Below are positions 1 through 64,000 of a DNA stretch of 64,000 bases, piece by piece (positions within the stretch are counted from its first letter, which is position 1; every line of letters begins with the position of its first letter). Location of the stretch: assembly GCF_001636315.1 (NCBI RefSeq), contig NZ_KV440949.1, positions 5,474,084-5,538,083 on the forward strand, given 5' to 3'. Source of the DNA: Neobacillus mesonae (GTDB lineage: Bacteria; Bacillota; Bacilli; Bacillales; Cytobacillaceae). The position numbers and the translations under genes are program-made. Below the pieces are notes generated by a model. That model was given only the letters and a program-made list of their open reading frames with translations, searched no databases and was not told the DNA's origin.

Positions 1-1752
1 ATGATCTTTTTATTAATACCTGCAACTAAAAAAGCGGGACAACCTAGAAAACTGCCGACCATTTGGGACTGGGTGTGTATCACTGCCTCGATCGCATCTG
101 TCGGTTTTCTATTATTAAACTATGACGGTTATGCTCAAACAGGATTACATATTCCGCTAGATTTCTGGTTTGGAGGCCTAGGTATTTTAGTAGCTTTCGA
201 GGCTGCCAGAAGAGCCGCGGGGAATGTTATGACTGGTTTAGCTGCTATTTTTTTGGCCTACAATTTTCTCGGCAAATACATTCCCGGAGTTTTCGGGCAT
301 TCTGGACTAAGCTTTGAACGTGTCATTGATACGATGTGGTGGGGGACTCAAGGGATTTTTGGGGTTGTCATCGGTGTTGCCGCAACTTATATTTATCTCT
401 TCATATTATTCGGGGCTTTTTTACGAAAAAGTGGTTTTATTGATTTTATAAATGACTTAGCCCTCGCGATTGCAGGAAGATCTGCCGGAGGTCCAGCGAA
501 AGTTGCTGTTATCGGCAGCGGATTTATGGGAATGATTAACGGCAGCGGTGTAGCGAATGCAGCAGCAGTCGGCACTGTAACCATTCCATTAATGAAAAAA
601 GCCGGATTTAAAAGTCATTTCGCAGGCGCTGTGGAAGCAGTTGCTGGAACAGGCGGCGTTATTGCCCCGCCAATCATGGGTGCTGCTAGTTTTGTCATGG
701 CAGAATTTTTAGGTATTCCCTATCGAACCATTATGTTAGCTGCGGCTATTCCAGCAATTTTATACTTTTTTATGTGTTTTATGTCTGTTCATTTTGAAGC
801 AAAAAAAATGGGAATCAAAGGACTGCCTAAAGAAAAATTACCCAATATCATAAATGTCTTGAAAACAAGAGGTCATTTGATCATCCCGGTAATTGTAATT
901 GTTGCCCTGCTTATAAGCGGTGTTACCCCACTTTATGCAGCAGTATGGTCCATGATTTCAACTGTCGTGGTTAGCTGGTTTAAAAAAGAAACTCGAATGG
1001 GGTTAAAGGAAATTGCTGCTGCCCTTGAAGAAGGTGCAAAAGGTGTCCTTACAGTGGGTGCCGCCTGTACGATTGTCGGGATCATCATTGGAACCATTTC
1101 GGTAACTAGCTTAGGACTAACTCTTGGCAACAATATTATCGCATTAGCAGGCAATAATCTCTACATTGTCGCCATTTTAACCATGCTCATTTGTATTGTT
1201 CTCGGAATGGGAGTCCCTGTAACGGCTTCCTACATTATTACGGCAACAATATCTGCACCATTACTGGCAGAAATGGGAGTCCCTTTGCTTGTTGCGCATA
1301 TGTTTGCCTTCTTCTTTGCTGCACTCTCGGATATTACACCGCCGGTAGCGCTTTCCGCAATGGTAGCATCCGGAATTGCCAAAGCACCATTTTTCAAAGT
1401 AGCTTTTACCGCGGTGCGGCTTGGAATCATTGGTTTCTTAATACCTTATTTCTTCTTGTTAAACCCTTCCCTATTATTTGCGGGAGGAAGTACGCTTGAA
1501 AGTATCGTTGCAGGTTTATTTGGAGCTGTGGGAGTGGTTGCGTTATCCGCTGGACTTTCTAATTGGTTCCTAACCAAGCTTAACATCATTCAAAGATTGC
1601 TATTAACTGCAGGCGGTTTGGCAATGATCTACCCTGGGATCTATACCGATCTTATTGGAATCGCGGTCCTTGTAGGTGTTTTCCTATGGCAAAAAGCAGA
1701 TATGGCGATATTAGCTAAGAAGCAGCTAGATGTTGATTCCATATCTAGTTAA
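1..1752 (+). CDS. TRAP transporter fused permease subunit (4TM/12TM, TAXI type), 5'-partial
   Basis: Integral membrane permease of a TRAP-TAXI importer that works with the periplasmic-type lipoprotein encoded just downstream to take up an unidentified organic acid. Nearly the whole 583-residue chain is hydrophobic helices. It contains the conserved glycine-rich block GSGVANAAAVGTVTIP (about 181-196), GTGGVIAPPIMGAASF (about 215-230) and a late SDITPPVAL segment, all typical of the DctM-like fused subunit. The family is usually about 630-680 residues, and the frame is already open at base 1 with no visible ribosome binding site, so the N-terminus lies outside the window. It is separated from the binding-protein gene by only 33 bp, so they are co-transcribed. 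Substrate is unknown. Confidence 0.9.
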   Translation: MIFLLIPATKKAGQPRKLPTIWDWVCITASIASVGFLLLNYDGYAQTGLHIPLDFWFGGLGILVAFEAARRAAGNVMTGLAAIFLAYNFLGKYIPGVFGHSGLSFERVIDTMWWGTQGIFGVVIGVAATYIYLFILFGAFLRKSGFIDFINDLALAIAGRSAGGPAKVAVIGSGFMGMINGSGVANAAAVGTVTIPLMKKAGFKSHFAGAVEAVAGTGGVIAPPIMGAASFVMAEFLGIPYRTIMLAAAIPAILYFFMCFMSVHFEAKKMGIKGLPKEKLPNIINVLKTRGHLIIPVIVIVALLISGVTPLYAAVWSMISTVVVSWFKKETRMGLKEIAAALEEGAKGVLTVGAACTIVGIIIGTISVTSLGLTLGNNIIALAGNNLYIVAILTMLICIVLGMGVPVTASYIITATISAPLLAEMGVPLLVAHMFAFFFAALSDITPPVALSAMVASGIAKAPFFKVAFTAVRLGIIGFLIPYFFLLNPSLLFAGGSTLESIVAGLFGAVGVVALSAGLSNWFLTKLNIIQRLLLTAGGLAMIYPGIYTDLIGIAVLVGVFLWQKADMAILAKKQLDVDSISS

Positions 1753-1785
1753 AACAATAATTCACTTAAATTGGAGGAAAAATGA

Positions 1786-2805
1786 ATGATGAAACGTTCA
1801 TATTTAATATTGATAACCATTTTAGTCCTATCCCTTTCTTTGCTTGGGTGTAATCGAAGCAGCAATGTATCATCTAACAGCTCAAAAAATGATAATAAAC
1901 GACATGAAAGCGCTGATGGAAAGCTTGAAGTAAACTTTGGTACGGGGACGACAACTGGTGTCTACTACCCTATGGGAGCTACATTAGCAAAGATTTGGAA
2001 TGAAAAAGTCCCTAATGTGAAAGTGTCCTCGCAAGCAACCGATGCGAGTGTACAGAATTTGAATCTGATGATGGAAGGCCAGCTCAATATGGGGTTCACA
2101 ACTGTAGGCGTTTTGTACGATGCCTATAACGGTACGAATAAATTTAAGGGCCGGGCTTATAAAGATGTGCGCGTCATTGCCTCCCTTTATCCTAACGTAG
2201 GTCAGATGGTTGTCCGTAAAGGTTCGAAGATTAGATCAATAGAGGAATTTAAGGGAAAAGGTTTTGTCCCCGGGGCGCCAGGAAGCTCCACAAAAGAGCT
2301 CTCGCAGCAGATCCTCTCATCGTTTGACATGGACTTTAACGATGTAAAGGCACAATATGTTGGCTTCACAGAAGTAACAGATTTAATGAGAAATAAGCAA
2401 ATCGATGGTGCCCTGATTGAAGCAGGAATTCCCGCATCAGCTGTTGTTGAAATTACAACACAGGATGGCCAGCTAATCAGCATTGACGATGAACATATCG
2501 AAAAAATTACAAAAGAATATCCGTGGTTATATAAATATACGATTCCAGCCAAGACATACGAGGGCCAGGATCAAGACATAACAACTGTAAGTCAAAAGAA
2601 CATGATCGTCGTACCAAAGGATATGCCTGAAGAAAAGGTGTATGAATTGACAAAAGCAATGTGGGAAAATATTGATACGATTAGAAGCAGCATTTCTGCA
2701 GCTAAAAATATGAAATTGGAAAACGCAACTGATGGGTTAGCCGGTATCCCATTACATCCAGGTGCAGAGAAATATTATAAAGAAAAAGGGGTATTAAAAA
2801 AATAA
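1786..2805 (+). CDS. TAXI family TRAP transporter solute-binding lipoprotein
   Basis: Extracytoplasmic solute receptor for the TRAP permease upstream. The N-terminus is a lipoprotein signal peptide ending in a lipobox (LLGC, Cys22), so the mature protein is anchored to the outer face of the membrane. The TAXI signature follows: FGTGTTTGVYYPMGATLAKIW near residues 49-69. Length (339 aa) matches the family. It is preceded by GGAGG and ends 8 bp before a GGGGTCAGTCCCC-type hairpin that separates it from the convergent helicase gene. TAXI proteins bind acids such as glutamate or other carboxylates, but the ligand cannot be read here. Confidence 0.92.
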   Translation: MMKRSYLILITILVLSLSLLGCNRSSNVSSNSSKNDNKRHESADGKLEVNFGTGTTTGVYYPMGATLAKIWNEKVPNVKVSSQATDASVQNLNLMMEGQLNMGFTTVGVLYDAYNGTNKFKGRAYKDVRVIASLYPNVGQMVVRKGSKIRSIEEFKGKGFVPGAPGSSTKELSQQILSSFDMDFNDVKAQYVGFTEVTDLMRNKQIDGALIEAGIPASAVVEITTQDGQLISIDDEHIEKITKEYPWLYKYTIPAKTYEGQDQDITTVSQKNMIVVPKDMPEEKVYELTKAMWENIDTIRSSISAAKNMKLENATDGLAGIPLHPGAEKYYKEKGVLKK

Positions 2806-2813
2806 TGAAAAAA

Positions 2814-2864
2814 GGGGTCAGTCCCCCAGTGCACTTAAGCTTTAATGCGCTGGGGACTGACCCT
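2814..2864. terminator. GGGGTCAGTCCCC-family hairpin between convergent genes
   Basis: Inverted repeat with outer arms GGGGTCAGTCCCC and GGGGACTGACCC and inner arms around AGTGCACTTAAG / TTTAATGCGCT. It lies between the 3' ends of the TAXI gene and the helicase gene and probably terminates both. Nearly identical to the copy at 5637-5688. Confidence 0.75.
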
Positions 2865-2882
2865 AATTCCCTTTAATTCAAT

Positions 2883-4331
2883 TTATAAACCTTTCTTATG
2901 AGGATTTGGCGTTTTTTTATTTTTACCATTTCCTCCTTTTCTTCCAAATTCTTTATTTCCTTTATAGTTTACCCTTCGTTTTTCTTTTACCTTTATTTTA
3001 GGCTTCTTGGCATATCTTGGTGTTTCGGAAGTTAGCTGAACGGGAACATCTCTTTGTTCCTTCGACAATAATTTCAAGGCAATTGAAACTAACGCTATCG
3101 CATCGTATTGCTCAAGCAATTCGCCTGCAGATTGTTTAAATTCTTTGTACTCTTCCTCTTCAACCAAATGAACCATCTTTTCTAAAGCGACTCTCTGGAT
3201 TGATTCTTTTGCCTCTGCAACGGTTGGTATTGGTTTGCGCTGGATCCTTCCTTTGGAGGCTTTCTCAATACTGCGAATCTGTCCAATTTCCCTTGGTGTA
3301 GCAAATGTAATAGCTAACCCCGTCTTACCTGCTCGCCCCGTTCTGCCGATTCGATGAACATAACTTTCTGGGTCTTGAGGAATGTCAAAATTGTAGACGT
3401 GGGTAACCCCAGAAACATCAATACCCCTTGCAGCTACATCGGTTGCAACCAAAATATCAATGTTTCCCTCACGAAATTTATTCATCACAACATCTCTTTG
3501 TCGTTGATTTAAATCGCCGTGCAAGCCTTCAGCAAGGTACCCTCTTTTATTCAACGCATCACTTAATTCATCTACCCGTCTTTTTGTTCTCCCAAAAATA
3601 ACGGCTAATTCTGGGTTATAGACATCTAGTAGACGACAAAGCACTTCAAATTTATCTCGTTCATTAACCTCGTAATAAATTTGCTCTACAGTTGGAGAGG
3701 TAACTTCCTTCGCTTTCATCTTTACTAACTCTGGATCTCTCATAAACCTTTCTGCAAGATTTTGAATTGGTTTGGGCATGGTTGCTGAGAATAACAAGGT
3801 TTGTTTATCTTCAGGTGTCTCTTTGAGAATTCGTTCGATATCCTCTAAAAAGCCCATATCTAACATTTCATCAGCTTCATCCAAAACCACAACAGAAATT
3901 CGGTCTAACTTTAGCGTTTTACGTTTAATGTGGTCCAAAAGTCTTCCAGGTGTTCCCGTAATAATGTGAGGGCCCTTTTTTAATGCCTTAATTTGGCGAT
4001 CAATAGACTGCCCTCCATAAATAGGGAGAGAAGTTATACCTGTGTATTTCGCCAGTCGATTAATCTCTTCTGAAACCTGAATAGCCAATTCTCTTGTTGG
4101 GGCAATGGCAATCGCCTGAACATATTTTTTACTCGTATCTATTTTCTCCAAGATTGGTATGGCGAAAGCAGCCGTCTTTCCTGTACCCGTCTGTGCTTGA
4201 CCAATAATGTCCTTCCCTGTCAAAGCTACGGGAATGGCTTTCTCTTGAATTGGCGATGCTTCTTCAAATCCCATATCCGTAATCGCTCTTTGTATGGACT
4301 CACTAATGCCCATTTCATGAAATGTTGTCAT
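2883..4331 (-). CDS. cshA: DEAD-box ATP-dependent RNA helicase, CshA-like
   Basis: Cytoplasmic RNA helicase of the CshA group, expected to work in RNA turnover, ribosome assembly and cold adaptation. In the chosen frame the Q-motif (GFEEASPIQ) is at about 21-29, Walker A AQTGTGKT at about 46-53, DEAD at 151-154, the SAT motif in LLFSATMP, and motif VI in [10 protein letters not shown]. The C-terminal tail is Lys/Arg rich, ending [15 protein letters not shown], fitting an RNA-binding extension. Length of 482 aa is close to CshA proteins. A longer frame begins at 4349, but ATGAAGGGG there supplies the ribosome binding site, so the start is ATG at 4331 (MTTFHEMG). Whether it is CshA itself or a paralogue is undecided. 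Confidence 0.93.
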
Positions 4332-4703
4332 ACCTAAAAACCCCTTCATCTGTTTACTATTTTTTATTTTAGACTAAATTTCTTGATTGAATGCATTTCT
4401 GTATTCGCTATTCTTTTAATGAAACGTTATGAACGTTTGAAGCTCGGAGTCCACGTTTATGCCGCATACAATTTTAAGTATTAGTAACTGAAGCATGCTA
4501 AACCGAATGATCAACAAAAAAACAGGACCTCCGTGCAGTGATCCCGTCTTCATCGTTATCATCTGTTACCGAATCCTTTAAAAAATCCCCATGATAAAAT
4601 CATGGAGATGACTTTATGGATATGCAATGTACTGTTTAACGCAGAAAAACTTATTTTCATAACGAGCGGCACATCTTAATTTAGAAAAGGATATCCCTTT
4701 AAC
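4332..4703. other. Intergenic stretch upstream of the helicase
   Basis: No credible gene. It should hold the helicase promoter and leader on the minus strand. A perfect short hairpin CCATGAT-AAA-ATCATGG lies near 4588-4604 without a T-run. AAAAGGATATCCCTTT near 4685 is a weak stem just after the HU gene. Confidence 0.4.
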
Positions 4704-4973
4704 TTACATTTGTTGTATCAATGACTTACTCACCCGGAAAACAGGGACTTTACCCGCTTGGATAATGAATTCTTCCCCCGTTTTAGGGTGGATTCGAGTA
4801 CGAGCTTCCCGTTGACAAACCTCAAATTTACCAAACCCTATAAGTGCAAAAGGTTTTCCGCCAACTAGTGATTGTGTGATGACTTCAATTACAGTCTCTA
4901 CAGCTATTTCTGCTTCTTTTTTAGTTATCCCCGATTTTTGTGAAACTGCATTTATTAATTTTGTTTTGTCCAA
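4704..4973 (-). CDS. HU family DNA-binding protein
   Basis: Small histone-like protein that bends and compacts DNA in the nucleoid. The chosen frame gives 89 aa, the usual HU length, beginning (M)DKTKLINAVSQKSGITKKEAE and containing the family core GFGKFEVCQREARTRIHPKTGEEF with the DNA-intercalating arm (RTRIHPKTGEE) and the C-terminal PVFRVSKSL. The longer frame from 4988 begins inside TTGGAGG, which is the ribosome binding site, so I use the TTG at 4973 with about 8-nt spacing. It contains one Cys in the GKFEVCQRE segment where many relatives have other residues. Monocistronic, since both flanks are long non-coding stretches. Confidence 0.93.
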   Translation of the reverse strand: MDKTKLINAVSQKSGITKKEAEIAVETVIEVITQSLVGGKPFALIGFGKFEVCQREARTRIHPKTGEEFIIQAGKVPVFRVSKSLIQQM

Positions 4974-5636
4974 AAATAATACCTCCAATTTATTTATTCC
5001 CTTAAAAACTTTTTTCCTTATAAAAGGATTTAATCCTTAAAATAAGATCAAATACCAAAGTATTTAAAAAGTGAGACGGCGATTCAGTAATCATATAAAA
5101 CGTTCATATAGCAAAGAAGGAACATGGTTGTTAATACTAACTATTTGCCATTTGTCTCCATTAATAGATGGAAATGATGAAAACTACTAATGCTGCAATA
5201 TCCAGTCCATAAATCAAAATTCGAAAATTCTCGATAATAAAAAAATTGATATTCCTAAAACAACGAAAGCCCTGCCTCTCTTTCATCCTTACGGCTCCTT
5301 GACCGTGCCAGTGTGAATCAGGGGTGTAAAACCAAATTATTACTTTTATTAACTCATTCGGGAAAATATCGTTTTTGTGAAGAAGAAATAAGAAAAATAC
5401 CTAATATTGTGATGAAATAAAGAAGTTCTTGATATCTATGAGTTGAAGAGGATTCCTATTTTCATTTTTTAAAGAAAACCTTTATATTGAGGTAAAACTT
5501 TTACACCTTCTTGAATGATTTTTGTGGATTACTGCTCACTCCATATTGGTAATCTTTTTAAGGATACCACACTAGAATAATTTTATCAAATTTTATATTT
5601 TATCATTGATAATGTTTTAATGTCAACACAAAAAAA
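4974..5636. other. Long intergenic stretch between HU and glcF
   Basis: About 660 bp with no open frame worth calling on either strand. AT-rich. It should contain the HU promoter. The segment around 5270-5330 is locally GC-richer but shows no clear hairpin, tRNA or riboswitch that I can support. Confidence 0.4.
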
Positions 5637-5688
5637 GAGGTCAGTCCCCCAGTGCACTAAAACCTTAATGCGCTGGGGGACTGACCCC
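5637..5688. terminator. GGGGTCAGTCCCC-family hairpin after glcF
   Basis: Second copy of the element at 2814-2864: arms GAGGTCAGTCCCCCAGTGCA and TGCGCTGGGGGACTGACCCC. It sits 9 bp after the glcF stop and ends the glcD-glcF transcript. Confidence 0.75.
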
Positions 5689-5697
5689 AAATTTAGA

Positions 5698-7041
5698 TCA
5701 CCATGATGAAACGCCTGCAGCCTCAGCAAGAAATTCGACAAGATGAAGCACTCTTACCTTTTGCGTCAATCCTTCCCGCTTAACACCTAACTTCATTTGC
5801 AGTAAACACCCTGGGTTTGTGGTGAGAATGGTTGTTGCTAACGTATCCTTTACGTTCCCCATCTTTCGATCAAGAATCTCCATTGAGGCTTCGTAATTCA
5901 CAATGTTATATATTCCTGCCGAACCGCAGCACATATCCCCTTCATTCATTTCAATCAATTCTACATTTGGGATGCTCTTTATTAGCTGAACAGGTTCTAT
6001 TTTCACCTTCTGAACATTGGTCATATGACACGAACGTTGGTATGTAACCTTTTCAGGGGGATGATTGATAACTGGAATGCCGCCACACAACACCAATACT
6101 TCAGATATATCTTTATTTTTTTCAGTAAACTCCTTTGCTCTTTCCAGCCATTCTGGTTCATCTTCAAGTAGGCGGTCATACTCTTTCAGCATAGCTCCAC
6201 AGCCGCCGGCGTTATTGACAATAAAATCTACGTTCTCTTTTTCAAATGCAGCAATATTCTGCTTTGCAAGCTTCTTGCTCTCTTTCATATCACCTGTATG
6301 GGCATGAAGGGCACCACAGCAGGTTTGATTTTCCATCATAACAACCTCACAGCCTGCCTTTGCTAGGAGCTCTACAGATAATTGATTAATGCGCCGAAAC
6401 ATGGCATCCATGATACAGCCCGTAAAAAAGGCTACTGTATACTTTTTTTCCCTTTTCTCCCCATTTTGGTCCGTCCCCGTTTGAGCCATTACCCCTGGTG
6501 ATTCCATTTGTACCCTTTTTGGAAATCGCGCCCGTTCTTTTGGCGAAACTGCTGCCGGAATAATCGACTCAAAGGTTCCTAAATGAGCTGGAAGTTTATC
6601 CAAAAGCCCCGACTTTCTCAGCATTGTCTGCATTCCGCTTTTTTCGTAAAGCCAAAATGCATTACCGGCCTGCTCCATCATTTTGTGGCTGGGTATCACC
6701 TTGCTAAGAAGTATAGTTTGTAACATGGGGCTTTTTTTCGACTTTTTCATGACCGACCTGGCGCCCTCCAAAATTTCTCCATATTGAACACCTGTGGGAC
6801 AAGCCGTTTCACACGCTCTGCAGCCGAGACACAAATCCATTGGTTCTTCCATAATCGACAAATCGGTCATTTTTCCTTCCCCAACCATCTTCACTAAATT
6901 AATCCTCCCTCTAGGAGAATGGGTTTCTTTTCCCATTGTGATATAGGTAGGACAAACAGGCAGACAGTAGCCGCACTGTACACAGTTGAGGGTTTTATCA
7001 TATTTTATTTCTTTCTTTATTAGCTCAAGATCCTGAATCAT
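5698..7041 (-). CDS. glcF: (Fe-S)-binding subunit of glycolate/lactate oxidase (GlcF)
   Basis: Iron-sulfur partner of the FAD subunit encoded immediately upstream; together they oxidise glycolate or a related 2-hydroxyacid and pass electrons towards the quinone pool. Two ferredoxin-type clusters are visible: CVQCGYCLPVCP (about 20-31) and CLGCRACETACP (about 72-83). The C-terminal half has two heterodisulfide-reductase-like CCG modules (TCCGALHAHTG and MCCGSAGIYN). Length 447 aa is normal for GlcF. The start codon overlaps the glcD stop by 4 bp (ATGA), indicating translational coupling. A lactate-oxidising role (LutA-like) is an alternative, but the two-gene GlcDF layout fits glycolate oxidase better. 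Confidence 0.9.
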   Translation of the reverse strand: MIQDLELIKKEIKYDKTLNCVQCGYCLPVCPTYITMGKETHSPRGRINLVKMVGEGKMTDLSIMEEPMDLCLGCRACETACPTGVQYGEILEGARSVMKKSKKSPMLQTILLSKVIPSHKMMEQAGNAFWLYEKSGMQTMLRKSGLLDKLPAHLGTFESIIPAAVSPKERARFPKRVQMESPGVMAQTGTDQNGEKREKKYTVAFFTGCIMDAMFRRINQLSVELLAKAGCEVVMMENQTCCGALHAHTGDMKESKKLAKQNIAAFEKENVDFIVNNAGGCGAMLKEYDRLLEDEPEWLERAKEFTEKNKDISEVLVLCGGIPVINHPPEKVTYQRSCHMTNVQKVKIEPVQLIKSIPNVELIEMNEGDMCCGSAGIYNIVNYEASMEILDRKMGNVKDTLATTILTTNPGCLLQMKLGVKREGLTQKVRVLHLVEFLAEAAGVSSW

Positions 7042-8441
7042 TCACTTAACACCAGCTTTTGTCCCGGTTGAGGAAATATTTTTCCCGGATTAAGGATGTT
7101 ATTGGGATCCCATGCATGTTTAATTTTTTTCATCATATCTAACCCGGCCTCCCCCAGCTCCATTTCCATAAAGGGCGATTTCATCGTTCCAATGCCGTGC
7201 TCTCCAGAAAGTGTACCGCCTAGTTCAATAGCTGATTGAAAAATTTCTGTCACTGCCTGTTCTACGCGTTTCATTTCTTCTTTATCAGATTTATCGGCAA
7301 TAATATTGGGGTGTAGATTGCCATCTCCCGCATGGCCAAAGACGACCAGATGAATGTTATACTTTCTTTTAATCTCTTGAAGACGGCGGCACATTTCCGG
7401 AATTTTACTTCTCGGCACCGTTGCATCCTCAGAGATTTTAGTAGGTTTGATTCGAACAATAGCTGGAGAAACTAGCTTTCTCGCTTTCCACACATCTGCT
7501 TTTTCGGTTTCCGTCTGCGGAATTTTTACCTTCCGCGCCCCAACTTCTAAACATAAATGGGATACTTTTTGAGCTTCATCTTTAACAGCTGCTGGATGTC
7601 CATCTAATTCAATCAAAATCATCGCTTCGGCATCGATTGGCAATCCAGAAGGTTCATAGTTTTCCACTGCCTCCATTGACGCTTGATCCATTAATTCCAG
7701 CTTCGCAGGCAAGATTCCAGATGTTAAAATCTTTGAAATGGCTGCTCCTGCATCCATCAGACTATCAAATATAGCCATTACCGTTTCAGATGCCGGCGGC
7801 TTTGGGATTAAGCGCAAAATGGCTTTCGTTATAATGCCTAGCGTACCTTCCGAGCCGACAATCAGTTTCGTTAAATCATAACCAGTCACATTCTTAACAG
7901 TTCTACCCCCAGTATGGATAATTTCCCCTTGAGGTGTAATCACCTCTAGACCGATGACATAGTCCTTTGTAACGCCATACTTTAACCCACGAGGGCCCCC
8001 TGAATTTTCTGCGAGATTACCACCGATTGTTGAAACATGTGAACTGCTCGGGTCCGGTGGATACATAAGCCCAACCTTTTCTGCCGCCTGATGAATCTTT
8101 GAAGTGAGGACCCCTGGAGAAACGACAGCTGTTAAATCTTCCGTATCAATCTCTATTAACTCATTCATGGTCGACATATCCAGAACGATCCCCCCGTTTA
8201 CAGGCAATGGTCCACCGCTAAGAGAGGTCGCTTGCCCACGTGGAGTAATCGGGATAAGCGCTCGATTTGCGAATTTAACCAGTTCTGCGATCTCATGGAC
8301 ATCCTTCGCCTGTACCACAACTTCGGGGATATAGGTTCCAAAAGAAGCATCAAAAGAGTAGCTAAATAGATCACTAGGGTCTGTTAGTACCCTTCCTATC
8401 GTAATAATCTCATTGATTTCTTTAATATTTCCTTTATCCAT
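7038..8441 (-). CDS. glcD: FAD-linked oxidase subunit of glycolate oxidase (GlcD)
   Basis: Catalytic flavoprotein of the VAO/PCMH family oxidising a 2-hydroxyacid such as glycolate or D-lactate. The PCMH-type FAD-binding domain occupies roughly residues 35-215, with PRGQATSLSGGPLPVNGGIVLDMS, PDPSSSHVSTIGGNLAENSGG and GSEGTLGIITKAILRL as clear marks. The FAD-oxidase C-terminal domain ends with HAGDGNLHPN, SGEHGIG and NPGKIFP. Length of 467 aa is typical. The ATG is preceded by AGAGGTG. First gene of a two-gene operon with glcF. I saw no sigma-54-type promoter or clear operator upstream. Confidence 0.93.
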   Translation of the reverse strand: MDKGNIKEINEIITIGRVLTDPSDLFSYSFDASFGTYIPEVVVQAKDVHEIAELVKFANRALIPITPRGQATSLSGGPLPVNGGIVLDMSTMNELIEIDTEDLTAVVSPGVLTSKIHQAAEKVGLMYPPDPSSSHVSTIGGNLAENSGGPRGLKYGVTKDYVIGLEVITPQGEIIHTGGRTVKNVTGYDLTKLIVGSEGTLGIITKAILRLIPKPPASETVMAIFDSLMDAGAAISKILTSGILPAKLELMDQASMEAVENYEPSGLPIDAEAMILIELDGHPAAVKDEAQKVSHLCLEVGARKVKIPQTETEKADVWKARKLVSPAIVRIKPTKISEDATVPRSKIPEMCRRLQEIKRKYNIHLVVFGHAGDGNLHPNIIADKSDKEEMKRVEQAVTEIFQSAIELGGTLSGEHGIGTMKSPFMEMELGEAGLDMMKKIKHAWDPNNILNPGKIFPQPGQKLVLSE

Positions 8442-8654
8442 ATTGGCACCTCTTTTCTATTCCATCAAACTGACTACCATTCTTTACGAGGAATCTTTCT
8501 CTTTTAATCAGAAGGTGGTCAAGACAGTAATTAATTAAATTTAAACAAAATATTCAGTTAATTGCCAATGATAGGTATTATAAAAAAAAGACCGAAAGCA
8601 CGGCTGCATGTCCGGTCAAGTGATAAATGGTTCGCCTTTATAATGGCGGCTGGG

Positions 8655-8682
8655 AACAGGGTCAATCACCCAATGTACTAAT
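8655..8682. repeat. Degenerate half copy of the GGGGTCAGTCCCC element
   Basis: The segment beginning AGGGTCAATCACCCAATGTA aligns with the left arm of the 5637 repeat (GGTCAGTCCCCCAGTGCA) with a few substitutions, but the right arm is missing, so it cannot form the usual hairpin. It looks like a decayed copy. Confidence 0.5.
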
Positions 8683-8696
8683 TTTTGTTATCAAAA

Positions 8697-8722
8697 AGGC
8701 TTCCCGAAAGAAAAGGAAGCCA
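8697..8722 (-). terminator. Rho-independent terminator of cadA
   Basis: Read on the minus strand: GGCTTCC, a 10-nt loop, GGAAGCC, then TTTTT. It lies directly behind the cadA stop codon. Confidence 0.85.
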
Positions 8723-8726
8723 CTTA

Positions 8727-10865
8727 TTATTTATCTTTAACTCGGAGGAGTCTTAAACCATTTAGTGTGACAATTAGAGTAGCACCCATATCTGCAAAAA
8801 TGGCAATCCACAACGTGAGCCACCCAGGAATGACTAATAACAATGCCACTAGTTTAATTCCTAAAGAAAAGGTGATGTTCTGTTTGATAATGGTTAATGC
8901 TTTTCTACTAAGCTTTACCGTAAATGGCAGTTTTCCAAGGTCATCTGCCATCAACGCAATATCAGCAGTCTCAAGGGCTGTATCTGTACCAGCTCCACCC
9001 ATAGCAATTCCGACCGTGGATGCTGCTAATGCTGGCGCATCATTTACCCCATCGCCAACCATTGCCACATGTTCATATTTACCTCTTAGCTCCTTAATAA
9101 AGGTTAATTTATCTTGAGGTAAAAGTTCTGCTTTAATATCGGAAACTCCTGCCTGTTTTCCAATCGCTTTGGCGGTTCCATAGTTATCTCCAGTTAACAT
9201 GATGGTTTTTTGAATTCCTAAAGAATGAAGTTTTTCGATGACGCCCTTACTGTTTTGTCTTAACTCATCGGCAACAGCAATTAGCCCCAATACTTCATTT
9301 GCAGTTCCAGCAACCATCACCGTTTTTCCTTGATTTTGCAGGTCAGAAATTTGGGTATTTAATTCATAGGGAATTCCTTTGGCCAGGATTTCATCAAATA
9401 ACTTAGGGCTGCCAACATAATACGTCACACCCTTGTAGATGCCTTTAACTCCTTTACCTGTAATGGAAGAGAAGTCCTCTATCGTAACACTGTGATAGAG
9501 TAATTGTTCATCTTCTGCTTTTTTCATAATAGCTGAAGCTAATGGATGCTGAGAGCCATTTTCTAATGCAGCAATAATGTTTAACAATTCATTTGAATCG
9601 ATATTTGGCTTAGGCAAGTAATCGGTAACCGCTGGAATTCCTTTCGTTAAAGTTCCCGTTTTGTCAAAGGCGATCGCTTTAATGGCTCCCATTTCTTCTA
9701 AATGAATTCCGCCTTTAATAAGTACACCATTTCGAGCAGCATTTCCAATGGCGGTTACAATCGAAACTGGTGTGGAAATCACAAGCGCACAAGGACAACC
9801 TACCACTAGAACGGCTAATCCTTGATAAATCCATTTATCCCAAGCTGCTCCAAAAAATAGCGGCGGCAAAACAGCTACACCGAGTGCAATGAGCATAATA
9901 ACGGGTGTGTAATATTTTGCGAATCGATCGACAAAAGCCTGAGACGGAGCTCTTTCAGCTTGAGCCTCTTCAACCAAATGAATAATCTTGGCAATGGTTG
10001 TGTCTTCTACCTGTTTCGTTACTTTGACTTCAAGCAATCCTTCTTCATTTAACGTTCCGGCAAACACTTCATCATCCACTGATTTTGCTGCAGGGACAGA
10101 TTCACCGGTAATCGCAGCTTGATTTACTGCCGAAAGTCCCTTTACGACTATTCCATCCATCGCAATTTTCTGTCCTGGCTTCACAATCATGATGTCGCCT
10201 ATTTGAATATCATCGACCTCAACTGTAAATTCCTTCGTTCCTCTTCGAATTAAGGCTTCCTTCGGTGCAATATCCATTAAAGAATGGATGGATTGACGAG
10301 CTTTATCCATGGAGTATGTCTCAAGCGCTTCACTGATGGCAAATAGAATCACAACAGTAGCACCCTCACCCCATTCGCCAATAAACGCAGCTCCAATGAC
10401 AGCAATCGTCATCAAGGTTCTCATATCAAACTCTAAACGAAATAAATTCTTTATTCCGGTACGAAATAGTCTATAACCGCCTACTAAAATAGATGCGCCA
10501 TAGGCTAATATCGTAGAAATACTCTCTTCACCATTTATGTGCCCTGAATACCAACCAATAAGCAAGAAAACCATTGAAACAATGACCGTTGAATGCTTTT
10601 GTAAGAACGGCTCTTTTTGCTCAACCACTTTTTGTTTCTCAGGATATACTTTAATATTTTCAAAAGCTCCTGCCTTTTCTAATTCTTCAATTGATGCTTC
10701 ACCATAAACCGTTAGTTTTGAAGCACCAAAGTTTACACTTGCATTAGAAACACCATCCAGGTGTTTTACGTTCTTTTCGAACTTTGTCGCGCAGCCAGCT
10801 CAGGTGAATCCTTGAACACGGTACACGTTTTTTTCATTTGCTTTTTCTAAAGCGGCACTACTCAT
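8727..10865 (-). CDS. cadA: Cd/Zn/Pb-type P1B-ATPase CadA with in-frame UGA at the first HMA cysteine (candidate selenoprotein)
   Basis: Membrane efflux ATPase for soft divalent metals. The 712-codon frame begins at ATG 10865, overlapping the cadC stop by 8 bp, and has one internal TGA at 10802-10800 (codon 22). The context reads VQGFT-[UGA][11 protein letters not shown], where relatives have the metal-binding motif GFTCxxC of the N-terminal HMA domain. The codons after the TGA keep HMA sequence without further stops and run into TGES (about 253), the transmembrane CPC (357-359), DKTGT (401), the HP motif (440) and a C-terminal [15 protein letters not shown] typical of Zn/Cd pumps. A start at GTG 10628 would drop the HMA domain and has no good ribosome binding site. 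I read the UGA as selenocysteine (UxxC). A nonsense mutation with loss of the HMA is the alternative. Confidence 0.85.
10770..10782 (-). promoter_or_regulatory. SECIS-like hairpin downstream of the cadA UGA
   Basis: On the minus-strand mRNA, counting from the base after UGA, GUUC is at +18 to +21, loop GAAAA at +22 to +26 and GAAC at +27 to +30. Stem-loop distance fits bacterial SECIS geometry and equals that of the neighbouring lipoprotein gene. The stem is short and the loop lacks a GU pair, so this is only suggestive. Confidence 0.4.
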
Positions 10866-11226
10866 GTGATTTTCCCTCCATTTGGTGAGTGAAGGCGATT
10901 TGAATCAGTTGTCTTACATGATCATCGTCGAGTGAATAAAACACTAATTTGCCTTCTTTACGATATTTCGCTAACCCTAAATTCCGAAGTAGTCGTAAAT
11001 GATGGGATGCAGTAGCTGTTGAACTCCCTATAATATTCGCTACATCGCATACACACAACTCATCCTCTTCACATAATGCAAAGGCAATTTTAATCCTAGT
11101 GTCATCAGACAACGCTTTAAATATTTGTGAAACGTTTATTGTGTCTTTTTGAGAAATGGCAGTTTTGACACGATTTACTTTTTCTTCATCGAAACAGGAT
11201 ATTTCACAAATATCATTATGTTTCAT
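10858..11226 (-). CDS. cadC: ArsR/SmtB family metal-responsive repressor CadC
   Basis: Winged-helix repressor that releases DNA when it binds Cd, Pb or Zn. The metal site ELCVCD is visible at about residues 55-60, followed by the recognition helix region STATASHHLRLLRNLGLAKYRKEGKLVFYSL. An N-terminal Cys (CEISC) could complete the thiolate site, as in staphylococcal CadC. The preferred start, ATG 11226 after GGAGAGGAG, gives 122 aa, the same length as the classical CadC. A longer frame from 11247 starts inside the operator and has no ribosome binding site. Its stop overlaps the cadA start, so the pump is translationally coupled to its repressor. Two palindromes flank its promoter. Confidence 0.94.
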   Translation of the reverse strand: MKHNDICEISCFDEEKVNRVKTAISQKDTINVSQIFKALSDDTRIKIAFALCEEDELCVCDVANIIGSSTATASHHLRLLRNLGLAKYRKEGKLVFYSLDDDHVRQLIQIAFTHQMEGKSHE

Positions 11227-11241
11227 ATATCTCCTCTCCTT

Positions 11242-11261
11242 ATTCAAATGTCCGTTTGAAT
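11242..11261. promoter_or_regulatory. CadC operator, proximal palindrome
   Basis: ATTCAAA-TGTCCG-TTTGAAT, perfect 7-bp arms, lying between the -10 box and the cadC ribosome binding site. The half site TCAAA/TTTGA matches the CadC/SmtB operator type. Confidence 0.75.
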
Positions 11262-11264
11262 ATT

Positions 11265-11293
11265 AGTATATGATGTAAAAATAAAATGGTCAA
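11265..11293 (-). promoter_or_regulatory. Sigma-A promoter of cadC-cadA
   Basis: Minus strand TTGACC (11293-11288), exactly 17-bp spacer, TATACT (11270-11265). The -35 box overlaps the distal palindrome and the -10 box abuts the proximal one, so a bound repressor would block polymerase. Confidence 0.8.
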
Positions 11294-11305
11294 ATAATTA
11301 TTTGA
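11290..11305. promoter_or_regulatory. CadC operator, distal palindrome
   Basis: TCAAATAATTATTTGA, a perfect 16-bp palindrome closely matching the known CadC operator core TCAAATA-N-TATTTGA. It overlaps the -35 box of cadC and also lies upstream of the divergent lipoprotein gene. Confidence 0.8.
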
Positions 11306-11357
11306 ATGTTAAAAAATAAACCCTAATGTGGTGAATTTCTAGTTTCTTATGTAATTA

Positions 11358-11386
11358 TTGAATCTATAAATAAAAGCAATTATTCT
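11358..11386 (+). promoter_or_regulatory. Likely promoter of the PCYCGC lipoprotein gene
   Basis: TTGAAT, 17-bp spacer, TATTCT, about 40 bp before the start codon. It is about 50 bp from the distal cad operator, so co-regulation with cadCA by CadC is possible but not shown. Confidence 0.5.
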
Positions 11387-11428
11387 AATATGTAAAGCGT
11401 TGTATTAGTAGAAAGAAAGGAAGGTTGG

Positions 11429-11923
11429 ATGAAAAAGTATTTATTCCCTACTTTGTTTATCTTTTCTTTAGTAACTGGTTGTTCTTCATCAGGAGATGAG
11501 TCATTTAAGGAAGAGCATTCTAGCAGTCAAAACCAAGAGCAAAGTGCTTCTGCTTTAACGTATAAAATAGGCAGTGTTGATTGGTCCGCCGTCACTACAT
11601 ATAGTGATAGTCCGAAAGTGTTAGAAGCCTACCAGTTTGCAGTAGAACATCCTGAAGTACTCAATTATATGCCTTGTTATTGTGGATGTTACGAGGAGGA
11701 GGGTCATACAAGCAATACCAATTGTTTTGTTGACAACGTAAATGGAAATACGGTCACACTTGATACAATGGGTTTTGGCTGAGGGGTCTGCGTTGACATA
11801 GCCCGTGAGGCTAAATCAGAGTTTAAAAAAGGAACACCATTAGAAGACATCCGAAAAATGATAGACGAAAAATATAAAGGAACTGGAACACCATCAACAC
11901 CTACACCTATGCCTAAGGCTTAA
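11429..11923 (+). CDS. PCYCGC-motif lipoprotein with in-frame UGA in its second CxxC-type motif (candidate selenoprotein)
   Basis: Surface lipoprotein of the PCYCGC family, whose function is unknown but whose conserved cysteines suggest thiol or metal chemistry outside the membrane. The signal peptide ends in a lipobox (VTGC), then comes a Ser/Gln-rich linker, the signature YMPCYCGCYEEEGHTSN near residue 75, and DTMGFG-[UGA]-GVCVDIAREA. The TGA is codon 118 (11780-11782), where relatives have the first Cys of GCGVC. The frame after the TGA continues with family sequence (EFKKGTPLEDIRKMIDEKY) to a normal TAA at 11921. RBS GAAAGGAAGG precedes ATG 11429. Read through, the protein is 164 aa; stopped at the UGA it would be 117 aa and lack the conserved C-terminus. 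Selenocysteine is the best reading. Confidence 0.87.
11793..11819 (+). promoter_or_regulatory. SECIS-like hairpin downstream of the lipoprotein UGA
   Basis: UUGA / UAGCC / loop CGUGA / GGCUA / UCAG, with a 2x2 internal loop between the two stems. The upper stem starts 17 nt after the UGA and the loop starts at +22, with G as its second base and a GU inside it. These features agree with the bacterial SECIS pattern (loop about 16-37 nt after UGA, early G in the loop). Confidence 0.6.
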
Positions 11924-11945
11924 AAAACACAAGAAAAAGGAAAAT

Positions 11946-11995
11946 GGGGTCAGTCTCTCGGTACTTTAAATCTTTGGTACCCAGGGGACTGCCCC
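11946..11995. terminator. GGGGTCAGTC-family hairpin after the PCYCGC gene
   Basis: GGGGTCAGTCTCTCGGTAC, AT-rich loop, GGTACCCAGGGGACTGCCCC, followed by CTTTTT. Variant member of the repeat family, here with a proper T-run, so it works as a terminator for the lipoprotein gene. Confidence 0.75.
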
Positions 11996-12006
11996 CTTTT
12001 TCCGTT

Positions 12007-12087
12007 TTAAATTTCGATTTGATGAATGATATTCCCATTTGTTCGGATGAACTTTATTAAATCTCCATTTCAAATCCAGACGGTTAT
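12007..12087 (-). pseudogene. Remnant of a YbaK/ProX-type gene 3' end
   Basis: Minus-strand codons read TVWI-stop-NGDLIKFIRTNGNIIHQIEI-stop. This matches the C-terminus of the intact gene at 17094 (ATIWISYGDLIKFIRMNGNNICHIEI). Only the last ~26 codons survive, with an internal stop. It is evidence of a former second copy or of a duplication followed by decay. Confidence 0.7.
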
Positions 12088-12170
12088 ACATAATCGATTC
12101 GTCGTTTATCTTTATAAAATGTGGGTATTATACACATACAACAATACATTTTTCAAAGAAAGAAGGGATT

Positions 12171-12326
12171 ATGTTGATTTGGACAATAATTGGTTTATTA
12201 CTTTTATTTTGGGTTCTTGGGCTTGTTTTCCATGTTGCAGGAGGACTTATTCACCTTTTACTCGTAGTGGCTGTCGTAGTGTTCATTATTAAATTATTTA
12301 CAGGCAGGACGAATAATAGAGCCTAA
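12171..12326 (+). CDS. Small two-helix membrane protein, lmo0937 family
   Basis: A 51-residue protein beginning MLIWTIIGLLLLFWVLGLVFHVAGGLIHLLLV and ending KLFTGRTNNRA. Two closely spaced hydrophobic helices with a GG/H turn are characteristic of the lmo0937 family of small envelope proteins, whose role is unknown. It has a good ribosome binding site (GAAGGGA) 3 nt before ATG 12171. No operon partner: the next genes on either side face away or are far. Overlapping longer frames in other phases are shadows. Confidence 0.85.
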   Translation: MLIWTIIGLLLLFWVLGLVFHVAGGLIHLLLVVAVVVFIIKLFTGRTNNRA

Positions 12327-12445
12327 GCACAGTCATTTTTTGTTAAGTAGGACAGAGAGCGTAAGACCATTCTGTACAAAAAGTAAACAACGATGATCTC
12401 GCCGATAAGTGGTCACCGAAAAGTTTCGAAGAATGGCAGAAAAGA

Positions 12446-12486
12446 ATCAGCCCCCCATTATAGCTTACATTCAACGGGGGGCTGAT
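12446..12486. repeat. ATCAGCCCCCC hairpin, related to the GGGGTCAGTC family
   Basis: ATCAGCCCCCC, 19-nt loop, GGGGGGCTGAT: an 11-bp perfect stem. Inverted relative of the main repeat family, with no T-run. It lies downstream of the lmo0937 gene. Confidence 0.65.
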
Positions 12487-12684
12487 CAACAATAGGCCTG
12501 TCTAAAGTCAAGAGCAATTCTTGCTTCATCCTTAACGACTCAATCAACTGCCCTCAGTACATTCTCCAACCTGTCTCCCCCTACGATCCGTGCAAGATTA
12601 GGGGGTACAACTTCAATAATCTGACATAGATAGTTTATTTCATTGAACGCAAAGTGACGTAACTCTCTTGAACTTTGAATAATT
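12486..12684 (-). pseudogene. Decayed protein-like reading frame with an internal TGA
   Basis: The minus-strand frame after the YdeI-like gene reads RELRHFAFNEINYLC..., then ...ENVLRAVD-[TGA]-VVKDEARIALDFRQAYC-stop. Composition looks coding, but there is no start codon with a ribosome binding site and I recognise no family. The TGA context lacks the CxxC pattern seen at the cad locus, so a mutated Trp or other codon is more likely than selenocysteine. Confidence 0.35.
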
Positions 12685-12691
12685 TATTTTC

Positions 12692-13342
12692 TTATCGAAT
12701 GGACTTGTGCGAGCCGTCACAGTTAGGTGGCTTTTGGGATAGTCCACAAGTGCAATCATTTAAACCCTTACCATCAAGAATTCGCTGCATATACTTTTCA
12801 ACCCTTGCCGTCCGAGTTTTGGATTGTTTCGGTGCTGAAAAATAAAGAATGTATGCTCTTTGTCGTCCCAGCGTTAATGTCTCAAAAGCAGTTTTAAAGT
12901 CAGGAAGCTGCTCTAACTTATTTTGTAATTCTTCCGGAATGGTTACGGGCTCCTTTTTGATTTCCACTTTCAACCCGGCATTTTCCACTTCAATGGCTTC
13001 CTTGATGTAGGCTTTCACAATGGGTTCCATCTCAGCTATTTCTTGCACATTAGTAAATCGAATCTGCCTCCCCGCCTGCGTATTCTCCCCAGGTTTACTC
13101 AGGATACCATTAGCATCCTTTAACAAAGCACCTTTGAAAAAACCAAGTGCAAAGTAGTCTTTAAATCCCTGTATGATCACTATGTTATTTTTCTGAAACG
13201 TGTAACAAGGAATACGCCACTTCAATTCCTCTTCTAGCCCACAGTCAAGAATGATCATTCTCAATTTTTTCATTTCTTCCTGCCACTTTTGGGCCTTATC
13301 TATAAATTCATCAACCTTCGGATTCAATCTATTAATCTTCAT
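12692..13342 (-). CDS. YdeI/OmpD-associated (DUF1801) family protein with C-terminal CDGSH-type motif
   Basis: Cytoplasmic protein of 216 aa. Residues 1-115 resemble DUF1801 (ELKWRIPCYTF, GFKDYFALGFFKGALL). The central part PVTIPEELQNKLEQLPDFKTAFETLTLGRQRAYILYFSAPKQSKTRTARVEKYMQRILDGKGLND is the YdeI/OmdA segment. It then adds CTCGLSQKPPNCDGSH, which satisfies the CDGSH iron-sulfur pattern C-x-C-x2-S-x3-P-x-C-D-G-x-H. That suggests a bound 2Fe-2S cluster, but the biochemical role is unknown. Start is ATG 13342 after GGGGTG; the TTG one codon earlier is less likely. Confidence 0.88.
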   Translation of the reverse strand: MKINRLNPKVDEFIDKAQKWQEEMKKLRMIILDCGLEEELKWRIPCYTFQKNNIVIIQGFKDYFALGFFKGALLKDANGILSKPGENTQAGRQIRFTNVQEIAEMEPIVKAYIKEAIEVENAGLKVEIKKEPVTIPEELQNKLEQLPDFKTAFETLTLGRQRAYILYFSAPKQSKTRTARVEKYMQRILDGKGLNDCTCGLSQKPPNCDGSHKSIR

Positions 13343-13860
13343 CAAGGAACACCCCTGTAAAATTTTTTAGATTTTGTTTGGAGAGTTATAGGAAACTTAT
13401 TTTCGCCAAGGCAATTTGGAAGCATGGGATAATTAGATTAAACTAAACCATTTATACACTAGTCAAGTTATGTTAATGATCTATCGATCCCCTTATCCAA
13501 AGGAACATAAATTTTCCTTTTATAAAGGATTATTTTTTATTGTATATGAATTAGACTTCCAAATAAATATACGAATTGGTATGTATGAATCACTGTTAAT
13601 AGTATTTTACATATTTATGAAGGGTAATTGAAATCCATTGTAGAATTTCTAAGTAAGTTAATTAATTCGAATAGAGATGAGGAGCTTAATGAACATAAGG
13701 TTAATAGGAGTAACAGAAAACATTTCTTTAAGATGTTCTCAAATTTGAAGTCGTGTCATTTAATACAATGATCAAACAGGTGAAGTAGAGAAAGGTCATC
13801 ACGACGAATTTGTTCATTGTTATAACGTAAGTCACCTAATCTACTAAAAAAGGAGACCAT
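13343..13860. other. Intergenic stretch between divergent ydeI-like and alkA-like genes
   Basis: AT-rich, about 520 bp, holding both promoters. No open frame, repeat or hairpin that I can support. Confidence 0.4.
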
Positions 13861-14508
13861 ATGCTGGACAAATATAAGATATTATCTGATAATGACCCTA
13901 TTTTAGGAAAATTTATAAGTATGATCGGTGAATTGGATTTAAAAAAGATACAAGATTATTATTCTTCTCTGTTACGCTCGATAATTGGGCAACAACTTTC
14001 TGCAAAAGCTGCTGCCACTATTTTTGGCCGCTTCACCCAATTAACAAATGGTAATTTCACGCCTTCAAAGATTCTTTCATTACCAGATGAAGAAATAAGA
14101 GGAATTGGTATTTCTTATCCAAAAATAAAATACATGAAAGATTTATCGCAAAAAGTCCTTGATAAGGAAATTGATTTTGATACACTGGATCAGCTTGATA
14201 ATCAAAATGTAATTGCCGCTCTTACAAATGTAAAAGGAATCGGTAAATGGACAGCAGAAATGTTTTTAATATTTTCGCTTGGCAGAGAAAACGTCTTATC
14301 CCTTCTTGACGTTGGGCTGCAGCGTGGTGCAAAGTGGCTATACAATTCAACAGATGAAAAAATTTTGGAAATAAAGGGTCAAAATTGGGAACCTTATCAA
14401 TCTATTGTTTCTTTATATTTATGGGAAGCTGTGAACCGTAGCCTTGTAACTACATATAAATCATTCGATGATTATATTCAGACGATAGAAAGTGAAATCT
14501 ATAAGTAA
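13861..14508 (+). CDS. DNA-3-methyladenine glycosylase II (AlkA-like, HhH-GPD)
   Basis: Base-excision repair enzyme removing alkylated purines from DNA. The helix-hairpin-helix and GPD loop are clear at about residues 122-160: LTNVKGIGKWTAEMFLIFSLGRENVLSLLDVGLQRG, with the catalytic Asp in LLDVG. The N-terminal SLLRSIIGQQLSAKAAATIFGRF is also typical. At 215 aa it is a short AlkA of the Bacillus type, lacking an Ada-like methyltransferase domain. RBS AAAAAAGGAG precedes ATG. Monocistronic, ending in a pair of hairpins. Confidence 0.92.
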   Translation: MLDKYKILSDNDPILGKFISMIGELDLKKIQDYYSSLLRSIIGQQLSAKAAATIFGRFTQLTNGNFTPSKILSLPDEEIRGIGISYPKIKYMKDLSQKVLDKEIDFDTLDQLDNQNVIAALTNVKGIGKWTAEMFLIFSLGRENVLSLLDVGLQRGAKWLYNSTDEKILEIKGQNWEPYQSIVSLYLWEAVNRSLVTTYKSFDDYIQTIESEIYK

Positions 14509-14525
14509 GAAGACGTTGGAAAAAT

Positions 14526-14558
14526 ACTAATGTGTTCTCTTCAGGAGGACACATTAGT
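14526..14558. repeat. 14-bp inverted repeat after the AlkA-like gene
   Basis: ACTAATGTGTTCTC / loop TTCAG / GAGGACACATTAGT pair over 14 bp with one G-T. No T-run follows, but a true terminator hairpin lies 8 bp further on. Confidence 0.6.
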
Positions 14559-14566
14559 AAAATCAC

Positions 14567-14602
14567 AGACCATTTCACTTAAACGAAATGGTCTATTTTT
14601 AT
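14567..14602 (+). terminator. Terminator of the AlkA-like gene
   Basis: AGACCATTTC, 8-nt loop, GAAATGGTCT followed by ATTTTTATT. Confidence 0.85.
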
Positions 14603-14717
14603 TGATCCTTTTATATAGCTCAGACCTTTTAACGGTCCCTCTGTTTAACTCTACGGAGCGTTTGTTGCTTCGTTACATTTAAAGAATTAAGATGACATTA
14701 GAGTAGGAGGAGATTTG

Positions 14718-15302
14718 ATGGATAATCGTAAAATAGGGGAGTTAATTTTAAATTTACGGAAGGAAAAGGGAATGACACAGAAACAATTAGCAGATCAAAT
14801 GAATATTTCTGATCGAACGATTTCAAAATGGGAGCGTGGGTACGGCTGTCCAGATATCACGCTCTTACCAAGTTTATCAACCCTCCTTGGTGTAAATATC
14901 GAATATATTTTAGATGGTGAATTATCGTCGAATGAATTTATAGGAGGAAATATGAAAAAGTCAAATTATTTTGTCTGTCCGACATGTAATAATATTGGAC
15001 TTTCAACTGGAAATATGACCCTATCTTGTTGCGGAAGAAAGTTAGAACCATTAGTAGCAAAGAAAGCCACGGATGATGAAAGGCTGTCCATATCTGAAAT
15101 TGATAACGAATGGTTTATTTCGAGCGAGCATCCAATGACAAAAGAAAATTATATTTCATTTATTGCTTTTGCTACAGGTGACCAAGTACAAATAATTAAA
15201 CAGTATCCCGAATGGAGTTTACAAACACGTATCCCGAAACGTAAACACGGCAAACTGTTATGGTATGATACTCAATTCGGGTTATTTTATCAACTTATCT
15301 AA
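14718..15302 (+). CDS. XRE-type helix-turn-helix regulator with Cys-rich C-terminal part
   Basis: Probable DNA-binding regulator. Residues 5-60 form a classical HTH_3 domain (GELILNLRKEKGMTQKQLADQMNISDRTISKWERGYGCPDITLLPSLSTLLGV). A zinc-ribbon-like segment follows: CPTCNNIGLSTGNMTLSCCGRKL with CxxC and CC pairs. The remaining ~90 residues (EWFISSEHPMTKENYISFIAFATGDQVQ...) resemble a desulfoferrodoxin-like or ligand-sensing fold, which I cannot name with certainty. Start is ATG 14718 after GGAGGAG. The MATE exporter gene follows 116 bp downstream on the same strand and is the likely target. Confidence 0.85.
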   Translation: MDNRKIGELILNLRKEKGMTQKQLADQMNISDRTISKWERGYGCPDITLLPSLSTLLGVNIEYILDGELSSNEFIGGNMKKSNYFVCPTCNNIGLSTGNMTLSCCGRKLEPLVAKKATDDERLSISEIDNEWFISSEHPMTKENYISFIAFATGDQVQIIKQYPEWSLQTRIPKRKHGKLLWYDTQFGLFYQLI

Positions 15303-15418
15303 AAAATTTGGATAATGGTAAATCTCGGTTATGAATTAAACATTATGTCTTTATTATTTAGCTTCCCCCACTTCTTTGACATGTGTTGAATTCTTTTGAA
15401 ACGAAGGGGTTAATTGTA

Positions 15419-16789
15419 ATGAATAAATTTTTTAATGAAACATTTGTATTATTAAAACCAATGACTACTTTTCTCGTTCCTGTCATTTTAGCGAGTGTTT
15501 TGCAATCATTGGGTCAAGTAGTTGGAATTATAATTGTCGGAAAAACACTTGGAGTGGATTCTTTAGCTGCTATTTCTGCCTTCTTCCCTCTATTATTTTT
15601 CCTTGTATCCTTTGTCATCGGAATTGGCTCAGGAAGCTCCATTCTAGTTGGGCAAACATACGGTAGTGGTAATATCCAAAAAATGAAGGAAGTCATTGGG
15701 GTTACGCTAGTCTTTACAATTATCATTTCCATAGCTGTTGCCTTAATCGGAGGATTTTTTACAGCGGATATCCTAAAATGGATGGGAACACCTGAGAATA
15801 TACTGGTTAAGAGCGCGGAGTATGCACGGATATTATTTGTTACTTTACCCATTACTTTCTTATATATGTGCTATACAACCTTTATGAGAGGTGTTGGCGA
15901 TTCAAAAACACCTTTTTATTTTTTATTGATAAGCATTGTCCTTAATATTGCTTTGCTGCCCACACTTATTTTCGGTTGGATGGGCTTACCGGAATTCGGA
16001 TTAAATGGTGCTGCTTATGCTGCAGTATTAGCCAATTTCATTACATTTGTCATTCTATTAGGATTCTTACACAAAAGAAATCATATACTCAAATTAGACT
16101 TTTATATTTTGAGACATCTTCAATTAAAAGTTTCGGTGCTGAAACCCTTGCTGAAATTAGCCATTCCTACAAGTATTAGTATGGTTTCAATCGCGTTGTC
16201 AGAAATTGCAGTCATCACTTTTGTCAATGATTATGGTTCTAATGCAACAGCAGCATACGGAATCGTGAATCAAATTGCAAGCTACGTTCAAATTCCAGCG
16301 ATGAGTATTTCAATCGCCATTTCAGTATTTGTTGCACAAGCCGTAGGATCTGGGAACATTTCGAATATCAAGAAGATAAAAAAAATCGCAATTTCCCTAA
16401 ACTATCTCCTTGGTGGTATTCTCATTCTCGTTCTTTACTTCTTACCAAAACCTATATTAGGAATCTTTTTAGACAACACTGAAACAATTAATATAGCAAA
16501 AACTCTGATACTGATTTCATTTTGGAGTTACGTTATTTTGGGCCACACTCAAGCAATCTCCGCAACAATGAGAGCAACTGGCACTGTGTTATGGCCGACA
16601 ATATTTACCATCATAAGTATTCTGCTAATCCAAGTTCCAGCAGCCTACTTCTTGTCACAGTTCACAGCACTCGGCTTAAATGGTGTATGGCTAGCCTATC
16701 CCATCGCATTCATCGTCAATTTCTTAGCTCAATCTTCTTATCATCAATTTTTCTGGAAAAAGAAATCCTTAAAAGCACTATTGAGTTAA
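15419..16789 (+). CDS. MATE family multidrug/cation antiporter
   Basis: Twelve-helix inner-membrane exporter of the MATE family that expels cationic drugs or metabolites in exchange for Na+ or H+. The N-terminal LVPVILASVLQSLGQVVGIIIVGKTLGVDSLAAISAFFPL and the repeat-half start LKLAIPTSISMVSIALSEIAVITFVNDYGSNATAAYGI are family marks. Length 456 aa is typical. A frame from 15383 is longer, but CGAAGGGG before ATG 15419 marks the start. It follows the XRE regulator and probably responds to it. Confidence 0.92.
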   Translation: MNKFFNETFVLLKPMTTFLVPVILASVLQSLGQVVGIIIVGKTLGVDSLAAISAFFPLLFFLVSFVIGIGSGSSILVGQTYGSGNIQKMKEVIGVTLVFTIIISIAVALIGGFFTADILKWMGTPENILVKSAEYARILFVTLPITFLYMCYTTFMRGVGDSKTPFYFLLISIVLNIALLPTLIFGWMGLPEFGLNGAAYAAVLANFITFVILLGFLHKRNHILKLDFYILRHLQLKVSVLKPLLKLAIPTSISMVSIALSEIAVITFVNDYGSNATAAYGIVNQIASYVQIPAMSISIAISVFVAQAVGSGNISNIKKIKKIAISLNYLLGGILILVLYFLPKPILGIFLDNTETINIAKTLILISFWSYVILGHTQAISATMRATGTVLWPTIFTIISILLIQVPAAYFLSQFTALGLNGVWLAYPIAFIVNFLAQSSYHQFFWKKKSLKALLS

Positions 16790-16936
16790 AGATAATAAGT
16801 ATTTGGTATGTGGTACTCCCTCTTATTAGTGTTTACAGAAGTTTTCTATGCCGGGGTAATAATACTAAAAAACTGTACGTATCTAAAATAAACAGTACCA
16901 ATAAAGATGCTCAGGACAAATTATTACCACCAATAT

Positions 16937-16990
16937 GACAAAAACACTATTCTTTCTACAATCTAATGGAAAGGATGGTGTTTTTTATGG
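16937..16990. terminator. Terminator-like hairpin after the MATE gene
   Basis: AAAAACAC-TATTCTTTC ... GAAAGGATG-GTGTTTTTT forms a long imperfect stem with A/T runs on both sides, so it can act in both directions. Confidence 0.65.
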
Positions 16991-17093
16991 ATAGCAAGAT
17001 TTCAAATGAACTTATTCCTTTTCCTTAGAAATGATCCATGCGGCACTCTCTTTAAAGCGGGACAAAGGGACAAGGTCCCTTGCCCTATACCCT

Positions 17094-17582
17094 TTAAATT
17101 TCAATATGGCAGATATTATTTCCATTCATCCGGATAAACTTTATTAAATCCCCATATGAAATCCAGATGGTTGCGGTATTGTCATTGGGGTGAAATCCGA
17201 GTTGTTCTTTTCCTTCTAAGCTGCTGTCCAACACGATTTCAACTGCTGCTTCGGTATCATTGATCACTCCAAGTGGAGTCACCGCTCCTTTTTGTAATTG
17301 TAGATATTTTTGCAGTCTTTCTTCAGAAGCAAAGCTTAGCCGCGAGCATCCCAGCTGAGCTTGAATGCTCTTAATATCTGCTTGTTTATCCTTACCAAGC
17401 ACAACAAGGAAGTGACGCTTTCCTTTTGCATCTCGTAAAAATAGGTTTTTACACACTTCACCATGTTCGGTGATCTTTAATTCTTCCATATCTTCTATTG
17501 TATAAACAGGCGGATGATCCATTTGCTTATACTTGATTCCCGAATTTTCCAATTTATCAAAAACTAGTTTCTTTTGCGACAT
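17094..17582 (-). CDS. YbaK/EbsC (ProX-type) aminoacyl-tRNA deacylase
   Basis: Free-standing editing-domain protein of 162 aa that hydrolyses mischarged aminoacyl-tRNA, most likely Ala- or Cys-tRNA(Pro), protecting translation accuracy. Family signatures are DHPPVYTIEDMEEL near the N-terminus, VCKNLFLRDAKGKRHFLVVLGKDKQADIK, LQKGAVTPLGVINDTEAAVEIVLD and FHPNDNTATIWIS. The start at ATG 17582 (MSQKKLVFDKLE) follows AAGGGAGTG; the upstream GTG is part of this signal. A fragment of a second copy survives at 12007-12087. Confidence 0.9.
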   Translation of the reverse strand: MSQKKLVFDKLENSGIKYKQMDHPPVYTIEDMEELKITEHGEVCKNLFLRDAKGKRHFLVVLGKDKQADIKSIQAQLGCSRLSFASEERLQKYLQLQKGAVTPLGVINDTEAAVEIVLDSSLEGKEQLGFHPNDNTATIWISYGDLIKFIRMNGNNICHIEI

Positions 17583-17722
17583 TCTAAACACTCCCTTTGT
17601 GTTTTCAAAAACTTAAATAAAAATCAAAAAGTAAATAGTAATCTATTTAGTACGGACATTTCCTTTTACGAAACCAAAATTATGAAGAAGTTCTAATACA
17701 TTTATTGATATCCAATTCAATC

Positions 17723-19480
17723 CTAGATCCTGACCGCTCTTTCTGCTTTCACTAGCAATGGCTTAAAATTATACCCCGTCTTTTTCCATGATCGTTCTAA
17801 GATCAGCATTTCTTTTTTTCTTAAAGAATACAGCCATTTTCGAATTTGACGTGTTCCACAATCTAAGTGCGCAGCCAGTTCTTCTTCTGTAAAGTGAAAG
17901 GTCCAATCCACAGATTTATAGGTAAAAATAGCACAAATCAGTCCCCATTCTCCATGGGTAATTCCCAATCTTCGATAATGTCGTGCAAACTTGGACAATG
18001 TTGAAAAAGTCTGATCATCCTTTGCCAAAGAAGGCTGTAGATTCCTATTCATTCCCACAGATTCAACAGTTTGCATCATGACCAAATCTTCAGTTTCGTC
18101 CCTTATAATGGATAACAAATGAACGGGCTCCAAATAATCAGCATCTGCCATCACAATTAGTCGTTCAATGATATTTCGTAACTCTCGAATATTACCGGGC
18201 CAACTGTACGAATAAAAATGTTTTATCGCCTCTTGAGAAAATACCTTTCTTTTCGAAAATTTCCGATTGAATTCATCAGTAAAATGCAAAATGAGCGGCA
18301 ATAAATCTTCCCTTCGCTCCCTTAATGGAGGAATATGGATAGGTACAACATTAAGCCGATAATATAAATCTTCACGAAAACTCTTTTTCTTTATCTCTTC
18401 CGGAAGGCTGCGGTTTGTTGCGGCAATGACACGGACATTAATTTTGGTGGGTGATGTTTCCCCAATTCGTGTGACCTCTTGTTCTTGTAATACCCGCAGT
18501 AATTTTACCTGGAGGGAAAAAGGCATTTCTCCAATCTCATCCAGGAAAATCGTTCCTTCATTTGCCGCTTCAAATAACCCTTGTTTTCCTTCCTTTAATG
18601 CACCAGTAAAGGATCCTTTTGTATAGCCAAAAAGCTCAGATTCTAGTAGATTTTCAGGAATAGAGCCACAATTCACCTTAATAAAAGGCTTGTCTGCACG
18701 ATCGCTCCATTGATGAATATAATGGGCAATTACTTCTTTTCCTACGCCTGATTCACCGGAAATTAAGACGGTAGAATCAACGTTCGCTATTTTAAGAACG
18801 GTATGTAAAACATTGTCCATAGCCGCGCTATTAAAAACAAGTGATGAAACTTCATGATTAAATAGAAGAGCGTGCAACTTCTCGTTTTTCACTTTTTCAC
18901 TTTTCAATTCTTGCTTCAAATAACTAATTTCAGTAATATCCTCCGACATACTGATGATTCGCTGAATATCCCCATCTTCATTTTTAATAGGAATACCTGT
19001 TACCATCAATGTTCTGCCCGTATTGGTTTGTTGAACAATTTGTACCTGTTCCTTTTTTTCAAGAACTAACCGGGTTGCTGAAGGAGATATCACACCCTCT
19101 TTCTCAACTTGGAGAACTCCTTTATCAAAAAATCCCTTACCCTCGGCTTCCCAAAGTTTTTTCCATGAGGAGCTCACCCGCATCACTTTGCCACTTCCAT
19201 CGGAAACGAAAATCACTTCCCGGCAATGATTAAGTATAGTGTTTAAATCGAGTTCCATATTGTAATATTCAGGTAATTCCTTCGTTAAAGTTTGAAGGAT
19301 TTCTTTAGGTATAGCAAGATTAGCTGTATACTTACTGCCGGACAGACTAAATTCCGAAGAATGGACAATGAATGAATTAGGATCAGGAACGGATTCGGGC
19401 TTGATAGGTGACTGAAAAATCTCTATGTCAAGTTTTAAACTTTTAAGGGCCTGTTCCAATAAATTCTTTTCTTCGCTCAT
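17723..19480 (-). CDS. Sigma-54-dependent transcriptional activator with PAS domain
   Basis: Bacterial enhancer-binding protein of 585 aa. A PAS sensor domain spans about 75-190 (LNTILNHCREVIFVSDGSGKVMRVSSSWKKLWE... VTGIPIKNEDGDIQRIISMSEDITE). The AAA+ domain follows, with Walker A GESGVGKE, the sigma-54 contact loop GSFTGA (GAFTGA variant), Walker B GTIFLDEIGE and the R-finger region FREDLYYRLNVVPI. The C-terminal ~120 residues are not a Fis helix but look like a winged helix (EEELAAHLDCGTRQIRKWLYSLRKKEMLILERSW). Start ATG 19480 after GTAGGGGG. The cyclase-amidase operon behind a -24/-12 promoter is the probable target. Confidence 0.92.
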   Translation of the reverse strand: MSEEKNLLEQALKSLKLDIEIFQSPIKPESVPDPNSFIVHSSEFSLSGSKYTANLAIPKEILQTLTKELPEYYNMELDLNTILNHCREVIFVSDGSGKVMRVSSSWKKLWEAEGKGFFDKGVLQVEKEGVISPSATRLVLEKKEQVQIVQQTNTGRTLMVTGIPIKNEDGDIQRIISMSEDITEISYLKQELKSEKVKNEKLHALLFNHEVSSLVFNSAAMDNVLHTVLKIANVDSTVLISGESGVGKEVIAHYIHQWSDRADKPFIKVNCGSIPENLLESELFGYTKGSFTGALKEGKQGLFEAANEGTIFLDEIGEMPFSLQVKLLRVLQEQEVTRIGETSPTKINVRVIAATNRSLPEEIKKKSFREDLYYRLNVVPIHIPPLRERREDLLPLILHFTDEFNRKFSKRKVFSQEAIKHFYSYSWPGNIRELRNIIERLIVMADADYLEPVHLLSIIRDETEDLVMMQTVESVGMNRNLQPSLAKDDQTFSTLSKFARHYRRLGITHGEWGLICAIFTYKSVDWTFHFTEEELAAHLDCGTRQIRKWLYSLRKKEMLILERSWKKTGYNFKPLLVKAERAVRI

Positions 19481-19528
19481 TATGGCACCCCCTACATGTA
19501 ACCTTATCATAATAACAATTTTCTTTGT

Positions 19529-19562
19529 AAAAAAATCCCCAACTCATATACGAGTCAGGGAT
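19529..19562 (-). terminator. Terminator of the cyclase-amidase operon
   Basis: Minus strand CCCTGACTC / GTATAT / GAGTTGGGG with two wobble pairs, followed by ATTTTTTT. It separates the amidase gene from the sigma-54 activator gene. Confidence 0.8.
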
Positions 19563-19577
19563 CCTAGAAACAAGTCT

Positions 19578-20981
19578 TCATTTACTTTTCGTAGCTTGTT
19601 CATACGCATCCGCAAATTGATATAAACGGCTTTCATCGAAAGCACGTCCAGTCAGCTGAAAACCTATAGGAAGTCCATCATTAGAAAAACCGGAAGGAAC
19701 CGATATACATGGTAAACCCGTTAAATTAGACGGCCCTGTAAATTTATTTAGAACAGTAAAAATATGATGATTCTCATTATTCATCATCACTTCCCTCTTA
19801 TATAAATCAAGAGGCATAATTGGCGTATTCGGTGTCAGTAGAACATCGACTTGTTCAAATACTTTGTTAAAGGATTGAAACGCCAGTTTTTTTATTTCCT
19901 GTGCTTCTAAATATTCAAACGCCCTCACAGTCTCACCTGTTTGAAGACGACTTTTTACTTCATCCTCCCATAAATCAGGATGACGATCGAGATGATGCCT
20001 GTGTGTAGTGTAGGCTTCACTATTTAACACGGTACGATGGGCCTGCGAAATTTTTTCCATGTTTTCGATTTCAACGAAACGAATCGTGACACCTAAATCT
20101 TTATAAACCTGGATGACCTGTTCCATTTTCGCTTGAATTTCACAATCTAGATGATCAAAGAAATAGGAAGTCGGGATGCCGATTACTCCCCTTTGAACAC
20201 CAGTTCCAAGTTTTTCGGTGAAATCTTCCCACTCTTTCTTCGCGGAATAAGGATCGCCTGAATCGTATCCGGCAAGAGCATTTAACACCATGGCATTGTC
20301 TCTTACCGTTTTCGTCATCGGCCCAACATGATCGAGAGTAGGAGCCAGTGGATATACGCCTCTTTTACTAACTCTTCCAAACGTCGGCTTCATCCCAACA
20401 ATTCCACAATAAGAAGCAGGAATACGAATCGATCCACCTGTATCTGTTCCAAGAGCTGCAAAACATAGACCGGCAGCTACAGCAGCACCGGAACCACTAC
20501 TTGATCCACCCGTCATTTTGTTTGGGTTGAATGGGTTACGTACAGCCCCAAAACAAGAGGTGTCACCAGTTGTTCCATAGGCAAACTCATGGGTATTTAA
20601 TTTCCCCACAATAATAGCGCCTGCTTCTTTTAGTTTTTTCACTACAAACGCATCTTCCTCAGGCAAATAATCCTTGTAAAGCTTAGAACCCATAGTTGTT
20701 CGAATGCCTTTTGTAAAAATTAGGTCTTTTAATCCAATAGGAATCCCATGCAAGGGACCTCTTTGAATCCCTTGCATGATTTCTTCTTCTGCCTTGGAAG
20801 CTGCAGCCATGGCATCTTCATAAAGAACCGTAATATATGCATTTAATTTTGGATTGAATGTTTCTATCCGTGTAAGTATCAAATTTGTTAGTTCTTTCGG
20901 AGAAATTTTCCTGCAATGCAGAGCTTTCGAAATAGCATCCAAATCCCAATCTTCAATCTTTTCCCACTCTGTCTTTTTCAC
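19578..20981 (-). CDS. Amidase signature family hydrolase
   Basis: Cytoplasmic amidase hydrolysing a carboxamide or carbamoyl compound. The Ser-cisSer-Lys triad is visible: Lys in GIPIGLKDLIF (about residue 84), cis-Ser in MTGGSSSGSGAAVAAG (about 155-160) and the nucleophile Ser in DTGGSIRIPASYCGIVGMKP (about 180). Length 467 aa is usual. Start is GTG 20981 with AAGGGAG 11 nt upstream. The gene follows the cyclase gene by 21 bp, so the two act together, presumably a ring-opening or formamide step followed by amide hydrolysis. GatA is an unlikely alternative, since no GatB/C is present. Confidence 0.9.
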   Translation of the reverse strand: MKKTEWEKIEDWDLDAISKALHCRKISPKELTNLILTRIETFNPKLNAYITVLYEDAMAAASKAEEEIMQGIQRGPLHGIPIGLKDLIFTKGIRTTMGSKLYKDYLPEEDAFVVKKLKEAGAIIVGKLNTHEFAYGTTGDTSCFGAVRNPFNPNKMTGGSSSGSGAAVAAGLCFAALGTDTGGSIRIPASYCGIVGMKPTFGRVSKRGVYPLAPTLDHVGPMTKTVRDNAMVLNALAGYDSGDPYSAKKEWEDFTEKLGTGVQRGVIGIPTSYFFDHLDCEIQAKMEQVIQVYKDLGVTIRFVEIENMEKISQAHRTVLNSEAYTTHRHHLDRHPDLWEDEVKSRLQTGETVRAFEYLEAQEIKKLAFQSFNKVFEQVDVLLTPNTPIMPLDLYKREVMMNNENHHIFTVLNKFTGPSNLTGLPCISVPSGFSNDGLPIGFQLTGRAFDESRLYQFADAYEQATKSK

Positions 20982-21002
20982 TAAGATGCAGCTCCCTTTT
21001 TG

Positions 21003-21965
21003 TCATCGGTTAATTGGGAATGCGATAGGTTGTATAGGTGCCCCTGTTGCGCCCACAAGTGGCATGGCTCTCCCAACGAATCCTACCTCATAAATCTTTT
21101 CTTTTGCTAATTCTTCCAGCCACAGTAATTCGATAATCGGAATCCCAACTTCTGAAAAAAGATAGGTGTGTACAGGGAAATAATTGTCCGGCTCTGGAGA
21201 CGGGTTCTGCTCTAACGCAATATTGTCGGCTCCAATAATCATCGCGCCAAGACCCGCTAAATATTCTGCGCCCTCTATATTAAGTCCTGGTGAATTAGTT
21301 AAATATTTGTCACGGTCCGGCCATACCGTCATTTGGCCAGTTCGGATCATCACGATATCCCCTACTCCAACTGATACGCCCTGCTTTAACATCGCTTCTT
21401 GAAGGTCCGCTTTTCCAATACCATATGACGGTGGCAGCGTATCTACCCCTTTAGCGGCTGGAATATCCAGCATTACGGCACGCGCAATAATGACAGGGAA
21501 TTTTTCTGGACCACATTTGTTCCAATGGCGGCTTCCAAGATGTTCTGCTTCATTAAAGCCGTTCCAAATTTCTCCTCTGTACCCGAAATGATTGAAGGTA
21601 TCAATATGAGTGCCGCAGTGAGTGTACATCGAAATGGCGTCACCTGAATAGCTGATCAATTCTTTGCTTTCTTTTGATACTCCCATTAGTTGATCGTTTA
21701 CGTTTCCTGTCGGCGTATGAGTCATCCAAATTTGGTAAGGGGGATCACCTGCCGCAGACCATGAAGGCATCCCCATAAAATAATTGACGGTCAGATCAAA
21801 GGCTTTGGTTTGGTCGATAGATGCAAGTACCTTTGCACGAGATTCCGGTGTAATTAGATTTAATCTCCCTATTTCATCGTCCGGCCCCCAAGGACTCTTA
21901 CTTGCCTTTAACTGACGTAGGTGTTCAAATTTACCTGGTTTTAATTGAAGATGGAAATCACACAT
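21003..21965 (-). CDS. Cyclase family (kynurenine formamidase-like) metal hydrolase
   Basis: Metal-dependent hydrolase of the cyclase family PF04199, related to kynurenine formamidase and isatin hydrolase. The metal-binding signature appears as YTHCGTHIDTFNHFGY (HxGTHxDxxxHF) at about residues 114-129. The C-terminal PVHTYLFSEVGIPIIELLWLEELAKEKIYEVGFVGRAMPLVGATGAPIQPIAF is also typical. 320 aa is longer than formamidases and fits the isatin-hydrolase-like branch. It is the first gene after the sigma-54 promoter at 22162 and is co-transcribed with the amidase. The substrate is not determinable. Confidence 0.88.
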   Translation of the reverse strand: MCDFHLQLKPGKFEHLRQLKASKSPWGPDDEIGRLNLITPESRAKVLASIDQTKAFDLTVNYFMGMPSWSAAGDPPYQIWMTHTPTGNVNDQLMGVSKESKELISYSGDAISMYTHCGTHIDTFNHFGYRGEIWNGFNEAEHLGSRHWNKCGPEKFPVIIARAVMLDIPAAKGVDTLPPSYGIGKADLQEAMLKQGVSVGVGDIVMIRTGQMTVWPDRDKYLTNSPGLNIEGAEYLAGLGAMIIGADNIALEQNPSPEPDNYFPVHTYLFSEVGIPIIELLWLEELAKEKIYEVGFVGRAMPLVGATGAPIQPIAFPINR

Positions 21966-22161
21966 TTTTTATCCTCCTGAATTTTCAAAAATTATATTAT
22001 AGTAACCTAAAAATCTCTTCATTGTGTAAACTTGAATACGTTTTCAAAGAAGTGTGCAATTGACATAGATTCACTATAAAAATTATTAACAGTTATTCAT
22101 TGCTGAGTTAATCGATAAAAATGCTCCTTTCAATTTAGGTTTTTACTATACAAACTATTAA

Positions 22162-22179
22162 TTGCAAGATTTATGCCAA
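22162..22179 (-). promoter_or_regulatory. Sigma-54 (-24/-12) promoter before the cyclase-amidase operon
   Basis: Minus strand TTGGCAT-AAATC-TTGCAA: GG and GC separated by exactly 10 bp and an almost full match to TTGGCAC-N5-TTGCW. It lies about 190 bp before the cyclase start, in the same neighbourhood as the sigma-54 activator gene. AGGTTCCA repeated at 22256 and 22275, about 80-100 bp upstream, is a candidate activator site. Confidence 0.8.
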
Positions 22180-22373
22180 ACTTCAGAAAAATCATATATT
22201 GACTGTGTTAAAAGGAGTTTTATAAAATAATTCAATTTTACACTTTATGACTAAAAGGTTCCATTCGGACTCTTAGGTTCCAAAGTAATACTATTATGGT
22301 ATAAACATAGTGGTGTAACAAGTTGTTCATCTAAAACTACTTCTTTTGAAGTTAATTTATGTAAGAAGAAAAA

Positions 22374-22424
22374 GGGTCAGTCCCCCGCTGTGTTTGAGTA
22401 TTAAAACCAACGGGGGACTGACCC
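22374..22424. terminator. GGGTCAGTCCCCC-family hairpin after the TPP-enzyme gene
   Basis: GGGTCAGTCCCCCGCTG, AT-rich loop, CAACGGGGGACTGACCC. Located about 60 bp after the TPP-enzyme stop. Same outer arms as the copies at 2814 and 5637, with different inner sequence. Confidence 0.7.
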
Positions 22425-22486
22425 AATAATCATCGTATTAATATATTTAGTTTAGATTTCTACCTGCGTTCTGTAACGGCCTTGGT

Positions 22487-24148
22487 TTAGTGATGCTGTC
22501 GATTCTTCTCTCTTATGGAGCTGATAGTCGAATTCAATGAAATTTGCTCCGGATTGGTAATGACTTCGATTACAACTGGTCCGTTCATGGCTAGCGCGTT
22601 TTCCAATGCCTTAGTAAATTCGTCATTTGTTTTGACCTTCATGGCCTTTACTCCCAGCGCTTCACCCATTTTTGCAAAATCAACATTGTTTAACTCCGTT
22701 CCAATGACCCTTTCCGGATAGTGGATCTCCTGATGCATGCGAATGGTTCCGTACATACTGTTATTAAATATCAAGGCAATGACAGGTATGCCACATCTCG
22801 CCGCTGTTTCCAGCTCCTGAACGGTCATCATAAACCCACCGTCACCTGACAAGGAAACAACAACTTTATCGGGATGGGCAACCTTCGCGCCGATTGCTGC
22901 CGGGAGCCCATACCCCATAGCGCCGGAGGTAGGTCCGATGTATGTCTTTGGCAGATTGAATGAATAAAAGCTATGGAGCCAGCCCGCAAAGTTGCCGGCA
23001 TCATTTGTAATGATGGAATCATCTGGAAGAAGTTCCTTTAAAGTTCGAATGACATTTCTCATATTAATCCATTCATCAGCTTCGTCCGTCTCCTTATATA
23101 GATCCTGTTCGTACGCTTTCCTTCGTTCAGCCGTCCATACTTCCCACTTACCAAACAAATTGATGGTTAACAGCTCTTTTAACGCCGAAGCAGCATCAGC
23201 CACAATCCCAATTTCAGGGTTATTTACCTTTCCGATCGTATCGTAATCAATATCAATCTGAATTAGCTTTTGCTGGGCCGTCGGGTACATGTAATCCTGT
23301 GTTGTCACTTCTGACAGGCGGGTTCCGATGGCTATAACAACATCAGCTTCCTTCATGGTTTTTAACACGGATGGGAATATCCCCAATCCGGCGTGACCAG
23401 CATACAACCTATGGTTGTTTGGAAAAACATCATGCCTGCGGAAAGACGCTATTACAGGTATATCTAATTTTTCAGCAAACTCAACCAGCAAACCCTCTCC
23501 ATTAGAGGCAATGACACCACCGCCAGCCACAATGAGCGGGCGTTCCGCTTTTTCCAATAGTTCCTGGAATTTTTGGATATCCTCCGGTATGGGGCGTGGC
23601 GCTGGAATGGCTACCGGCGGACCAAAGCTCACGTCGATTTCTTCCTTTAAAACATCTTCTGGAAGGGACACAACAACAGGTCCAGGACGGCCAGACTGGG
23701 CAATTCTGAAAGCACGCTGTATCAGCTCGGGTGTTCTTTCGGGATCTTTAAGCTCAACCGTCCATTTGGCTATATGTCCAAAGAATTGGTCCAAATCGAT
23801 TTCTTGAAAGCCTTCCCGGCCACGAAATTTGCTATGAACCTGTCCTAGGAAAACAACCATAGGTGTAGAATCCTGAAATGCCGTATGGATTCCAATTGCT
23901 AAGTTTGACCCACCTACCCCTCTTGTCGCCATTGCGACCCCGGGTTTCCTTGTAGCTTTTCCGTAAGATTCTGCCATGAACGCCGCTCCGCCTTCATGCC
24001 TTGTGGAAATTAATTTCATATTGCTTGATGAGTAGATACTGTCCATTAGAGGCAAATAACTCTCTCCGGGTACACAAAATACATGTGATATTTCTTCCAT
24101 TTCCATATACTTGACGATGGCGTCAGCCACTGTTATCCGCTTGGTCAT
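22487..24148 (-). CDS. Thiamine-diphosphate-dependent enzyme, acetolactate synthase-like
   Basis: ThDP enzyme of the acetolactate synthase/benzoylformate decarboxylase superfamily (553 aa), acting on a 2-oxo acid. The catalytic Glu lies in TRHEGGAAFMAESYGKATRKPG (about 48-69). The ThDP/Mg motif is GDGGFMMTVQELETAARCGIPVIALIFNNSMYG (GDG...NN, about 437-469). The N-terminal pyrimidine-binding and central domains are complete. No small regulatory subunit is nearby, so it is unlikely to be the biosynthetic acetolactate synthase. It is 44 bp behind a class III aminotransferase, so it probably processes the oxo acid or aldehyde that enzyme makes. Start ATG after AAGGGGAT. Confidence 0.88.
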   Translation of the reverse strand: MTKRITVADAIVKYMEMEEISHVFCVPGESYLPLMDSIYSSSNMKLISTRHEGGAAFMAESYGKATRKPGVAMATRGVGGSNLAIGIHTAFQDSTPMVVFLGQVHSKFRGREGFQEIDLDQFFGHIAKWTVELKDPERTPELIQRAFRIAQSGRPGPVVVSLPEDVLKEEIDVSFGPPVAIPAPRPIPEDIQKFQELLEKAERPLIVAGGGVIASNGEGLLVEFAEKLDIPVIASFRRHDVFPNNHRLYAGHAGLGIFPSVLKTMKEADVVIAIGTRLSEVTTQDYMYPTAQQKLIQIDIDYDTIGKVNNPEIGIVADAASALKELLTINLFGKWEVWTAERRKAYEQDLYKETDEADEWINMRNVIRTLKELLPDDSIITNDAGNFAGWLHSFYSFNLPKTYIGPTSGAMGYGLPAAIGAKVAHPDKVVVSLSGDGGFMMTVQELETAARCGIPVIALIFNNSMYGTIRMHQEIHYPERVIGTELNNVDFAKMGEALGVKAMKVKTNDEFTKALENALAMNGPVVIEVITNPEQISLNSTISSIREKNRQHH

Positions 24149-24192
24149 AGTCCATATCCCCTTTTTTAGTTTATAGAAACTTTGTTTGTTTT

Positions 24193-25515
24193 TTAAATGC
24201 AGACATCGTCAAACTCTAACTCTTTTAAAACGCTAACAAAAACATCTAAAGCTTCTGACAATTGTTCATCGCTTATCACTAGAGGTGGTAATAACCGGAT
24301 AACGTTGCCATGGGAACCGGCCGCCAAAACAATAACACCGTTTTCATAACATCTTCTAATAATCTTTTTAACCAACTCCGGGTATGGTTCCTTGGATATT
24401 TGATTTTTTACAAATTCAATCCCAATCATTGCTCCAAGACCTCTTACATCACCAATATATTTCGAGATATTTTTCAGACGATCTTTAATTTGCACACCAA
24501 TAGCTTCTGCCCTATCCACTAATTTCTCTTTTTCAATTATTTCGAGCACCTTTAATGCTGCTGCACATCCTAATGGATTACCACCCAACGTTGTTCCCAG
24601 TTCTTTCGGAAGAGGTGAATCCATGATTTCAGCTTTTCCCGTTACAGCGGCTAACGGCAGCCCAGCCGCAATGGATTTGGAAGTAACGGTTATATCCGCA
24701 GCAACATCAAAATGTTCCATCGCAAATAGTTTTCCAGTACGAGCAAATCCTGTTTGTACTTCATCTGCAATAAACACAATGCCATATTGGCTGCACCACT
24801 TTCTTATGCCCTTCACAAAATCAATTGAAGGAGTTACCAATCCCCCTTCTCCCTGGACTGGCTCCATGATAATGGCAGCAATGTCATGAGGATCGACGGT
24901 AGTTTGGAATAATTGTTGAAAGCTCTGAAGCAGCTCCTTATCGGATAGGCTGTCACGATAATAGTAAGGATATGGCAATCGGTATATATCTGTTGCCATT
25001 GGACCAAATCCTTTTTTGAAATTTTTAACCTTTCCTGTTAAAGACATGGTCATGAAGGTCCTTCCATGAAATCCTCTTTCAAACGAAATGATAGCAGGCC
25101 GATTCGTGTATCTTCGGGCAATTTTAATGGCGTTTTCCACTCCCTCTGCACCACTATTCAAGAAAATGGTCTTTTTAGGGAAATTTCCGGGTATAATCTC
25201 ATTTAATTTCTCTGCTAATTGAACATATGATTTATACATGGTTACAGGAAAGACAGGATGAATAAAATGGTCCGCTTGGTCCTTTAAAACCTTCACAACT
25301 TCAGGATGGGAATGTCCAACGTTCAAACTTCCAATCCCAGATGCCAAGTCTATAAATTGATTACCATCCACATCTCTAATCAAGGCTCCTTTTGCTTCGA
25401 TTACTTCTATTGGAACATTTGTTGAAATCCCCCGCGGAATATGGTCTTCACGCTGTTTTAATAAACCTGCAGATTTAGGACCAGGAATGTCAGTCCTTAT
25501 TTTGATAAAACCCAA
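24193..25515 (-). CDS. Class III (omega-amino acid) aminotransferase
   Basis: PLP-dependent aminotransferase of the GABA/beta-alanine transaminase group, 440 aa. Visible features are the N-terminal IPGPKSAGLLKQREDHIPRG, the glycine-rich FLNSGAEGVENAIKIARRYTNRPAIISFERGFHGRT, the cofactor Asp in VFIADEVQTGFARTG and the Schiff-base Lys in ITVTSKSIAAGLPLAAV. All catalytic residues are in place. The start is TTG 25515 after AGGGGG. A palindrome shared with the IclR gene and the symporter gene lies about 55 bp upstream, so the operon is probably under that regulator. Substrate could be GABA, beta-alanine or a similar omega-amine. Confidence 0.9.
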   Translation of the reverse strand: MGFIKIRTDIPGPKSAGLLKQREDHIPRGISTNVPIEVIEAKGALIRDVDGNQFIDLASGIGSLNVGHSHPEVVKVLKDQADHFIHPVFPVTMYKSYVQLAEKLNEIIPGNFPKKTIFLNSGAEGVENAIKIARRYTNRPAIISFERGFHGRTFMTMSLTGKVKNFKKGFGPMATDIYRLPYPYYYRDSLSDKELLQSFQQLFQTTVDPHDIAAIIMEPVQGEGGLVTPSIDFVKGIRKWCSQYGIVFIADEVQTGFARTGKLFAMEHFDVAADITVTSKSIAAGLPLAAVTGKAEIMDSPLPKELGTTLGGNPLGCAAALKVLEIIEKEKLVDRAEAIGVQIKDRLKNISKYIGDVRGLGAMIGIEFVKNQISKEPYPELVKKIIRRCYENGVIVLAAGSHGNVIRLLPPLVISDEQLSEALDVFVSVLKELEFDDVCI

Positions 25516-25568
25516 AGGAATACCCCCTATGTGAATTTATTAATTACCTGCACAACAGAATTTAATCG

Positions 25569-25593
25569 TTTCAATTATTGAAATACCATTTCA
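25569..25593. promoter_or_regulatory. Candidate IclR operator before the aminotransferase operon
   Basis: TTTCAATTATTGAAA (25569-25583), a perfect palindrome, followed by TACCATTTCA, which with the shared GAAA forms a second overlapping palindrome. The same double arrangement occurs at 28328. Confidence 0.7.
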
Positions 25594-25874
25594 CTTTTAT
25601 GAGTTAAGTATAACAAGCGAAAAAGCGGATTTCAATATATTTTTAATTTTCCCAAATTTAAATATATACTTGTGCTACAGGAACCACCTGGATTCTGTGT
25701 TAGATTTCTAGATAAAAAGGAAATGAAAGAATGGAGTTGCAGTTGATGTAGTGAGGTATTATATGGGGAATAGTCTTATTTCGGGAAATTTGGTATATAG
25801 CCTCAATCATAAAAGGTCAGTAAGACCAGTCCTCTGAAAAACAAAAGTTCACCAAAGGACTGATTTTTAAGTTC
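25594..25874. other. Intergenic stretch between aminotransferase and IclR genes
   Basis: Holds the aminotransferase promoter region. At 25830-25866 an imperfect hairpin, CAGTCCTCTGA ... CAAAGGACTG followed by ATTTTT, lies just after the iclR stop. It recalls the AGTCC arms of the dispersed hairpin family. Confidence 0.4.
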
Positions 25875-26639
25875 TTACACTCTAGAATAACCCAGCTCTT
25901 CTGAAATACGCAGGGCGGTTTCTCTCGTTTTCTCCTTTACCGACCCAACAAGCTTTTCCTTTATTCTTGTTTCCGGACCACTAACGTTCAGCGCCGCTAC
26001 TACTTCATTTTTAAAATCATATATTGGATATGAAATACCAATTGTTCCATCATCCTGCTCCCCGTAACTAACGGCATACCCTTGCTCTCTTATCTGTCGA
26101 ATTTCTTCTTCTAACACACTTGCATTATCAATTGTGTGTTCCGTTAACTTTTTAAACGTCATGTTTTTGATAAGTTCTTGTCTTTCAGCTCGAGGTAAAT
26201 AGGAAAGCAGCAGCTTCGGCCCAGATCCAACGTACAGTTCAGACCGTTTTCCAATTCTGGTATAAAGTCGGACTGCTTGGTTAGTCTCTACCTTCTCAAT
26301 ATATACTGCTTTATCTTGGTCTAAAATCGCTAAGTGAACTACTTCATCAATATCAGCACATAATTTTTTCATCAACGGGAGCGCAACCGCTCGAAGTTCT
26401 AGTGCCTCGGCGACAAGATTGCCTAAATCGAGTAATTTTAATCCCAAACGATACCGAACATCCTGATTATTATTTTTTATTTTAGTTAAAAACCCACATA
26501 CTTCTAACGAGGTAAGCAAACGGAAAACTGTTGGTTTTGTCATTCCTGATTTTTCTGCTATCGCACTAAGAGTTAATTCCTTTTGTTCCTTCGAAAATAA
26601 ATCAAGCAGTCCTAATGCTTTGATTACACTTTGATTCAT
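25875..26639 (-). CDS. IclR family transcriptional regulator
   Basis: Regulator of 254 aa with the standard IclR build. An N-terminal winged helix (IKALGLLDLFSKEQKELTLSAIAEKSGMTKPTVFRLLTSLEVCGFLTK) is followed by an effector-binding domain from about residue 85 (ALPLMKKLCADIDEVVHLAILDQDKAVYIEKVE ... YAVSYGEQDDGTIGISYPIYDFKNEVVAALNVSGPETRI). It sits between the aminotransferase operon and a carboxylate symporter. Palindromes of the form TTTCAwTwAwTGAAA precede all three, so it probably controls uptake and breakdown of one amino or dicarboxylic acid, plus itself. RBS AAGGTGG precedes ATG. Confidence 0.92.
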   Translation of the reverse strand: MNQSVIKALGLLDLFSKEQKELTLSAIAEKSGMTKPTVFRLLTSLEVCGFLTKIKNNNQDVRYRLGLKLLDLGNLVAEALELRAVALPLMKKLCADIDEVVHLAILDQDKAVYIEKVETNQAVRLYTRIGKRSELYVGSGPKLLLSYLPRAERQELIKNMTFKKLTEHTIDNASVLEEEIRQIREQGYAVSYGEQDDGTIGISYPIYDFKNEVVAALNVSGPETRIKEKLVGSVKEKTRETALRISEELGYSRV

Positions 26640-26788
26640 TATATCTCGCCACCTTAAATTAATAGTTTAAAAAGATCATGAAGTTTCATTCACATACCAA
26701 TAAGGGAACTTGTAATGGACAGAAAATTCCGAAAATAAATCGCATTTTTATCTTTTCTTAATATAATTATACGAAAATAGAAATATCG

Positions 26789-26803
26789 TTTCAATAAATG
26801 AAA
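26789..26803. promoter_or_regulatory. Candidate IclR autoregulatory operator
   Basis: TTTCAATAAATGAAA, about 150 bp upstream of the IclR start codon. It matches the palindromes at 25569 and 28328. Confidence 0.65.
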
Positions 26804-26890
26804 TAGGTGATTTATTAATAAAATTTCGTTCGAAGGGATTATTCAAATTACCACCAATATTTTTAATTATAATTACACCCTTGTCGAATA

Positions 26891-26932
26891 CAAAAAAAGA
26901 TCTAACCCTTGAAGAGTTTGATCTTTTTTCTA
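26891..26932. terminator. Terminator of the symporter gene
   Basis: AAAAAAGATCTAAC ... GTTTGATCTTTTTT: a stem flanked by A and T runs, just behind the symporter stop on the minus strand. Confidence 0.75.
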
Positions 26933-26946
26933 AGTACTTCTTGTAA

Positions 26947-28221
26947 TTATTTCGATATGCTTGTTTGCGCTATGTCCTTATCCTCAACTAATGAAAGTGT
27001 ATGTTTTTCTTCGCTTTTATCCACGACAGCAGCTCCAACGATATCCCCTGTGACATTACAAGTCGTAAATACCATATCCGTTATAACGTTTACCCCTGCT
27101 GTAAGCCCAACAATTTCAATTGGGAGCCCTGCCTGAGTAAACACAATAGACATCCCTATTAAACCGGCTCCCGGGACTCCAGCAGTTCCTATTGCCGCTA
27201 GGGTTCCAGTCAAGATAATGGCAATAATGGCACCAACACTTAAATCATACCCTATAATATCTGCAGCAAAAACGACCCCTACCCCAAAATGAATGGCCGA
27301 ACCGTTCATATTCACAGTAGCCCCTACCGGAAGAGTGAAGTTCGCAACCCGATCACTAATGCCGGCTTTCAGTGCACTCTTAATCGTAACCGGAAGCGTC
27401 GCTAAGCTGCTAGACGTTACGAAAGCGGTTACAATCGCTTCCCGCGTATTTACAAAGAATTTTATTACCGGTACTTTAAAGAGTAATAGAATGATTGGGA
27501 ATACTACTACCATTTGGATCCCTACTCCCAAATACGAGGCTCCTACATACTTGGCTAGTGCACTTAGTGTATCAAGTCCTTGAGTCCCTATTGTTGTAGC
27601 CGTTATTCCTAGCACCCCAATAGGTGCGTATTGTAAAATCCCATTAAGGATGCGGAAAACAACCTCACTTCCAGCCTCCATAAACTTTAATAATAGATTA
27701 CCCCATTCTTTTGTCTGCTTTTCATTTGAATGTCTCATGAAATTGATGGCAAACCCTACAATTATAGATAAGAACACAATACTTAAAATATTTCCGTTTG
27801 CAAAGGATTCAAAAATATTAGAAGGTATTATTTGTAACAAAACATCAATAAGGGAGGGAGCTTCTGGCACTTCAATACTTGAATTCTTCGGCATGCTCAA
27901 CCCCACACCCGGACTGATTAATTTGGCAATCCCGATTCCCATAAATACTGCAAGTGCAGTTGTTATGATGTAGTAAGGAAATATCTTTCCGCCTATTCGG
28001 CCCAATTCCTTAGGATTCGAATTATTTATGGATACTATGATTGTTAATAAAATAAGAGGAACAACCGACATTTTTAGAAGCTTCAGAAAGATGTCACCTA
28101 GAGGTTTTAATACTTCCGCGGACGGCCCAAAAATTAATCCTATACAAATTCCCAGTAAAAACCCCGTTGATATTTTTAAAATAAATGATTTTCTAAGATA
28201 CCACTTCCATATTCTATTCAT
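26947..28221 (-). CDS. Dicarboxylate/amino acid:cation symporter (DAACS, GltP/DctA-like)
   Basis: Secondary transporter taking up glutamate, aspartate or C4-dicarboxylates with H+ or Na+. The substrate-site segments are complete: FVTSSSLATLPVTIKSALKAGIS (serine-rich HP1 loop), LPVGATVNMNGSAIHFGVGVVFAAD (NMNGS/T motif in TM7) and GTAGVPGAGLIGMSIVFTQAGLP (HP2), ending with VITDMVFTTCNVTGDIVGAAVVDK. The Arg usually found late in acidic amino-acid carriers is absent from that final segment, so the ligand may differ. Start ATG 28221 follows GGGAGGA; the longer frame begins in the ribosome binding site. An IclR-type palindrome lies 107 bp upstream. Confidence 0.9.
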   Translation of the reverse strand: MNRIWKWYLRKSFILKISTGFLLGICIGLIFGPSAEVLKPLGDIFLKLLKMSVVPLILLTIIVSINNSNPKELGRIGGKIFPYYIITTALAVFMGIGIAKLISPGVGLSMPKNSSIEVPEAPSLIDVLLQIIPSNIFESFANGNILSIVFLSIIVGFAINFMRHSNEKQTKEWGNLLLKFMEAGSEVVFRILNGILQYAPIGVLGITATTIGTQGLDTLSALAKYVGASYLGVGIQMVVVFPIILLLFKVPVIKFFVNTREAIVTAFVTSSSLATLPVTIKSALKAGISDRVANFTLPVGATVNMNGSAIHFGVGVVFAADIIGYDLSVGAIIAIILTGTLAAIGTAGVPGAGLIGMSIVFTQAGLPIEIVGLTAGVNVITDMVFTTCNVTGDIVGAAVVDKSEEKHTLSLVEDKDIAQTSISK

Positions 28222-28327
28222 CCATGTTCCTCCCAATTTTTCATAATTTCTAACCCCTTATTAAAAAACAAACTGTCCTTCAACATAACTTTTCAACTTA
28301 AATTAATAATATGTTTCTCCTTTCTTG

Positions 28328-28352
28328 TTTCATTAAATGAAATACCATTTCA
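28328..28352. promoter_or_regulatory. Candidate IclR operator before the symporter gene
   Basis: TTTCATTAAATGAAA (28328-28342) then TACCATTTCA: two overlapping palindromes arranged as at 25569-25593. Confidence 0.7.
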
Positions 28353-28429
28353 TTTTCATATTTAAATTATATAATGTCGTCTAAATCTTTTCAATAGTAA
28401 AATTAGTCTGTTAATTGGGAATTAAAAAA

Positions 28430-28475
28430 GGGTCCGGTCCCCCGATCCACTACTAATGCATCGTGGGACTGACCC
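28430..28475. terminator. GGGTCnGTCCCC-family hairpin after the NCS1 permease gene
   Basis: GGGTCCGGTCCCCCGATCCA ... GCATCGTGGGACTGACCC. A diverged member of the repeat family with a weaker stem, about 40 bp after the permease stop. Confidence 0.65.
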
Positions 28476-28515
28476 AAAATTTATAAATTTACGATTAATC
28501 CACTGCCAAATGTAG

Positions 28516-29859
28516 TTAAATTACCCTTTTTGCTTGACCTGATTTATTCTCATTGATTATTTGCGTGAAGTGATCCGGAGCAACATTTGCTTTGATTTTC
28601 ATCGCAACATAATAAACGATTGCTGAAGTGATAATAGATTGAACAGCAGGTAAACCGAATGCATGAACGTATTGAGTATAGTATCCTACTAATGTTCCGA
28701 TTACCATAGCAATGGTAGCCATCCAATTCCACCCTTTATGATCCACCCATTGTTGTTTACGAATAAAAAAGAAATCTGCCATCATAATTCCGCCAATTGC
28801 AGGATAAATAAGTGCAGTCATGTACAGAAAATCCATAAAATAATCAAGTATACCGGCTAAAGCAATGACAATTGATACAAGAGTCCCTGCTAAAGTAAGC
28901 AGTGCTCTTCCTTTATTCGAGTTAACGTTTAACATATTTGCTAATGCAAGACCCATACTGTAATTATTAACCAATTGACTTGTCCAAGTAGCCAGCCATA
29001 AAATGAGGAAGCCCCATAAAGGAAAACCTAAATTCATCATTACCTGAACAATATCGGCTTCGCCTACACCAATCGCCATTATCGCACCAACATAAAAGAG
29101 AGGAAAACCAACGCCTACAATACCAATTGGAATCAAAATATTATCTTTTACTGATGGCTTTGCATAACGAGTATAATCGGAAGCAATTACCCATTGCGAA
29201 ACATTTAACCCAATTACTAAGCTGACTGCAGCAAGAAATGTCATTTGTGGCTCTGGATTCCAAGAAGTAATTTTTTCCAAGCCGATGTTTTTTAACGCAT
29301 AAAATATACCGCCAGCAATTAAGAGCAGACCAGCTGGAACTGCTAAATAATCAGTCCATTTCATTGATGAATACCCAATAATAGATGGCAAGGCAAATAG
29401 GAGACCAGCAATAACGGTTATTAATGCCCACGATAACCATTGGGTTTTATAGTCAATATGAAACATAGCAGCTATTGCGTTTCCTGTTACTGCGGTTTGA
29501 AGCGCCCACCATCCCATTGAAACGATAAAAATAGTAAGACCAACAATTAACCTAGCCTGAACTGAGCCGAAGCTCGTTCTAGCAATAACCGATGAAGAGC
29601 GTCCAGTTTTTGCACCAATATACCCTTGAATGGCATTTCCGGTCCATTGAAAAACGAATAAAGCAACTACTAAAATCCAAAATAATTTTCCTAATCCAAA
29701 GCTCCCCATAAGAGATGCGCCAACCATGAGTACTGGAATAGTAAACTCAAGACCTCCAAAAATAATGGCTGGAGAAATCCAATGCTGTCTTTCATTCAAC
29801 GGTACAGCAGAGAGTGCCTCATCCTTACTTCCACCTTTTCTTAGTGATACATCTTCCAT
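28516..29859 (-). CDS. NCS1 family nucleobase/hydantoin permease (CodB-like)
   Basis: Twelve-helix importer of the nucleobase-cation-symport-1 family, 447 aa. The family marks are the N-terminal LNERQHWISPAIIFGGLEFTIPVLMVGASLMGSFGL and FQWTGNAIQGYIGAKTGRSSSVIARTSFG, plus ASDYTRYAKPSVKDN and YPAIGGIMMADFFFIRKQQW. Members carry cytosine, purines, allantoin or hydantoins. It lies downstream of a hydantoinase/oxoprolinase operon on the same strand, separated by a terminator, so uptake of a hydantoin-like or cyclic amide substrate is plausible but not proven. Confidence 0.9.
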   Translation of the reverse strand: MEDVSLRKGGSKDEALSAVPLNERQHWISPAIIFGGLEFTIPVLMVGASLMGSFGLGKLFWILVVALFVFQWTGNAIQGYIGAKTGRSSSVIARTSFGSVQARLIVGLTIFIVSMGWWALQTAVTGNAIAAMFHIDYKTQWLSWALITVIAGLLFALPSIIGYSSMKWTDYLAVPAGLLLIAGGIFYALKNIGLEKITSWNPEPQMTFLAAVSLVIGLNVSQWVIASDYTRYAKPSVKDNILIPIGIVGVGFPLFYVGAIMAIGVGEADIVQVMMNLGFPLWGFLILWLATWTSQLVNNYSMGLALANMLNVNSNKGRALLTLAGTLVSIVIALAGILDYFMDFLYMTALIYPAIGGIMMADFFFIRKQQWVDHKGWNWMATIAMVIGTLVGYYTQYVHAFGLPAVQSIITSAIVYYVAMKIKANVAPDHFTQIINENKSGQAKRVI

Positions 29860-29944
29860 CCTGCTTTAACCCCTTTACTATTTTAATGGTATAACGCACT
29901 ACCGAACATCAGGAATTAGAATTTTCAGTAAACATTTTTTATAA

Positions 29945-29972
29945 AAAAAGCCTTGCCTAGCAAGGCTTTTTG
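29945..29972 (-). terminator. Terminator of the hydantoinase operon
   Basis: AAAAAGCCTTG / CCTAG / CAAGGCTTTTT. Perfect stem behind the small cupin gene. Confidence 0.9.
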
Positions 29973-29982
29973 TTAGTGAACC

Positions 29983-30312
29983 TTATCCAACTAAAACCCA
30001 GATAATCTCACAATCTTCATTACTATCATTGTAAGCAATATGTTCCTGACCGGCAGGTATAAAAGTAGCTTCCCCGCTTGAAACACGGAGGGTTTGCCCG
30101 TTAGTTTCCGTCATAATGGAGCCCTTTATAATGATGGAATATTCATTTTCTTCGTGGTTTGAAACACCTTTTAAAGGAACTCTTTTTCCCGGTGGAATGG
30201 TTACTGTGCCCATCTTTAACTTTCCGGATACAGCTGCCTGTTCAAAAACGTTTTTTAACGGCACTGCTGCATTTGTATCTTCTGGTAATCTGTCAATTTT
30301 TAAGACTTCCAC
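29983..30312 (-). CDS. Small single-domain cupin protein
   Basis: A 109-residue beta-barrel protein with the two cupin motifs: GKRVPLKGVSNHEENEYSIIIKGSIMTETNG (about 43-73) and PAGQEHIAYNDSNEDCEIIWV at the C-terminus. His/Glu metal ligands are partly kept (NHEENEY). It is probably an accessory sensor or isomerase in the hydantoinase pathway. GTG 30312 is chosen as start because AAGGGGAG lies 6 nt upstream; the longer frame from 30339 overlaps the preceding gene. Last gene of the operon, 1 bp from the hyuB-like stop. Confidence 0.8.
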   Translation of the reverse strand: MEVLKIDRLPEDTNAAVPLKNVFEQAAVSGKLKMGTVTIPPGKRVPLKGVSNHEENEYSIIIKGSIMTETNGQTLRVSSGEATFIPAGQEHIAYNDSNEDCEIIWVLVG

Positions 30313-30313
30313 T

Positions 30314-32062
30314 CTATTCTCCCCTTTGCTGACGATCAACGGTTAACCCCTCAATTATGAAGGTTTCAGGATTGACAATAACTCCAAAATCTTCTTTCGC
30401 TTGTTCAATAGAGACGTAGCCGTTTTTAACATCCTTTGCTACTTTTTCAGCAGGACGTTTAAATGGATCTCCATAACCACCACCGGTTGCAGTTACAAGC
30501 TTCACAACATCACCGGTATTCAATGGATATCTTGGGTAAATACCGTACGGACCATCTACTTCTCCATTTACTTTTTCAACGTAGAATTTATTTGCCGAGC
30601 CCTCTTTACCACCATTAATTCCCCATGGGACAAATTTATGACGGCCAAAGGTGATGGAAGCAGCCTGGTTATCAGTTAATGCACGGTAGGAACGAATGAC
30701 ACCTGCACCACCGATATATTCACCGGCTCCAGCCCCGTCAGTATGTAGACTGTATTCATCTACCAATACTCCGTAGCGTGTTTCAGCTACCTCAACTGGA
30801 ACATTATATGTTTCTCCATCGCCAATACAGAATTGACCTCTAGCACCGTCTTGGCCATCGGCAGCGCCCCAGCCACCAACAGATGGCTCAACAATTAAGA
30901 AAGGTTCTTTTGTATCAGGGTGTAAACCAGATAGAACCACTGAGCAGACGGATAATAAATGACCTGCTGTTAATCGATGCGGTACTACCGGAGCAAGTGC
31001 TTTCCATATTAAATCGGCTCCGGCCTGCATGCTTTCCCAATAAATTGATACTGGTGCCGGACGTTCAGCTGAAAGAACTGATCCTTTATCGGTAATGACT
31101 TCTAATAAGCGAAAGACACCATCGTTCGCATCCTGAGACGGATTTGTTATTGCCATGAAAATCGCACGGACAGCTGACACAAGAGCTGTATAGGAACAGT
31201 TAATCGGTCCAGGTACTTGTGGATGACTACCGCGGAAATCCGCAATAAATTTATCGTCCGTAATGGTTACCTTTACAACTACTTTAAATGGACCATTACC
31301 AAACCCGTCATCATCGATGAAACCTTCTGCTTCATACGTCCCTTTTGGTAGTTTGCTAAGCTCTTGCCTTGCAAGCTGTTCGCCGTGATCCAATAAGTAT
31401 TCAACTGACGAAAGCACAACATCTTTTCCGTGTTTCTCGCATATTTCAATTACACGTTTTTCCCCAGTCTTTAACGCAGCTACCTGCGCCCACATATCCC
31501 CTAATGATAAATCAGGGAAACGGACATTTGCCTCAATAATATCAACGATGGCCTGATTAATCTGTCCTTCGTTAAACAGTTTCACACAAGGAAATTGCAA
31601 ACCTTCTTGGAAAATATCCGTTGCATCATTACTATAAGAACCCGGGTCTTTACCTCCAACTTCTGTCCAGTGCGCTTTATTGGCTGAAAAAGCAACCAGC
31701 TCCCCTTTATAGAAAATCGGCATTACAAGCCCTACGTCTGAAAGATGAGATCCGCCGCCGCCGTAGGAATCATTAATAATGATGATATCACCTGGTTTTA
31801 ATTTGCCATCTCCGTATTTTTTCAAGGTTTGTTTTACCATGTCGGTCAGCATGCCAATAAATCCGGTTACACCGTTCCCTTGCGTTAATAACTGTCCTTT
31901 CGCATCAAGAAGACCGCTTGCATAGTCAAGGACTTCATAGATAATTGGGCTCATTGAAGTCTTTGCTAGTGCAATAAACATTTCATCGCCTATAGCAATC
32001 AATGAATCTTTTACAATTTCGAGTGTAAATGGATCAACTTTTGTTTTAACAACTTGTGTCAT
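30314..32062 (-). CDS. Hydantoinase B/oxoprolinase family protein (HyuB-like)
   Basis: Subunit of an ATP-dependent hydantoinase or 5-oxoprolinase-type amidohydrolase, 582 aa. Diagnostic segments are DPFTLEIVKDSLIAIGDEMFIALAKTSMSPIIYEVLDYASGLLD near the N-terminus, GDIIIINDSYGGGGSHLSDVGLVMPIFYKGELVAFSANKAHWTEVGG, and the late GGYGDPFKRPAEKVAKDVKNGYVS. It pairs with the HyuA-like protein encoded upstream. The ATG at 32062 comes 1 nt after the hyuA-like stop, so the two are translationally coupled. The frame from 32083 lies within the upstream gene and is not used. Confidence 0.92.
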   Translation of the reverse strand: MTQVVKTKVDPFTLEIVKDSLIAIGDEMFIALAKTSMSPIIYEVLDYASGLLDAKGQLLTQGNGVTGFIGMLTDMVKQTLKKYGDGKLKPGDIIIINDSYGGGGSHLSDVGLVMPIFYKGELVAFSANKAHWTEVGGKDPGSYSNDATDIFQEGLQFPCVKLFNEGQINQAIVDIIEANVRFPDLSLGDMWAQVAALKTGEKRVIEICEKHGKDVVLSSVEYLLDHGEQLARQELSKLPKGTYEAEGFIDDDGFGNGPFKVVVKVTITDDKFIADFRGSHPQVPGPINCSYTALVSAVRAIFMAITNPSQDANDGVFRLLEVITDKGSVLSAERPAPVSIYWESMQAGADLIWKALAPVVPHRLTAGHLLSVCSVVLSGLHPDTKEPFLIVEPSVGGWGAADGQDGARGQFCIGDGETYNVPVEVAETRYGVLVDEYSLHTDGAGAGEYIGGAGVIRSYRALTDNQAASITFGRHKFVPWGINGGKEGSANKFYVEKVNGEVDGPYGIYPRYPLNTGDVVKLVTATGGGYGDPFKRPAEKVAKDVKNGYVSIEQAKEDFGVIVNPETFIIEGLTVDRQQRGE

Positions 32063-32063
32063 A

Positions 32064-34106
32064 TCACTCCACCCCCGTGTCAATGATTAGATTTCCATAT
32101 TCATCAACGGATAACAACTGACCTGGATACAGAACGGTCGAAGCAGTAGCTTCCTCTACAATAGCAGGACCTGAAACCTGAACTTCTTTGCCAAGTAAAT
32201 GACGATGATAGACCTTTGTGTCCATCCAGCCATCTCCTTCAAAATAAACTGGACGGGTTTCTTTCAAAGCATCTTCCGCATTGCCGCTGAATTCTAATTT
32301 CTTCAACGTCGGTTTGACAACCTTTCCAAAGGCAGTTAAATGCAAGCTGACAATTTCAGTTGGTGTCCCTTCCAATTTAAAGGTAAAATTCTGTTCATGA
32401 AGATCACCAAAACGTTCCACAACTTCGGCGATAGTTTCAGTTGTCCATTCGCCATTTGGAACCGGTACCTTCACGGTATGCTCTTGTCCAAGATAGCGAA
32501 CATCTGCAAATCTAGTGAACAATACCTTGCTTTCATCAAGTCCTTCCTCTTTAAATTGATTCAATGCCTGCTGTTCAAGTGAAGTCCATTCATGATTTAG
32601 TTCAGAAAGATCAACTTGATTGAGTCTTCTAATATAGGTCTGAATATAATCATGACGCAAATCGGTCATCAGCATTCCCCAAGCAGAGAAAACAGAAGAG
32701 GCAACCGGCACAATTACTTTCTTAACACCTAATTCTTTTGCTAATGCTGTAGCATGCATCGAACCGCCGCCGCCAAAAGCAACTAAGGAAAATTCGCGCG
32801 GATTATGACCTTTACGTATTGAAATTAGTTTTAAGGCATTTAACATGTTTGAATTGGCAATCCGAATGATACCTAAGGCAGCATCTTCTACTGACAAATT
32901 AAAGTGTTCAGCAACCTTTCCCTTTACCGCAGCCTTTACTTTTTCCAAGTCAACTTTGTAATCAAAATTCTCAGGAGAAAGACGACCTGTAATTAAGTTT
33001 GCATCAGTAGTAGTAGGTTCTGTCCCACCCTGTCCATATGCAACAGGTCCAGGCAGGGCACCAGCTGATTGAGGTCCAACCTTTAAAGAACCAGCTCCAT
33101 CAATCCAGGCAATAGAACCGCCGCCATTCCCAATTTCTACAATGTCAACGACTGGAACCTTAATTGGATAACCAGCATTCCTTTCATTTCGTTCAATAAA
33201 ATAGTCAGTTGAAACCTTAACTTCTCCTTTATTTATGAGAGAACACTTCGCTGTTGTACCACCGATATCGAAGGCAATGATATTTTCCTCGCCAATGATT
33301 TCACCTAACACAGCAGCTCCATAAATTCCTGCTACAGGACCGGATTCAACCATATTAATCGGGGTTTGCTTGGCGCTATTAAAGGTAGTTGTTCCACCGT
33401 TTGACTGCATAATATAATTTTGGCTGTCAGTCTCATTTTCAAGGAGTTTTGCATGCAAACGATCAACATATGAGGCTGCGATTGGTTTTACATAAGAATT
33501 AAACACCGTTGTACTTGTCCGCTCATATTCCCGCCATTCTTTCGTGACTTCGTGAGAGGCAGTAACAGCAACTTCCGGCCAGACCTCATTAATTAGTTCC
33601 TTCGTTTCGATTTCATGCACAGGGTTTACATAGGAATGCAAATAGGAAATCGCAATGGCCTCTACTTCTTCTTTTTGAAAATAAGCGACAATCTCTTTTA
33701 CTTGTGCTTTATTTAACTGCGCCAAAACCTCACCTTTATAGTTAAGACGCTCTTCAACTTCCTGGCGCAAATAGCGCTCTACAAATGGTACAGGTTTTTG
33801 GTAGCGAATATTAAACAAATCAGGACGGTTCCCTCGTCCAATCTCAAGAACATCACGGAATCCTTTCGTGGTAATTAAACCTGTCTTTACTCCTTTTCTT
33901 TCCGTTAAAGCATTAATAATGACAGTTGTCCCATGAATAAATGTTTGGATAGCGGCTTGATCAATTCCACTTTTTTCAATTACATCGATCACACCTTTTT
34001 CAAAATTGGGAGGCGTGGTATGGCTCTTAGCCACTCCGATTTCACCATTCTCATTGACATACACTAAATCTGTGAATGTTCCGCCAATGTCTGTAGCTAC
34101 TCGCAT
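32064..34106 (-). CDS. Hydantoinase A/oxoprolinase family protein (HyuA-like)
   Basis: ATP-binding subunit of a hydantoinase/oxoprolinase/acetone-carboxylase-type enzyme, 680 aa. It begins MRVATDIGGTFTDLVYVNENGEIGVAKSHTTP, the typical hydant_A N-terminus, and has the ASKHA phosphate loop IIAFDIGGTTAKCSLINKGEV (about 273-293) and VVDIVEIGNGGGSIAWID. It acts with HyuB to open a cyclic amide at the cost of ATP. RBS AAAGGTGG precedes the ATG. It follows the XRE-cupin regulator gene by 41 bp. N-methylhydantoinase, 5-oxoprolinase and related activities cannot be distinguished by eye. Confidence 0.92.
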   Translation of the reverse strand: MRVATDIGGTFTDLVYVNENGEIGVAKSHTTPPNFEKGVIDVIEKSGIDQAAIQTFIHGTTVIINALTERKGVKTGLITTKGFRDVLEIGRGNRPDLFNIRYQKPVPFVERYLRQEVEERLNYKGEVLAQLNKAQVKEIVAYFQKEEVEAIAISYLHSYVNPVHEIETKELINEVWPEVAVTASHEVTKEWREYERTSTTVFNSYVKPIAASYVDRLHAKLLENETDSQNYIMQSNGGTTTFNSAKQTPINMVESGPVAGIYGAAVLGEIIGEENIIAFDIGGTTAKCSLINKGEVKVSTDYFIERNERNAGYPIKVPVVDIVEIGNGGGSIAWIDGAGSLKVGPQSAGALPGPVAYGQGGTEPTTTDANLITGRLSPENFDYKVDLEKVKAAVKGKVAEHFNLSVEDAALGIIRIANSNMLNALKLISIRKGHNPREFSLVAFGGGGSMHATALAKELGVKKVIVPVASSVFSAWGMLMTDLRHDYIQTYIRRLNQVDLSELNHEWTSLEQQALNQFKEEGLDESKVLFTRFADVRYLGQEHTVKVPVPNGEWTTETIAEVVERFGDLHEQNFTFKLEGTPTEIVSLHLTAFGKVVKPTLKKLEFSGNAEDALKETRPVYFEGDGWMDTKVYHRHLLGKEVQVSGPAIVEEATASTVLYPGQLLSVDEYGNLIIDTGVE

Positions 34107-34147
34107 GTAAACTCCACCTTTCTATAGGTTTGATATATTAATTTCAG

Positions 34148-34693
34148 TTAAAAAATAACTGGTGTTAACACCGATAAAATAATCGATTCACTATTAGTTG
34201 GATTTTCTAATGAATGAGGACAAGTGGATGGAAAATGAATCGATTCGCCTTCACGAACGACATACTCCTTCCCTTCAATGTAAAAAATAAGTAATCCTTT
34301 CAAAACATAGTGGTACTCTTCCCCTGAATGACCAAAATGTTGTGATTGTTTTTGCTGGGGAGGAATCTTAACCAAAATTGGTTCCATTGTTCTCCCGGCA
34401 AATACACCATTTAATCTTACATAAGTAAATTCAGAACCTTTTAACTGAAATGGTTTTTGTTCATCCATTTTGACCACATAATGTTCCTGCTGCTTTTCCT
34501 CTTCGAAAAATTCAGTTATTTTCACATTTAATGCATCTGCAATTTTTTTTAAGGAAGTAATAGCTAAGGAGGTCGCCCCTCTTTCTACTTGTGATAAGAA
34601 ACTAATCGAGAGGTCTGTTCTTTCACTAAGCTCTTTCAAGGTATAACCCCTTAAAAGCCGTAGCTCCTTTATCTTTTTGTAAATTTCATCCAT
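34148..34693 (-). CDS. XRE family regulator with C-terminal cupin domain
   Basis: Regulator of 181 aa. An HTH_3 domain covers residues 1-60 (IKELRLLRGYTLKELSERTDLSISFLSQVERGATSLAITSLKKIADALNV). A cupin_2 ligand-binding domain follows at about 105-180 (QHFGHSGEEYHYVLKGLLIFYIEGKEYVVREGESIHFPSTCPHSLEN). This arrangement is common in regulators placed at the head of catabolic or polyamine operons. It is followed at 41 bp by the hydantoinase genes, and is therefore probably an autoregulated controller of that operon. Confidence 0.9.
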   Translation of the reverse strand: MDEIYKKIKELRLLRGYTLKELSERTDLSISFLSQVERGATSLAITSLKKIADALNVKITEFFEEEKQQEHYVVKMDEQKPFQLKGSEFTYVRLNGVFAGRTMEPILVKIPPQQKQSQHFGHSGEEYHYVLKGLLIFYIEGKEYVVREGESIHFPSTCPHSLENPTNSESIILSVLTPVIF

Positions 34694-35110
34694 GTCAAAC
34701 TCCTTTATTGTATTACTATAAAATTCTACCTTTACTAAAATTTATTTTAGTATTACTGTAATTGAATTTATAATAACAGATTGTTTTATAAATTTAAAGA
34801 ATATTTTTAAGATTTATTCCATTTAGTTATTTTAATCTGAAATTTAATGAAATCTTATGAAAGGCAGTATATGGGTAATTAAACGTGATATTTGAGGAGA
34901 ATTAATAAAGCTAAAAAAGTCAGTCACCGCTGATTAATAATTTCATACAGCTGAAACTGACCTAATAGATAATATTTATCTGGCGGCAGGTCCTATAACG
35001 GGAAAAGAAGCCTAATAAGCCAAAGTTGAGGCTCTTTTATATGTAGGATTAAGTATGTTAGAGGTATGTATATATCAATCTAGTTACCATAAACGATGTT
35101 TTTGGCTTAT
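34694..35110. other. Intergenic stretch upstream of the XRE-cupin gene
   Basis: AT-rich promoter region. At 34918-34966 AAAGTCAGTCACCGCTGA ... CAGCTGAAACTGACCT is a loose hairpin recalling the GGTCAGTC family. At 35008-35040 AGCCT ... AGGCT followed by CTTTTAT is a weak terminator-like stem. No gene seen. Confidence 0.4.
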
Positions 35111-35111
35111 G

Positions 35112-35142
35112 AAAAGGATCTTCTCGTGTTGAAGATCCTTTT
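35112..35142. terminator. Hairpin terminator after the SRPBCC gene
   Basis: AAAAGGATCTTC / 7-nt loop / GAAGATCCTTTT, a perfect 12-bp stem about 70 bp after the stop of the SRPBCC gene. Confidence 0.75.
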
Positions 35143-35213
35143 ATGTTACTAAGGTTTCCGATATCTTTTAAAGATATTCCGTAAACAGCCTTATAATTTG
35201 CGGTATTTAAAAA

Positions 35214-35654
35214 CTATGAGAATACTGCAATTTTACGTGCGATCGATTCTGTTAAACGCGATGCTACTTTAGGAACAGCCCATTTAATAATGGGTGTTAA
35301 CACCGCCCCCGATAATCCGCCTGCACGGACTTCCACCTTACAAGTCATTGTTGTTTTACCATTAACTTCTTCTGCCGTAAAGTGACCGCTTCCTGTAAAA
35401 TTATCGGATAAACCTTTTAGTTCAAACTTAATATTTGAAGGTTCATTCCATTCGGTAATATCTACCTGCGCTTGTACTGTTTTTTTAATACCTTTCACAT
35501 TGCCTTCAAATGTCCAGATAGATTGCTTGTCATTTATGATTTCATGTTCTTTATAGGCTGGTACTGTCGTTGCCCATTTTTCAAGATCACTGACATAATC
35601 CCAAACTGCTTGAACATCTACTGGAATTTCTACTGTATGGATTCCGGTTGCCAT
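35214..35654 (-). CDS. SRPBCC/CoxG family protein
   Basis: A 146-residue START-like protein with the carbon-monoxide-dehydrogenase-subunit-G (CoxG) pattern: HTVEIPVDVQAVWDYVSDLEKWATTVPAYKEHEII at the N-terminus, GLSDNFTGSGHFTAEEVNGKTTMTCKVEVRAGGLSGAVLTPIIKWAVPKVASRLTESIARKI at the end. Such proteins bind hydrophobic ligands or recruit enzymes to membranes; no CO dehydrogenase genes are nearby, so the role is open. ATG 35654 is preferred over the upstream GTG because AAAGTGGG precedes it at a usable distance. Confidence 0.82.
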   Translation of the reverse strand: MATGIHTVEIPVDVQAVWDYVSDLEKWATTVPAYKEHEIINDKQSIWTFEGNVKGIKKTVQAQVDITEWNEPSNIKFELKGLSDNFTGSGHFTAEEVNGKTTMTCKVEVRAGGLSGAVLTPIIKWAVPKVASRLTESIARKIAVFS

Positions 35655-35950
35655 TATGATACCCACTTTCACTATGTATGAATTGTAAATTTATATTTCT
35701 ACTAAATATAATTATTACATAAAAGACATAAACTTACATCCCTAATTATACATAGCTTTCATTCTACTACTAACTTATTATTTGAAGAACAGAAATTTAC
35801 CAATCCTCTACACTGTGGCCCGATTGCTGAAGATTAAGATATAGAATTCATTAATTTGGATAAGAAAAAGGCCCAATATGGCAGCTGGTTCTTAAAATAT
35901 ACCCCTAGTAGTTTAAAATGAAAAAATTTCACTATGTGTAACATTTCAAT

Positions 35951-36427
35951 TTAACTGGCAAACTCTTGGGTTATTCTTTTTCCTTTCTCTACTCGTTCGG
36001 TAAATCGTCCATCTGTGTATTCTTTTATTACATTTCTCCAAAATAATTGTGCTTGTTCATTTTTTTCCATTTGGAAAACTTCCCAATTGCCCTTGTGTAA
36101 ACGAAATATCTCACTTGCAACAGATTTACCCAGGCCCGTTCTACGGTACTTTTTCATAATAAAGAATTCTGCAATTGAAAAATATGATTTAGTTTCTGTT
36201 TTTATCCATTTAACTAAGACAAAACCTGCGTATTTTCCTTTGAACCTCACTAAATATGGGAAGTGATTATCTTCTGTCCAATAATCGTTTAAAGGATATT
36301 CACCAAATCTCCCATTTTCTTCAACATGTGCTTCAATAAACTCAGAAAAGTCATAAATGTAGAATTGCATGAGGTTCGAAAGTATTTCTATATTCTCCAA
36401 ACTCGCTTTTATAATCTCGTAATCCAT
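35951..36427 (-). CDS. GNAT family N-acetyltransferase
   Basis: Acetyl-CoA-dependent acetyltransferase, 158 aa. The acetyl-CoA site is AEFFIMKKYRRTGLGKSVASEIFRLHKGNWEVFQMEKNEQAQLFWRNVI (motif A with RRTGLGK). Substrate unknown. Start ATG 36427 after GGAAGG; the TTG before it is not needed. Monocistronic, flanked by dispersed repeat copies. Confidence 0.85.
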   Translation of the reverse strand: MDYEIIKASLENIEILSNLMQFYIYDFSEFIEAHVEENGRFGEYPLNDYWTEDNHFPYLVRFKGKYAGFVLVKWIKTETKSYFSIAEFFIMKKYRRTGLGKSVASEIFRLHKGNWEVFQMEKNEQAQLFWRNVIKEYTDGRFTERVEKGKRITQEFAS

Positions 36428-36486
36428 CAATAATACCTTCCTTATTCGTATCTAATGTGTATAAATCTTCTTCATAACAATCATAA

Positions 36487-36513
36487 GAGCACATTTCTGG
36501 CTAAGAAATGCTC
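36487..36513. repeat. Dispersed repeat hairpin (GAGC-ATTTCT type)
   Basis: GAGCACATTTCT / TGGCTA-type loop / AGAAATGCTC. Very similar to the hairpin in the copy at 45938 (GAGCGCATTTCT ... AGAAATACGCCC). Confidence 0.55.
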
Positions 36514-36543
36514 CTTATAGCGGAACAAATGTAAGCTGCCTTA

Positions 36544-37035
36544 TTAATCTCCTTTTATATTAGTTTTCCAGCTTTTTTGTAGTTTCCGAATGGAAACGAT
36601 TTGTCCAATGTGGTAGGCGTTATGCGTCGACAAATTTCCTAGAACGGCCCACCACTTTGCGGTCTCTGGGAAACCATTCACATCATTTTCTACCTTTTCC
36701 TCAGTCAAAAGGTCTTGCCATTGCAGCAGTATTGTTAAGAGGCTCTTTTTTAAGTCATCAAACGATTTATTTTCTGTAATAATAAAGCTTTCATTATTGT
36801 CACTTATGGGCGTAACAGCATTTACATGAGATTTTTTGTATCTCTTTTGCCAAGTTTCATTCCAATAAAGAAGATGTTGTACAATTTCCGCAATACTATT
36901 GCTTTCATCATTAGGTTTCCAAAACGCTTCTTCCTCTGATAAGTCGGCAACCGATTCCGAAAACGGCACATACCAGCTAGGGTCGTTCGCATTTGCTAAC
37001 AATTGATCTGCCAAAACATCTTTTGCGTGAGCCAT
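36544..37035 (-). CDS. DinB/YfiT-like four-helix-bundle protein
   Basis: A 163-residue DinB superfamily protein, a putative metal-dependent thiol S-transferase or hydrolase. The three expected His ligands fit at VQHLLYWNETW (about residue 50) and AHNAYH-like STHNAYHIGQIVSIRKL near the C-terminus. The segment WAVLGNLSTHNAYHIGQI is typical of this group. Start ATG 37035 follows GAGGAGTG. No partner genes nearby. Confidence 0.8.
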   Translation of the reverse strand: MAHAKDVLADQLLANANDPSWYVPFSESVADLSEEEAFWKPNDESNSIAEIVQHLLYWNETWQKRYKKSHVNAVTPISDNNESFIITENKSFDDLKKSLLTILLQWQDLLTEEKVENDVNGFPETAKWWAVLGNLSTHNAYHIGQIVSIRKLQKSWKTNIKGD

Positions 37036-37100
37036 ACTAATCACACTCCTCTAATTATAAATTTCCTATTTCGACGCCGTTCTGAATTCTCCTGCATTAT

Positions 37101-37160
37101 TCCGTTAAATGGGCCTTTAATAAAAAAGACGCGTTCCTAACGAGCCCGTTTGTTGAAGAT
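37101..37160. repeat. Dispersed repeat copy
   Basis: Contains GGGCCTTTAATAAAAAAG ... GAGCCCGTTTGTTGAAGA. It shares CCCGTTTGTTGAA with copies at 43414, 45073 and 59472. Confidence 0.5.
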
Positions 37161-37206
37161 CGTTTCTTAAATAGAGCTTAGGGAAGATCTGAAGTCTGAT
37201 AAAAAA

Positions 37207-37234
37207 ACAACCAAGGAACTTTTTCCTCGGCTGT
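37207..37234 (-). terminator. Terminator of the YusW-like gene
   Basis: Minus strand ACAGCCGAGGAA / AAAG / TTCCTTGGTTGT followed by TTTTTTT. Confidence 0.9.
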
Positions 37235-37241
37235 CTCTTAT

Positions 37242-37757
37242 TTAATCCACATATTTCAATTTAGTGCCATCATGGAAGATGATTTCCAACTCGAATCGAT
37301 TATAGTCTGCAGGGAGGTCAAATGAGTTTAGAATTTGATGGATCGTATCCTTTTTGTTCGTGTCTTTAGAAATAGTCAGTTGTTTAACTTTTGAATAAAT
37401 ACTGTCGAATGCAGCTTTCCCGCTAAGGTGTTCATTATTTATATCATCATCAACTTCTCCTCCAATAAAACCTGAGTTGTCGTGATTAATCTCCGCTTCA
37501 TACTCTTTTTGCTCGCCATAAGATACCTCTAAATCAATTTCACTGAAATCCAATTTTTCCAGTTGCGACTTCATTTCATATTGATCTTGTGTATTTTGGA
37601 GATGATTGGAATAATTAACATTGGTTGTTTTACCAATATTATTCTGTGCAATATTTTTTTGATTTGTATTATTATCTGTTTCATTTGTTTGGTCGCCACA
37701 AGCGGTTAATAAGGCGATACAAAATACAGATAAGAAGATAAACAAAATTCGTTTCAT
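37242..37757 (-). CDS. YusW-like lipoprotein
   Basis: Secreted lipoprotein of 171 aa with signal peptide MKRILFIFLSVFCIALLTAC and lipidated Cys20, an Asn/Gln-rich linker and a C-terminal domain (LDFSEIDLEVSYGEQKEYEAEINHD ... LSGKAAFDSIYSKVKQLTISKDTNKKDTIHQILNSFDLPADYNRFELEIIFHDGTKLKY) that I recognise as YusW-like. Function unknown. It has its own strong terminator. Family assignment is from memory of the pattern. Confidence 0.78.
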   Translation of the reverse strand: MKRILFIFLSVFCIALLTACGDQTNETDNNTNQKNIAQNNIGKTTNVNYSNHLQNTQDQYEMKSQLEKLDFSEIDLEVSYGEQKEYEAEINHDNSGFIGGEVDDDINNEHLSGKAAFDSIYSKVKQLTISKDTNKKDTIHQILNSFDLPADYNRFELEIIFHDGTKLKYVD

Positions 37758-37984
37758 TTTTCGCCTCCGTATCGTCTTTCCTCCTTAGCAATCTGCATAT
37801 TAAGAGGATGTCCAAAATTTCAGGAAAAATGACTAACGAATCATTTCTTCACTTCTTTTTACCTTCTCGTTTAGTTAATTCTCATAATTTTATATTTAGA
37901 TAATGGCCATTTCATGCAAAAAAGCGCAGTTCCATCCTCTGAAAATGCGCCGATAATTAAATATCAAATGAAATTCTTTGGGAA

Positions 37985-38578
37985 TTATTTTGTCAAAATG
38001 CGCATTAACACATCAACATCTGGTAACCCATACTCTTCATCCATCTCTTCTTGAGTAAGAAGACTGTTGATGATGGTAAAATACCATGACAATATCCTTC
38101 GGGGTTCGCCTGGCGAAAATTCACCCGATTGCTGACCTTTAACGAAGATAGGGATTATTGGTTCAATCAGAACATTTGTTGAAACTCCTTCAAAGATCTG
38201 TGTGACCTTTTCGGGAACATCATCAGCCTTGCGGGCACGTTCCATTAACATAAAGGCATGAATATTGTCCTCATCAAGTATGTTTATCGTTAATGTTCTA
38301 ATTTGTTCAAAAGGTGTTCCCGGTAAAAACCCAACATTCTCGAGTTCACTTCTTGCTTCTTCCATCAATTCTTGGACGAGAGTGATGAAAAGCTCTTCTT
38401 TAGAATTGAAATAACGGTAAATTAATCCTTCACTAATGCTTGCTTCCTTAGCAATCATGCTCGTTTTCGTGCCAGTATATCCTCTGCGGGCAAACATTTT
38501 AAGCGCGGCTTGTTTGATCTGCTCCCTGCGTTCGTCACGGATTTGATCAAGCTGCTGCTGTCTGTTTAATGGAGACAC
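37985..38578 (-). CDS. TetR/AcrR family transcriptional regulator
   Basis: Repressor of 197 aa with an N-terminal TetR HTH: REQIKQAALKMFARRGYTGTKTSMIAKEASISEGLIYRYFNSKEELFITLV (about 17-66). The C-terminal ligand domain is generic. Start is GTG 38578, with GGAGG upstream. It follows the alpha/beta hydrolase gene by 72 bp on the same strand. A palindrome just upstream of that hydrolase (39712-39732) is a suitable operator, so the pair is probably autoregulated. Confidence 0.9.
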   Translation of the reverse strand: MSPLNRQQQLDQIRDERREQIKQAALKMFARRGYTGTKTSMIAKEASISEGLIYRYFNSKEELFITLVQELMEEARSELENVGFLPGTPFEQIRTLTINILDEDNIHAFMLMERARKADDVPEKVTQIFEGVSTNVLIEPIIPIFVKGQQSGEFSPGEPRRILSWYFTIINSLLTQEEMDEEYGLPDVDVLMRILTK

Positions 38579-38650
38579 CCTTCCAACCTCCGGATCTATA
38601 AAATGTCATATTCATTATATCATTAATATAGAGAAATTTTGCTTTTATCA

Positions 38651-39685
38651 TTAGATGATAGACGTTGAGACCAGTGGACATACTCTATTGATCAATTCCT
38701 CAAGAAACTGATTAGGTCGGGCAAAACACGCAAGGTGGCCAGCATTTTTGATGAGAACAAACTCCTTATGAGGGGCTTCAATCTCATCGTAATAAGCTCT
38801 AGCCAGTTCAGTTGGGGTGATAATATCATGATCTCCGTGAAAAATAAAAACCGGCAGCTCAAATTTACCGTATTTTTTAAAATCAAAGTTTATTAATTCA
38901 TCAAATAGATGGTCTAGGGAATAACTCATCCCTTTAAAAATATCCATCAAATCACGTATTTTATGTTCCGGAGAAGAGAGCATTGAGGGCAAAAATAAGT
39001 CTGTAATCATATTGGGGACATCCTTAATAGTTTTAACGATAAGTCGATTCTTTTTGTCAAAATCTTTACGATTCCATTGAGCTTGATCAAATCCCATTTT
39101 CTCAAGTAGCTGTACACCCTTCGAAATACCTGCCTCGCGGAAAGCGTTGACTGATAATGTATACAAAAGATTTTGTGAATCTGGGGCATTCTGATCTGTG
39201 CCGACATAGGCATAAAAAAGATCTGGCCTTAGCTTTGCCATCATGATTCCGATAAGACTGCCCACAGAGCTTCCAATAAGAATCACCTTTTGATGACCGA
39301 GTTTATCACGCAAATATTCTGCAGCCTCTATCCCATCCTTCACGAGACGGTCGAAAGTGATGACACCACTGCCCTCTTTACCGTTTTTGCCAAAAGTCTT
39401 TCCTGCTCCACGCTGATCCCACTGAACAACATTGAAGTGCTTCTCCCATGAACGCAACAACGGACTGAAGATGGAATAGGTCGAAGCCGGACCGCCATGA
39501 ATCAATAACAAAACAGGGTTGTTCCGATTCTCTCCACGAATCGTGATCCACTGATTGATACCGCCAATCTTAACGTAACAGCCTTCAACGATGCTATTAG
39601 CTGTGCTGATTTGAAGTTCTTTGGCATTCTTTCTCTGATTTCTCTTACGTAGAACGATTTCTCGCAGGATATTCGTTTGGCTCAT
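38651..39685 (-). CDS. Alpha/beta hydrolase (proline iminopeptidase-like)
   Basis: Hydrolase of 344 aa. The oxyanion segment HGGPASTYSIFSPLLRSWEKHFNVVQWDQRGAGKTFG is characteristic of the prolyl iminopeptidase branch; the nucleophile elbow is IGSSVGSLIG (Ser), Asp lies in HGDHDIITP and His in NAGHLACFARP. The substrate (peptide, ester or lactone) is unknown. The first gene of a probable hydrolase-tetR unit with an operator-like palindrome upstream. Confidence 0.88.
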   Translation of the reverse strand: MSQTNILREIVLRKRNQRKNAKELQISTANSIVEGCYVKIGGINQWITIRGENRNNPVLLLIHGGPASTYSIFSPLLRSWEKHFNVVQWDQRGAGKTFGKNGKEGSGVITFDRLVKDGIEAAEYLRDKLGHQKVILIGSSVGSLIGIMMAKLRPDLFYAYVGTDQNAPDSQNLLYTLSVNAFREAGISKGVQLLEKMGFDQAQWNRKDFDKKNRLIVKTIKDVPNMITDLFLPSMLSSPEHKIRDLMDIFKGMSYSLDHLFDELINFDFKKYGKFELPVFIFHGDHDIITPTELARAYYDEIEAPHKEFVLIKNAGHLACFARPNQFLEELINRVCPLVSTSII

Positions 39686-39711
39686 TCCAACATGCCCTCT
39701 TTCCTTTTCAG

Positions 39712-39732
39712 ATGAGTGAGCAACTTACTCAT
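39712..39732. promoter_or_regulatory. Candidate TetR operator
   Basis: ATGAGTGAG-CAA-CTTACTCAT: 9-bp arms with one mismatch, centred about 37 bp upstream of the hydrolase start. Confidence 0.6.
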
Positions 39733-39943
39733 TATAAGAATGGAACATTTTCCTGAAATTGTCAATAAGGAATGTTCATCAATACACCAGGGAAATTTCT
39801 TCATAGATTTCGCCCCCCAGATCTGAACAGTAGTCTTTATGCAGCTCACCGAATATATTTCAGCGGCTATTATTAGACGATATAGACTTTTCTATTAGAT
39901 TTAATAAAATGGGAAGCTCATTATTCCCTAATCCTAACGAAAA

Positions 39944-39980
39944 AAAGCTGAAGACTCCATACAGAGCCTTCAGCTTTTAT
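39944..39980 (-). terminator. Terminator of the nuclease-nagZ operon
   Basis: AAAAGCTGAAG ... CTTCAGCTTTTTTT on the minus strand, directly behind the nagZ-like gene. Confidence 0.9.
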
Positions 39981-39983
39981 AGA

Positions 39984-41765
39984 TTAATAGGATAATCCAT
40001 CACCGAATTTGGCTACTCCCGGAATGGTTACCGGAAGCTTTCCGGATGGATTGACTTCACCCGCCAGCACTCTGGCCAAGGCATTTACTGATACGTCACG
40101 GTCTCCATAGGTTGCTAGATAGGCATTCACATTTGGAAAGGACATTAAATCATATGGGTTGCGGATCGCCGCGACAATGATTGGCTTGCCGGTTCCCTGC
40201 AACGCCTTTACCAGGTTTTGCTGTGCCGCATTCGTATTGGCGGTATACGTGGTCACAATGATTTTGTCGGCCTGCTGAGCTGACGCTACAGCACTGTTTA
40301 TTTGTGCAGCAGTCGGTGAAGCGGCGGTTGCATAAATACTTGTATTAAACCCTTTATTTTTAAGCAGTTCGGAAAGCATGCCCGGTTTACCTGTTGATGG
40401 TCCGGTGATAAAAATCTTGTCCGTATTTTTCAATGGAAGCAGATTGTTTTCATTTTTTACTAGTGTAATGCTTTTATTGGCAATTTCATCTGCAGCTGCT
40501 AAATGTTGGGCTGTTCCGATATTGCTAATGGCGGAGACAGGTGTATAAGGATTATCGAATAACCCTCGCTTAAATTTATACTCGAGAATTCGGTAGACGG
40601 ATTCATCGATGCGCTTTTCCGAGATTTCTCCGCTTTGGGCAGCGGCCAGCATTCCATTATAGGCAGCCTCCACATTCGGCGGGTTTAGGAGAATATCAGC
40701 ACCAGCCTTGAATGCTTCGACTGCCACCCGGTCTGCAGGTACGACATTCGCACCCGACATCCCAAGGCTGTCGGTAATAATCAAGCCTTTAAACCCAAGC
40801 TCACTGCGAAGCAAATCAGTAAGAATCGGCTTTGAAAGTGTCGCAGGAAGACCGGATGGGTCGAGTGCTGGAACAACGATATGGGCCGTCATAATCGCAT
40901 CGATACCTGCGTCAATTGCTGCTTTAAACGGTTTTAAATCAACTTTATGAAGTGTTTCTAAATCATGAGTTATGATTGGCAGGCCATAATGGGAATCGAC
41001 AGCTGTATCACCATGTCCCGGAAAATGCTTAGCAGTGGCAATCAATTTATTGTCTTGATATGCCCCTACTTGAGCGACTGTTAATTCTGAAACCAAGCCG
41101 GGATCTTCACCAAAGGAACGAACCCCGATAACCGGATTGGCCGGATTTACGTTGACATCAGCCACCGGTGCAAAATTCATATTCACGCCAATCCCTTTTA
41201 ATTCCGTAGCTAAAATAGCGGCAGAATCAGCGGCGAATTGGGAGGAACGAGTCGCTCCAAGAGCCATATTCCCCGGAAACACCGTTCCAGGGTTTACCAG
41301 GCGCTGTACAATCCCGCCTTCCTGGTCGGTCGAGACAAACAGCGGGATTGGCATCCGCTGGTCCATTGCGATTTTTTGAATCCCGTTCGAAAGGGTGTTA
41401 GTCTGTGTGGCATCGAGTGGAGTCAACACATTATCCGTCCAATTAAAATAAATGACACCACCGACATGGTATTTTTCAATCACTTCTTTAAAGTTTTTCC
41501 CGCCGCGATTTCCATTTAGATTGGTTGCTTCATAATTTGGATCTGTCGGTGTTTTTCCATAGACATGGACAATGAACAACTGGCCGATCTTCTCTTCAAG
41601 TGTCATATGCTGAAGTTTGCTTTGAATCCAGCCGTTCTTGGCTTCCCCTTCTTTCCAGCCCGGTTTTGTTGGATCCTGCCAGCCGGTGGCTCCTGCGGAA
41701 AAGGGCAGGCATAAACATAATAGCGAGATGATGGCAACGATTGAAAACAAGCGATTCTTTTTCAT
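39984..41765 (-). CDS. nagZ: Secreted glycoside hydrolase family 3 (NagZ-like beta-N-acetylhexosaminidase)
   Basis: Exported enzyme that removes terminal N-acetylglucosamine from muropeptides during wall recycling. A Sec signal peptide covers about 1-27 (ends SAGATGW). The GH3 catalytic domain has LFVSTDQEGGIVQRL, the His-Asp dyad loop ATAKHFPGHGDTAVDSHYGLP (about 241-261) and the nucleophile Asp in LIITDSLGMSGA. The C-terminal alpha/beta domain follows (LLPLKNTDKIFITGPSTGKPG). 593 aa, slightly shorter than the B. subtilis enzyme. Start ATG 41765 after AAGGAGGG. Co-transcribed 17 bp behind an exported nuclease/phosphatase-family gene. Confidence 0.92.
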   Translation of the reverse strand: MKKNRLFSIVAIISLLCLCLPFSAGATGWQDPTKPGWKEGEAKNGWIQSKLQHMTLEEKIGQLFIVHVYGKTPTDPNYEATNLNGNRGGKNFKEVIEKYHVGGVIYFNWTDNVLTPLDATQTNTLSNGIQKIAMDQRMPIPLFVSTDQEGGIVQRLVNPGTVFPGNMALGATRSSQFAADSAAILATELKGIGVNMNFAPVADVNVNPANPVIGVRSFGEDPGLVSELTVAQVGAYQDNKLIATAKHFPGHGDTAVDSHYGLPIITHDLETLHKVDLKPFKAAIDAGIDAIMTAHIVVPALDPSGLPATLSKPILTDLLRSELGFKGLIITDSLGMSGANVVPADRVAVEAFKAGADILLNPPNVEAAYNGMLAAAQSGEISEKRIDESVYRILEYKFKRGLFDNPYTPVSAISNIGTAQHLAAADEIANKSITLVKNENNLLPLKNTDKIFITGPSTGKPGMLSELLKNKGFNTSIYATAASPTAAQINSAVASAQQADKIIVTTYTANTNAAQQNLVKALQGTGKPIIVAAIRNPYDLMSFPNVNAYLATYGDRDVSVNALARVLAGEVNPSGKLPVTIPGVAKFGDGLSY

Positions 41766-41782
41766 CAAAATTCCCTCCTTAT

Positions 41783-42655
41783 TTATGGCTGATTTCCGCG
41801 AATTAATGTGAGCTCCGCGATGACAGGACGATGGTCGGATGCAAGTGTTTCAATAACTTTAGCAGATTTTACGCCGATGTTTGGTGTTGGCATTATATAA
41901 TCAATTCTGCTGTTTGGCGCTAGCGCTGGGTAAGTATATCCAGGTTCGTCGTTCGTTAGGGCCCAGGCATCAGTGAATTGCTCAAAGAGCGGCTGAAGCT
42001 CAGGGGCCTTGGAGCCAGCGTTCATGTCACCTGCCAAAATGCTGTATTCATGCTGCCCCGTATATTGCAGCATATCGGCTACTTGCATTTTCCTAACGGT
42101 GGGATCCGAACGGTAGTCCAAGTGCGTGACATAAAACCAAACCTTCGCACCCTTTACATTAATCAGCGTTTCAAGAAATCCCGGTGCAGGTTTTGGAACC
42201 GGATTGGGCTCCTGCGTTGATAGTCTCGTAATATCACGATTATTGGCTTCGATAATCGGGTATTTACTTAACACCGCCACGCCAAATTCGCGGCGAGGCT
42301 CCCCCTCATTTAAAGGATCCAGGCTGTAGATTGGTGTGAAGAAATAGTTCATGTCAAGCTCATTAGCCAATATTTCAATATCGTTTTCAAATAAGCTCCG
42401 GGCTCCCCAATGAACATCCACTTCCTGGAGAGCAATGATTTCCGCTCCGGATTGGCGGATTGCTTCGGCAGTTCGTTGAATATTATACTTTCCATCGGAC
42501 CCAGCCCCTGCTTGAATATTATAGGTCATCACCTTTACATCCACCGTACGTCCCGGCGCCGATTCCCCCATGGCATAGCTCGCTGAACTATATAAAAATG
42601 TAAAAGAAGTCAAAAATACAAAGAAAAGCCAAAACTTTTTACCGGCCCAATTCAT
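41783..42655 (-). CDS. Secreted endonuclease/exonuclease/phosphatase family protein
   Basis: Exported Mg-dependent phosphodiesterase-fold protein, 290 aa, with a signal peptide (about 1-28, ending SSASYAMG). Motifs of the EEP fold: MTYNIQAGAGSDG, IIALQEVDVHWG, the HLDYR and GDMNAG blocks, SRIDYIMPTP and the terminal SDHRPVIAEL. It may act as DNase, phosphatase or sphingomyelinase-type enzyme; the sequence alone does not decide. It leads the operon with the NagZ-like enzyme, suggesting shared scavenging of wall or extracellular debris. RBS GGAGG precedes the ATG. Confidence 0.9.
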   Translation of the reverse strand: MNWAGKKFWLFFVFLTSFTFLYSSASYAMGESAPGRTVDVKVMTYNIQAGAGSDGKYNIQRTAEAIRQSGAEIIALQEVDVHWGARSLFENDIEILANELDMNYFFTPIYSLDPLNEGEPRREFGVAVLSKYPIIEANNRDITRLSTQEPNPVPKPAPGFLETLINVKGAKVWFYVTHLDYRSDPTVRKMQVADMLQYTGQHEYSILAGDMNAGSKAPELQPLFEQFTDAWALTNDEPGYTYPALAPNSRIDYIMPTPNIGVKSAKVIETLASDHRPVIAELTLIRGNQP

Positions 42656-42861
42656 AGAGAGACAGCCTCCTATTCTGTAATTTTAAATTCTTATAAATAA
42701 AAGATTGTTGAAAAACTACTAATTGTGTGATCCGAGAAGTGAAAGATAAGGAGAATATATGTTGAAAAAAATCTAAGGAGTATCCAAATACGGGAGCAGC
42801 ATCGCTAAAAACTATTAACTATATTAATTGAAAATTCCCTCCTTTTTCCAAAGTGTAGCGT

Positions 42862-43077
42862 TCAATCCAAAAGTACCAAATTAAATGTATAGTTGTCTAT
42901 ATAACAATAGAACCAAAATAAATATTCACCAATCAGACGCATAGTCCATTTTACCCGCAAAAAAAGATAGCCGATGAACTTATTTCTTCGGCGTTGTTGG
43001 GTCTTTTCATCTTCTTTTAATTGATCTATAATCGTGATTGTATTAACCAAATGGTTATTAAAGATTTGTCTGGCCAT
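42862..43077 (-). CDS. Hypothetical small basic protein
   Basis: Frame of 71 codons from ATG 43077 (MARQIFNNHLVNTITIIDQL). It is rich in Lys/Arg in the middle (KTQQRRRNKF) and aromatic at the end. The ribosome binding site is poor and I recognise no family. It may be real, or a relic in an otherwise empty stretch. Confidence 0.3.
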   Translation of the reverse strand: MARQIFNNHLVNTITIIDQLKEDEKTQQRRRNKFIGYLFLRVKWTMRLIGEYLFWFYCYIDNYTFNLVLLD

Positions 43078-43443
43078 GATGCTACGCACTCTTGCCCTAA
43101 TAAAAATATGAGTGCTTATTCTTGTTTGAGGAAAGCGGCCTTTCTAAAGGTATATTCCTCTTATATAATTAGCTTACTTCTTGATACTAAATGGTTCTAA
43201 CAAAAATAGACTGCTAAAACTATCTATCGTTGTTCAATTATTGCGCCTGTGAGGTAATAAAATTTTTCAGTACATTTTTGGGTATTTTAGATATGGTTTC
43301 CTTATAAAATTGATCCCTCCTGATATGTAAGATTCAGGAGGGATTTTGTAAATATTTGATTGTGTGATAGCTCTACTGTCTTTTAAAGTTTGATGATTAT
43401 CTACCTATGTTTTTCTTCAATAATCGCACCCGATTGTTGATTA
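43078..43443. other. Intergenic stretch with dispersed repeat fragments
   Basis: Contains a short hairpin TCCCTCCTGATATGTAAGATTCAGGAGGGAT near 43311-43343, followed by TTTTG, and repeat-family words TTGCGCCTGTGAGG (43235) and TCGCACCCGATTGTTGATTA (43425). No gene. Confidence 0.4.
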
Positions 43444-43839
43444 CTAAGGTGCTACAAGTTCAACTTTTATTCTGTCTGGATCCTCAAAGTAAACAGCGTA
43501 ATGATTATCTCCACCTGCAAAAGGATGCTGGTCTTTATAAAGGATAGTTATTCCTTTCTCTTCTAATTTCTTTGTAATATCATCTACATGTTGTCGTGAA
43601 TCTGCGTAAAATGCTAAATGATTAAGACCTACCCTGCATCTATGATATGGGACATTTAAAAACCGTTCTTCCGTTTGTACAAAAACTATGTATGTATCTC
43701 CAATTTTCCAACTTTGTCCACTTTCCCATTCCTGAAAAGAGCTGTATCCTAGTTCTTCTAGAAACCAGCCCCAAAAATCAATCGACTTACTTAAGTTAGA
43801 TACGTATATTTCAATATGATGAAGTAGCCCCTTTGCCAA
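43444..43839 (-). CDS. VOC family (glyoxalase/bleomycin-resistance-like) protein
   Basis: Vicinal-oxygen-chelate protein of 131 aa with two beta-alpha-beta modules: LLHHIEIYVSNLSKSIDFWGWFLEELGYSSFQEW and GLNHLAFYADSRQHVDDITKKLEEKGITILYKDQHPFAGGDNHYAVYFEDPDRIKVELVAP. Metal ligands (His, Glu) are in the expected places. Role could be dioxygenase, glyoxalase or antibiotic sequestration. GGAGGAG precedes two TTG codons; spacing favours the second (43839). Confidence 0.85.
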   Translation of the reverse strand: MAKGLLHHIEIYVSNLSKSIDFWGWFLEELGYSSFQEWESGQSWKIGDTYIVFVQTEERFLNVPYHRCRVGLNHLAFYADSRQHVDDITKKLEEKGITILYKDQHPFAGGDNHYAVYFEDPDRIKVELVAP

Positions 43840-43902
43840 CAATACTCCTCCATTACATAAATCGTTGTTATTTTTATCAAGTCTTTTCTAAGAAAAATGA
43901 AA

Positions 43903-43955
43903 GCACCTTCAACCAGGCACTACTCTTTACTAAGGAATAGCGCCTGGTTGTTTGA
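43903..43955. repeat. Long hairpin upstream of the VOC gene
   Basis: CAACCAGGC ... GCCTGGTTG with further pairing inside (CTA...TAG). The flank AAAGCACCTTC resembles the dispersed repeat family. It may be a repeat copy or the terminator of the gene at 44078. Confidence 0.5.
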
Positions 43956-44077
43956 TACTGATTAATTTATTTTTACTTGGTTTTATTGCAGAACTTTTTA
44001 AATATCCTTGTTCTAGGATTGCGCCAGTTTCTTAAACATTTGTTAACTAATATTTATATATAGATGAACTACATTGG

Positions 44078-44890
44078 TTACAAATCGCTCTTTTTTGAAT
44101 GGCAACAAGAATCCGATTCAAAGGAGTGTTCATATTCGTCATGACGACGAAGCCATGTCTTACCGTTCCCGTCACTGCGTCCTGGGGGCTGTTCCCATTC
44201 CTCCTGCCTGCCAAGAGCTGTTAAATCGAGGTAGTTGAACATGCCAATTATCAGGTCAGTTCCACGGGCGTAAGTCGTATACGTGTGAAAAATTCTTTCA
44301 CCATCGCGAAGAAAGGCACTCACGCCAGGGACTTCCATTGACGGAACGGAATCAAGGGGTACGCCCTTCTGTAGAAGCTCAACCTTGGTCATATAGTTGT
44401 ATTCAATCGGAGCGACGGATTCGTCAAGCGTAGCATGAAAATCATAGTTAAAGTCGCTATTGAAGGAGGAGTACCAGGGAATGCTCCACCCCATACGTTC
44501 TTTATAGCGTTGGAGCTTAGGTAATGGAGCACGGGATATCAAGGCCAGTGACGTGTTTCGTGCATGGAGGTGGGCGAGATGGCCAATGTTGTCCGCAGCA
44601 AGCGAGCAAGCCGGGCAACCTGCTTCCCATTCAGGATCGAACATGAAGTGATGCACAATAAGTTGAGGACGTCCTTCAAACAGTTCAAGCAGACTGGTCT
44701 TACCATGCGGACCATCAAAGACATAATCCTTAATAATCTCTACCATTGGAAGTCGACGGCGCTCGGCATTCAGCGCATCCCGTGCCCTAGTGAATTCCTT
44801 CTCTTTCGCCAGCAGTTCCTTACGAGCCACAAGCCATTCGTCTCGTGACACGACATTTGGTAGTTGCAGATGATTTTGCGTTTTTTTCAT
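44078..44890 (-). CDS. DUF899 family thioredoxin-fold protein
   Basis: A 270-residue protein of the DUF899 family, predicted thioredoxin-like. It opens with VSRDEWLVARKELLAKEKEFTRARDALNAERRRLPMVEI and has the conserved LIVHHFMFDPEWEAGCPACSLAADN (CxxC) and a late GTDLIIGMFNYLDLTALGRQE, all typical. The role is presumably redox, substrate unknown. The C-terminus ends with Cys-Cys-His (DSCCHSKKSDL), which is unusual. Confidence 0.88.
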   Translation of the reverse strand: MKKTQNHLQLPNVVSRDEWLVARKELLAKEKEFTRARDALNAERRRLPMVEIIKDYVFDGPHGKTSLLELFEGRPQLIVHHFMFDPEWEAGCPACSLAADNIGHLAHLHARNTSLALISRAPLPKLQRYKERMGWSIPWYSSFNSDFNYDFHATLDESVAPIEYNYMTKVELLQKGVPLDSVPSMEVPGVSAFLRDGERIFHTYTTYARGTDLIIGMFNYLDLTALGRQEEWEQPPGRSDGNGKTWLRRHDEYEHSFESDSCCHSKKSDL

Positions 44891-45303
44891 ATAGTCTTCT
44901 CCCTTCTCCTTTAAAAAACTGTTTTACTTTTTGTAGTAAAAAACCAAGAACGTTGTTTAGTGCTCATGCATTCTCACCCGCATCATGGCCTAATTTTACA
45001 AAAGGTAAGTAAAACGTTTCCCATATTATACCATGATATCATTACTATAATTATTACATTTACTTAAGATTCTTCCTCCATTATATGGCCCGATTGTTGA
45101 AAAATAGTAAATGACGATGGCTCAACTAAACTGACCATTCTTTGATCAACAAAAACAGCCGGCAATGGTTGCCAACTGTTCAAATAAGGCCCCTGTTAGT
45201 TATCCATACAGCAGAACTGCACCACAGAAAATGAAATTTAATTCGTTTTTCCATTGTAATATTAATAGTGACTATAAAGATTGGAATGTTACTTTTTTAA
45301 ACC
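44891..45303. other. Intergenic stretch with a repeat copy
   Basis: Contains the dispersed repeat word TATATGGCCCGATTGTTGAA at 45082-45101. Otherwise AT-rich, with no gene that does not overlap the real gene on the other strand. Confidence 0.4.
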
Positions 45304-45696
45304 TCATTTCTCCCTTTTTACTAAATAACCTAATAAAAAATACAAGATACTTAAACATAGAATCAGAAATTCATACGTTGTTCCTAAGGCTTCTCTCGAA
45401 ATAAAAAAAGTGAATAGAAGTACGACACCAATTAACATACAAAACCCAATGTAAACGTATCTCCATCCTTTAAATTTGATTCCTAAACAACCAGCTCCTG
45501 TTATTACACTACTTAAGCCTATGCTAAATAAAATTACTATAGTGAACTGATCTCTGGCTGTTGTCTCCATTTCGGAACCAAGAGCTTTCCCTAAAGATGT
45601 ACCTAGTAAATATAGGAGTCCGTACCCCAAGGTAGCTATTATCATTATTGTCCCTAAAATCATTCCAATCGTTTTAGACATTTTATATTTACCCAT
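45304..45696 (-). CDS. Hypothetical four-helix membrane protein
   Basis: A 130-residue integral membrane protein with about four hydrophobic helices (residues ~7-30, 45-70, 75-100 and 105-125) and short charged loops. It ends in a positive tail (LVKREK). I recognise no family. Start ATG 45696 after AAGGGGG. Monocistronic. Confidence 0.7.
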   Translation of the reverse strand: MGKYKMSKTIGMILGTIMIIATLGYGLLYLLGTSLGKALGSEMETTARDQFTIVILFSIGLSSVITGAGCLGIKFKGWRYVYIGFCMLIGVVLLFTFFISREALGTTYEFLILCLSILYFLLGYLVKREK

Positions 45697-45937
45697 GTCT
45701 TCGCCCCCTTAGTATCGATATCATTGCCTCGAAATCACAATTACTTTAAGGCGTAGCTAAAATACAAATCACTCAATGTATACCGTAATTTCCCTATAAT
45801 TACTAGTAGAATCTGCCGAATAATTAATATAATTTTTTCACCATTCTTCAACTAAACTCCCGTTACTTTAAGTACATTTCTTCACAATATCTTCTTAATT
45901 TTACCATAACACCAAAACTGTGATGCTCCACAATCTT

Positions 45938-45996
45938 GCCCGATTCATTAAGAAGAGCGCATTTCTTGCTCTAGAAATACGCCCTTTAGCTGAAGA
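45938..45996. repeat. Dispersed repeat, full-looking copy
   Basis: GCCCGATTCATTAAGAAGA, then the hairpin GCGCATTTCT / TGCTCT / AGAAATACGC, then CCTTTAGCTGAAGA. It provides the best template for the family: a conserved head, a variable hairpin and a conserved tail. Confidence 0.65.
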
Positions 45997-46014
45997 TATT
46001 ATCAATGCTTTTCT

Positions 46015-46452
46015 TTATAACGGCAGGCTCATGGTAACTGTCCTAACATTAAAACCCATTTCTTCGTACAATTTAATAGCTTTATTTCCGGCAAAGGCAC
46101 TGAGACGCACTTCAGTGTGTCCATATTGCTTTAAATGTTCAATAGCTGCTTTCATTAACTGTTTAGAGATTCCGTTGCCCCTGAATTCTTTCATAACAAA
46201 TAGTTCATAAATAAATCCATTAAACTTATCAGTAAACTGGTCTTTACTTTCTCCCAAAAGTATCCAGCCCATTATCTTATCGCCTTCTACTGCAATTAAG
46301 TAATGACTTCCTTTACTTAGAAGTGGTTTAACTAGTTGATCAATTTTTTCATCAGTCGGTTTTACTTCGCCCAATGTACCATCAAAAACTGCTTCAGGGG
46401 AAAGCGCTAAAACCTTTTTAAGTTCCAAATCAGTCGGTTGTCGAATATCCAT
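46015..46452 (-). CDS. GNAT family N-acetyltransferase
   Basis: Acetyltransferase of 145 aa. The acetyl-CoA-binding motif A is LFVMKEFRGNGISKQLMKAAIEHLKQYGHTEVRLSAFAGNKAIKLYEEMGF (RGNGIS, then the N...Y motif B). Substrate unknown. ATG 46452 (MDIRQPTDLELKKVLAL) follows GAAAGGA and is preferred over a longer frame beginning at 46479. Confidence 0.87.
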   Translation of the reverse strand: MDIRQPTDLELKKVLALSPEAVFDGTLGEVKPTDEKIDQLVKPLLSKGSHYLIAVEGDKIMGWILLGESKDQFTDKFNGFIYELFVMKEFRGNGISKQLMKAAIEHLKQYGHTEVRLSAFAGNKAIKLYEEMGFNVRTVTMSLPL

Positions 46453-46721
46453 TAATTGAACCAGTCCTTTCAACGTCATCCTTTACCAGTTTATCATGAA
46501 ATTCCAATAACGCCTCCAAAGGCAATGGTTGCATTCATTCTTATTTCTTGGTATTTTTCCAGGGATTCAAAAAGAAAGGTCACTTCTTAAAAACGGTAAA
46601 GAAAATTTTATTCATTAAAAAGTACTTATATACCTCATTATCAAAAATTGTTTCTGAAGTTTTCTTTGTTCAAAAGTTGGATTAATAATAAAATCAATAT
46701 TAATCTTTAACAAAACATATA

Positions 46722-46758
46722 AAAAAAGTGCATGAAGACTGTAATCCATACACTTTCT
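46722..46758 (-). terminator. Terminator downstream of the startless frame / DUF4822 gene
   Basis: Minus strand AAAGTGTATGG ... TTCATGCACTTT followed by TTTT. Confidence 0.75.
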
Positions 46759-46794
46759 TACTAGATTTTAAAATATTTTTTTATTCTTACAAAA

Positions 46795-47003
46795 CTATTG
46801 TTTCGAAATGAACGTTTCAATTGCTTCTCTAACTTTTTTACCTGTTGCATGTTCCTTAACAATCTTCATGATGGAATGGTGGATTTTGTTAACGTCAGTT
46901 TTTGCTTTTCCATCCAGTTGATTTATTGTATTTGTTATAAGTAAATTTAACCATTCATCTACAATCTTGTTTTCTGCTTTTTGAAGATTTTCTGTTAAAA
47001 GTC
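46795..47003 (-). pseudogene. Startless reading frame, likely gene remnant
   Basis: A minus-strand frame of about 70 codons directly after the DUF4822 gene reads ...LLTENLQKAENKIVDEWLNLL... ending ...VREAIETFISKQ-stop. The composition is clearly protein-like, but there is no ATG, GTG or TTG before the middle of the frame and no ribosome binding site. It may be the 3' remnant of a gene whose start was lost, or may need a frameshift. No family recognised. Confidence 0.45.
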
Positions 47004-47981
47004 CTATTTTAAATATTTAGTGAATTTTGGTTTAAGATCGCCTTTATAAGGTTCATGTTCAACGAATATATTTATGTCCTTGCCATCTTTGTCTTTACCT
47101 GTTCTTTTATACGTAAATTTATTTTTATTAAGTTCGGTAAGCTCAAGGGCGGCGCCATACTTATTATTTCCAATTGAAACATGGGCTCTTATCTTATTTC
47201 CATGTACAACATCGAAGAAGCCATAATCACCACGGCTTTTACCTGTTTCAGCATTGAAAAACTCATATTTATTTGTCTTATCATTAAATTTTGCTAGACT
47301 TATAAAATTTGAATTATATTTTGTTACATCATTGCCGTTTTCATCTAATACCTTTGTTCCGTTCCAAAGGGTGCTACTTAATATTTTATCTCCATCAACG
47401 GTATTAACAATAACTCCTGTTGTAGTGTCCAACTGCTTGTCCGGATCAGTAAAAGACAGCTCTTTTTCTTTATATGGAACATGTTCAACGAATACCTCTA
47501 CTTCGTTGCCATTAGCATCTTTGCCCATTCTTTTATAAGTAAAAACATCTTTCTTTAGTTTTGTTATGTCAACAACAGCTTGGTAATTCATTGATTCTGA
47601 AATTAATATTCTCTTCTTCCCATCATTGGTGATAAAGAAAGTTCCTTTATCGCCACGACTTTTACCAGTTTTTGCATCAAAAAATTCATATCTTCCTGAA
47701 TTCCCATCATATTTCGCAAGACCAATGAAGTTTGCATTCTCTTTTGTTAAGTCATTATGGTCTTTGTCATACACTCTTGTACCTTGCCAATTAATGCTAC
47801 TAAGAATGTTAGCCATTTCCTGACCCTTGGTTAACTTATTTTCCTTTTTAGTCTCTTTAACTACTTGTTCTTGCTTCTGTTTACTATGATTTTCTTGGGC
47901 GTTTGCACCAGCACTGTACCCTGTTAATACTAATGTGAATCCGAGTAGTATTGATGATATTGATTTTGCTTTTTTGTTCAT
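47004..47981 (-). CDS. Exported protein with two DUF4822 repeats
   Basis: Secreted protein of 325 aa. Signal peptide about 1-28 (ends GANAQE), then a Lys/Gln/Glu-rich linker. Two homologous domains follow: about 55-170 (ILSSINWQGTRVYDKDHNDLTKENANFIGLAKYDGNSGRYEFFDAKTGKSRGDKGTFF) and about 200-315 (ILSSTLWNGTKVLDENGNDVTKYNSNFISLAKFNDKTNKYEFFNAETGKSRGDYGFF), each ending VFVEHxPYK. This is DUF4822 in tandem; function unknown, surface location likely. RBS GAGGAG precedes the ATG. Confidence 0.85.
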   Translation of the reverse strand: MNKKAKSISSILLGFTLVLTGYSAGANAQENHSKQKQEQVVKETKKENKLTKGQEMANILSSINWQGTRVYDKDHNDLTKENANFIGLAKYDGNSGRYEFFDAKTGKSRGDKGTFFITNDGKKRILISESMNYQAVVDITKLKKDVFTYKRMGKDANGNEVEVFVEHVPYKEKELSFTDPDKQLDTTTGVIVNTVDGDKILSSTLWNGTKVLDENGNDVTKYNSNFISLAKFNDKTNKYEFFNAETGKSRGDYGFFDVVHGNKIRAHVSIGNNKYGAALELTELNKNKFTYKRTGKDKDGKDINIFVEHEPYKGDLKPKFTKYLK

Positions 47982-48087
47982 TTTTATCGTCTCCTCATTT
48001 TATGATTGCAGTGAATTTACATTATTGTCTATTATTTATAGTGTAGTAATGTTTCATTTATACTGATTGGAAGCTTATACAATCTGG

Positions 48088-48798
48088 CTATTTTGCCCCT
48101 GCTTTTAACAATATTTTTTCAATCTCTTTAAAGCCTTTTTTCCGTGCATGTTGTAAGGGAGTCACCTTATTAGTGTCTGGAATATTCACATCCGCCCCAT
48201 GTTCTATCAGCAATTGCACCGTTTGCTGCTGCTTATCGTCTCCATCATTCAAAATAATCGCTTCTAATAAAGCTGTCCAACCAAGATTATTGATATGATT
48301 CACATCAATATCCGTATGGGTGAGAAGTTCTTTTATTACATCCACATATCCATGTTCGGAAGCAGGGATTAAAGCAGTTCCTCCATACCGGTTTGTAATC
48401 GCCGGGTCGGCCCCTGCTTCAATCGTAAGTTTTAGAATATCTATATATCCTTCTGCACCAGCATACAGGAAGGGATTGTTTTTCATATTATCCCTAATGT
48501 TCACATCCGCCCCTGCCTTGATAAGTACATTTACGGTTTTTACATCATTGTTATAGGTCGCAATCATAGTGGCGGTCCTTCCTTTTGAGTCCTGTACGTT
48601 GATATTCGCCCCTTTCTGAATGAGTATGCTTACAGTATCTGCCTGTCTATCTTCTGCTGCTTGAAGCAACTGTTTATTTAATCCTTCGCTCACGATTTCC
48701 TTCTCCTTTTCTTGTTTTTTTGGTTCTTCGCTAATGTTTGACATACACCCTTGAAGCAAGAGAATACATCCTATAAATGCCATCATCCACTTCCACAT
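48088..48798 (-). CDS. Ankyrin-repeat lipoprotein
   Basis: Lipoprotein of 236 aa. Signal peptide with lipobox LLQGC (Cys18). Five to six ankyrin repeats follow from about residue 45: AAEDRQADTVSILIQKGANINVQDSKGRTATMIATYNNDVKTVNVLIKAGADVNIRDNMKNNPFLYAGAEGYIDILKLTIEAGADP and so on. It probably binds a protein partner on the outer face of the membrane. The neighbouring genes do not identify the partner. Start ATG 48798 after AGAGGAA. Confidence 0.88.
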   Translation of the reverse strand: MWKWMMAFIGCILLLQGCMSNISEEPKKQEKEKEIVSEGLNKQLLQAAEDRQADTVSILIQKGANINVQDSKGRTATMIATYNNDVKTVNVLIKAGADVNIRDNMKNNPFLYAGAEGYIDILKLTIEAGADPAITNRYGGTALIPASEHGYVDVIKELLTHTDIDVNHINNLGWTALLEAIILNDGDDKQQQTVQLLIEHGADVNIPDTNKVTPLQHARKKGFKEIEKILLKAGAK

Positions 48799-48916
48799 AA
48801 AATATTCCTCTCTATTCTAATATTGTTGTTGCTCTGCTCTTTTTACATGAGGAGTGAAATGTTGTTATATTCTGCGACTTTTTCTCTCGGAAAACACGTT
48901 CCGCTAAATATATAAT

Positions 48917-49378
48917 TTATTTATTCTTTTCTCTCCAAAGAGCAAAAGGATTCTTTTCATGATGATTTTTATCCAGCTTTATTAATTTAAGGTCTCGTTG
49001 TTCATTTGGAAGAGCTATTTGCTGATAAACGTATTTCGTTCCTAATCCAATTTGTTCTTCCTCTTGCGCAGTATAGGAATAATAAACATGTTTAAGGTTC
49101 GCCCAGTAAATAGCACTTAAACACATCGGGCACGGCTCCCCGCTTGCGTATAGTTCACAGTCGGAAAGGTCAGATGTACCAAGAGTGCGACAACCCTGAC
49201 GGATAGCTAGAAGTTCAGCATGGGCAGTGGGGTCGTGTGTTTCAAGAACATCATTTACTCCCTTTGCAACAATCTCACCATCTTTAACAATCACTGCACC
49301 AAATGGTTTTCCATTTTTGTTTTTGGTATTGTCGTAAGCTAACTCGATTGCCAATTTCATGTATTCTTCATGACTCAT
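48917..49378 (-). CDS. guaD: Guanine deaminase / nucleoside deaminase (GuaD-like)
   Basis: Zinc deaminase of the CDA/TadA fold, 153 aa, most like bacillary guanine deaminase, converting guanine to xanthine. Zinc ligands: HAE in DPTAHAELLAIRQGCRTLGTSDLSDCELYASGEPCPMCLSAIYWA (HAE and PCxxC). The C-terminal part (YSYTAQEEEQIGLGTKYVYQQIALPNEQRDLKLI ... NPFALWREK) is GuaD-like rather than TadA. The start at ATG 49378 (MSHEEYM) follows AAGGAGTG. It is encoded 44 bp behind a purine permease gene, consistent with purine scavenging. Confidence 0.88.
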   Translation of the reverse strand: MSHEEYMKLAIELAYDNTKNKNGKPFGAVIVKDGEIVAKGVNDVLETHDPTAHAELLAIRQGCRTLGTSDLSDCELYASGEPCPMCLSAIYWANLKHVYYSYTAQEEEQIGLGTKYVYQQIALPNEQRDLKLIKLDKNHHEKNPFALWREKNK

Positions 49379-49422
49379 ATAAAAACACTCCTTGAACAAT
49401 TAAATATTTAAAATGATCTTCT

Positions 49423-50715
49423 TCACGCATGTTTTTTTGTTTTCCATAGTTGTTCCATCACAATTACAATGATCGTACCAACAATGAGACCATTGCTTAA
49501 AATATATTGGAGAATAGTAGGAAGCCCCTGAAAAATCCCTTTAGGAAGAAACATTAACCCCATACCGATTAGCAATGTGATTCCTAATATAGTTAGCCGG
49601 CGTTGGTCTAATTCGTCTTTCAAAAGGGATTGAAAGGAGATCCCAATCATTTGGACAAAGGATGCTAAACTTGCGGCACAAGCTATTGGGCCGGGAAGCA
49701 TAGCTAAGAAGTTAACGATTGCCGGTACAAAGGCTATACCTGCTAATGCTAAACTTGCTATTAGGAAAGGCATTATTCGTTTTTGCCCGGTTAATCGGAT
49801 AAAACCCGCCGATACTGGCAATGGGACAATTCCTATTGTCGAAAAAACGGCTGAAATAATATGTGTAATACCACCTGCGCAACTGGCGCGGTTAATGGTT
49901 TGTTTTTCAGGTTTTCCTGATTCTGGAACCACTTCTTTAACAGCCGTAACGGCCGCTATTGTATTAGAAACTAAAATAAACGTAAATATAATTGATGTTA
50001 TAATCATTCCAGCATTTAACTGCGGAGGCCCCCATGCAAAAATGTCTGGTAATTTAATAAAAGAAACCGGTGTGGAAATCGTATGGGGGGTTTTTCCAAA
50101 TAAGAAATATAGAAACCATCCAAATAAAATTCCTAACAGTACGGAATAACTTTTCATCCATCCTTTTCCTTTAATTGATAGTACGATCACTAGAACAAAT
50201 ACGCCAAATGAAATTGCTGCTATTTCATAGTCTAGTGTGGACTGACCTTGTATTCCGAGCATTCCCTCTAAAAAAACACCACTAAGTTGAAGAGTTAGAA
50301 TCAAAAGAAAAGAGCCAGTAACTAAAGGAGTGAACAAAAACAGCAGCCGATTAACCAGGCCGGTTATGCCAAGAATAAAAAGTAAAAATCCTGTTACTAG
50401 CAAGCCACCTTCTAAAAGTTGTAATGTTTCTTTCGTACTTTCCTCCTGCTGAATTGCCATACTCGCTAAAATGACAAATATACTGACCCATGAACCTGCA
50501 GGTCCGTCAGCGATTGGATAGCGATGTCCGAGCCATCCTTGTATAAAAGAGCTAATACCTACCACAAAAAAAGTTCGTTGCATCAAACTGGATATTTCCT
50601 CTATAGATAAATGAAATACTCCCCCAATTACGATCGGTAATGCCACAGAAGTGGCCAGCAGGAAAAAGAACCATTGAAATATGCTTAAACCGCTGTAAAA
50701 ACGTTGTTGCTCCAT
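49423..50715 (-). CDS. NCS2 family purine/pyrimidine permease
   Basis: Membrane importer of the nucleobase:cation symporter-2 family, 430 aa, with about 12-14 helices. Marks include ADGPAGSWVSIFVILASMA (substrate-site segment) and the later VSNTIAAVTAVKEVVPESGKPEKQTINRASCAGGITHIISAVFSTIGIVPLPVSAGFIRLTGQKRI. The canonical QxR and NxGxI motifs are diverged, so it belongs to a side branch. Paired with the guanine deaminase gene it probably imports guanine or another purine. Divergent from a LysR gene that may control it. Confidence 0.88.
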   Translation of the reverse strand: MEQQRFYSGLSIFQWFFFLLATSVALPIVIGGVFHLSIEEISSLMQRTFFVVGISSFIQGWLGHRYPIADGPAGSWVSIFVILASMAIQQEESTKETLQLLEGGLLVTGFLLFILGITGLVNRLLFLFTPLVTGSFLLILTLQLSGVFLEGMLGIQGQSTLDYEIAAISFGVFVLVIVLSIKGKGWMKSYSVLLGILFGWFLYFLFGKTPHTISTPVSFIKLPDIFAWGPPQLNAGMIITSIIFTFILVSNTIAAVTAVKEVVPESGKPEKQTINRASCAGGITHIISAVFSTIGIVPLPVSAGFIRLTGQKRIMPFLIASLALAGIAFVPAIVNFLAMLPGPIACAASLASFVQMIGISFQSLLKDELDQRRLTILGITLLIGMGLMFLPKGIFQGLPTILQYILSNGLIVGTIIVIVMEQLWKTKKHA

Positions 50716-50844
50716 ATTGTTTCACCTTCATTTAAAAATGTTTATTTTTTTTAATTAGCAATAGAAATAGTTCTAATTGGCTTAAAATAAAGTTCTTCCG
50801 CGAGAAAAGCTCCTATTAATCTATCTCGATGTTCTAGCAAACGC

Positions 50845-50859
50845 GCAAAATTTTTTTGC
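50845..50859. promoter_or_regulatory. Candidate LysR-type operator in the divergent region
   Basis: GCAAAA-TTT-TTTTGC palindrome midway between the permease and lysR genes. Nearby TTGCGAGAAATTTC may be a further half site. Weak evidence only. Confidence 0.35.
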
Positions 50860-51003
50860 TTAAAAATGCATCGCGGTTTAAAGCACGTTGCGAGAAATTT
50901 CTTTTCATCTAAAATTATGATATCTTAGTACGTAGTATATGGAAAATATAAAAAAAATTAATTTTACTTAAGTTTTTCATATAATAAGGGGGCTTTTTCG
51001 CTG

Positions 51004-51903
51004 ATGGATATTAGACAACTACGATATTTCATAGCAATTGTAGAAGAAAGAAAAATTTCTGCTGCCGCTGAAAGACTTCATATCTCCCAGCCACCGCTAA
51101 GCCAGCAACTGAAAGCAATGGAAGATGAATTAGGAACGAAATTAATAGAGAGGCATGGAAAATTTTTAGGAGTAACGGAAGCAGGAAAAGCCTTGTATAA
51201 GTATGCCCTTCAAATGACTCAGTTAATGGAAGAAGCCAGAATGGAGGTAAAGGAAGTCGGTAACGGGCTAAGCGGAGGACTGACGATAGGTATCAATACT
51301 TTTTCTGTAGTGGGTTTACCTAAGTTACTTCACCAATTTCACAAAGAATATCCTAAGGTTACTTATAAAATTCATCAAAATGAGTCAACTCATCTTTGCC
51401 AATTAGTAAGAGACCGGATTGTTGAGCTGGCGATTATACGATTGCCGCTCGAGTTAGATGATTTTTCAACTATCCATCTTTATACAGAACCTTTTTACTT
51501 TATTACTTCAAATAAAAAGCAGCCTTTTAATCATCAGGTTATGCTTGCTGACATTCAAAACCGCCCTCTAATTTTACCGAGTACTGAAGGTTTGGGGGTT
51601 TATTATATGATTTTGGAAGCATTTTCGAAAGCTCAACTACATCCGAACATTATTGCCGAGTGCTCTGATATCTCCCTTTTATTAGAGTTAGTCGCTTGTC
51701 AATTTGGAGAAGCTATTGTTCCGGAAACCGTCATTAAACAATATAAAAACTACAATATCCAGGCTTTCAAAATTTCAGATAAAGAGATATCTGCCAATAC
51801 GGGCTTAATATGGCTGAAGGATCATTATCTATCAAAAACCGCTCAAAACTTTACTCAACAGTTAACCGAATACCTCCAGCAAAATACGGATATACAGCAT
51901 TAA
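51004..51903 (+). CDS. LysR family transcriptional regulator
   Basis: Regulator of 299 aa. N-terminal winged helix MDIRQLRYFIAIVEERKISAAAERLHISQPPLSQQLKAMEDELGTKLIERHGKFLGVTEAGKAL (1-64), then a periplasmic-binding-protein-like effector domain starting GGLTIGINTFSVVGLPKLLHQFHKEYP. It is divergent from the purine permease/guanine deaminase pair (288-bp gap), the usual layout for LysR control of the facing operon. RBS AAGGGGG. It ends in a strong terminator. Confidence 0.92.
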   Translation: MDIRQLRYFIAIVEERKISAAAERLHISQPPLSQQLKAMEDELGTKLIERHGKFLGVTEAGKALYKYALQMTQLMEEARMEVKEVGNGLSGGLTIGINTFSVVGLPKLLHQFHKEYPKVTYKIHQNESTHLCQLVRDRIVELAIIRLPLELDDFSTIHLYTEPFYFITSNKKQPFNHQVMLADIQNRPLILPSTEGLGVYYMILEAFSKAQLHPNIIAECSDISLLLELVACQFGEAIVPETVIKQYKNYNIQAFKISDKEISANTGLIWLKDHYLSKTAQNFTQQLTEYLQQNTDIQH

Positions 51904-51920
51904 GGATATTTAAGTATTTA

Positions 51921-51967
51921 AAATCCCAATCTCTCAATTATGACATTGAGAGATTGGGATTTATTTA
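51921..51967 (+). terminator. Terminator of the lysR gene
   Basis: AAATCCCAATCTCTCAAT / TATGAC / ATTGAGAGATTGGGATTT, a perfect 18-bp stem followed by ATTTATT. Confidence 0.9.
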
Positions 51968-52256
51968 TTCGACTATATGGCTCTAAAATGAAAACGGAAA
52001 ACCTTATTTTAACTTCCCCCTTTACCTTTTAAGTAATAAAGATCAAAATATTTTGGTTAATTATAAAAAGCGATACCAGTAATCGACATCACTATCGAAT
52101 GTGAGAATAAAATTAAACTTCTATTTTATTTAATACCATAGGACACTCCATAAATAATCGTAATGCCTTAAGTATAATTTGTGTGGAACAAATGCTTATT
52201 TCAGCGTGTCAAAAATCAAATTATTAAACGGTTGAAAGGCTGAGAAGTGCATAATA

Positions 52257-52281
52257 AAAGACCTCAATTAGAGGTCAAAAA
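52257..52281 (-). terminator. Terminator of the small membrane-anchored protein gene
   Basis: Minus strand GACCTC / TAATT / GAGGTC followed by TTTTATT. Confidence 0.8.
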
Positions 52282-52297
52282 TGAATAGATTACTAAA

Positions 52298-52744
52298 TTA
52301 TTGTTGATTTTTAGACTTATTATTTCGCAATATGACTCCGACTATAATAAGTGCAATTATTATAACAGCAGATAGGAAATAGAGGTTAGAGATTACATTC
52401 ATTATGTGAAAAGGTGCTTTATGAACATAAACAGCCTTTACCCACTGGTTTTCTTCTTTTACTGCAATTGCATTGGAAGTTGATGTCCCTTTTATTTCAT
52501 AATATTTTGTTCCTTTAGAATAAAAGTTTGAAGCATCTCCGTAATAATTTCCATTCATATCATTTGGTTGGGTCTTTACTTCCCCTATGATTTTACCAAT
52601 CTCGCTGTTTTGGATAATTTCTTCTTGTTTAACTTCATAAACCTTTCCTTTCCAAACAACAAAAGGATAAGCCCAAGATAATGCTTGAACTGAGGAAGAA
52701 ATCATAAATATAAGTAAAAGCGATAACGATACTATTCTTTTCAT
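52298..52744 (-). CDS. Hypothetical exported protein with C-terminal membrane anchor
   Basis: Protein of 148 aa. N-terminal signal peptide (about 1-22, ends VQALSW), an extracellular domain with repeated Tyr/Lys/Asn (YPFVVWKGKVYEVKQEEIIQNSEIGKIIGEVKTQPNDMNGNYYGDASNFYSKGTKYYEIKG), then one transmembrane helix near 115-138 and a basic cytoplasmic tail. Function unknown. Start ATG 52744 after TTGGGGGTA. Confidence 0.75.
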   Translation of the reverse strand: MKRIVSLSLLLIFMISSSVQALSWAYPFVVWKGKVYEVKQEEIIQNSEIGKIIGEVKTQPNDMNGNYYGDASNFYSKGTKYYEIKGTSTSNAIAVKEENQWVKAVYVHKAPFHIMNVISNLYFLSAVIIIALIIVGVILRNNKSKNQQ

Positions 52745-53131
52745 AAGTACCCCCAACGGTTAACCATTTAACCTTATCATATCGGAAAATTCTAGAAATA
52801 GTAAACCAATCTAAAAACAACAATCTTTTAGAAACAGCCTTTAATAATTTATTCTATTCTTAACAACAAAGGGTCTGTATTAAGACACTTTTTTTATCAA
52901 TAACCTTAAAAATAAATATGTTTAGCCTTTCTAAAGCCTGAGGACTAAATTTGACATCATATCTTCTATTTCTCCTTTAACACCCCCCTATTTAGCTTAA
53001 TTCCGATATTGAAAAAGGACTGCCAAAACAGTCCGTTTTTTGTAAAACTTAAGCGCCCGATTGTGAGTAACATTAATACAGTTTATGACCCAAAATTACA
53101 TGTATTTCGGCTGAACCCCTTATAATGATGC
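52745..53131. other. Intergenic stretch
   Basis: Contains a terminator-like stem AAAAAGGACTG-CCAAAA-CAGTCCGTTTTTT at 53013-53041 and the repeat word AAGCGCCCGATTGTGAG at 53051. No gene. Confidence 0.45.
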
Positions 53132-53752
53132 TTAACTCCGCTTAGTTGGCTGAAAACGGACGATTATAAGAATAAACAGTATGACTCCAAAAACTGCTTC
53201 GACCAACCAGACCATAGGATAATCAACATAGTAGGTAAAACTGTAGGTAAAACCTGAAAAAAAACGAACATATATTAACCCAAAGCACGGTTCGAGTACA
53301 AACAGTGTTGCTGTAAATACCAAAATCATATTGGATCTCTTTTGATGAAGAAATCCTCCTAATATTCCAAAGATCGGACCACTCAGGCAAGCGAGAATAA
53401 AGTAGATCTTTCCGGATCTCAAGGTTGCAAGAAAATCGGCGACCCATGGATACGGACTAAGTTCAGGGTGTGGTCCGATGTCAAGGACGAAAATGTTGGC
53501 AAAATAGAAACCAAAAAGTCCAATCAACGAGGCTCCCAAGCCAACTAAAGCCGATTGGATAACTCGATGTCTTGTCGAAATGGCAGCAGCAACGAACGGT
53601 AATATCATCCAGGGAGCACTCGAGTTACCGATAGCCATTCTTATACCACTACCGTTTCCCTTGAACACCGCCATCAATATCCCGAATACCATGGCCATCA
53701 CTAAAACAATGGATAGTCTAAGAGATTTCATCAGCACATTATTACGAGTCAT
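53132..53752 (-). CDS. Hypothetical six-helix membrane protein (DUF6518-like)
   Basis: Integral membrane protein of 206 aa with about six hydrophobic helices and few charges. Segments such as GNSSAPWMILPFVAAAISTRHRVIQSALVGLGASLIGLFGFYF and GKIYFILACLSGPIFGILGGFL resemble the DUF6518 group. The family name is from pattern memory, and the function is unknown. Start (MTRNNVLMK) at ATG 53752. The ribosome binding site is a weak AGGAAGTGAG. Confidence 0.7.
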   Translation of the reverse strand: MTRNNVLMKSLRLSIVLVMAMVFGILMAVFKGNGSGIRMAIGNSSAPWMILPFVAAAISTRHRVIQSALVGLGASLIGLFGFYFANIFVLDIGPHPELSPYPWVADFLATLRSGKIYFILACLSGPIFGILGGFLHQKRSNMILVFTATLFVLEPCFGLIYVRFFSGFTYSFTYYVDYPMVWLVEAVFGVILFILIIVRFQPTKRS

Positions 53753-53906
53753 TACTGTCTACTCACTTCCTTTGCAAAAATTCTGACCCCTATTTTGATT
53801 TAGAACATTTTAAATTAATCAATGCTGAATTATTGTTTAAGTACGACTTTTCTCAAAAACCAATTCTAACAATAATATAAATATTCAATTTTCCATGGGT
53901 TTCCTC

Positions 53907-53975
53907 CTCCATTATATGGCCCTTTACATAAAAAAAGACTCTATCGTTATTCTGGATAAGTGCCCTTTAATAGAA
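53907..53975. repeat. Dispersed repeat copy with long hairpin
   Basis: CCTCCATTATATGGCCCTTT head (shared with 45073), then the hairpin CGTTATTCT ... AGAATAACG spanning GTGCCCTTTAAT. Confidence 0.55.
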
Positions 53976-54159
53976 TAACGGAATCTAGATAAACCGACAT
54001 GAAACAGTTTGTTTTTCTGGAACTATTTAGAGGAGGATATACCAATTTAAATAAAATGTTTCTCAATAATTTTCTTTGCTCTTTCATCAAGTTAGGAGGG
54101 TAATTGATTAATAGAGAAATATTTCAAATCCAAAATTTCACTTTTTATCCATAGTTAAA

Positions 54160-54471
54160 TTACCACTTAACCCCCTCCGCTAAGAAAATACATATAATGT
54201 TATAGACTTCATCGCCATTAGGATATTTAAAATAAAGGTCCTTTCCAGAAAAAATATCGACAAACCTAAAATTCTTAACTTTTAAGCCTGTTTCTTCAAA
54301 GAGTTCACGTTTAGCAGTTTGCTCCAAACTTTCTCTAAGCTCCATTGCTCCACCTATTCGGAAACAGGGTGTAAACGATCCTAGTAATATAGGTCGTTTT
54401 AAACAAAAAAGAATCCATTGTAATTCCTTTTTATAAATGGATTCTTTTCCTTTTAATACGGTTCTTAACAA
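54160..54471 (-). pseudogene. Decayed NUDIX hydrolase (YjhB-like)
   Basis: A frame of 103 codons keeps the NUDIX box as GGAMELRESLEQTAKRELFEETGL (G-x5-E-x7-REUxEE) and the following FVDIFSGKDLYFKYPNGDEVYNIICIF. The part before the box (WILFCLKRPILLGSFTPCFRI) is scrambled relative to the usual LLxKRSDNGxWGLPGG, suggesting small indels. The protein stops soon after the box, while relatives run to about 150-210 aa. I read it as a frameshifted, truncated remnant. The enzyme would hydrolyse nucleoside diphosphate derivatives. Confidence 0.72.
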
Positions 54472-54512
54472 GAAATCTAACTTTCCCTTGGAACTGCAGC
54501 ATTGGCCCCCTT

Positions 54513-55379
54513 CTATGGCAAATGCCGTAGTTTGTCAGGATTGCCAACAATATAGATGTTCTGTATTCGATCGCGATTAAAGGCGAAGGAATAGACATAC
54601 TTCAGGTCATCATCCGTTGCTAAGATCAGCCCTGGTATTCCGTTGATGGAAGCAAAGGAGAAGGTGAGCTTCCCTTCGTATTTTTTCAACAGTTTTTTTA
54701 GCAATTGGATGACACGGGCAGCGCCGAAAATAGGCACCCTTGCTGTTGGTACTTTACCGCCGCCATCCGCGTACATGGCAATATCTTCGCTGACAAGCTC
54801 CAATATTTGCGTAATATCTCCATTTATGAAGCTTTGGACAAACTCTTTGATTTTTGATTCCATAATCGAAACAGATGGCTGTTGTTCAGGGCTAAAATCC
54901 ATGCTTTTCTTGATGCGGTGGAAAATTTGCCGGCAATTCGCACTGCTCTTGTCAAGAATTTCTGCGATTTCATCATAGGAGTAGTGAAAAACCTCGCGAA
55001 GCAAAAAGACGGCTCGTTCGTTGGCATTGAGCTGCTGCAGCAATAGTAAATAGGCTGTGGAGATAGACTCTTGTTGTAACAAGGCCTGTGAAGGGTCGTT
55101 TGTCGAGTTCTCTTTTTCCAGTAATGGTTCCGGCAGCCACGGTCCGACATAGACCTCGCGTTTTTTTGCGGATGACCGTATTAAATCAAGACACCGATTG
55201 GTGACAATCTTGCAAAGATAGGCTCTTTTGTTTTCAATCGTTTCGCGGTTAGGGAGCTGGTTAAAGGCAATAAATGCTTCTTGGACAATATCCTCCGAAT
55301 CCATGACGCTGCCCAACATACGATAGGCTAAAGAAAAAAGAAGAGGCTGATAGGTTTTATACAGTGTTTCTACACACAT
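54513..55379 (-). CDS. ECF41-group RNA polymerase sigma factor
   Basis: Extracytoplasmic-function sigma factor of 288 aa. Region 2 (YKTYQPLLFSLAYRMLGSVMDSEDIVQEAFIAF) and region 4 (QQLNANERAVFLLREVFHYSYDEIAEILDKSSANCRQIFHRIKKSM) are complete. The C-terminal SnoaL-like extension and the three ECF41 signatures are present: WLPEPL in the linker, DGGGKV and terminal NPDKL. In this group the extension replaces an anti-sigma factor. Start ATG 55379 after AAAGGAT, overlapping the oxidoreductase gene by 10 bp. Operon with an oxidoreductase fits the ECF41 pattern, and a matching promoter lies at 56698. Confidence 0.93.
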   Translation of the reverse strand: MCVETLYKTYQPLLFSLAYRMLGSVMDSEDIVQEAFIAFNQLPNRETIENKRAYLCKIVTNRCLDLIRSSAKKREVYVGPWLPEPLLEKENSTNDPSQALLQQESISTAYLLLLQQLNANERAVFLLREVFHYSYDEIAEILDKSSANCRQIFHRIKKSMDFSPEQQPSVSIMESKIKEFVQSFINGDITQILELVSEDIAMYADGGGKVPTARVPIFGAARVIQLLKKLLKKYEGKLTFSFASINGIPGLILATDDDLKYVYSFAFNRDRIQNIYIVGNPDKLRHLP

Positions 55380-56665
55380 AATTCGATATCCTTTCTTGCT
55401 TTCGTTAGCTGTGAAACTGCACGTTTCGCACTGGCCACAGATGCGTCCACGAGCAGCTCTCCATGCGATGCCCAATCACCGGCAACATAAAGACCATCAA
55501 TTTCAGGAACAGCAGGACCCGGATTCTCGTTTCGATTTAGATGAGGAAAATCATGAATCACCGTCATTTTGGGCAGATACTGACGGGCAGTCAAGTGATT
55601 TCGCCAACCGGGTTGAGCGATATCTAATACCTGTTCCAACTCTCTTTCATCCTGTTCCGGGTCCGTTTGTGGGCCCTGATATTTGAAAAGCGAAACTACT
55701 TGTGTTTCATCGTCGCTTAGGATGGCTGGGCGTGGTTTTCCGTCACGTGAATGGTTGGAAAGTAAAATGGGTTGATCGATGCCGTAAATAAATTGGTGTT
55801 TAGGCTTGGGAAGCTGGCGTAATCCAACATCGAGACAGGCGACAGTAACAGCGAGCGCTTGCTTTTTCCATGTGTTAAGTGCAGTTAGCTCTGCATGTGG
55901 GACTAGTTTGTGAGAAATGGTGGGCGGCGTTGTCAGAATAACATTTGTTGCTTCTATTTTACTGCCATCGGCACATAAAATCGATCGGACTTTTTGCTCA
56001 TTAAGTTCGATAGAAGCTACTTTGCATTTGGTGACTATTTTTACCCCCAGCCGAACAGCATGCTCATGAAGCTCTTCCACGAGCGACCCCCAGCCTTTAT
56101 CCAGATAGAATGCCCCATGCAATGCATGCTGCAGATGCTTTAAGGCTGGACCGGCTGTGTGTAAATCAGGTGCAGCCACATAGGTAACGGTTCGAAGCAA
56201 CGCATAAAACAAGTTACGCAGCATCGGATCCTGTAATTCCGTTTCAATCCAATCCCGGATGCTGATATGATTCCAGATGCTCGTGTCCATTTTTCCCAAT
56301 TTTATAAACCATTTTGCAAATTCGAGCTTTCCTCCCCAAGTCAGAAGCGGACTTTTCATGAGGGAGGTAACGTTCATTGGCATGGTCAGTAATTGATTTT
56401 TCCATAGCCCGTAAGCATCTGCAGATGGTGAGGACCCTTCTAAACGTAATCCAAGTTCGCGAAATGTTTTATACGCTTCCCCATTATACAGGGCATGACC
56501 GCCTATATTAAAATACACACCCTGCTTTTTATTGGTAATGCCCCTTCCTCCCAACCGCTCGTTTTGTTCCAGCACAATCGTCTTTTTCCCTGCCTTTGCC
56601 GCATATATCGCAGCGGTTAAACCCGCAATTCCTCCGCCTACAATCGCCACATCATATTTTGTCAA
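55370..56665 (-). CDS. FAD-dependent oxidoreductase (phytoene desaturase/amine-oxidase-like)
   Basis: Flavoenzyme of 431 aa with an N-terminal Rossmann motif VAIVGGGIAGLTAAIYAAKAGKKTIVLEQNERLGGRG (about 6-42) and C-terminal GLYVAGDWASHGELLVDASVASAKRAV, as in NAD(P)/FAD-dependent desaturases and amine oxidases. Substrate unknown. It is the partner oxidoreductase of the ECF41 sigma factor gene, which overlaps its 3' end. The start is probably TTG 56665 (LTKYDVAIVGG), since AAAGGGTG sits 6 nt upstream; the ATG two codons earlier abuts that signal. Confidence 0.88.
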   Translation of the reverse strand: MTKYDVAIVGGGIAGLTAAIYAAKAGKKTIVLEQNERLGGRGITNKKQGVYFNIGGHALYNGEAYKTFRELGLRLEGSSPSADAYGLWKNQLLTMPMNVTSLMKSPLLTWGGKLEFAKWFIKLGKMDTSIWNHISIRDWIETELQDPMLRNLFYALLRTVTYVAAPDLHTAGPALKHLQHALHGAFYLDKGWGSLVEELHEHAVRLGVKIVTKCKVASIELNEQKVRSILCADGSKIEATNVILTTPPTISHKLVPHAELTALNTWKKQALAVTVACLDVGLRQLPKPKHQFIYGIDQPILLSNHSRDGKPRPAILSDDETQVVSLFKYQGPQTDPEQDERELEQVLDIAQPGWRNHLTARQYLPKMTVIHDFPHLNRNENPGPAVPEIDGLYVAGDWASHGELLVDASVASAKRAVSQLTKARKDIELCV

Positions 56666-56697
56666 TGTCATCACCCTTTTTGATTGTTTACAAACAT

Positions 56698-56724
56698 AAC
56701 GGGTGAGCGGATGATTTTGTGACA
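56698..56724 (-). promoter_or_regulatory. ECF41-type promoter of the oxidoreductase-sigma operon
   Basis: Minus strand TGTCACA (56724-56718), 16-bp spacer, CGTT (56701-56698). The published ECF41 consensus is TGTCACA-N16-CGTC, so the match is complete in the -35 element and spacing and 3 of 4 in the -10. It implies autoregulation. Confidence 0.78.
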
Positions 56725-56914
56725 AAAACAGGTAAAAGTTTTTTGAAGGTTATTCTCTCCTTGAAAAAGAAAATGAAAAGGAGAAGGGATATCCTCCGAA
56801 GTTGAAAAAGTACTACAAAAATTATATAAAGGATATATTTCCTTTATGAAAAACATAACTTATATCAAAAATTTAAATTCATTCAATAAGAAAATGCCGA
56901 GAGGAGTGTGTGTA

Positions 56915-57757
56915 ATGGGTTTCCCGCCACAGCAACAAAGTAAACCTGGCATTGAATCATTAATGACACCCAGACCTATATTTGATAACCCCAATTACAA
57001 ACCAGCCGGTAAACTTATGAATAAGGTAGCTCTTATTACTGGTGGGGATAGTGGGATTGGGAGAGCTGTTGCAGTCACTTTCGCGAAAGAAGGTGCAGAC
57101 ATTGCAATCTCATATTTAAATGAACACAGCGATGCAAAAGAAACGGAGTTCTATGTCAAAAAGTACGGCCGTCGTTGCATTACCATTTCAGGCGATATTG
57201 GGTATGAACAGCACTGCCAACAGGTTGTAATGCAAACCATTCACCAATTTGGCCGTATTGACATTCTGGTGAATAATGCCGGTGTAGTTTACATAAAGGA
57301 CAGTCTACTTGATATAGATTCGAATCAACGAGCAAGTACTTTTCACACAAATGTTTTTTCGCAGTTTATTTTGACGAAAGCTGCTCTGCCCTACATGAAT
57401 TCAGGGAGCTCCATAATAAATACAACATCCATTAGTGCCTATCTAGGAAATCAAGATTCAATTGACTACTCGGCATCAAAAGGAGCCATAGTTTCCTTTA
57501 CACGTTCGCTATCATTGTCACTGGCATCACGAGGGATTCGAGTCAATGGTGTTTCCCCAGGGCCTATTTGGACTCCATTAATTCCATCTTCCTTACCTCC
57601 AGAACAGATTGCCACATTTGGAGACAATGTTCCTATGAAGCGAGCCGGTCAACCGTTTGAAGTGGCACCTGCTTATGTATTCTTGGCCTCCGAAGATGCA
57701 TCTTACATATCAGGGCAAATTCTGCATGTGAATGGTGGAGAAATTGTAAACGGTTAA
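56915..57757 (+). CDS. SDR family oxidoreductase (general-stress type)
   Basis: NAD(P)-dependent short-chain dehydrogenase of 280 aa, similar to the YhxC/YdaD-type stress dehydrogenases with a ~35-residue N-terminal extension (FPPQQQSKPGIESLMTPRP). Cofactor loop GGDSGIGRAVAV (TGGDSGIGR), NNAG, the catalytic Ser in NTTSISAYLG and YSASK are all present; the C-terminal SGQILHVNGGEIVNG is standard. GAGGAGTG precedes ATG 56915, which is chosen over a longer frame from 56846. Divergent from the ECF41 operon. Confidence 0.9.
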   Translation: MGFPPQQQSKPGIESLMTPRPIFDNPNYKPAGKLMNKVALITGGDSGIGRAVAVTFAKEGADIAISYLNEHSDAKETEFYVKKYGRRCITISGDIGYEQHCQQVVMQTIHQFGRIDILVNNAGVVYIKDSLLDIDSNQRASTFHTNVFSQFILTKAALPYMNSGSSIINTTSISAYLGNQDSIDYSASKGAIVSFTRSLSLSLASRGIRVNGVSPGPIWTPLIPSSLPPEQIATFGDNVPMKRAGQPFEVAPAYVFLASEDASYISGQILHVNGGEIVNG

Positions 57758-57997
57758 ATATTCACAAAAATAATCTAGTTGTTTTTATTTAAACAGGGAA
57801 TTTACCCCACACCTTTGGATGAGTCACTACTATCTTAGTTTTCATTCAAAGGCTTTAATTTTTCCACCTCCAACCATTATTTAACCGCTCAAAATACATA
57901 GTTCCTTCACAATATAAGGCATACTCGTATTATTTGGCCAACCAGAAAAATCTGGTTGACCCCATATTACGAAATTTTAGATTAAATCACAAAAAAG

Positions 57998-58381
57998 TCA
58001 TTTATTTCGAGAAACGATAGCAAGCCAATTACCATCAGGATCCGACACATAAGAACGACGAACTCCTGCCTTATGAACTTTCGGTTCAATGACTACCGGT
58101 ACTTCGGCCACACGCAGACGGTTAACTGCCTGATCCGCATCCTCAGCCCAAATAGTAAGTTCAAAAGGGTGGCCTGGGGTAGGCGCGGATACGCTTCCTT
58201 CCTTCGCTGCTGCGTAGGTTGTCAAGGCGATCATGGAGTCCCCGAGGCGGAGTTCAACATGTTCGGGCTCTCCTTTATCCGGAAAGCGAAAGGTCTCTTC
58301 AAATTCCAGAAGATCCCGGTAGAATGTCAAAGAGCGGTTGATATCTGACGTATAAAGATTGGGGAAAGCAGATAAAAACAT
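57998..58381 (-). CDS. VOC family protein
   Basis: Glyoxalase-fold protein of 127 aa with paired modules: SAFPNLYTSDINRSLTFYRDLLEFEETFRFPDKGEPEHVELRLGDSMIALTTY and FELTIWAEDADQAVNRLRVAEVPVVIEPKVHKAGVRRSYVSDPDGNWLAIV. Function unknown, possibly a dioxygenase-like or resistance protein. Good ribosome binding site (AGGAGGAG) before the ATG. Confidence 0.87.
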   Translation of the reverse strand: MFLSAFPNLYTSDINRSLTFYRDLLEFEETFRFPDKGEPEHVELRLGDSMIALTTYAAAKEGSVSAPTPGHPFELTIWAEDADQAVNRLRVAEVPVVIEPKVHKAGVRRSYVSDPDGNWLAIVSRNK

Positions 58382-58666
58382 AAAAATCTCCTCCTAATGT
58401 TTATTCGGATAATCTTGCTCAGTTCTTGCGAAAAAAGCTCGTGCATTAAATAATAATTGTTCAAGATAATTAATTAATGTGGGGTAAATACGAACGCTGA
58501 TCCTTCCATCAGCTTTGTGACGTTCAAAACTTCCTTTTCTTTTAAATCAGTGTTAAAAATTAACCATTCAGGATTTAGCTTAGATTTAAATATGGTGTGT
58601 CCGTTAGTTTTTGATACAGGTTGTCTAAAAGGGAGCACGCTCGCCTTTCCTTTTCATATTTTCGCG

Positions 58667-59071
58667 TTATTCCGCTTCCTTGGCCAACATGTCCGGATCC
58701 TCGGTCATCAGCTCTGGTGCCTCAAAAACTTGACGCAATTCAATCTGACCTTCCCCATATCCTTGCGGGTCCGGCATCCTTATTGCCCACTCGATGGCTT
58801 CTTCCCTCGACTTCACATCAATCAGAATGAACCCGGCAACCAATTCTTTCGATTCTGTAAATGGGCCATACGTTACCACCGGCTTTTCCCCTGGTATCGG
58901 ATACGAAAAGCGAATCCCATTTGAACTTGGATGAAGTCCTTTAGCGGCAACCCTCACGCCTGCCTTCACTAATTCCTCATTGTACTTTGTCATGGCTTCA
59001 ATGAGCTCCGGGCTCGGGAGCTTTCCGACTTCCGAATTGTTCGAGGATTTGACAATTATCATAAAAAGCAT
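58667..59071 (-). CDS. YciI family (DGPF-type) protein
   Basis: A 134-residue YCII-domain protein: MLFMIIVKSSNNSEVGKLPSPELIEAMTKYNEELVKAGVRVAAKGLHPSSNGIRF then YGPFTESKELVAGFILIDVKSREEAIEWAIRMPDPQGYGEGQIELRQVFEAPE. The YGPFTE block corresponds to the DGPFxE motif of proteins often linked to ECF sigma factors, though the nearest ECF gene here is 3.3 kb away. Catalytic role uncertain. Start ATG 59071 after AGGGGAGG. Confidence 0.86.
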   Translation of the reverse strand: MLFMIIVKSSNNSEVGKLPSPELIEAMTKYNEELVKAGVRVAAKGLHPSSNGIRFSYPIPGEKPVVTYGPFTESKELVAGFILIDVKSREEAIEWAIRMPDPQGYGEGQIELRQVFEAPELMTEDPDMLAKEAE

Positions 59072-59324
59072 ATATTTCCTCCCCTTTTTTAGAGGCAAAT
59101 CCCCTAATTGACCTCTTTATAAATACAACGAACCGGTATCTTCAAAATCGACACTTTAAATAATTTTTTAAACATAACCTCCACACTTCTCAAATTGTAC
59201 TTTCACCCTAATTTTATCAGTAAGTATTATCTGATTGTTCAATTTTTTTAAAAAATTCAATGCTAATAACAATTTAAATTCTCAATTCACAGGACATGAA
59301 TTATTTTATTTCTTTTTCAACTAT

Positions 59325-59393
59325 CCAGCCCCGTCACTTCAATAAGAAAAAGCATTACCATTGTTCTAGTAATGCACCCTTTAGTTCAAGAAG
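59325..59393. repeat. Dispersed repeat copy
   Basis: CAGCCCCGTCACTTCAATAAGAA, then the hairpin GCATTAC / CATTGTTCTA / GTAATGC, then ACCCTTTAGTTCAAGAAG. Same head-hairpin-tail order as 45938. Confidence 0.6.
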
Positions 59394-59471
59394 AAACTAC
59401 TTAATACCTAACTATATTCTTTCAAAACTCTCCCTCTAATGATATTTTACCTAATATCCCTTTCATTTGTT

Positions 59472-59554
59472 GAACTATTCAGCCCGTTTGTTCAATAAGA
59501 AAAGGAGGTGCCGCAGCTACCTCCGTTGTTAAACTTAAGCACCCTATAGTTTAA
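59472..59554. repeat. Dispersed repeat copy
   Basis: AACTATTCAGCCCGTTTGTT, then hairpin GGAGGT / GCCGCAGCT / ACCTCC, then AAGCACCCTATAGTTTAAG. Confidence 0.6.
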
Positions 59555-59584
59555 GTACATTGTTTCACAAAGTTTTTAAATAGT

Positions 59585-60484
59585 TTAATTAAAATCATCT
59601 TGAGATAAGTCTGTATTGACTCCCATTGCGGCTCTAGAACCTTCAGCTGCTGCAATAATCACTTGTGAGGGGGCAATAACTGACGTATCTCCAGCGGCAT
59701 ATAGCCCTTCAATATTAGTTCTGCCAAATTGATCAGTTATAATTCCACCGAGCTCGTGTGTTTTACATCCTAAAGATTGACCGAAAGAGGTGGCTTGAAT
59801 CCATTCAGGTGTCACAAATCCTCCTTTCCTCTTTACCTCTTCACCATCCTCAAAAATTACAGCTTCTAAACTCCCATTTCCGCCAATAAGAGATTTAATT
59901 TTTTGCTCATATATTTTAATTCCTTTTCTTTGTATCATATTCTTTTGCTCTACGGTCAATATCTTCTTTCCATTGGTACAAACAATTAAGTCTTTGCTCC
60001 AATTGTAAACTGTTTTAGCCATATGGAAAGCAGAGTGGCTTTCCGAAATAATCATTAGCGGAAGGTCTTTCAACTCCCAGCCATCACAATAAGGACAGCT
60101 GAAAAGACTTTTTCCATAGAAATCCATAATGTTTTCTATTGCCGGATGAATTTCCTTAAGTCCTGTAGCTAAAATAATCTTCTTCCCTTTAATACATTCT
60201 CCTTTTTCGGTCTCGACTTCAAAATGCATTCCCGTTTTTTTTACATCAATAATTTTTTCATTTCTTATCATGATAGAAGGATACTTGGCTATGTCCTGAT
60301 GAGCAAGTTCTCTAAATTCTCTTGGTTTAATTCCGTCTCTTGTAATAAATCCATGCGACTCTTGGGTAACTGCGTTCCTTGGAAAGTTATTGTCAAATAA
60401 AATCACATTTCTTCTTGCCCTGCCTAATACAAGGGCAGCGTTTAGACCCGCTGGACCTCCACCTACAATTACACAATCTAACAT
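59585..60484 (-). CDS. Thioredoxin-reductase-like NAD(P)/FAD oxidoreductase
   Basis: Flavoprotein disulfide reductase of 299 aa. FAD motif CVIVGGGPAGLNAALVLGRARRNVILFD at the N-terminus, the redox-type pair CPYCDGWE (about 130), the second nucleotide domain and the terminal GLYAAGDTSVIAPSQVIIAAAEGSRAAMGVN. The electron acceptor is unknown; it is more like the stand-alone bacillithiol/AhpF-type reductases than canonical TrxB. Start ATG 60484 after AAAAGGAG. It follows the Rrf2 regulator by 82 bp on the same strand and is its likely target. Confidence 0.88.
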   Translation of the reverse strand: MLDCVIVGGGPAGLNAALVLGRARRNVILFDNNFPRNAVTQESHGFITRDGIKPREFRELAHQDIAKYPSIMIRNEKIIDVKKTGMHFEVETEKGECIKGKKIILATGLKEIHPAIENIMDFYGKSLFSCPYCDGWELKDLPLMIISESHSAFHMAKTVYNWSKDLIVCTNGKKILTVEQKNMIQRKGIKIYEQKIKSLIGGNGSLEAVIFEDGEEVKRKGGFVTPEWIQATSFGQSLGCKTHELGGIITDQFGRTNIEGLYAAGDTSVIAPSQVIIAAAEGSRAAMGVNTDLSQDDFN

Positions 60485-60566
60485 AATAATATACACTCCT
60501 TTTAATTAAATATATTAAAGACCTTTATTATCTATAATAGGAGGATAAAAAAAGACATCATTTAAA

Positions 60567-60959
60567 TTATACAGATGTCTTTGCTAAATCAGCCAGGGTT
60601 TGCCTCCTTAATTCTTCTTCCATTTTTTCTTCGGACTTCAACATTACTTTTTGGATCTGACATTGAGGTCCATGGTCTAATCCGCACTCAAACAATGATG
60701 ACTTCCCCTCAATAGCAAAAATAATATCAAGAAAAGAAATGGATTCCCATCCTCTTGTCAATGAATATCCACCATTTGCTCCTGATACAGAAGAAACCAT
60801 TCCTTCTTTTACAAGCTTGGTTAGGATTTTAGATAAGTAAGTTGGTGAAACACTCAGTTTTTCTGCTAGTGTCTGTACCCCTATTGGTTTGCTTGATTTT
60901 GACAAGGCTAAATTTAACATTGTATGAAGAGCATAATTAGTTGCTTTTGAGTACTTCAA
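60567..60959 (-). CDS. Rrf2 family transcriptional regulator (YwnA-like)
   Basis: A 130-residue winged-helix regulator: (M)KYSKATNYALHTMLNLALSKSSKPIGVQTLAEKLSVSPTYLSKILTKLVKEGMVSSVSGANGGYSLTRG. Two Cys remain in the effector region (FECGLDHGPQCQIQ), too few for a classical NsrR/IscR cluster, so redox or thiol sensing is more likely. TTG 60959 is chosen because AAAGGG is about 9 nt upstream and MKYSKATNYAL is the normal family start. Confidence 0.88.
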   Translation of the reverse strand: MKYSKATNYALHTMLNLALSKSSKPIGVQTLAEKLSVSPTYLSKILTKLVKEGMVSSVSGANGGYSLTRGWESISFLDIIFAIEGKSSLFECGLDHGPQCQIQKVMLKSEEKMEEELRRQTLADLAKTSV

Positions 60960-61207
60960 TGTATTCAACCCTTTCTATCTATTAAAGACTATAAGACTCT
61001 CTAATATCCATTATAGTTATGTAAAAACGATTGTCAAGAAACATGCTTTATTCAACTAAACTGCCCCTATAGTTTAATAAGAAAATCCGCATAATGATTC
61101 TATAAAATCCCCCTCTCTTTTAGTTCACATTTGAATCGAACTGTGTAATAATAAAAGTACATTTATCAAAAAGAAATTCTTTAAAATACTTAAAATTACC
61201 CCAAGCA

Positions 61208-61300
61208 CTTTCTAAAGTCATAGTTAGTAAAATATAGTTCCAAGTGTAAACCTCTTATCGTTCAACAATATTGAAGCATCGTTTAGATGCTTCATTTTTA
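61208..61300 (+). ncRNA. Putative small RNA unit, copy 1
   Basis: The unit CTTTCTAAAGT...GTTCCAAGTGTAAACC...CGTTCAACAA ends in the perfect hairpin GAAGCATC / GTTTA / GATGCTTC followed by ATTTTT, a rho-independent terminator with no gene before it. About 90% identical over 86 bp to copy 2. The C-rich AAACCTCTT/AAACCCCCT segment could be a pairing site. No known family recognised. Confidence 0.5.
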
Positions 61301-61440
61301 TTCCCTTTTGTTACAGGGAAATTAAATACTCAAGCTGCGTTACAATTAACATTATTAATTTTAAAAAAATTACATATTTGTCCAAGTCAAGTTTAAAAAA
61401 TTTTCATAATATAAAGTAGCACCGTTAACACTGAATACCT

Positions 61441-61489
61441 CCATTTTAAGAAGCATCGTATAGATGCTTCTTTTTATTTTTTAAAATGG
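61441..61489 (+). terminator. Nested hairpin with the same GAAGCATC stem
   Basis: GAAGCATC / GTATA / GATGCTTC followed by TTTTTATTTT, itself enclosed by CCATTTTAA and TTAAAATGG. Third occurrence of this terminator stem within 800 bp. Confidence 0.65.
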
Positions 61490-61712
61490 CAGAATTGAAT
61501 CGAAATGCGACATAATGAAATTTTATATACTTCTCTATAAATGGATTTATTTTTCTATTTTAGGAAAAAATAATTTTTGTTGGACAAGGTATTCACCTCG
61601 GAGATCTCCAAACATATGCCTTGTGCCAACGCCAATGTGTTAGAGTCACTTCTAAAAAAATGGCATAAAATAACCCTGAACAAAATATCCTTTGCTAAGC
61701 CATTTTGCTTCT

Positions 61713-61734
61713 GAGCCTTAATGGCTCCTTTTTT
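61713..61734 (+). terminator. Terminator-like hairpin
   Basis: GAGCC / TTAAT / GGCTC followed by CTTTTTT. An overlapping alternative stem AGCCATT (61698) with AATGGCT (61720) is mutually exclusive with it. Confidence 0.65.
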
Positions 61735-61906
61735 ACGTTGTCCATTTTTATTGCAGCTTGTCTTAGCGACGCTTCTTTTTTAAGCATTTGTTGTCTTTTT
61801 TTGTTAGAAAAAAATTTTCAAGAACACTAAACAATTTTTGATAGTTAGTCGATAATACATATTGTAACTTGTTAATCTCCTTGCAAGTACTAGTATTATT
61901 TCACCT

Positions 61907-61929
61907 GAGCTGTCCTTTTTGGGCAGCTC
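61907..61929 (+). terminator. Terminator-like hairpin
   Basis: GAGCTGTCC / TTTTT / GGGCAGCTC, 9 bp with one wobble, followed by CTTATCTTAT. Confidence 0.55.
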
Positions 61930-61981
61930 CTTATCTTATAGTAAACGTCGCAATTTAATTAACACTTTAGTGGTACCGAAG

Positions 61982-62070
61982 CTTTCTAAAGTTTTAGTTA
62001 GTAAAATATAGTTCCAAGTGTAAACCCCCTATCGTTCAACAATTATGAAGCATTGTTTAGATGTTTTTTT
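61982..62070 (+). ncRNA. Putative small RNA unit, copy 2
   Basis: Second copy of the unit at 61208, with about 9 differences in 86 bp. The terminator stem is weakened (GAAGCATTGTTTAGATG) but followed by TTTTTTTT. It lies 140 bp before the Spo0E-like gene. Confidence 0.45.
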
Positions 62071-62208
62071 TATCCCCTTTTTTGTAAAAACGCCGGTAAA
62101 TAATTTTTGAAAATTTTTGTCGAAACTATTTTTAATTTCAGTAATTTCTCCTATAATTGTTTTTGTGTGATTTTTACAAAGAATTTTTACTAGGAGAATT
62201 CACCTGCT

Positions 62209-62400
62209 ATGACCACGTTTTTGTGTGAACTAATGCTGATTAAAAAAATAGATTTAATGAAAAAGAAAATGGTTAGGCTTGCTCACAGTACGGGTTTTAA
62301 TAGTCAAGAAACTTTGAGATGTAGCCAAGAATTAGATAACTTAATAAATTTACATATGAAGTATTTTTCTAAAAGAAACAAATTAAGCAATGCATCTTGA
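62209..62400 (+). CDS. Spo0E family aspartyl-phosphate phosphatase
   Basis: A 63-residue protein predicted to dephosphorylate Spo0A-P and so delay sporulation. It carries the family signature as SQELDNLINLHMKYF (SQxLD) after a helix LIKKIDLMKKKMVRLAHSTGFNSQETLRC; the two-helix hairpin length is typical. AGGAGA precedes ATG 62209. A good terminator follows at 62414. It supports an endospore-forming host. Confidence 0.88.
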   Translation: MTTFLCELMLIKKIDLMKKKMVRLAHSTGFNSQETLRCSQELDNLINLHMKYFSKRNKLSNAS

Positions 62401-62413
62401 TGTATAAGAATTT

Positions 62414-62440
62414 AGTCAGGAGTTTCCTGGCTTTTTTACT
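62414..62440 (+). terminator. Terminator of the Spo0E-like gene
   Basis: AGTCAGGA / GTT / TCCTGGCT (one G-T pair) followed by TTTTT. Confidence 0.85.
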
Positions 62441-62549
62441 TTAAATTTCCCTTTTGGGATAAATTACTAGATCACCCCCCGATATTATTAAGGATTTTTT
62501 TTCTTAAAAAGATAATAATTACATTAATATCTAAAAAGGAGATGTTTAA

Positions 62550-62723
62550 ATGACAAATAATAGTAACAACATTCAAGCCTTATTGGGTATTGATATTCGT
62601 GCACGCTCCTCTAATAAGGTTATATGGGGTGATCATGATTCTTTTAAAAATCCTATTATCCATAAAAAAATAAATGGTCAAGTGATTGTTCCCCTAGATA
62701 TTACAAGACTTTGGGGTAGGTAA
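62550..62723 (+). CDS. Hypothetical 57-residue protein
   Basis: Begins MTNNSNNIQALLGIDIRARS and ends PLDITRLWGR. It has an excellent ribosome binding site (AAAAAGGAGATG) 7 nt before the ATG, ordinary codon use and its own terminator 9 bp after the stop, so it is very likely expressed. It is mixed hydrophilic with no signal peptide or helix of membrane type. No family recognised. Confidence 0.7.
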   Translation: MTNNSNNIQALLGIDIRARSSNKVIWGDHDSFKNPIIHKKINGQVIVPLDITRLWGR

Positions 62724-62731
62724 TTAAGAAT

Positions 62732-62757
62732 GGGCTAATCATTTAGCCCTTTTATTT
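62732..62757 (+). terminator. Terminator of the 57-residue gene
   Basis: GGGCTAA / TCAT / TTAGCCC followed by TTTTATTT. Confidence 0.85.
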
Positions 62758-62900
62758 CGCAATTAATGTCATAATTGAAACTTTGACCGATTTAACACAA
62801 AAATCAGACAAAAAATTTGTTATAATTATTAATAATTTGTTTAATATAATATTATTATTAATAAGCTTGTTACTAAGGAGTTTGTATAAATTTATTTATA

Positions 62901-63047
62901 TTGTCCGATGAACAATTAATTAAAGCCTTTTTAATAGCAAGCAAGAAAAAATCAGATGAGACTTTAACAAAACTTTCGTATAAAGAAATTATTGTTAGAG
63001 GGTTATTGTTTGAGACCCTATTAAAAGTAAATTCTAGGTGGAAATAA
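62901..63047 (+). CDS. Hypothetical small protein, Sda-like N-terminus
   Basis: A frame of 48 codons from TTG 62901 reads (M)SDEQLIKAFLIASKKKSDETLTKLSYKEIIVRGLLFETLLKVNSRWK. The LSDEQLIKAF opening recalls the sporulation kinase inhibitor Sda (LSDELLI), but the second half does not match. AAGGAG lies about 22 nt before the TTG, too far, so the true start may be a non-standard codon nearer to it. Function uncertain; a protein of Sda-like size next to a Spo0E-like gene is suggestive only. Confidence 0.45.
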   Translation: MSDEQLIKAFLIASKKKSDETLTKLSYKEIIVRGLLFETLLKVNSRWK

Positions 63048-63086
63048 ATTTATTACTTGTCATACAAATCCTTTGCTTTTGATGTC

Positions 63087-63318
63087 TTAACCCCAATGTC
63101 CGTGGCGTTTTAAAATTTCAATGACTTTATCTGCATATGTTTCATCTGTATTGATAACAAAATAAGTGTTTTTCTTTTTACCTTTTTTCTTTCTTGTTTG
63201 TTTAACGGTATTTGCAATGAGTTTCAAATCATCTAGTAAATAACCTGGTACATATCTTCGCAACTCACTGTTTTTTAAGACAGTAAAATTTTATTTCCAT
63301 GCCTTCTAAATTTGCCAA
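63087..63318 (-). pseudogene. Frameshifted small gene, basic protein
   Basis: From TTG 63318 or ATG 63300 (MEIKFY...) the frame hits a stop after about a dozen codons. One base shift in an AAAATTTT run joins it to ...VLKNSELRRYVPGYLLDDLK..., then KKKGKKKN and a YFVINTDETYADKVIEILKRHGHWG end. The product would be about 77 aa, very basic in the middle. Either a real frameshift or a homopolymer sequencing error. Family not recognised. Confidence 0.55.
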
Positions 63319-63473
63319 CTCCTTTCACCCCTTAGTTCACAATTAGTGTCAATTGCGAAGTTAATAAACTACTCCTTTTTCCACTAACCTGCCCTTTAGC
63401 TTAATAAGTCTATATTTTGATAATCTAGGCAATAATTCCTCTTAAATGGGAAGTTTAAATGGGAGGGATTGGG

Positions 63474-64000
63474 TTGTTAATATCAAAAGCATGGGAAATA
63501 TATGCGGCCGACAAACGAATTGAGGGCTTTTCACCGTATACAATAAAAGCCTATGGCATTCAGGCAAAGTTGCTTGTTCTGTATTTCAAGGATGCAGAAA
63601 TTGCCACTCTTAACTCAGAAAATTTGAAGGAATACCTAAATAATTCATCGGCAGCCCTAAAGCCATCCAGTATGGCTCATAGGATACGGTTTATGAAATC
63701 CTTATTCCGTTGGTGCCACGAAGAAGGTCATATACACCATAACCCTGCATCAAAGTTAAAGGAGCCCAAGGTCGGAAAACGCATACCGAAATTCTTAACT
63801 GAAAGAGAAATCGAACTTCTGCGTGAAGCGTGTGTTAGCCCGATGGAAAAAGCCTTGTTTGAATTTATGTTTTCGACAGGATGCAGAATTGGGGAAATAG
63901 TTTCACTTGAACGTAATTGCATTAATTGGTCCAATCGCTCAGCAATTGTAAAGGGAAAAGGAGACAAGGAACGTGAGGTCTATTTTAATATAAGAGCCGA
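63474..64000 (+). CDS. Tyrosine recombinase/phage-type integrase, 3'-partial
   Basis: Site-specific recombinase of the XerC/XerD/integrase family, open to the end of the window (175 codons seen). It has an N-terminal SAM-like core-binding domain (AWEIYAADKRIEGFSPYTIKAYGIQAKLLVLYF ... SMAHRIRFMKSLFRWCHEEGHIHHNPASKLKEPK). The catalytic domain begins at FLTEREIELLREAC, with the first catalytic Arg in STGCRIGEIVSLE and the beta-hairpin Lys in VKGKGDKEREV. The His-x-x-Arg and Tyr motifs lie outside. Start TTG 63474 after GGGAGGG. It may mark a mobile element continuing to the right. Confidence 0.88.
   Translation, partial: MLISKAWEIYAADKRIEGFSPYTIKAYGIQAKLLVLYFKDAEIATLNSENLKEYLNNSSAALKPSSMAHRIRFMKSLFRWCHEEGHIHHNPASKLKEPKVGKRIPKFLTEREIELLREACVSPMEKALFEFMFSTGCRIGEIVSLERNCINWSNRSAIVKGKGDKEREVYFNIRA

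Follow-up and report, generated by a model that had tools for sequence, protein, structure and literature searches.

How a bacterium could make a full-length metal pump from a gene in which a stop codon takes the place of the first ligand of the metal-binding motif is the question raised by cadA of Neobacillus mesonae, which lies in the 64,000-nt stretch of DNA analysed here (the window). A sequence-only reading of the window had noted that codon 22 of this gene is TGA, at the position where the HMA motif usually holds its first Cys, and this is indeed what the sequence has. The gene begins at ATG 10865-10863 (minus strand), overlapping the 3′ end of cadC, the TGA stands in the context VQGFT-TGA-AGCA, and from there the frame is open down to 8727 (Table 1).

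Table 1. Features of the cad locus, with positions in the window
Feature	Position	Strand	Basis or remark
cadA, P1B-type Cd/Zn/Pb-exporting ATPase, one in-frame TGA	8727..10865	-	712 residues + stop; motifs and TIGR models
Shine-Dalgarno GGAGG of cadA	10875..10879	-	9 nt 5′ of ATG 10865; sequence; score 5/6
TGA codon 22, predicted selenocysteine, position 1 of HMA CxxC (UxxC)	10800..10802	-
57 codons from TGA to GTG 10628, remainder of HMA domain	10629..10799	-	Pfam HMA, dN/dS
Hairpin 1, GUUC-GAAAA-GAAC, apical loop 21 nt past UGA	10770..10782	-	4 pairs, all cells paired, compensatory changes
Hairpin 2, ACACC-UGGAU-GGUGU, apical loop 40 nt past UGA	10750..10764	-	near-frozen synonymous codons 13-17 after Sec
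cadC, ArsR/SmtB metalloregulator, Cys 7, 11, 52, 58, 60	10858..11226	-	NF033788 over cut-off, Pfam HTH_5, Cys positions
PCYCGC-motif lipoprotein gene, divergent from cadC, in-frame TGA 11780-11782	11429..11923	+	candidate selenoprotein
Hairpin UAGCC-CGUGA-GGCUA, loop 21 nt past lipoprotein TGA	11799..11813	+	UCGCC/GGCGA in L062, L181

The cadA frame and the selenocysteine machinery

The product of this frame has the hallmarks of a heavy-metal exporter, with 608.3 bits against the heavy-metal P-type ATPase model TIGR01525 (cut-off 346.25) and a match to TIGR01512 that is likewise over the cut-off. It is the only match in its own genome at E <= 1e-200, and the closest named cadA is that of Neobacillus sp. 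DY30 (88%). The piece 3′ of the TGA matches Pfam HMA over residues 1-42 (E 1.9e-7) and also the Pfam E1-E2 ATPase and hydrolase families. The 57 codons that separate the TGA from the next start, GTG 10628, had been described as HMA-like from the letters alone, a description borne out by the Pfam match, by the open frame and by purifying selection: the mean dN/dS between this gene and eight relatives is 0.12 for these codons and, for the same eight pairs, 0.14 for the 38 codons past the hairpins described below and 0.06 for the rest. For GTG 10628 the same reading had seen no ribosome binding site. By a crude Shine-Dalgarno score the best internal start within 95 codons of this gene reaches 3/6 vs 5/6 at ATG 10865. 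When 64 genes were scored in this crude way, the upstream start had 6/6 in 51 and 5/6 in 13, while five had no internal start and the best one in the others scored 5/6 in 12 and at most 4 in 47.

Public gene calls mostly begin past the TGA. The database entry for this cadA (P0003) is a protein of 633 aa that starts at GTG 10628, and the metal-binding HMA domain is missing from the records of 97 of the best 120 homologues (of 7998 scored). Four of 2446 matching plasmid records were examined, and the cadA genes on three Cytobacillus plasmids (L164-L166) have the TGA, while that on a Peribacillus asahii plasmid has TGC. On the three Cytobacillus plasmids RefSeq gives a 711-aa CDS that runs through the TGA, so its pipeline appears to treat the codon as selenocysteine (Sec). 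These large plasmids also have a gene for an NAD(P)/FAD-dependent oxidoreductase 3′ of the Sec-CadA gene.

The organism very probably decodes Sec, as judged from its gene content. Its genome (5.8 Mb, two contigs) encodes a tRNA-Sec with anticodon tca together with SelA, SelB and SelD, each over its own family cut-off, so that the complete machinery is in place. Two further genes have the expected kind of TGA: selD itself, with one in-frame TGA in the context AGUGCK, and one fdhA, with an in-frame TGA in the context UHAP that is followed by a single long hairpin with a GGUCU loop. There is also an Fdh-like stretch with an in-frame TGA (L173, G000:C1:2456392-2457144), where a script that looked for a UHxP context around the TGA found none, and it was left out of the selenoprotein count. 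In all 30 genomes searched for selD (L020, L197-L225), one of which is Cys-type for cadA, the best match has one in-frame TGA. By our count, the minimum-energy fold of the RNA 3′ of the selD TGA has two adjacent hairpins in 18 of these 30, which hints that an element of two hairpins is common in this group.

Codon 22 and SelA among relatives

The loci of relatives in named genomes were found with the post-TGA protein, and the best 80 of 509 were used. Immediately before the xxCA of the motif, 63 of these 80 loci have TGA, 15 TGT and two TGC, and hence codon 22 exchanges with Cys codons only. This is a clear case of the Cys/TGA alternation that the selenocysteine reading would lead one to look for among homologues. 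On a tree of 81 pumps, built with the HMA region excluded, the Sec and Cys states need eight changes (mean of shuffles, 15.6), and since Cys has replaced Sec on several branches, Sec is not indispensable. The exchange extends to strains of one species, Robertmurraya korlensis (TGC in L068, TGA in L069). In Neobacillus pocheonensis (L052) the codon is TGT and both hairpins are intact, likely the mark of a recent change from Sec to Cys. One locus (L090), on a contig labelled Chryseobacterium sp. ISL-80, has a Sec-CadA that groups with those of Mesobacillus and Bacillus, which may point to a wrong label or a mixed assembly.

The genus itself was scanned in 60 genomes, 58 of which gave a total of 62 matches to cadA, and codon 22 could be read in all 62. 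It is TGA in 58 and Cys in four, these being TGC in genome G100, TGT in genome G097 and a GMDCxSC motif in two distant pumps (49-51% identity). The TGA form is thus the usual one among the close relatives of this Neobacillus. G097 matches the genome of L052 and seemingly has two cadA copies (L186 and L245), one with TGT and both hairpins intact, and the other with TGA, preceded by a further in-frame TGA 11 codons before it. A second group of Sec-CadA (L187-L191, L193-L196), about 64-71% identical to that of the window and likewise with the TGA and the hairpin, is present in many genomes of the genus.

SelA was searched for in 50 of the genomes behind the best 80 loci. It is present over the cut-off in all 35 TGA-type genomes vs 5 of 15 Cys-type genomes (Fisher 2.9e-7); two Cys copies (L101 and L103) that share their genomes with L054 and L048, where SelA is present, were excluded, and with them the Cys side becomes 7/17. 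Corrected for ancestry, the contrast comes to eight independent pairs, of which three to four are as expected and none against (sign test p 0.125, not significant), so the raw association partly reflects shared ancestry. The retention of SelA in 5 of the 15 Cys-type genomes again marks Sec as dispensable. In the genus, SelA is found in 59 of the 60 genomes, and the only one that lacks it, G100, is the one with a TGC cadA. The frame of this gene is open, the TAA in the match being its final codon, and a nearly intact hairpin remnant, CATCTGGATGGTG, is still present. The joint loss of SelA and of the TGA in G100 is a single event, and it is what the selenocysteine reading would predict.

Hairpins 3′ of the TGA and the neighbouring lipoprotein gene

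Insertion of Sec at a bacterial UGA depends on a SECIS, whose apical loop lies 16-37 nt after the UGA and has a G early in the loop. To the RNA 3′ of codon 22 two adjacent hairpins can be assigned. A gapless alignment of 64 TGA genes over 63 nt from the TGA (59 distinct rows) folds into hairpins at columns 21-33 and 39-53, and in these 59 rows 531 of 531 cells are paired. Changes on both sides of a pair occur in seven cells, all in hairpin 1, where AUUC/GAAU (four genes) or GUUU/AAAC (three genes) replaces the stem GUUC/GAAC. In 500 shuffles the paired percentage, the number of double-change cells and the covariation score of the TGA genes were never matched; the other two of the five covariation measures are unexceptional (doubly changed pairs, 23/500 shuffles; further pair types, 201/500). 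In the Cys genes (n = 17, 15 of them distinct) the paired share is 74%, which is no more than in shuffles (188/500) and above slid versions (39-51%), and the pairing therefore comes partly from the protein sequence. Because the stems are short, they escaped a search for inverted repeats in 10740-11430 (seed 9, length 12), which had no hits.

Hairpin 1 falls inside the SECIS range given above and hairpin 2 beyond it, yet despite its distance of 40 nt it is hairpin 2 that is more closely linked to Sec. It is degraded in most Cys forms. The five codons that encode it, 13-17 after Sec (H-L-D-G-V), are nearly invariant, with top-codon frequencies of 0.98, 1, 1, 1 and 0.94, whereas the other conserved codons (n = 352, beyond residue 25) have a mean of 0.52 and none reaches 0.95. 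The H is lacking in 16 of the 17 Cys forms and the D in 13, so it seems that the RNA has shaped this stretch of the protein. Exact copies of the 13-mer CACCTGGATGGTG are present in 54 of the 60 genus genomes and in 8 of 40 further genomes from the order (reversed control, 3/100). Of the six genus genomes that lack it, two have CACCTGGAGGGTG and one has CATCTGGATGGTG, all three with the TGA; the others are G100 and two without a cadA at the search threshold.

On the other side of the TGA lies cadC, whose product combines the ArsR/SmtB fold with Cys at 7, 11, 58 and 60, in the numbering of staphylococcal CadC, and it can be assigned as a CadC. The divergent lipoprotein gene, which the sequence-only reading of the cadA codon had not named, has an in-frame TGA of its own, in the frame MGFG-TGA-GVCVDIAREAK (UxxC), which ends at TAA 11921. 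The part before the TGA matches the PCYCGC family PF13798 with 58.3 bits (cut-off 25), and since the PCYCGC motif is followed by a later UxxC, 11429-11923 has the make-up of a CYCXC (seleno)protein. Among the loci examined, a TGA at the same site of a lipoprotein gene near cadA is found in L030, L031, L039, L062, L070 and L143 (the stretches of L070 and L143 are identical over the part compared), and in L181 it stands in a variant context. L050 and L051 have a Cys form, and both of these genomes are without SelA over the cut-off. In the remaining cadA loci examined, a search for the lipoprotein gene within the flanks found none. The hairpin after the lipoprotein TGA covaries, being UCGCC-CGUGA-GGCGA in L062 and L181; when the whole 60 nt after the TGA is folded, it is not always in the minimum-energy fold. 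Elsewhere in the window, 5250-5336 (plus strand) matches Rfam RF01410 (BsrC) with 92 bits.

Interpretation and comparison with known systems

We consider it very probable, from these comparisons of sequences, that cadA encodes a selenoprotein in which SelB-guided incorporation of Sec at the UGA of codon 22 yields a full-length Cd/Zn/Pb exporter with a UxxC HMA motif. SelB and Sec-tRNA-Sec would insert selenocysteine at this codon, guided by the two-hairpin element within 50 nt 3′ of the UGA, one or other hairpin presumably being the one that SelB binds. In the resulting exporter, UxxC would stand in place of CxxC in the metal-binding domain at the N-terminus. Without selenium little of the pump would probably be made because good internal starts are rare. 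The selenocysteine readthrough proposed by the sequence-only reading has thus gained support from the machinery, the Cys/TGA exchange and the conserved RNA element. That reading had also held that UxxC would alter metal affinity, which is a chemically plausible prediction. Selenols are softer and more acidic than thiols and are able to form a selenenyl-sulfide. The selenol is predicted to let the domain bind soft metals faster or more tightly, or to undergo reversible oxidation; more speculatively, Sec might capture Cd, Pb or Hg more quickly, or it and its partner Cys might join in a selenenyl-sulfide.

If the TGA were a true stop, translation would have to restart downstream and give a pump without the HMA domain. 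In related pumps the HMA domain is not known to be essential for transport, the records of this gene and of most of its best homologues are annotated in just this form, and in 12 of the 64 genes an internal start scores 5/6, all of which would suit such a restart. It is nevertheless very unlikely, and we reject it: purifying selection acts on the codons past the TGA, 52 of the 64 genes have no internal start that scores above 4 while the upstream start is at or near the maximum in every one, codon 22 exchanges with Cys alone, and a frozen RNA hairpin lies just 3′ of it. A sequencing error or a recent pseudogene, for which we found no more than that a Cys codon becomes TGA in a single step, is so improbable that it can be set aside, as it is refuted by the same TGA in 63 of the 80 relatives, from many genera, and in three plasmid copies, with a frame that is open to the end; an error at 10802-10800 had been considered when the codon was first noted.

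A subtler possibility accepts Sec at codon 22 and makes it mainly a selenium-dependent switch on synthesis of the pump, with the metal chemistry of Sec minor. The eight Sec/Cys changes on the tree, by which Cys works too, and the scarcity of good internal starts would both fit a switch, but a switch has no need for Sec exactly at the first metal ligand, nor for exchange with Cys only, and we regard it as unlikely. We further propose, tentatively and with more doubt than confidence, that the cad locus of these Bacillaceae may be a selenium-dependent metal-defence unit, in which the genes for a Sec exporter and for a Sec lipoprotein, each with UxxC, diverge around cadC, and that the SelB of this group may read a two-hairpin element (in cadA and often in selD) and not the textbook single hairpin. 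If so, metal tolerance would be tied to the supply of selenium. Selenoproteins are mostly thought of as redox enzymes, and here Sec is predicted at the metal ligand of a transporter, in bacteria that include several named, cultured strains. With Sec and Cys forms of the pump in close relatives, even within Robertmurraya korlensis, the role of selenium at a metal ligand is directly testable.

Literature searches of open-licence texts found no paper on Bacillaceae forms of Sec-CadA and none on selenocysteine in Neobacillus. The kind of protein is known, and cadA here is a well-supported, widespread member of it; its seemingly new aspects are the scale, the element of two hairpins, the matched loss event and the pairing of two selenoproteins. 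Three papers list a UxxC "cation-transporting ATPase E1-E2" as a predicted selenoprotein family (PMC2398784, PMC9312934, PMC13188914), and another gives it 25 organisms and 32 genes (PMC5029168). The review PMC13188914 also includes a CYCXC protein in its selenoprotein table; it links most transporter selenoproteins of this sort to resistance against metals or metalloids, with Sec as a possible metal ligand in some. The pump described here, a heavy-metal P-type ATPase with a predicted Sec in UxxC, fits the description of the listed ATPase family. With CadA/ZntA ATPases that have a CxxC HMA (nearest solved structures 7qbz and 4umv) it shares the domains, the motifs and the cadC-cadA order, and it differs from them in that UGA encodes the first Cys position of the HMA motif. 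Both pieces of the lipoprotein, before and after the TGA, match the CYCXC family NF041379, and the first also matches PF13798; against NF041379 each piece alone (53.1 and 21.3 bits) is below the curated score of 90. Finally, the cadA element is partly like a bacterial SECIS, with a hairpin close behind the UGA and a G in its apical loop, and departs from it in having two adjacent hairpins, of which the more strictly conserved lies 40 nt from the UGA.
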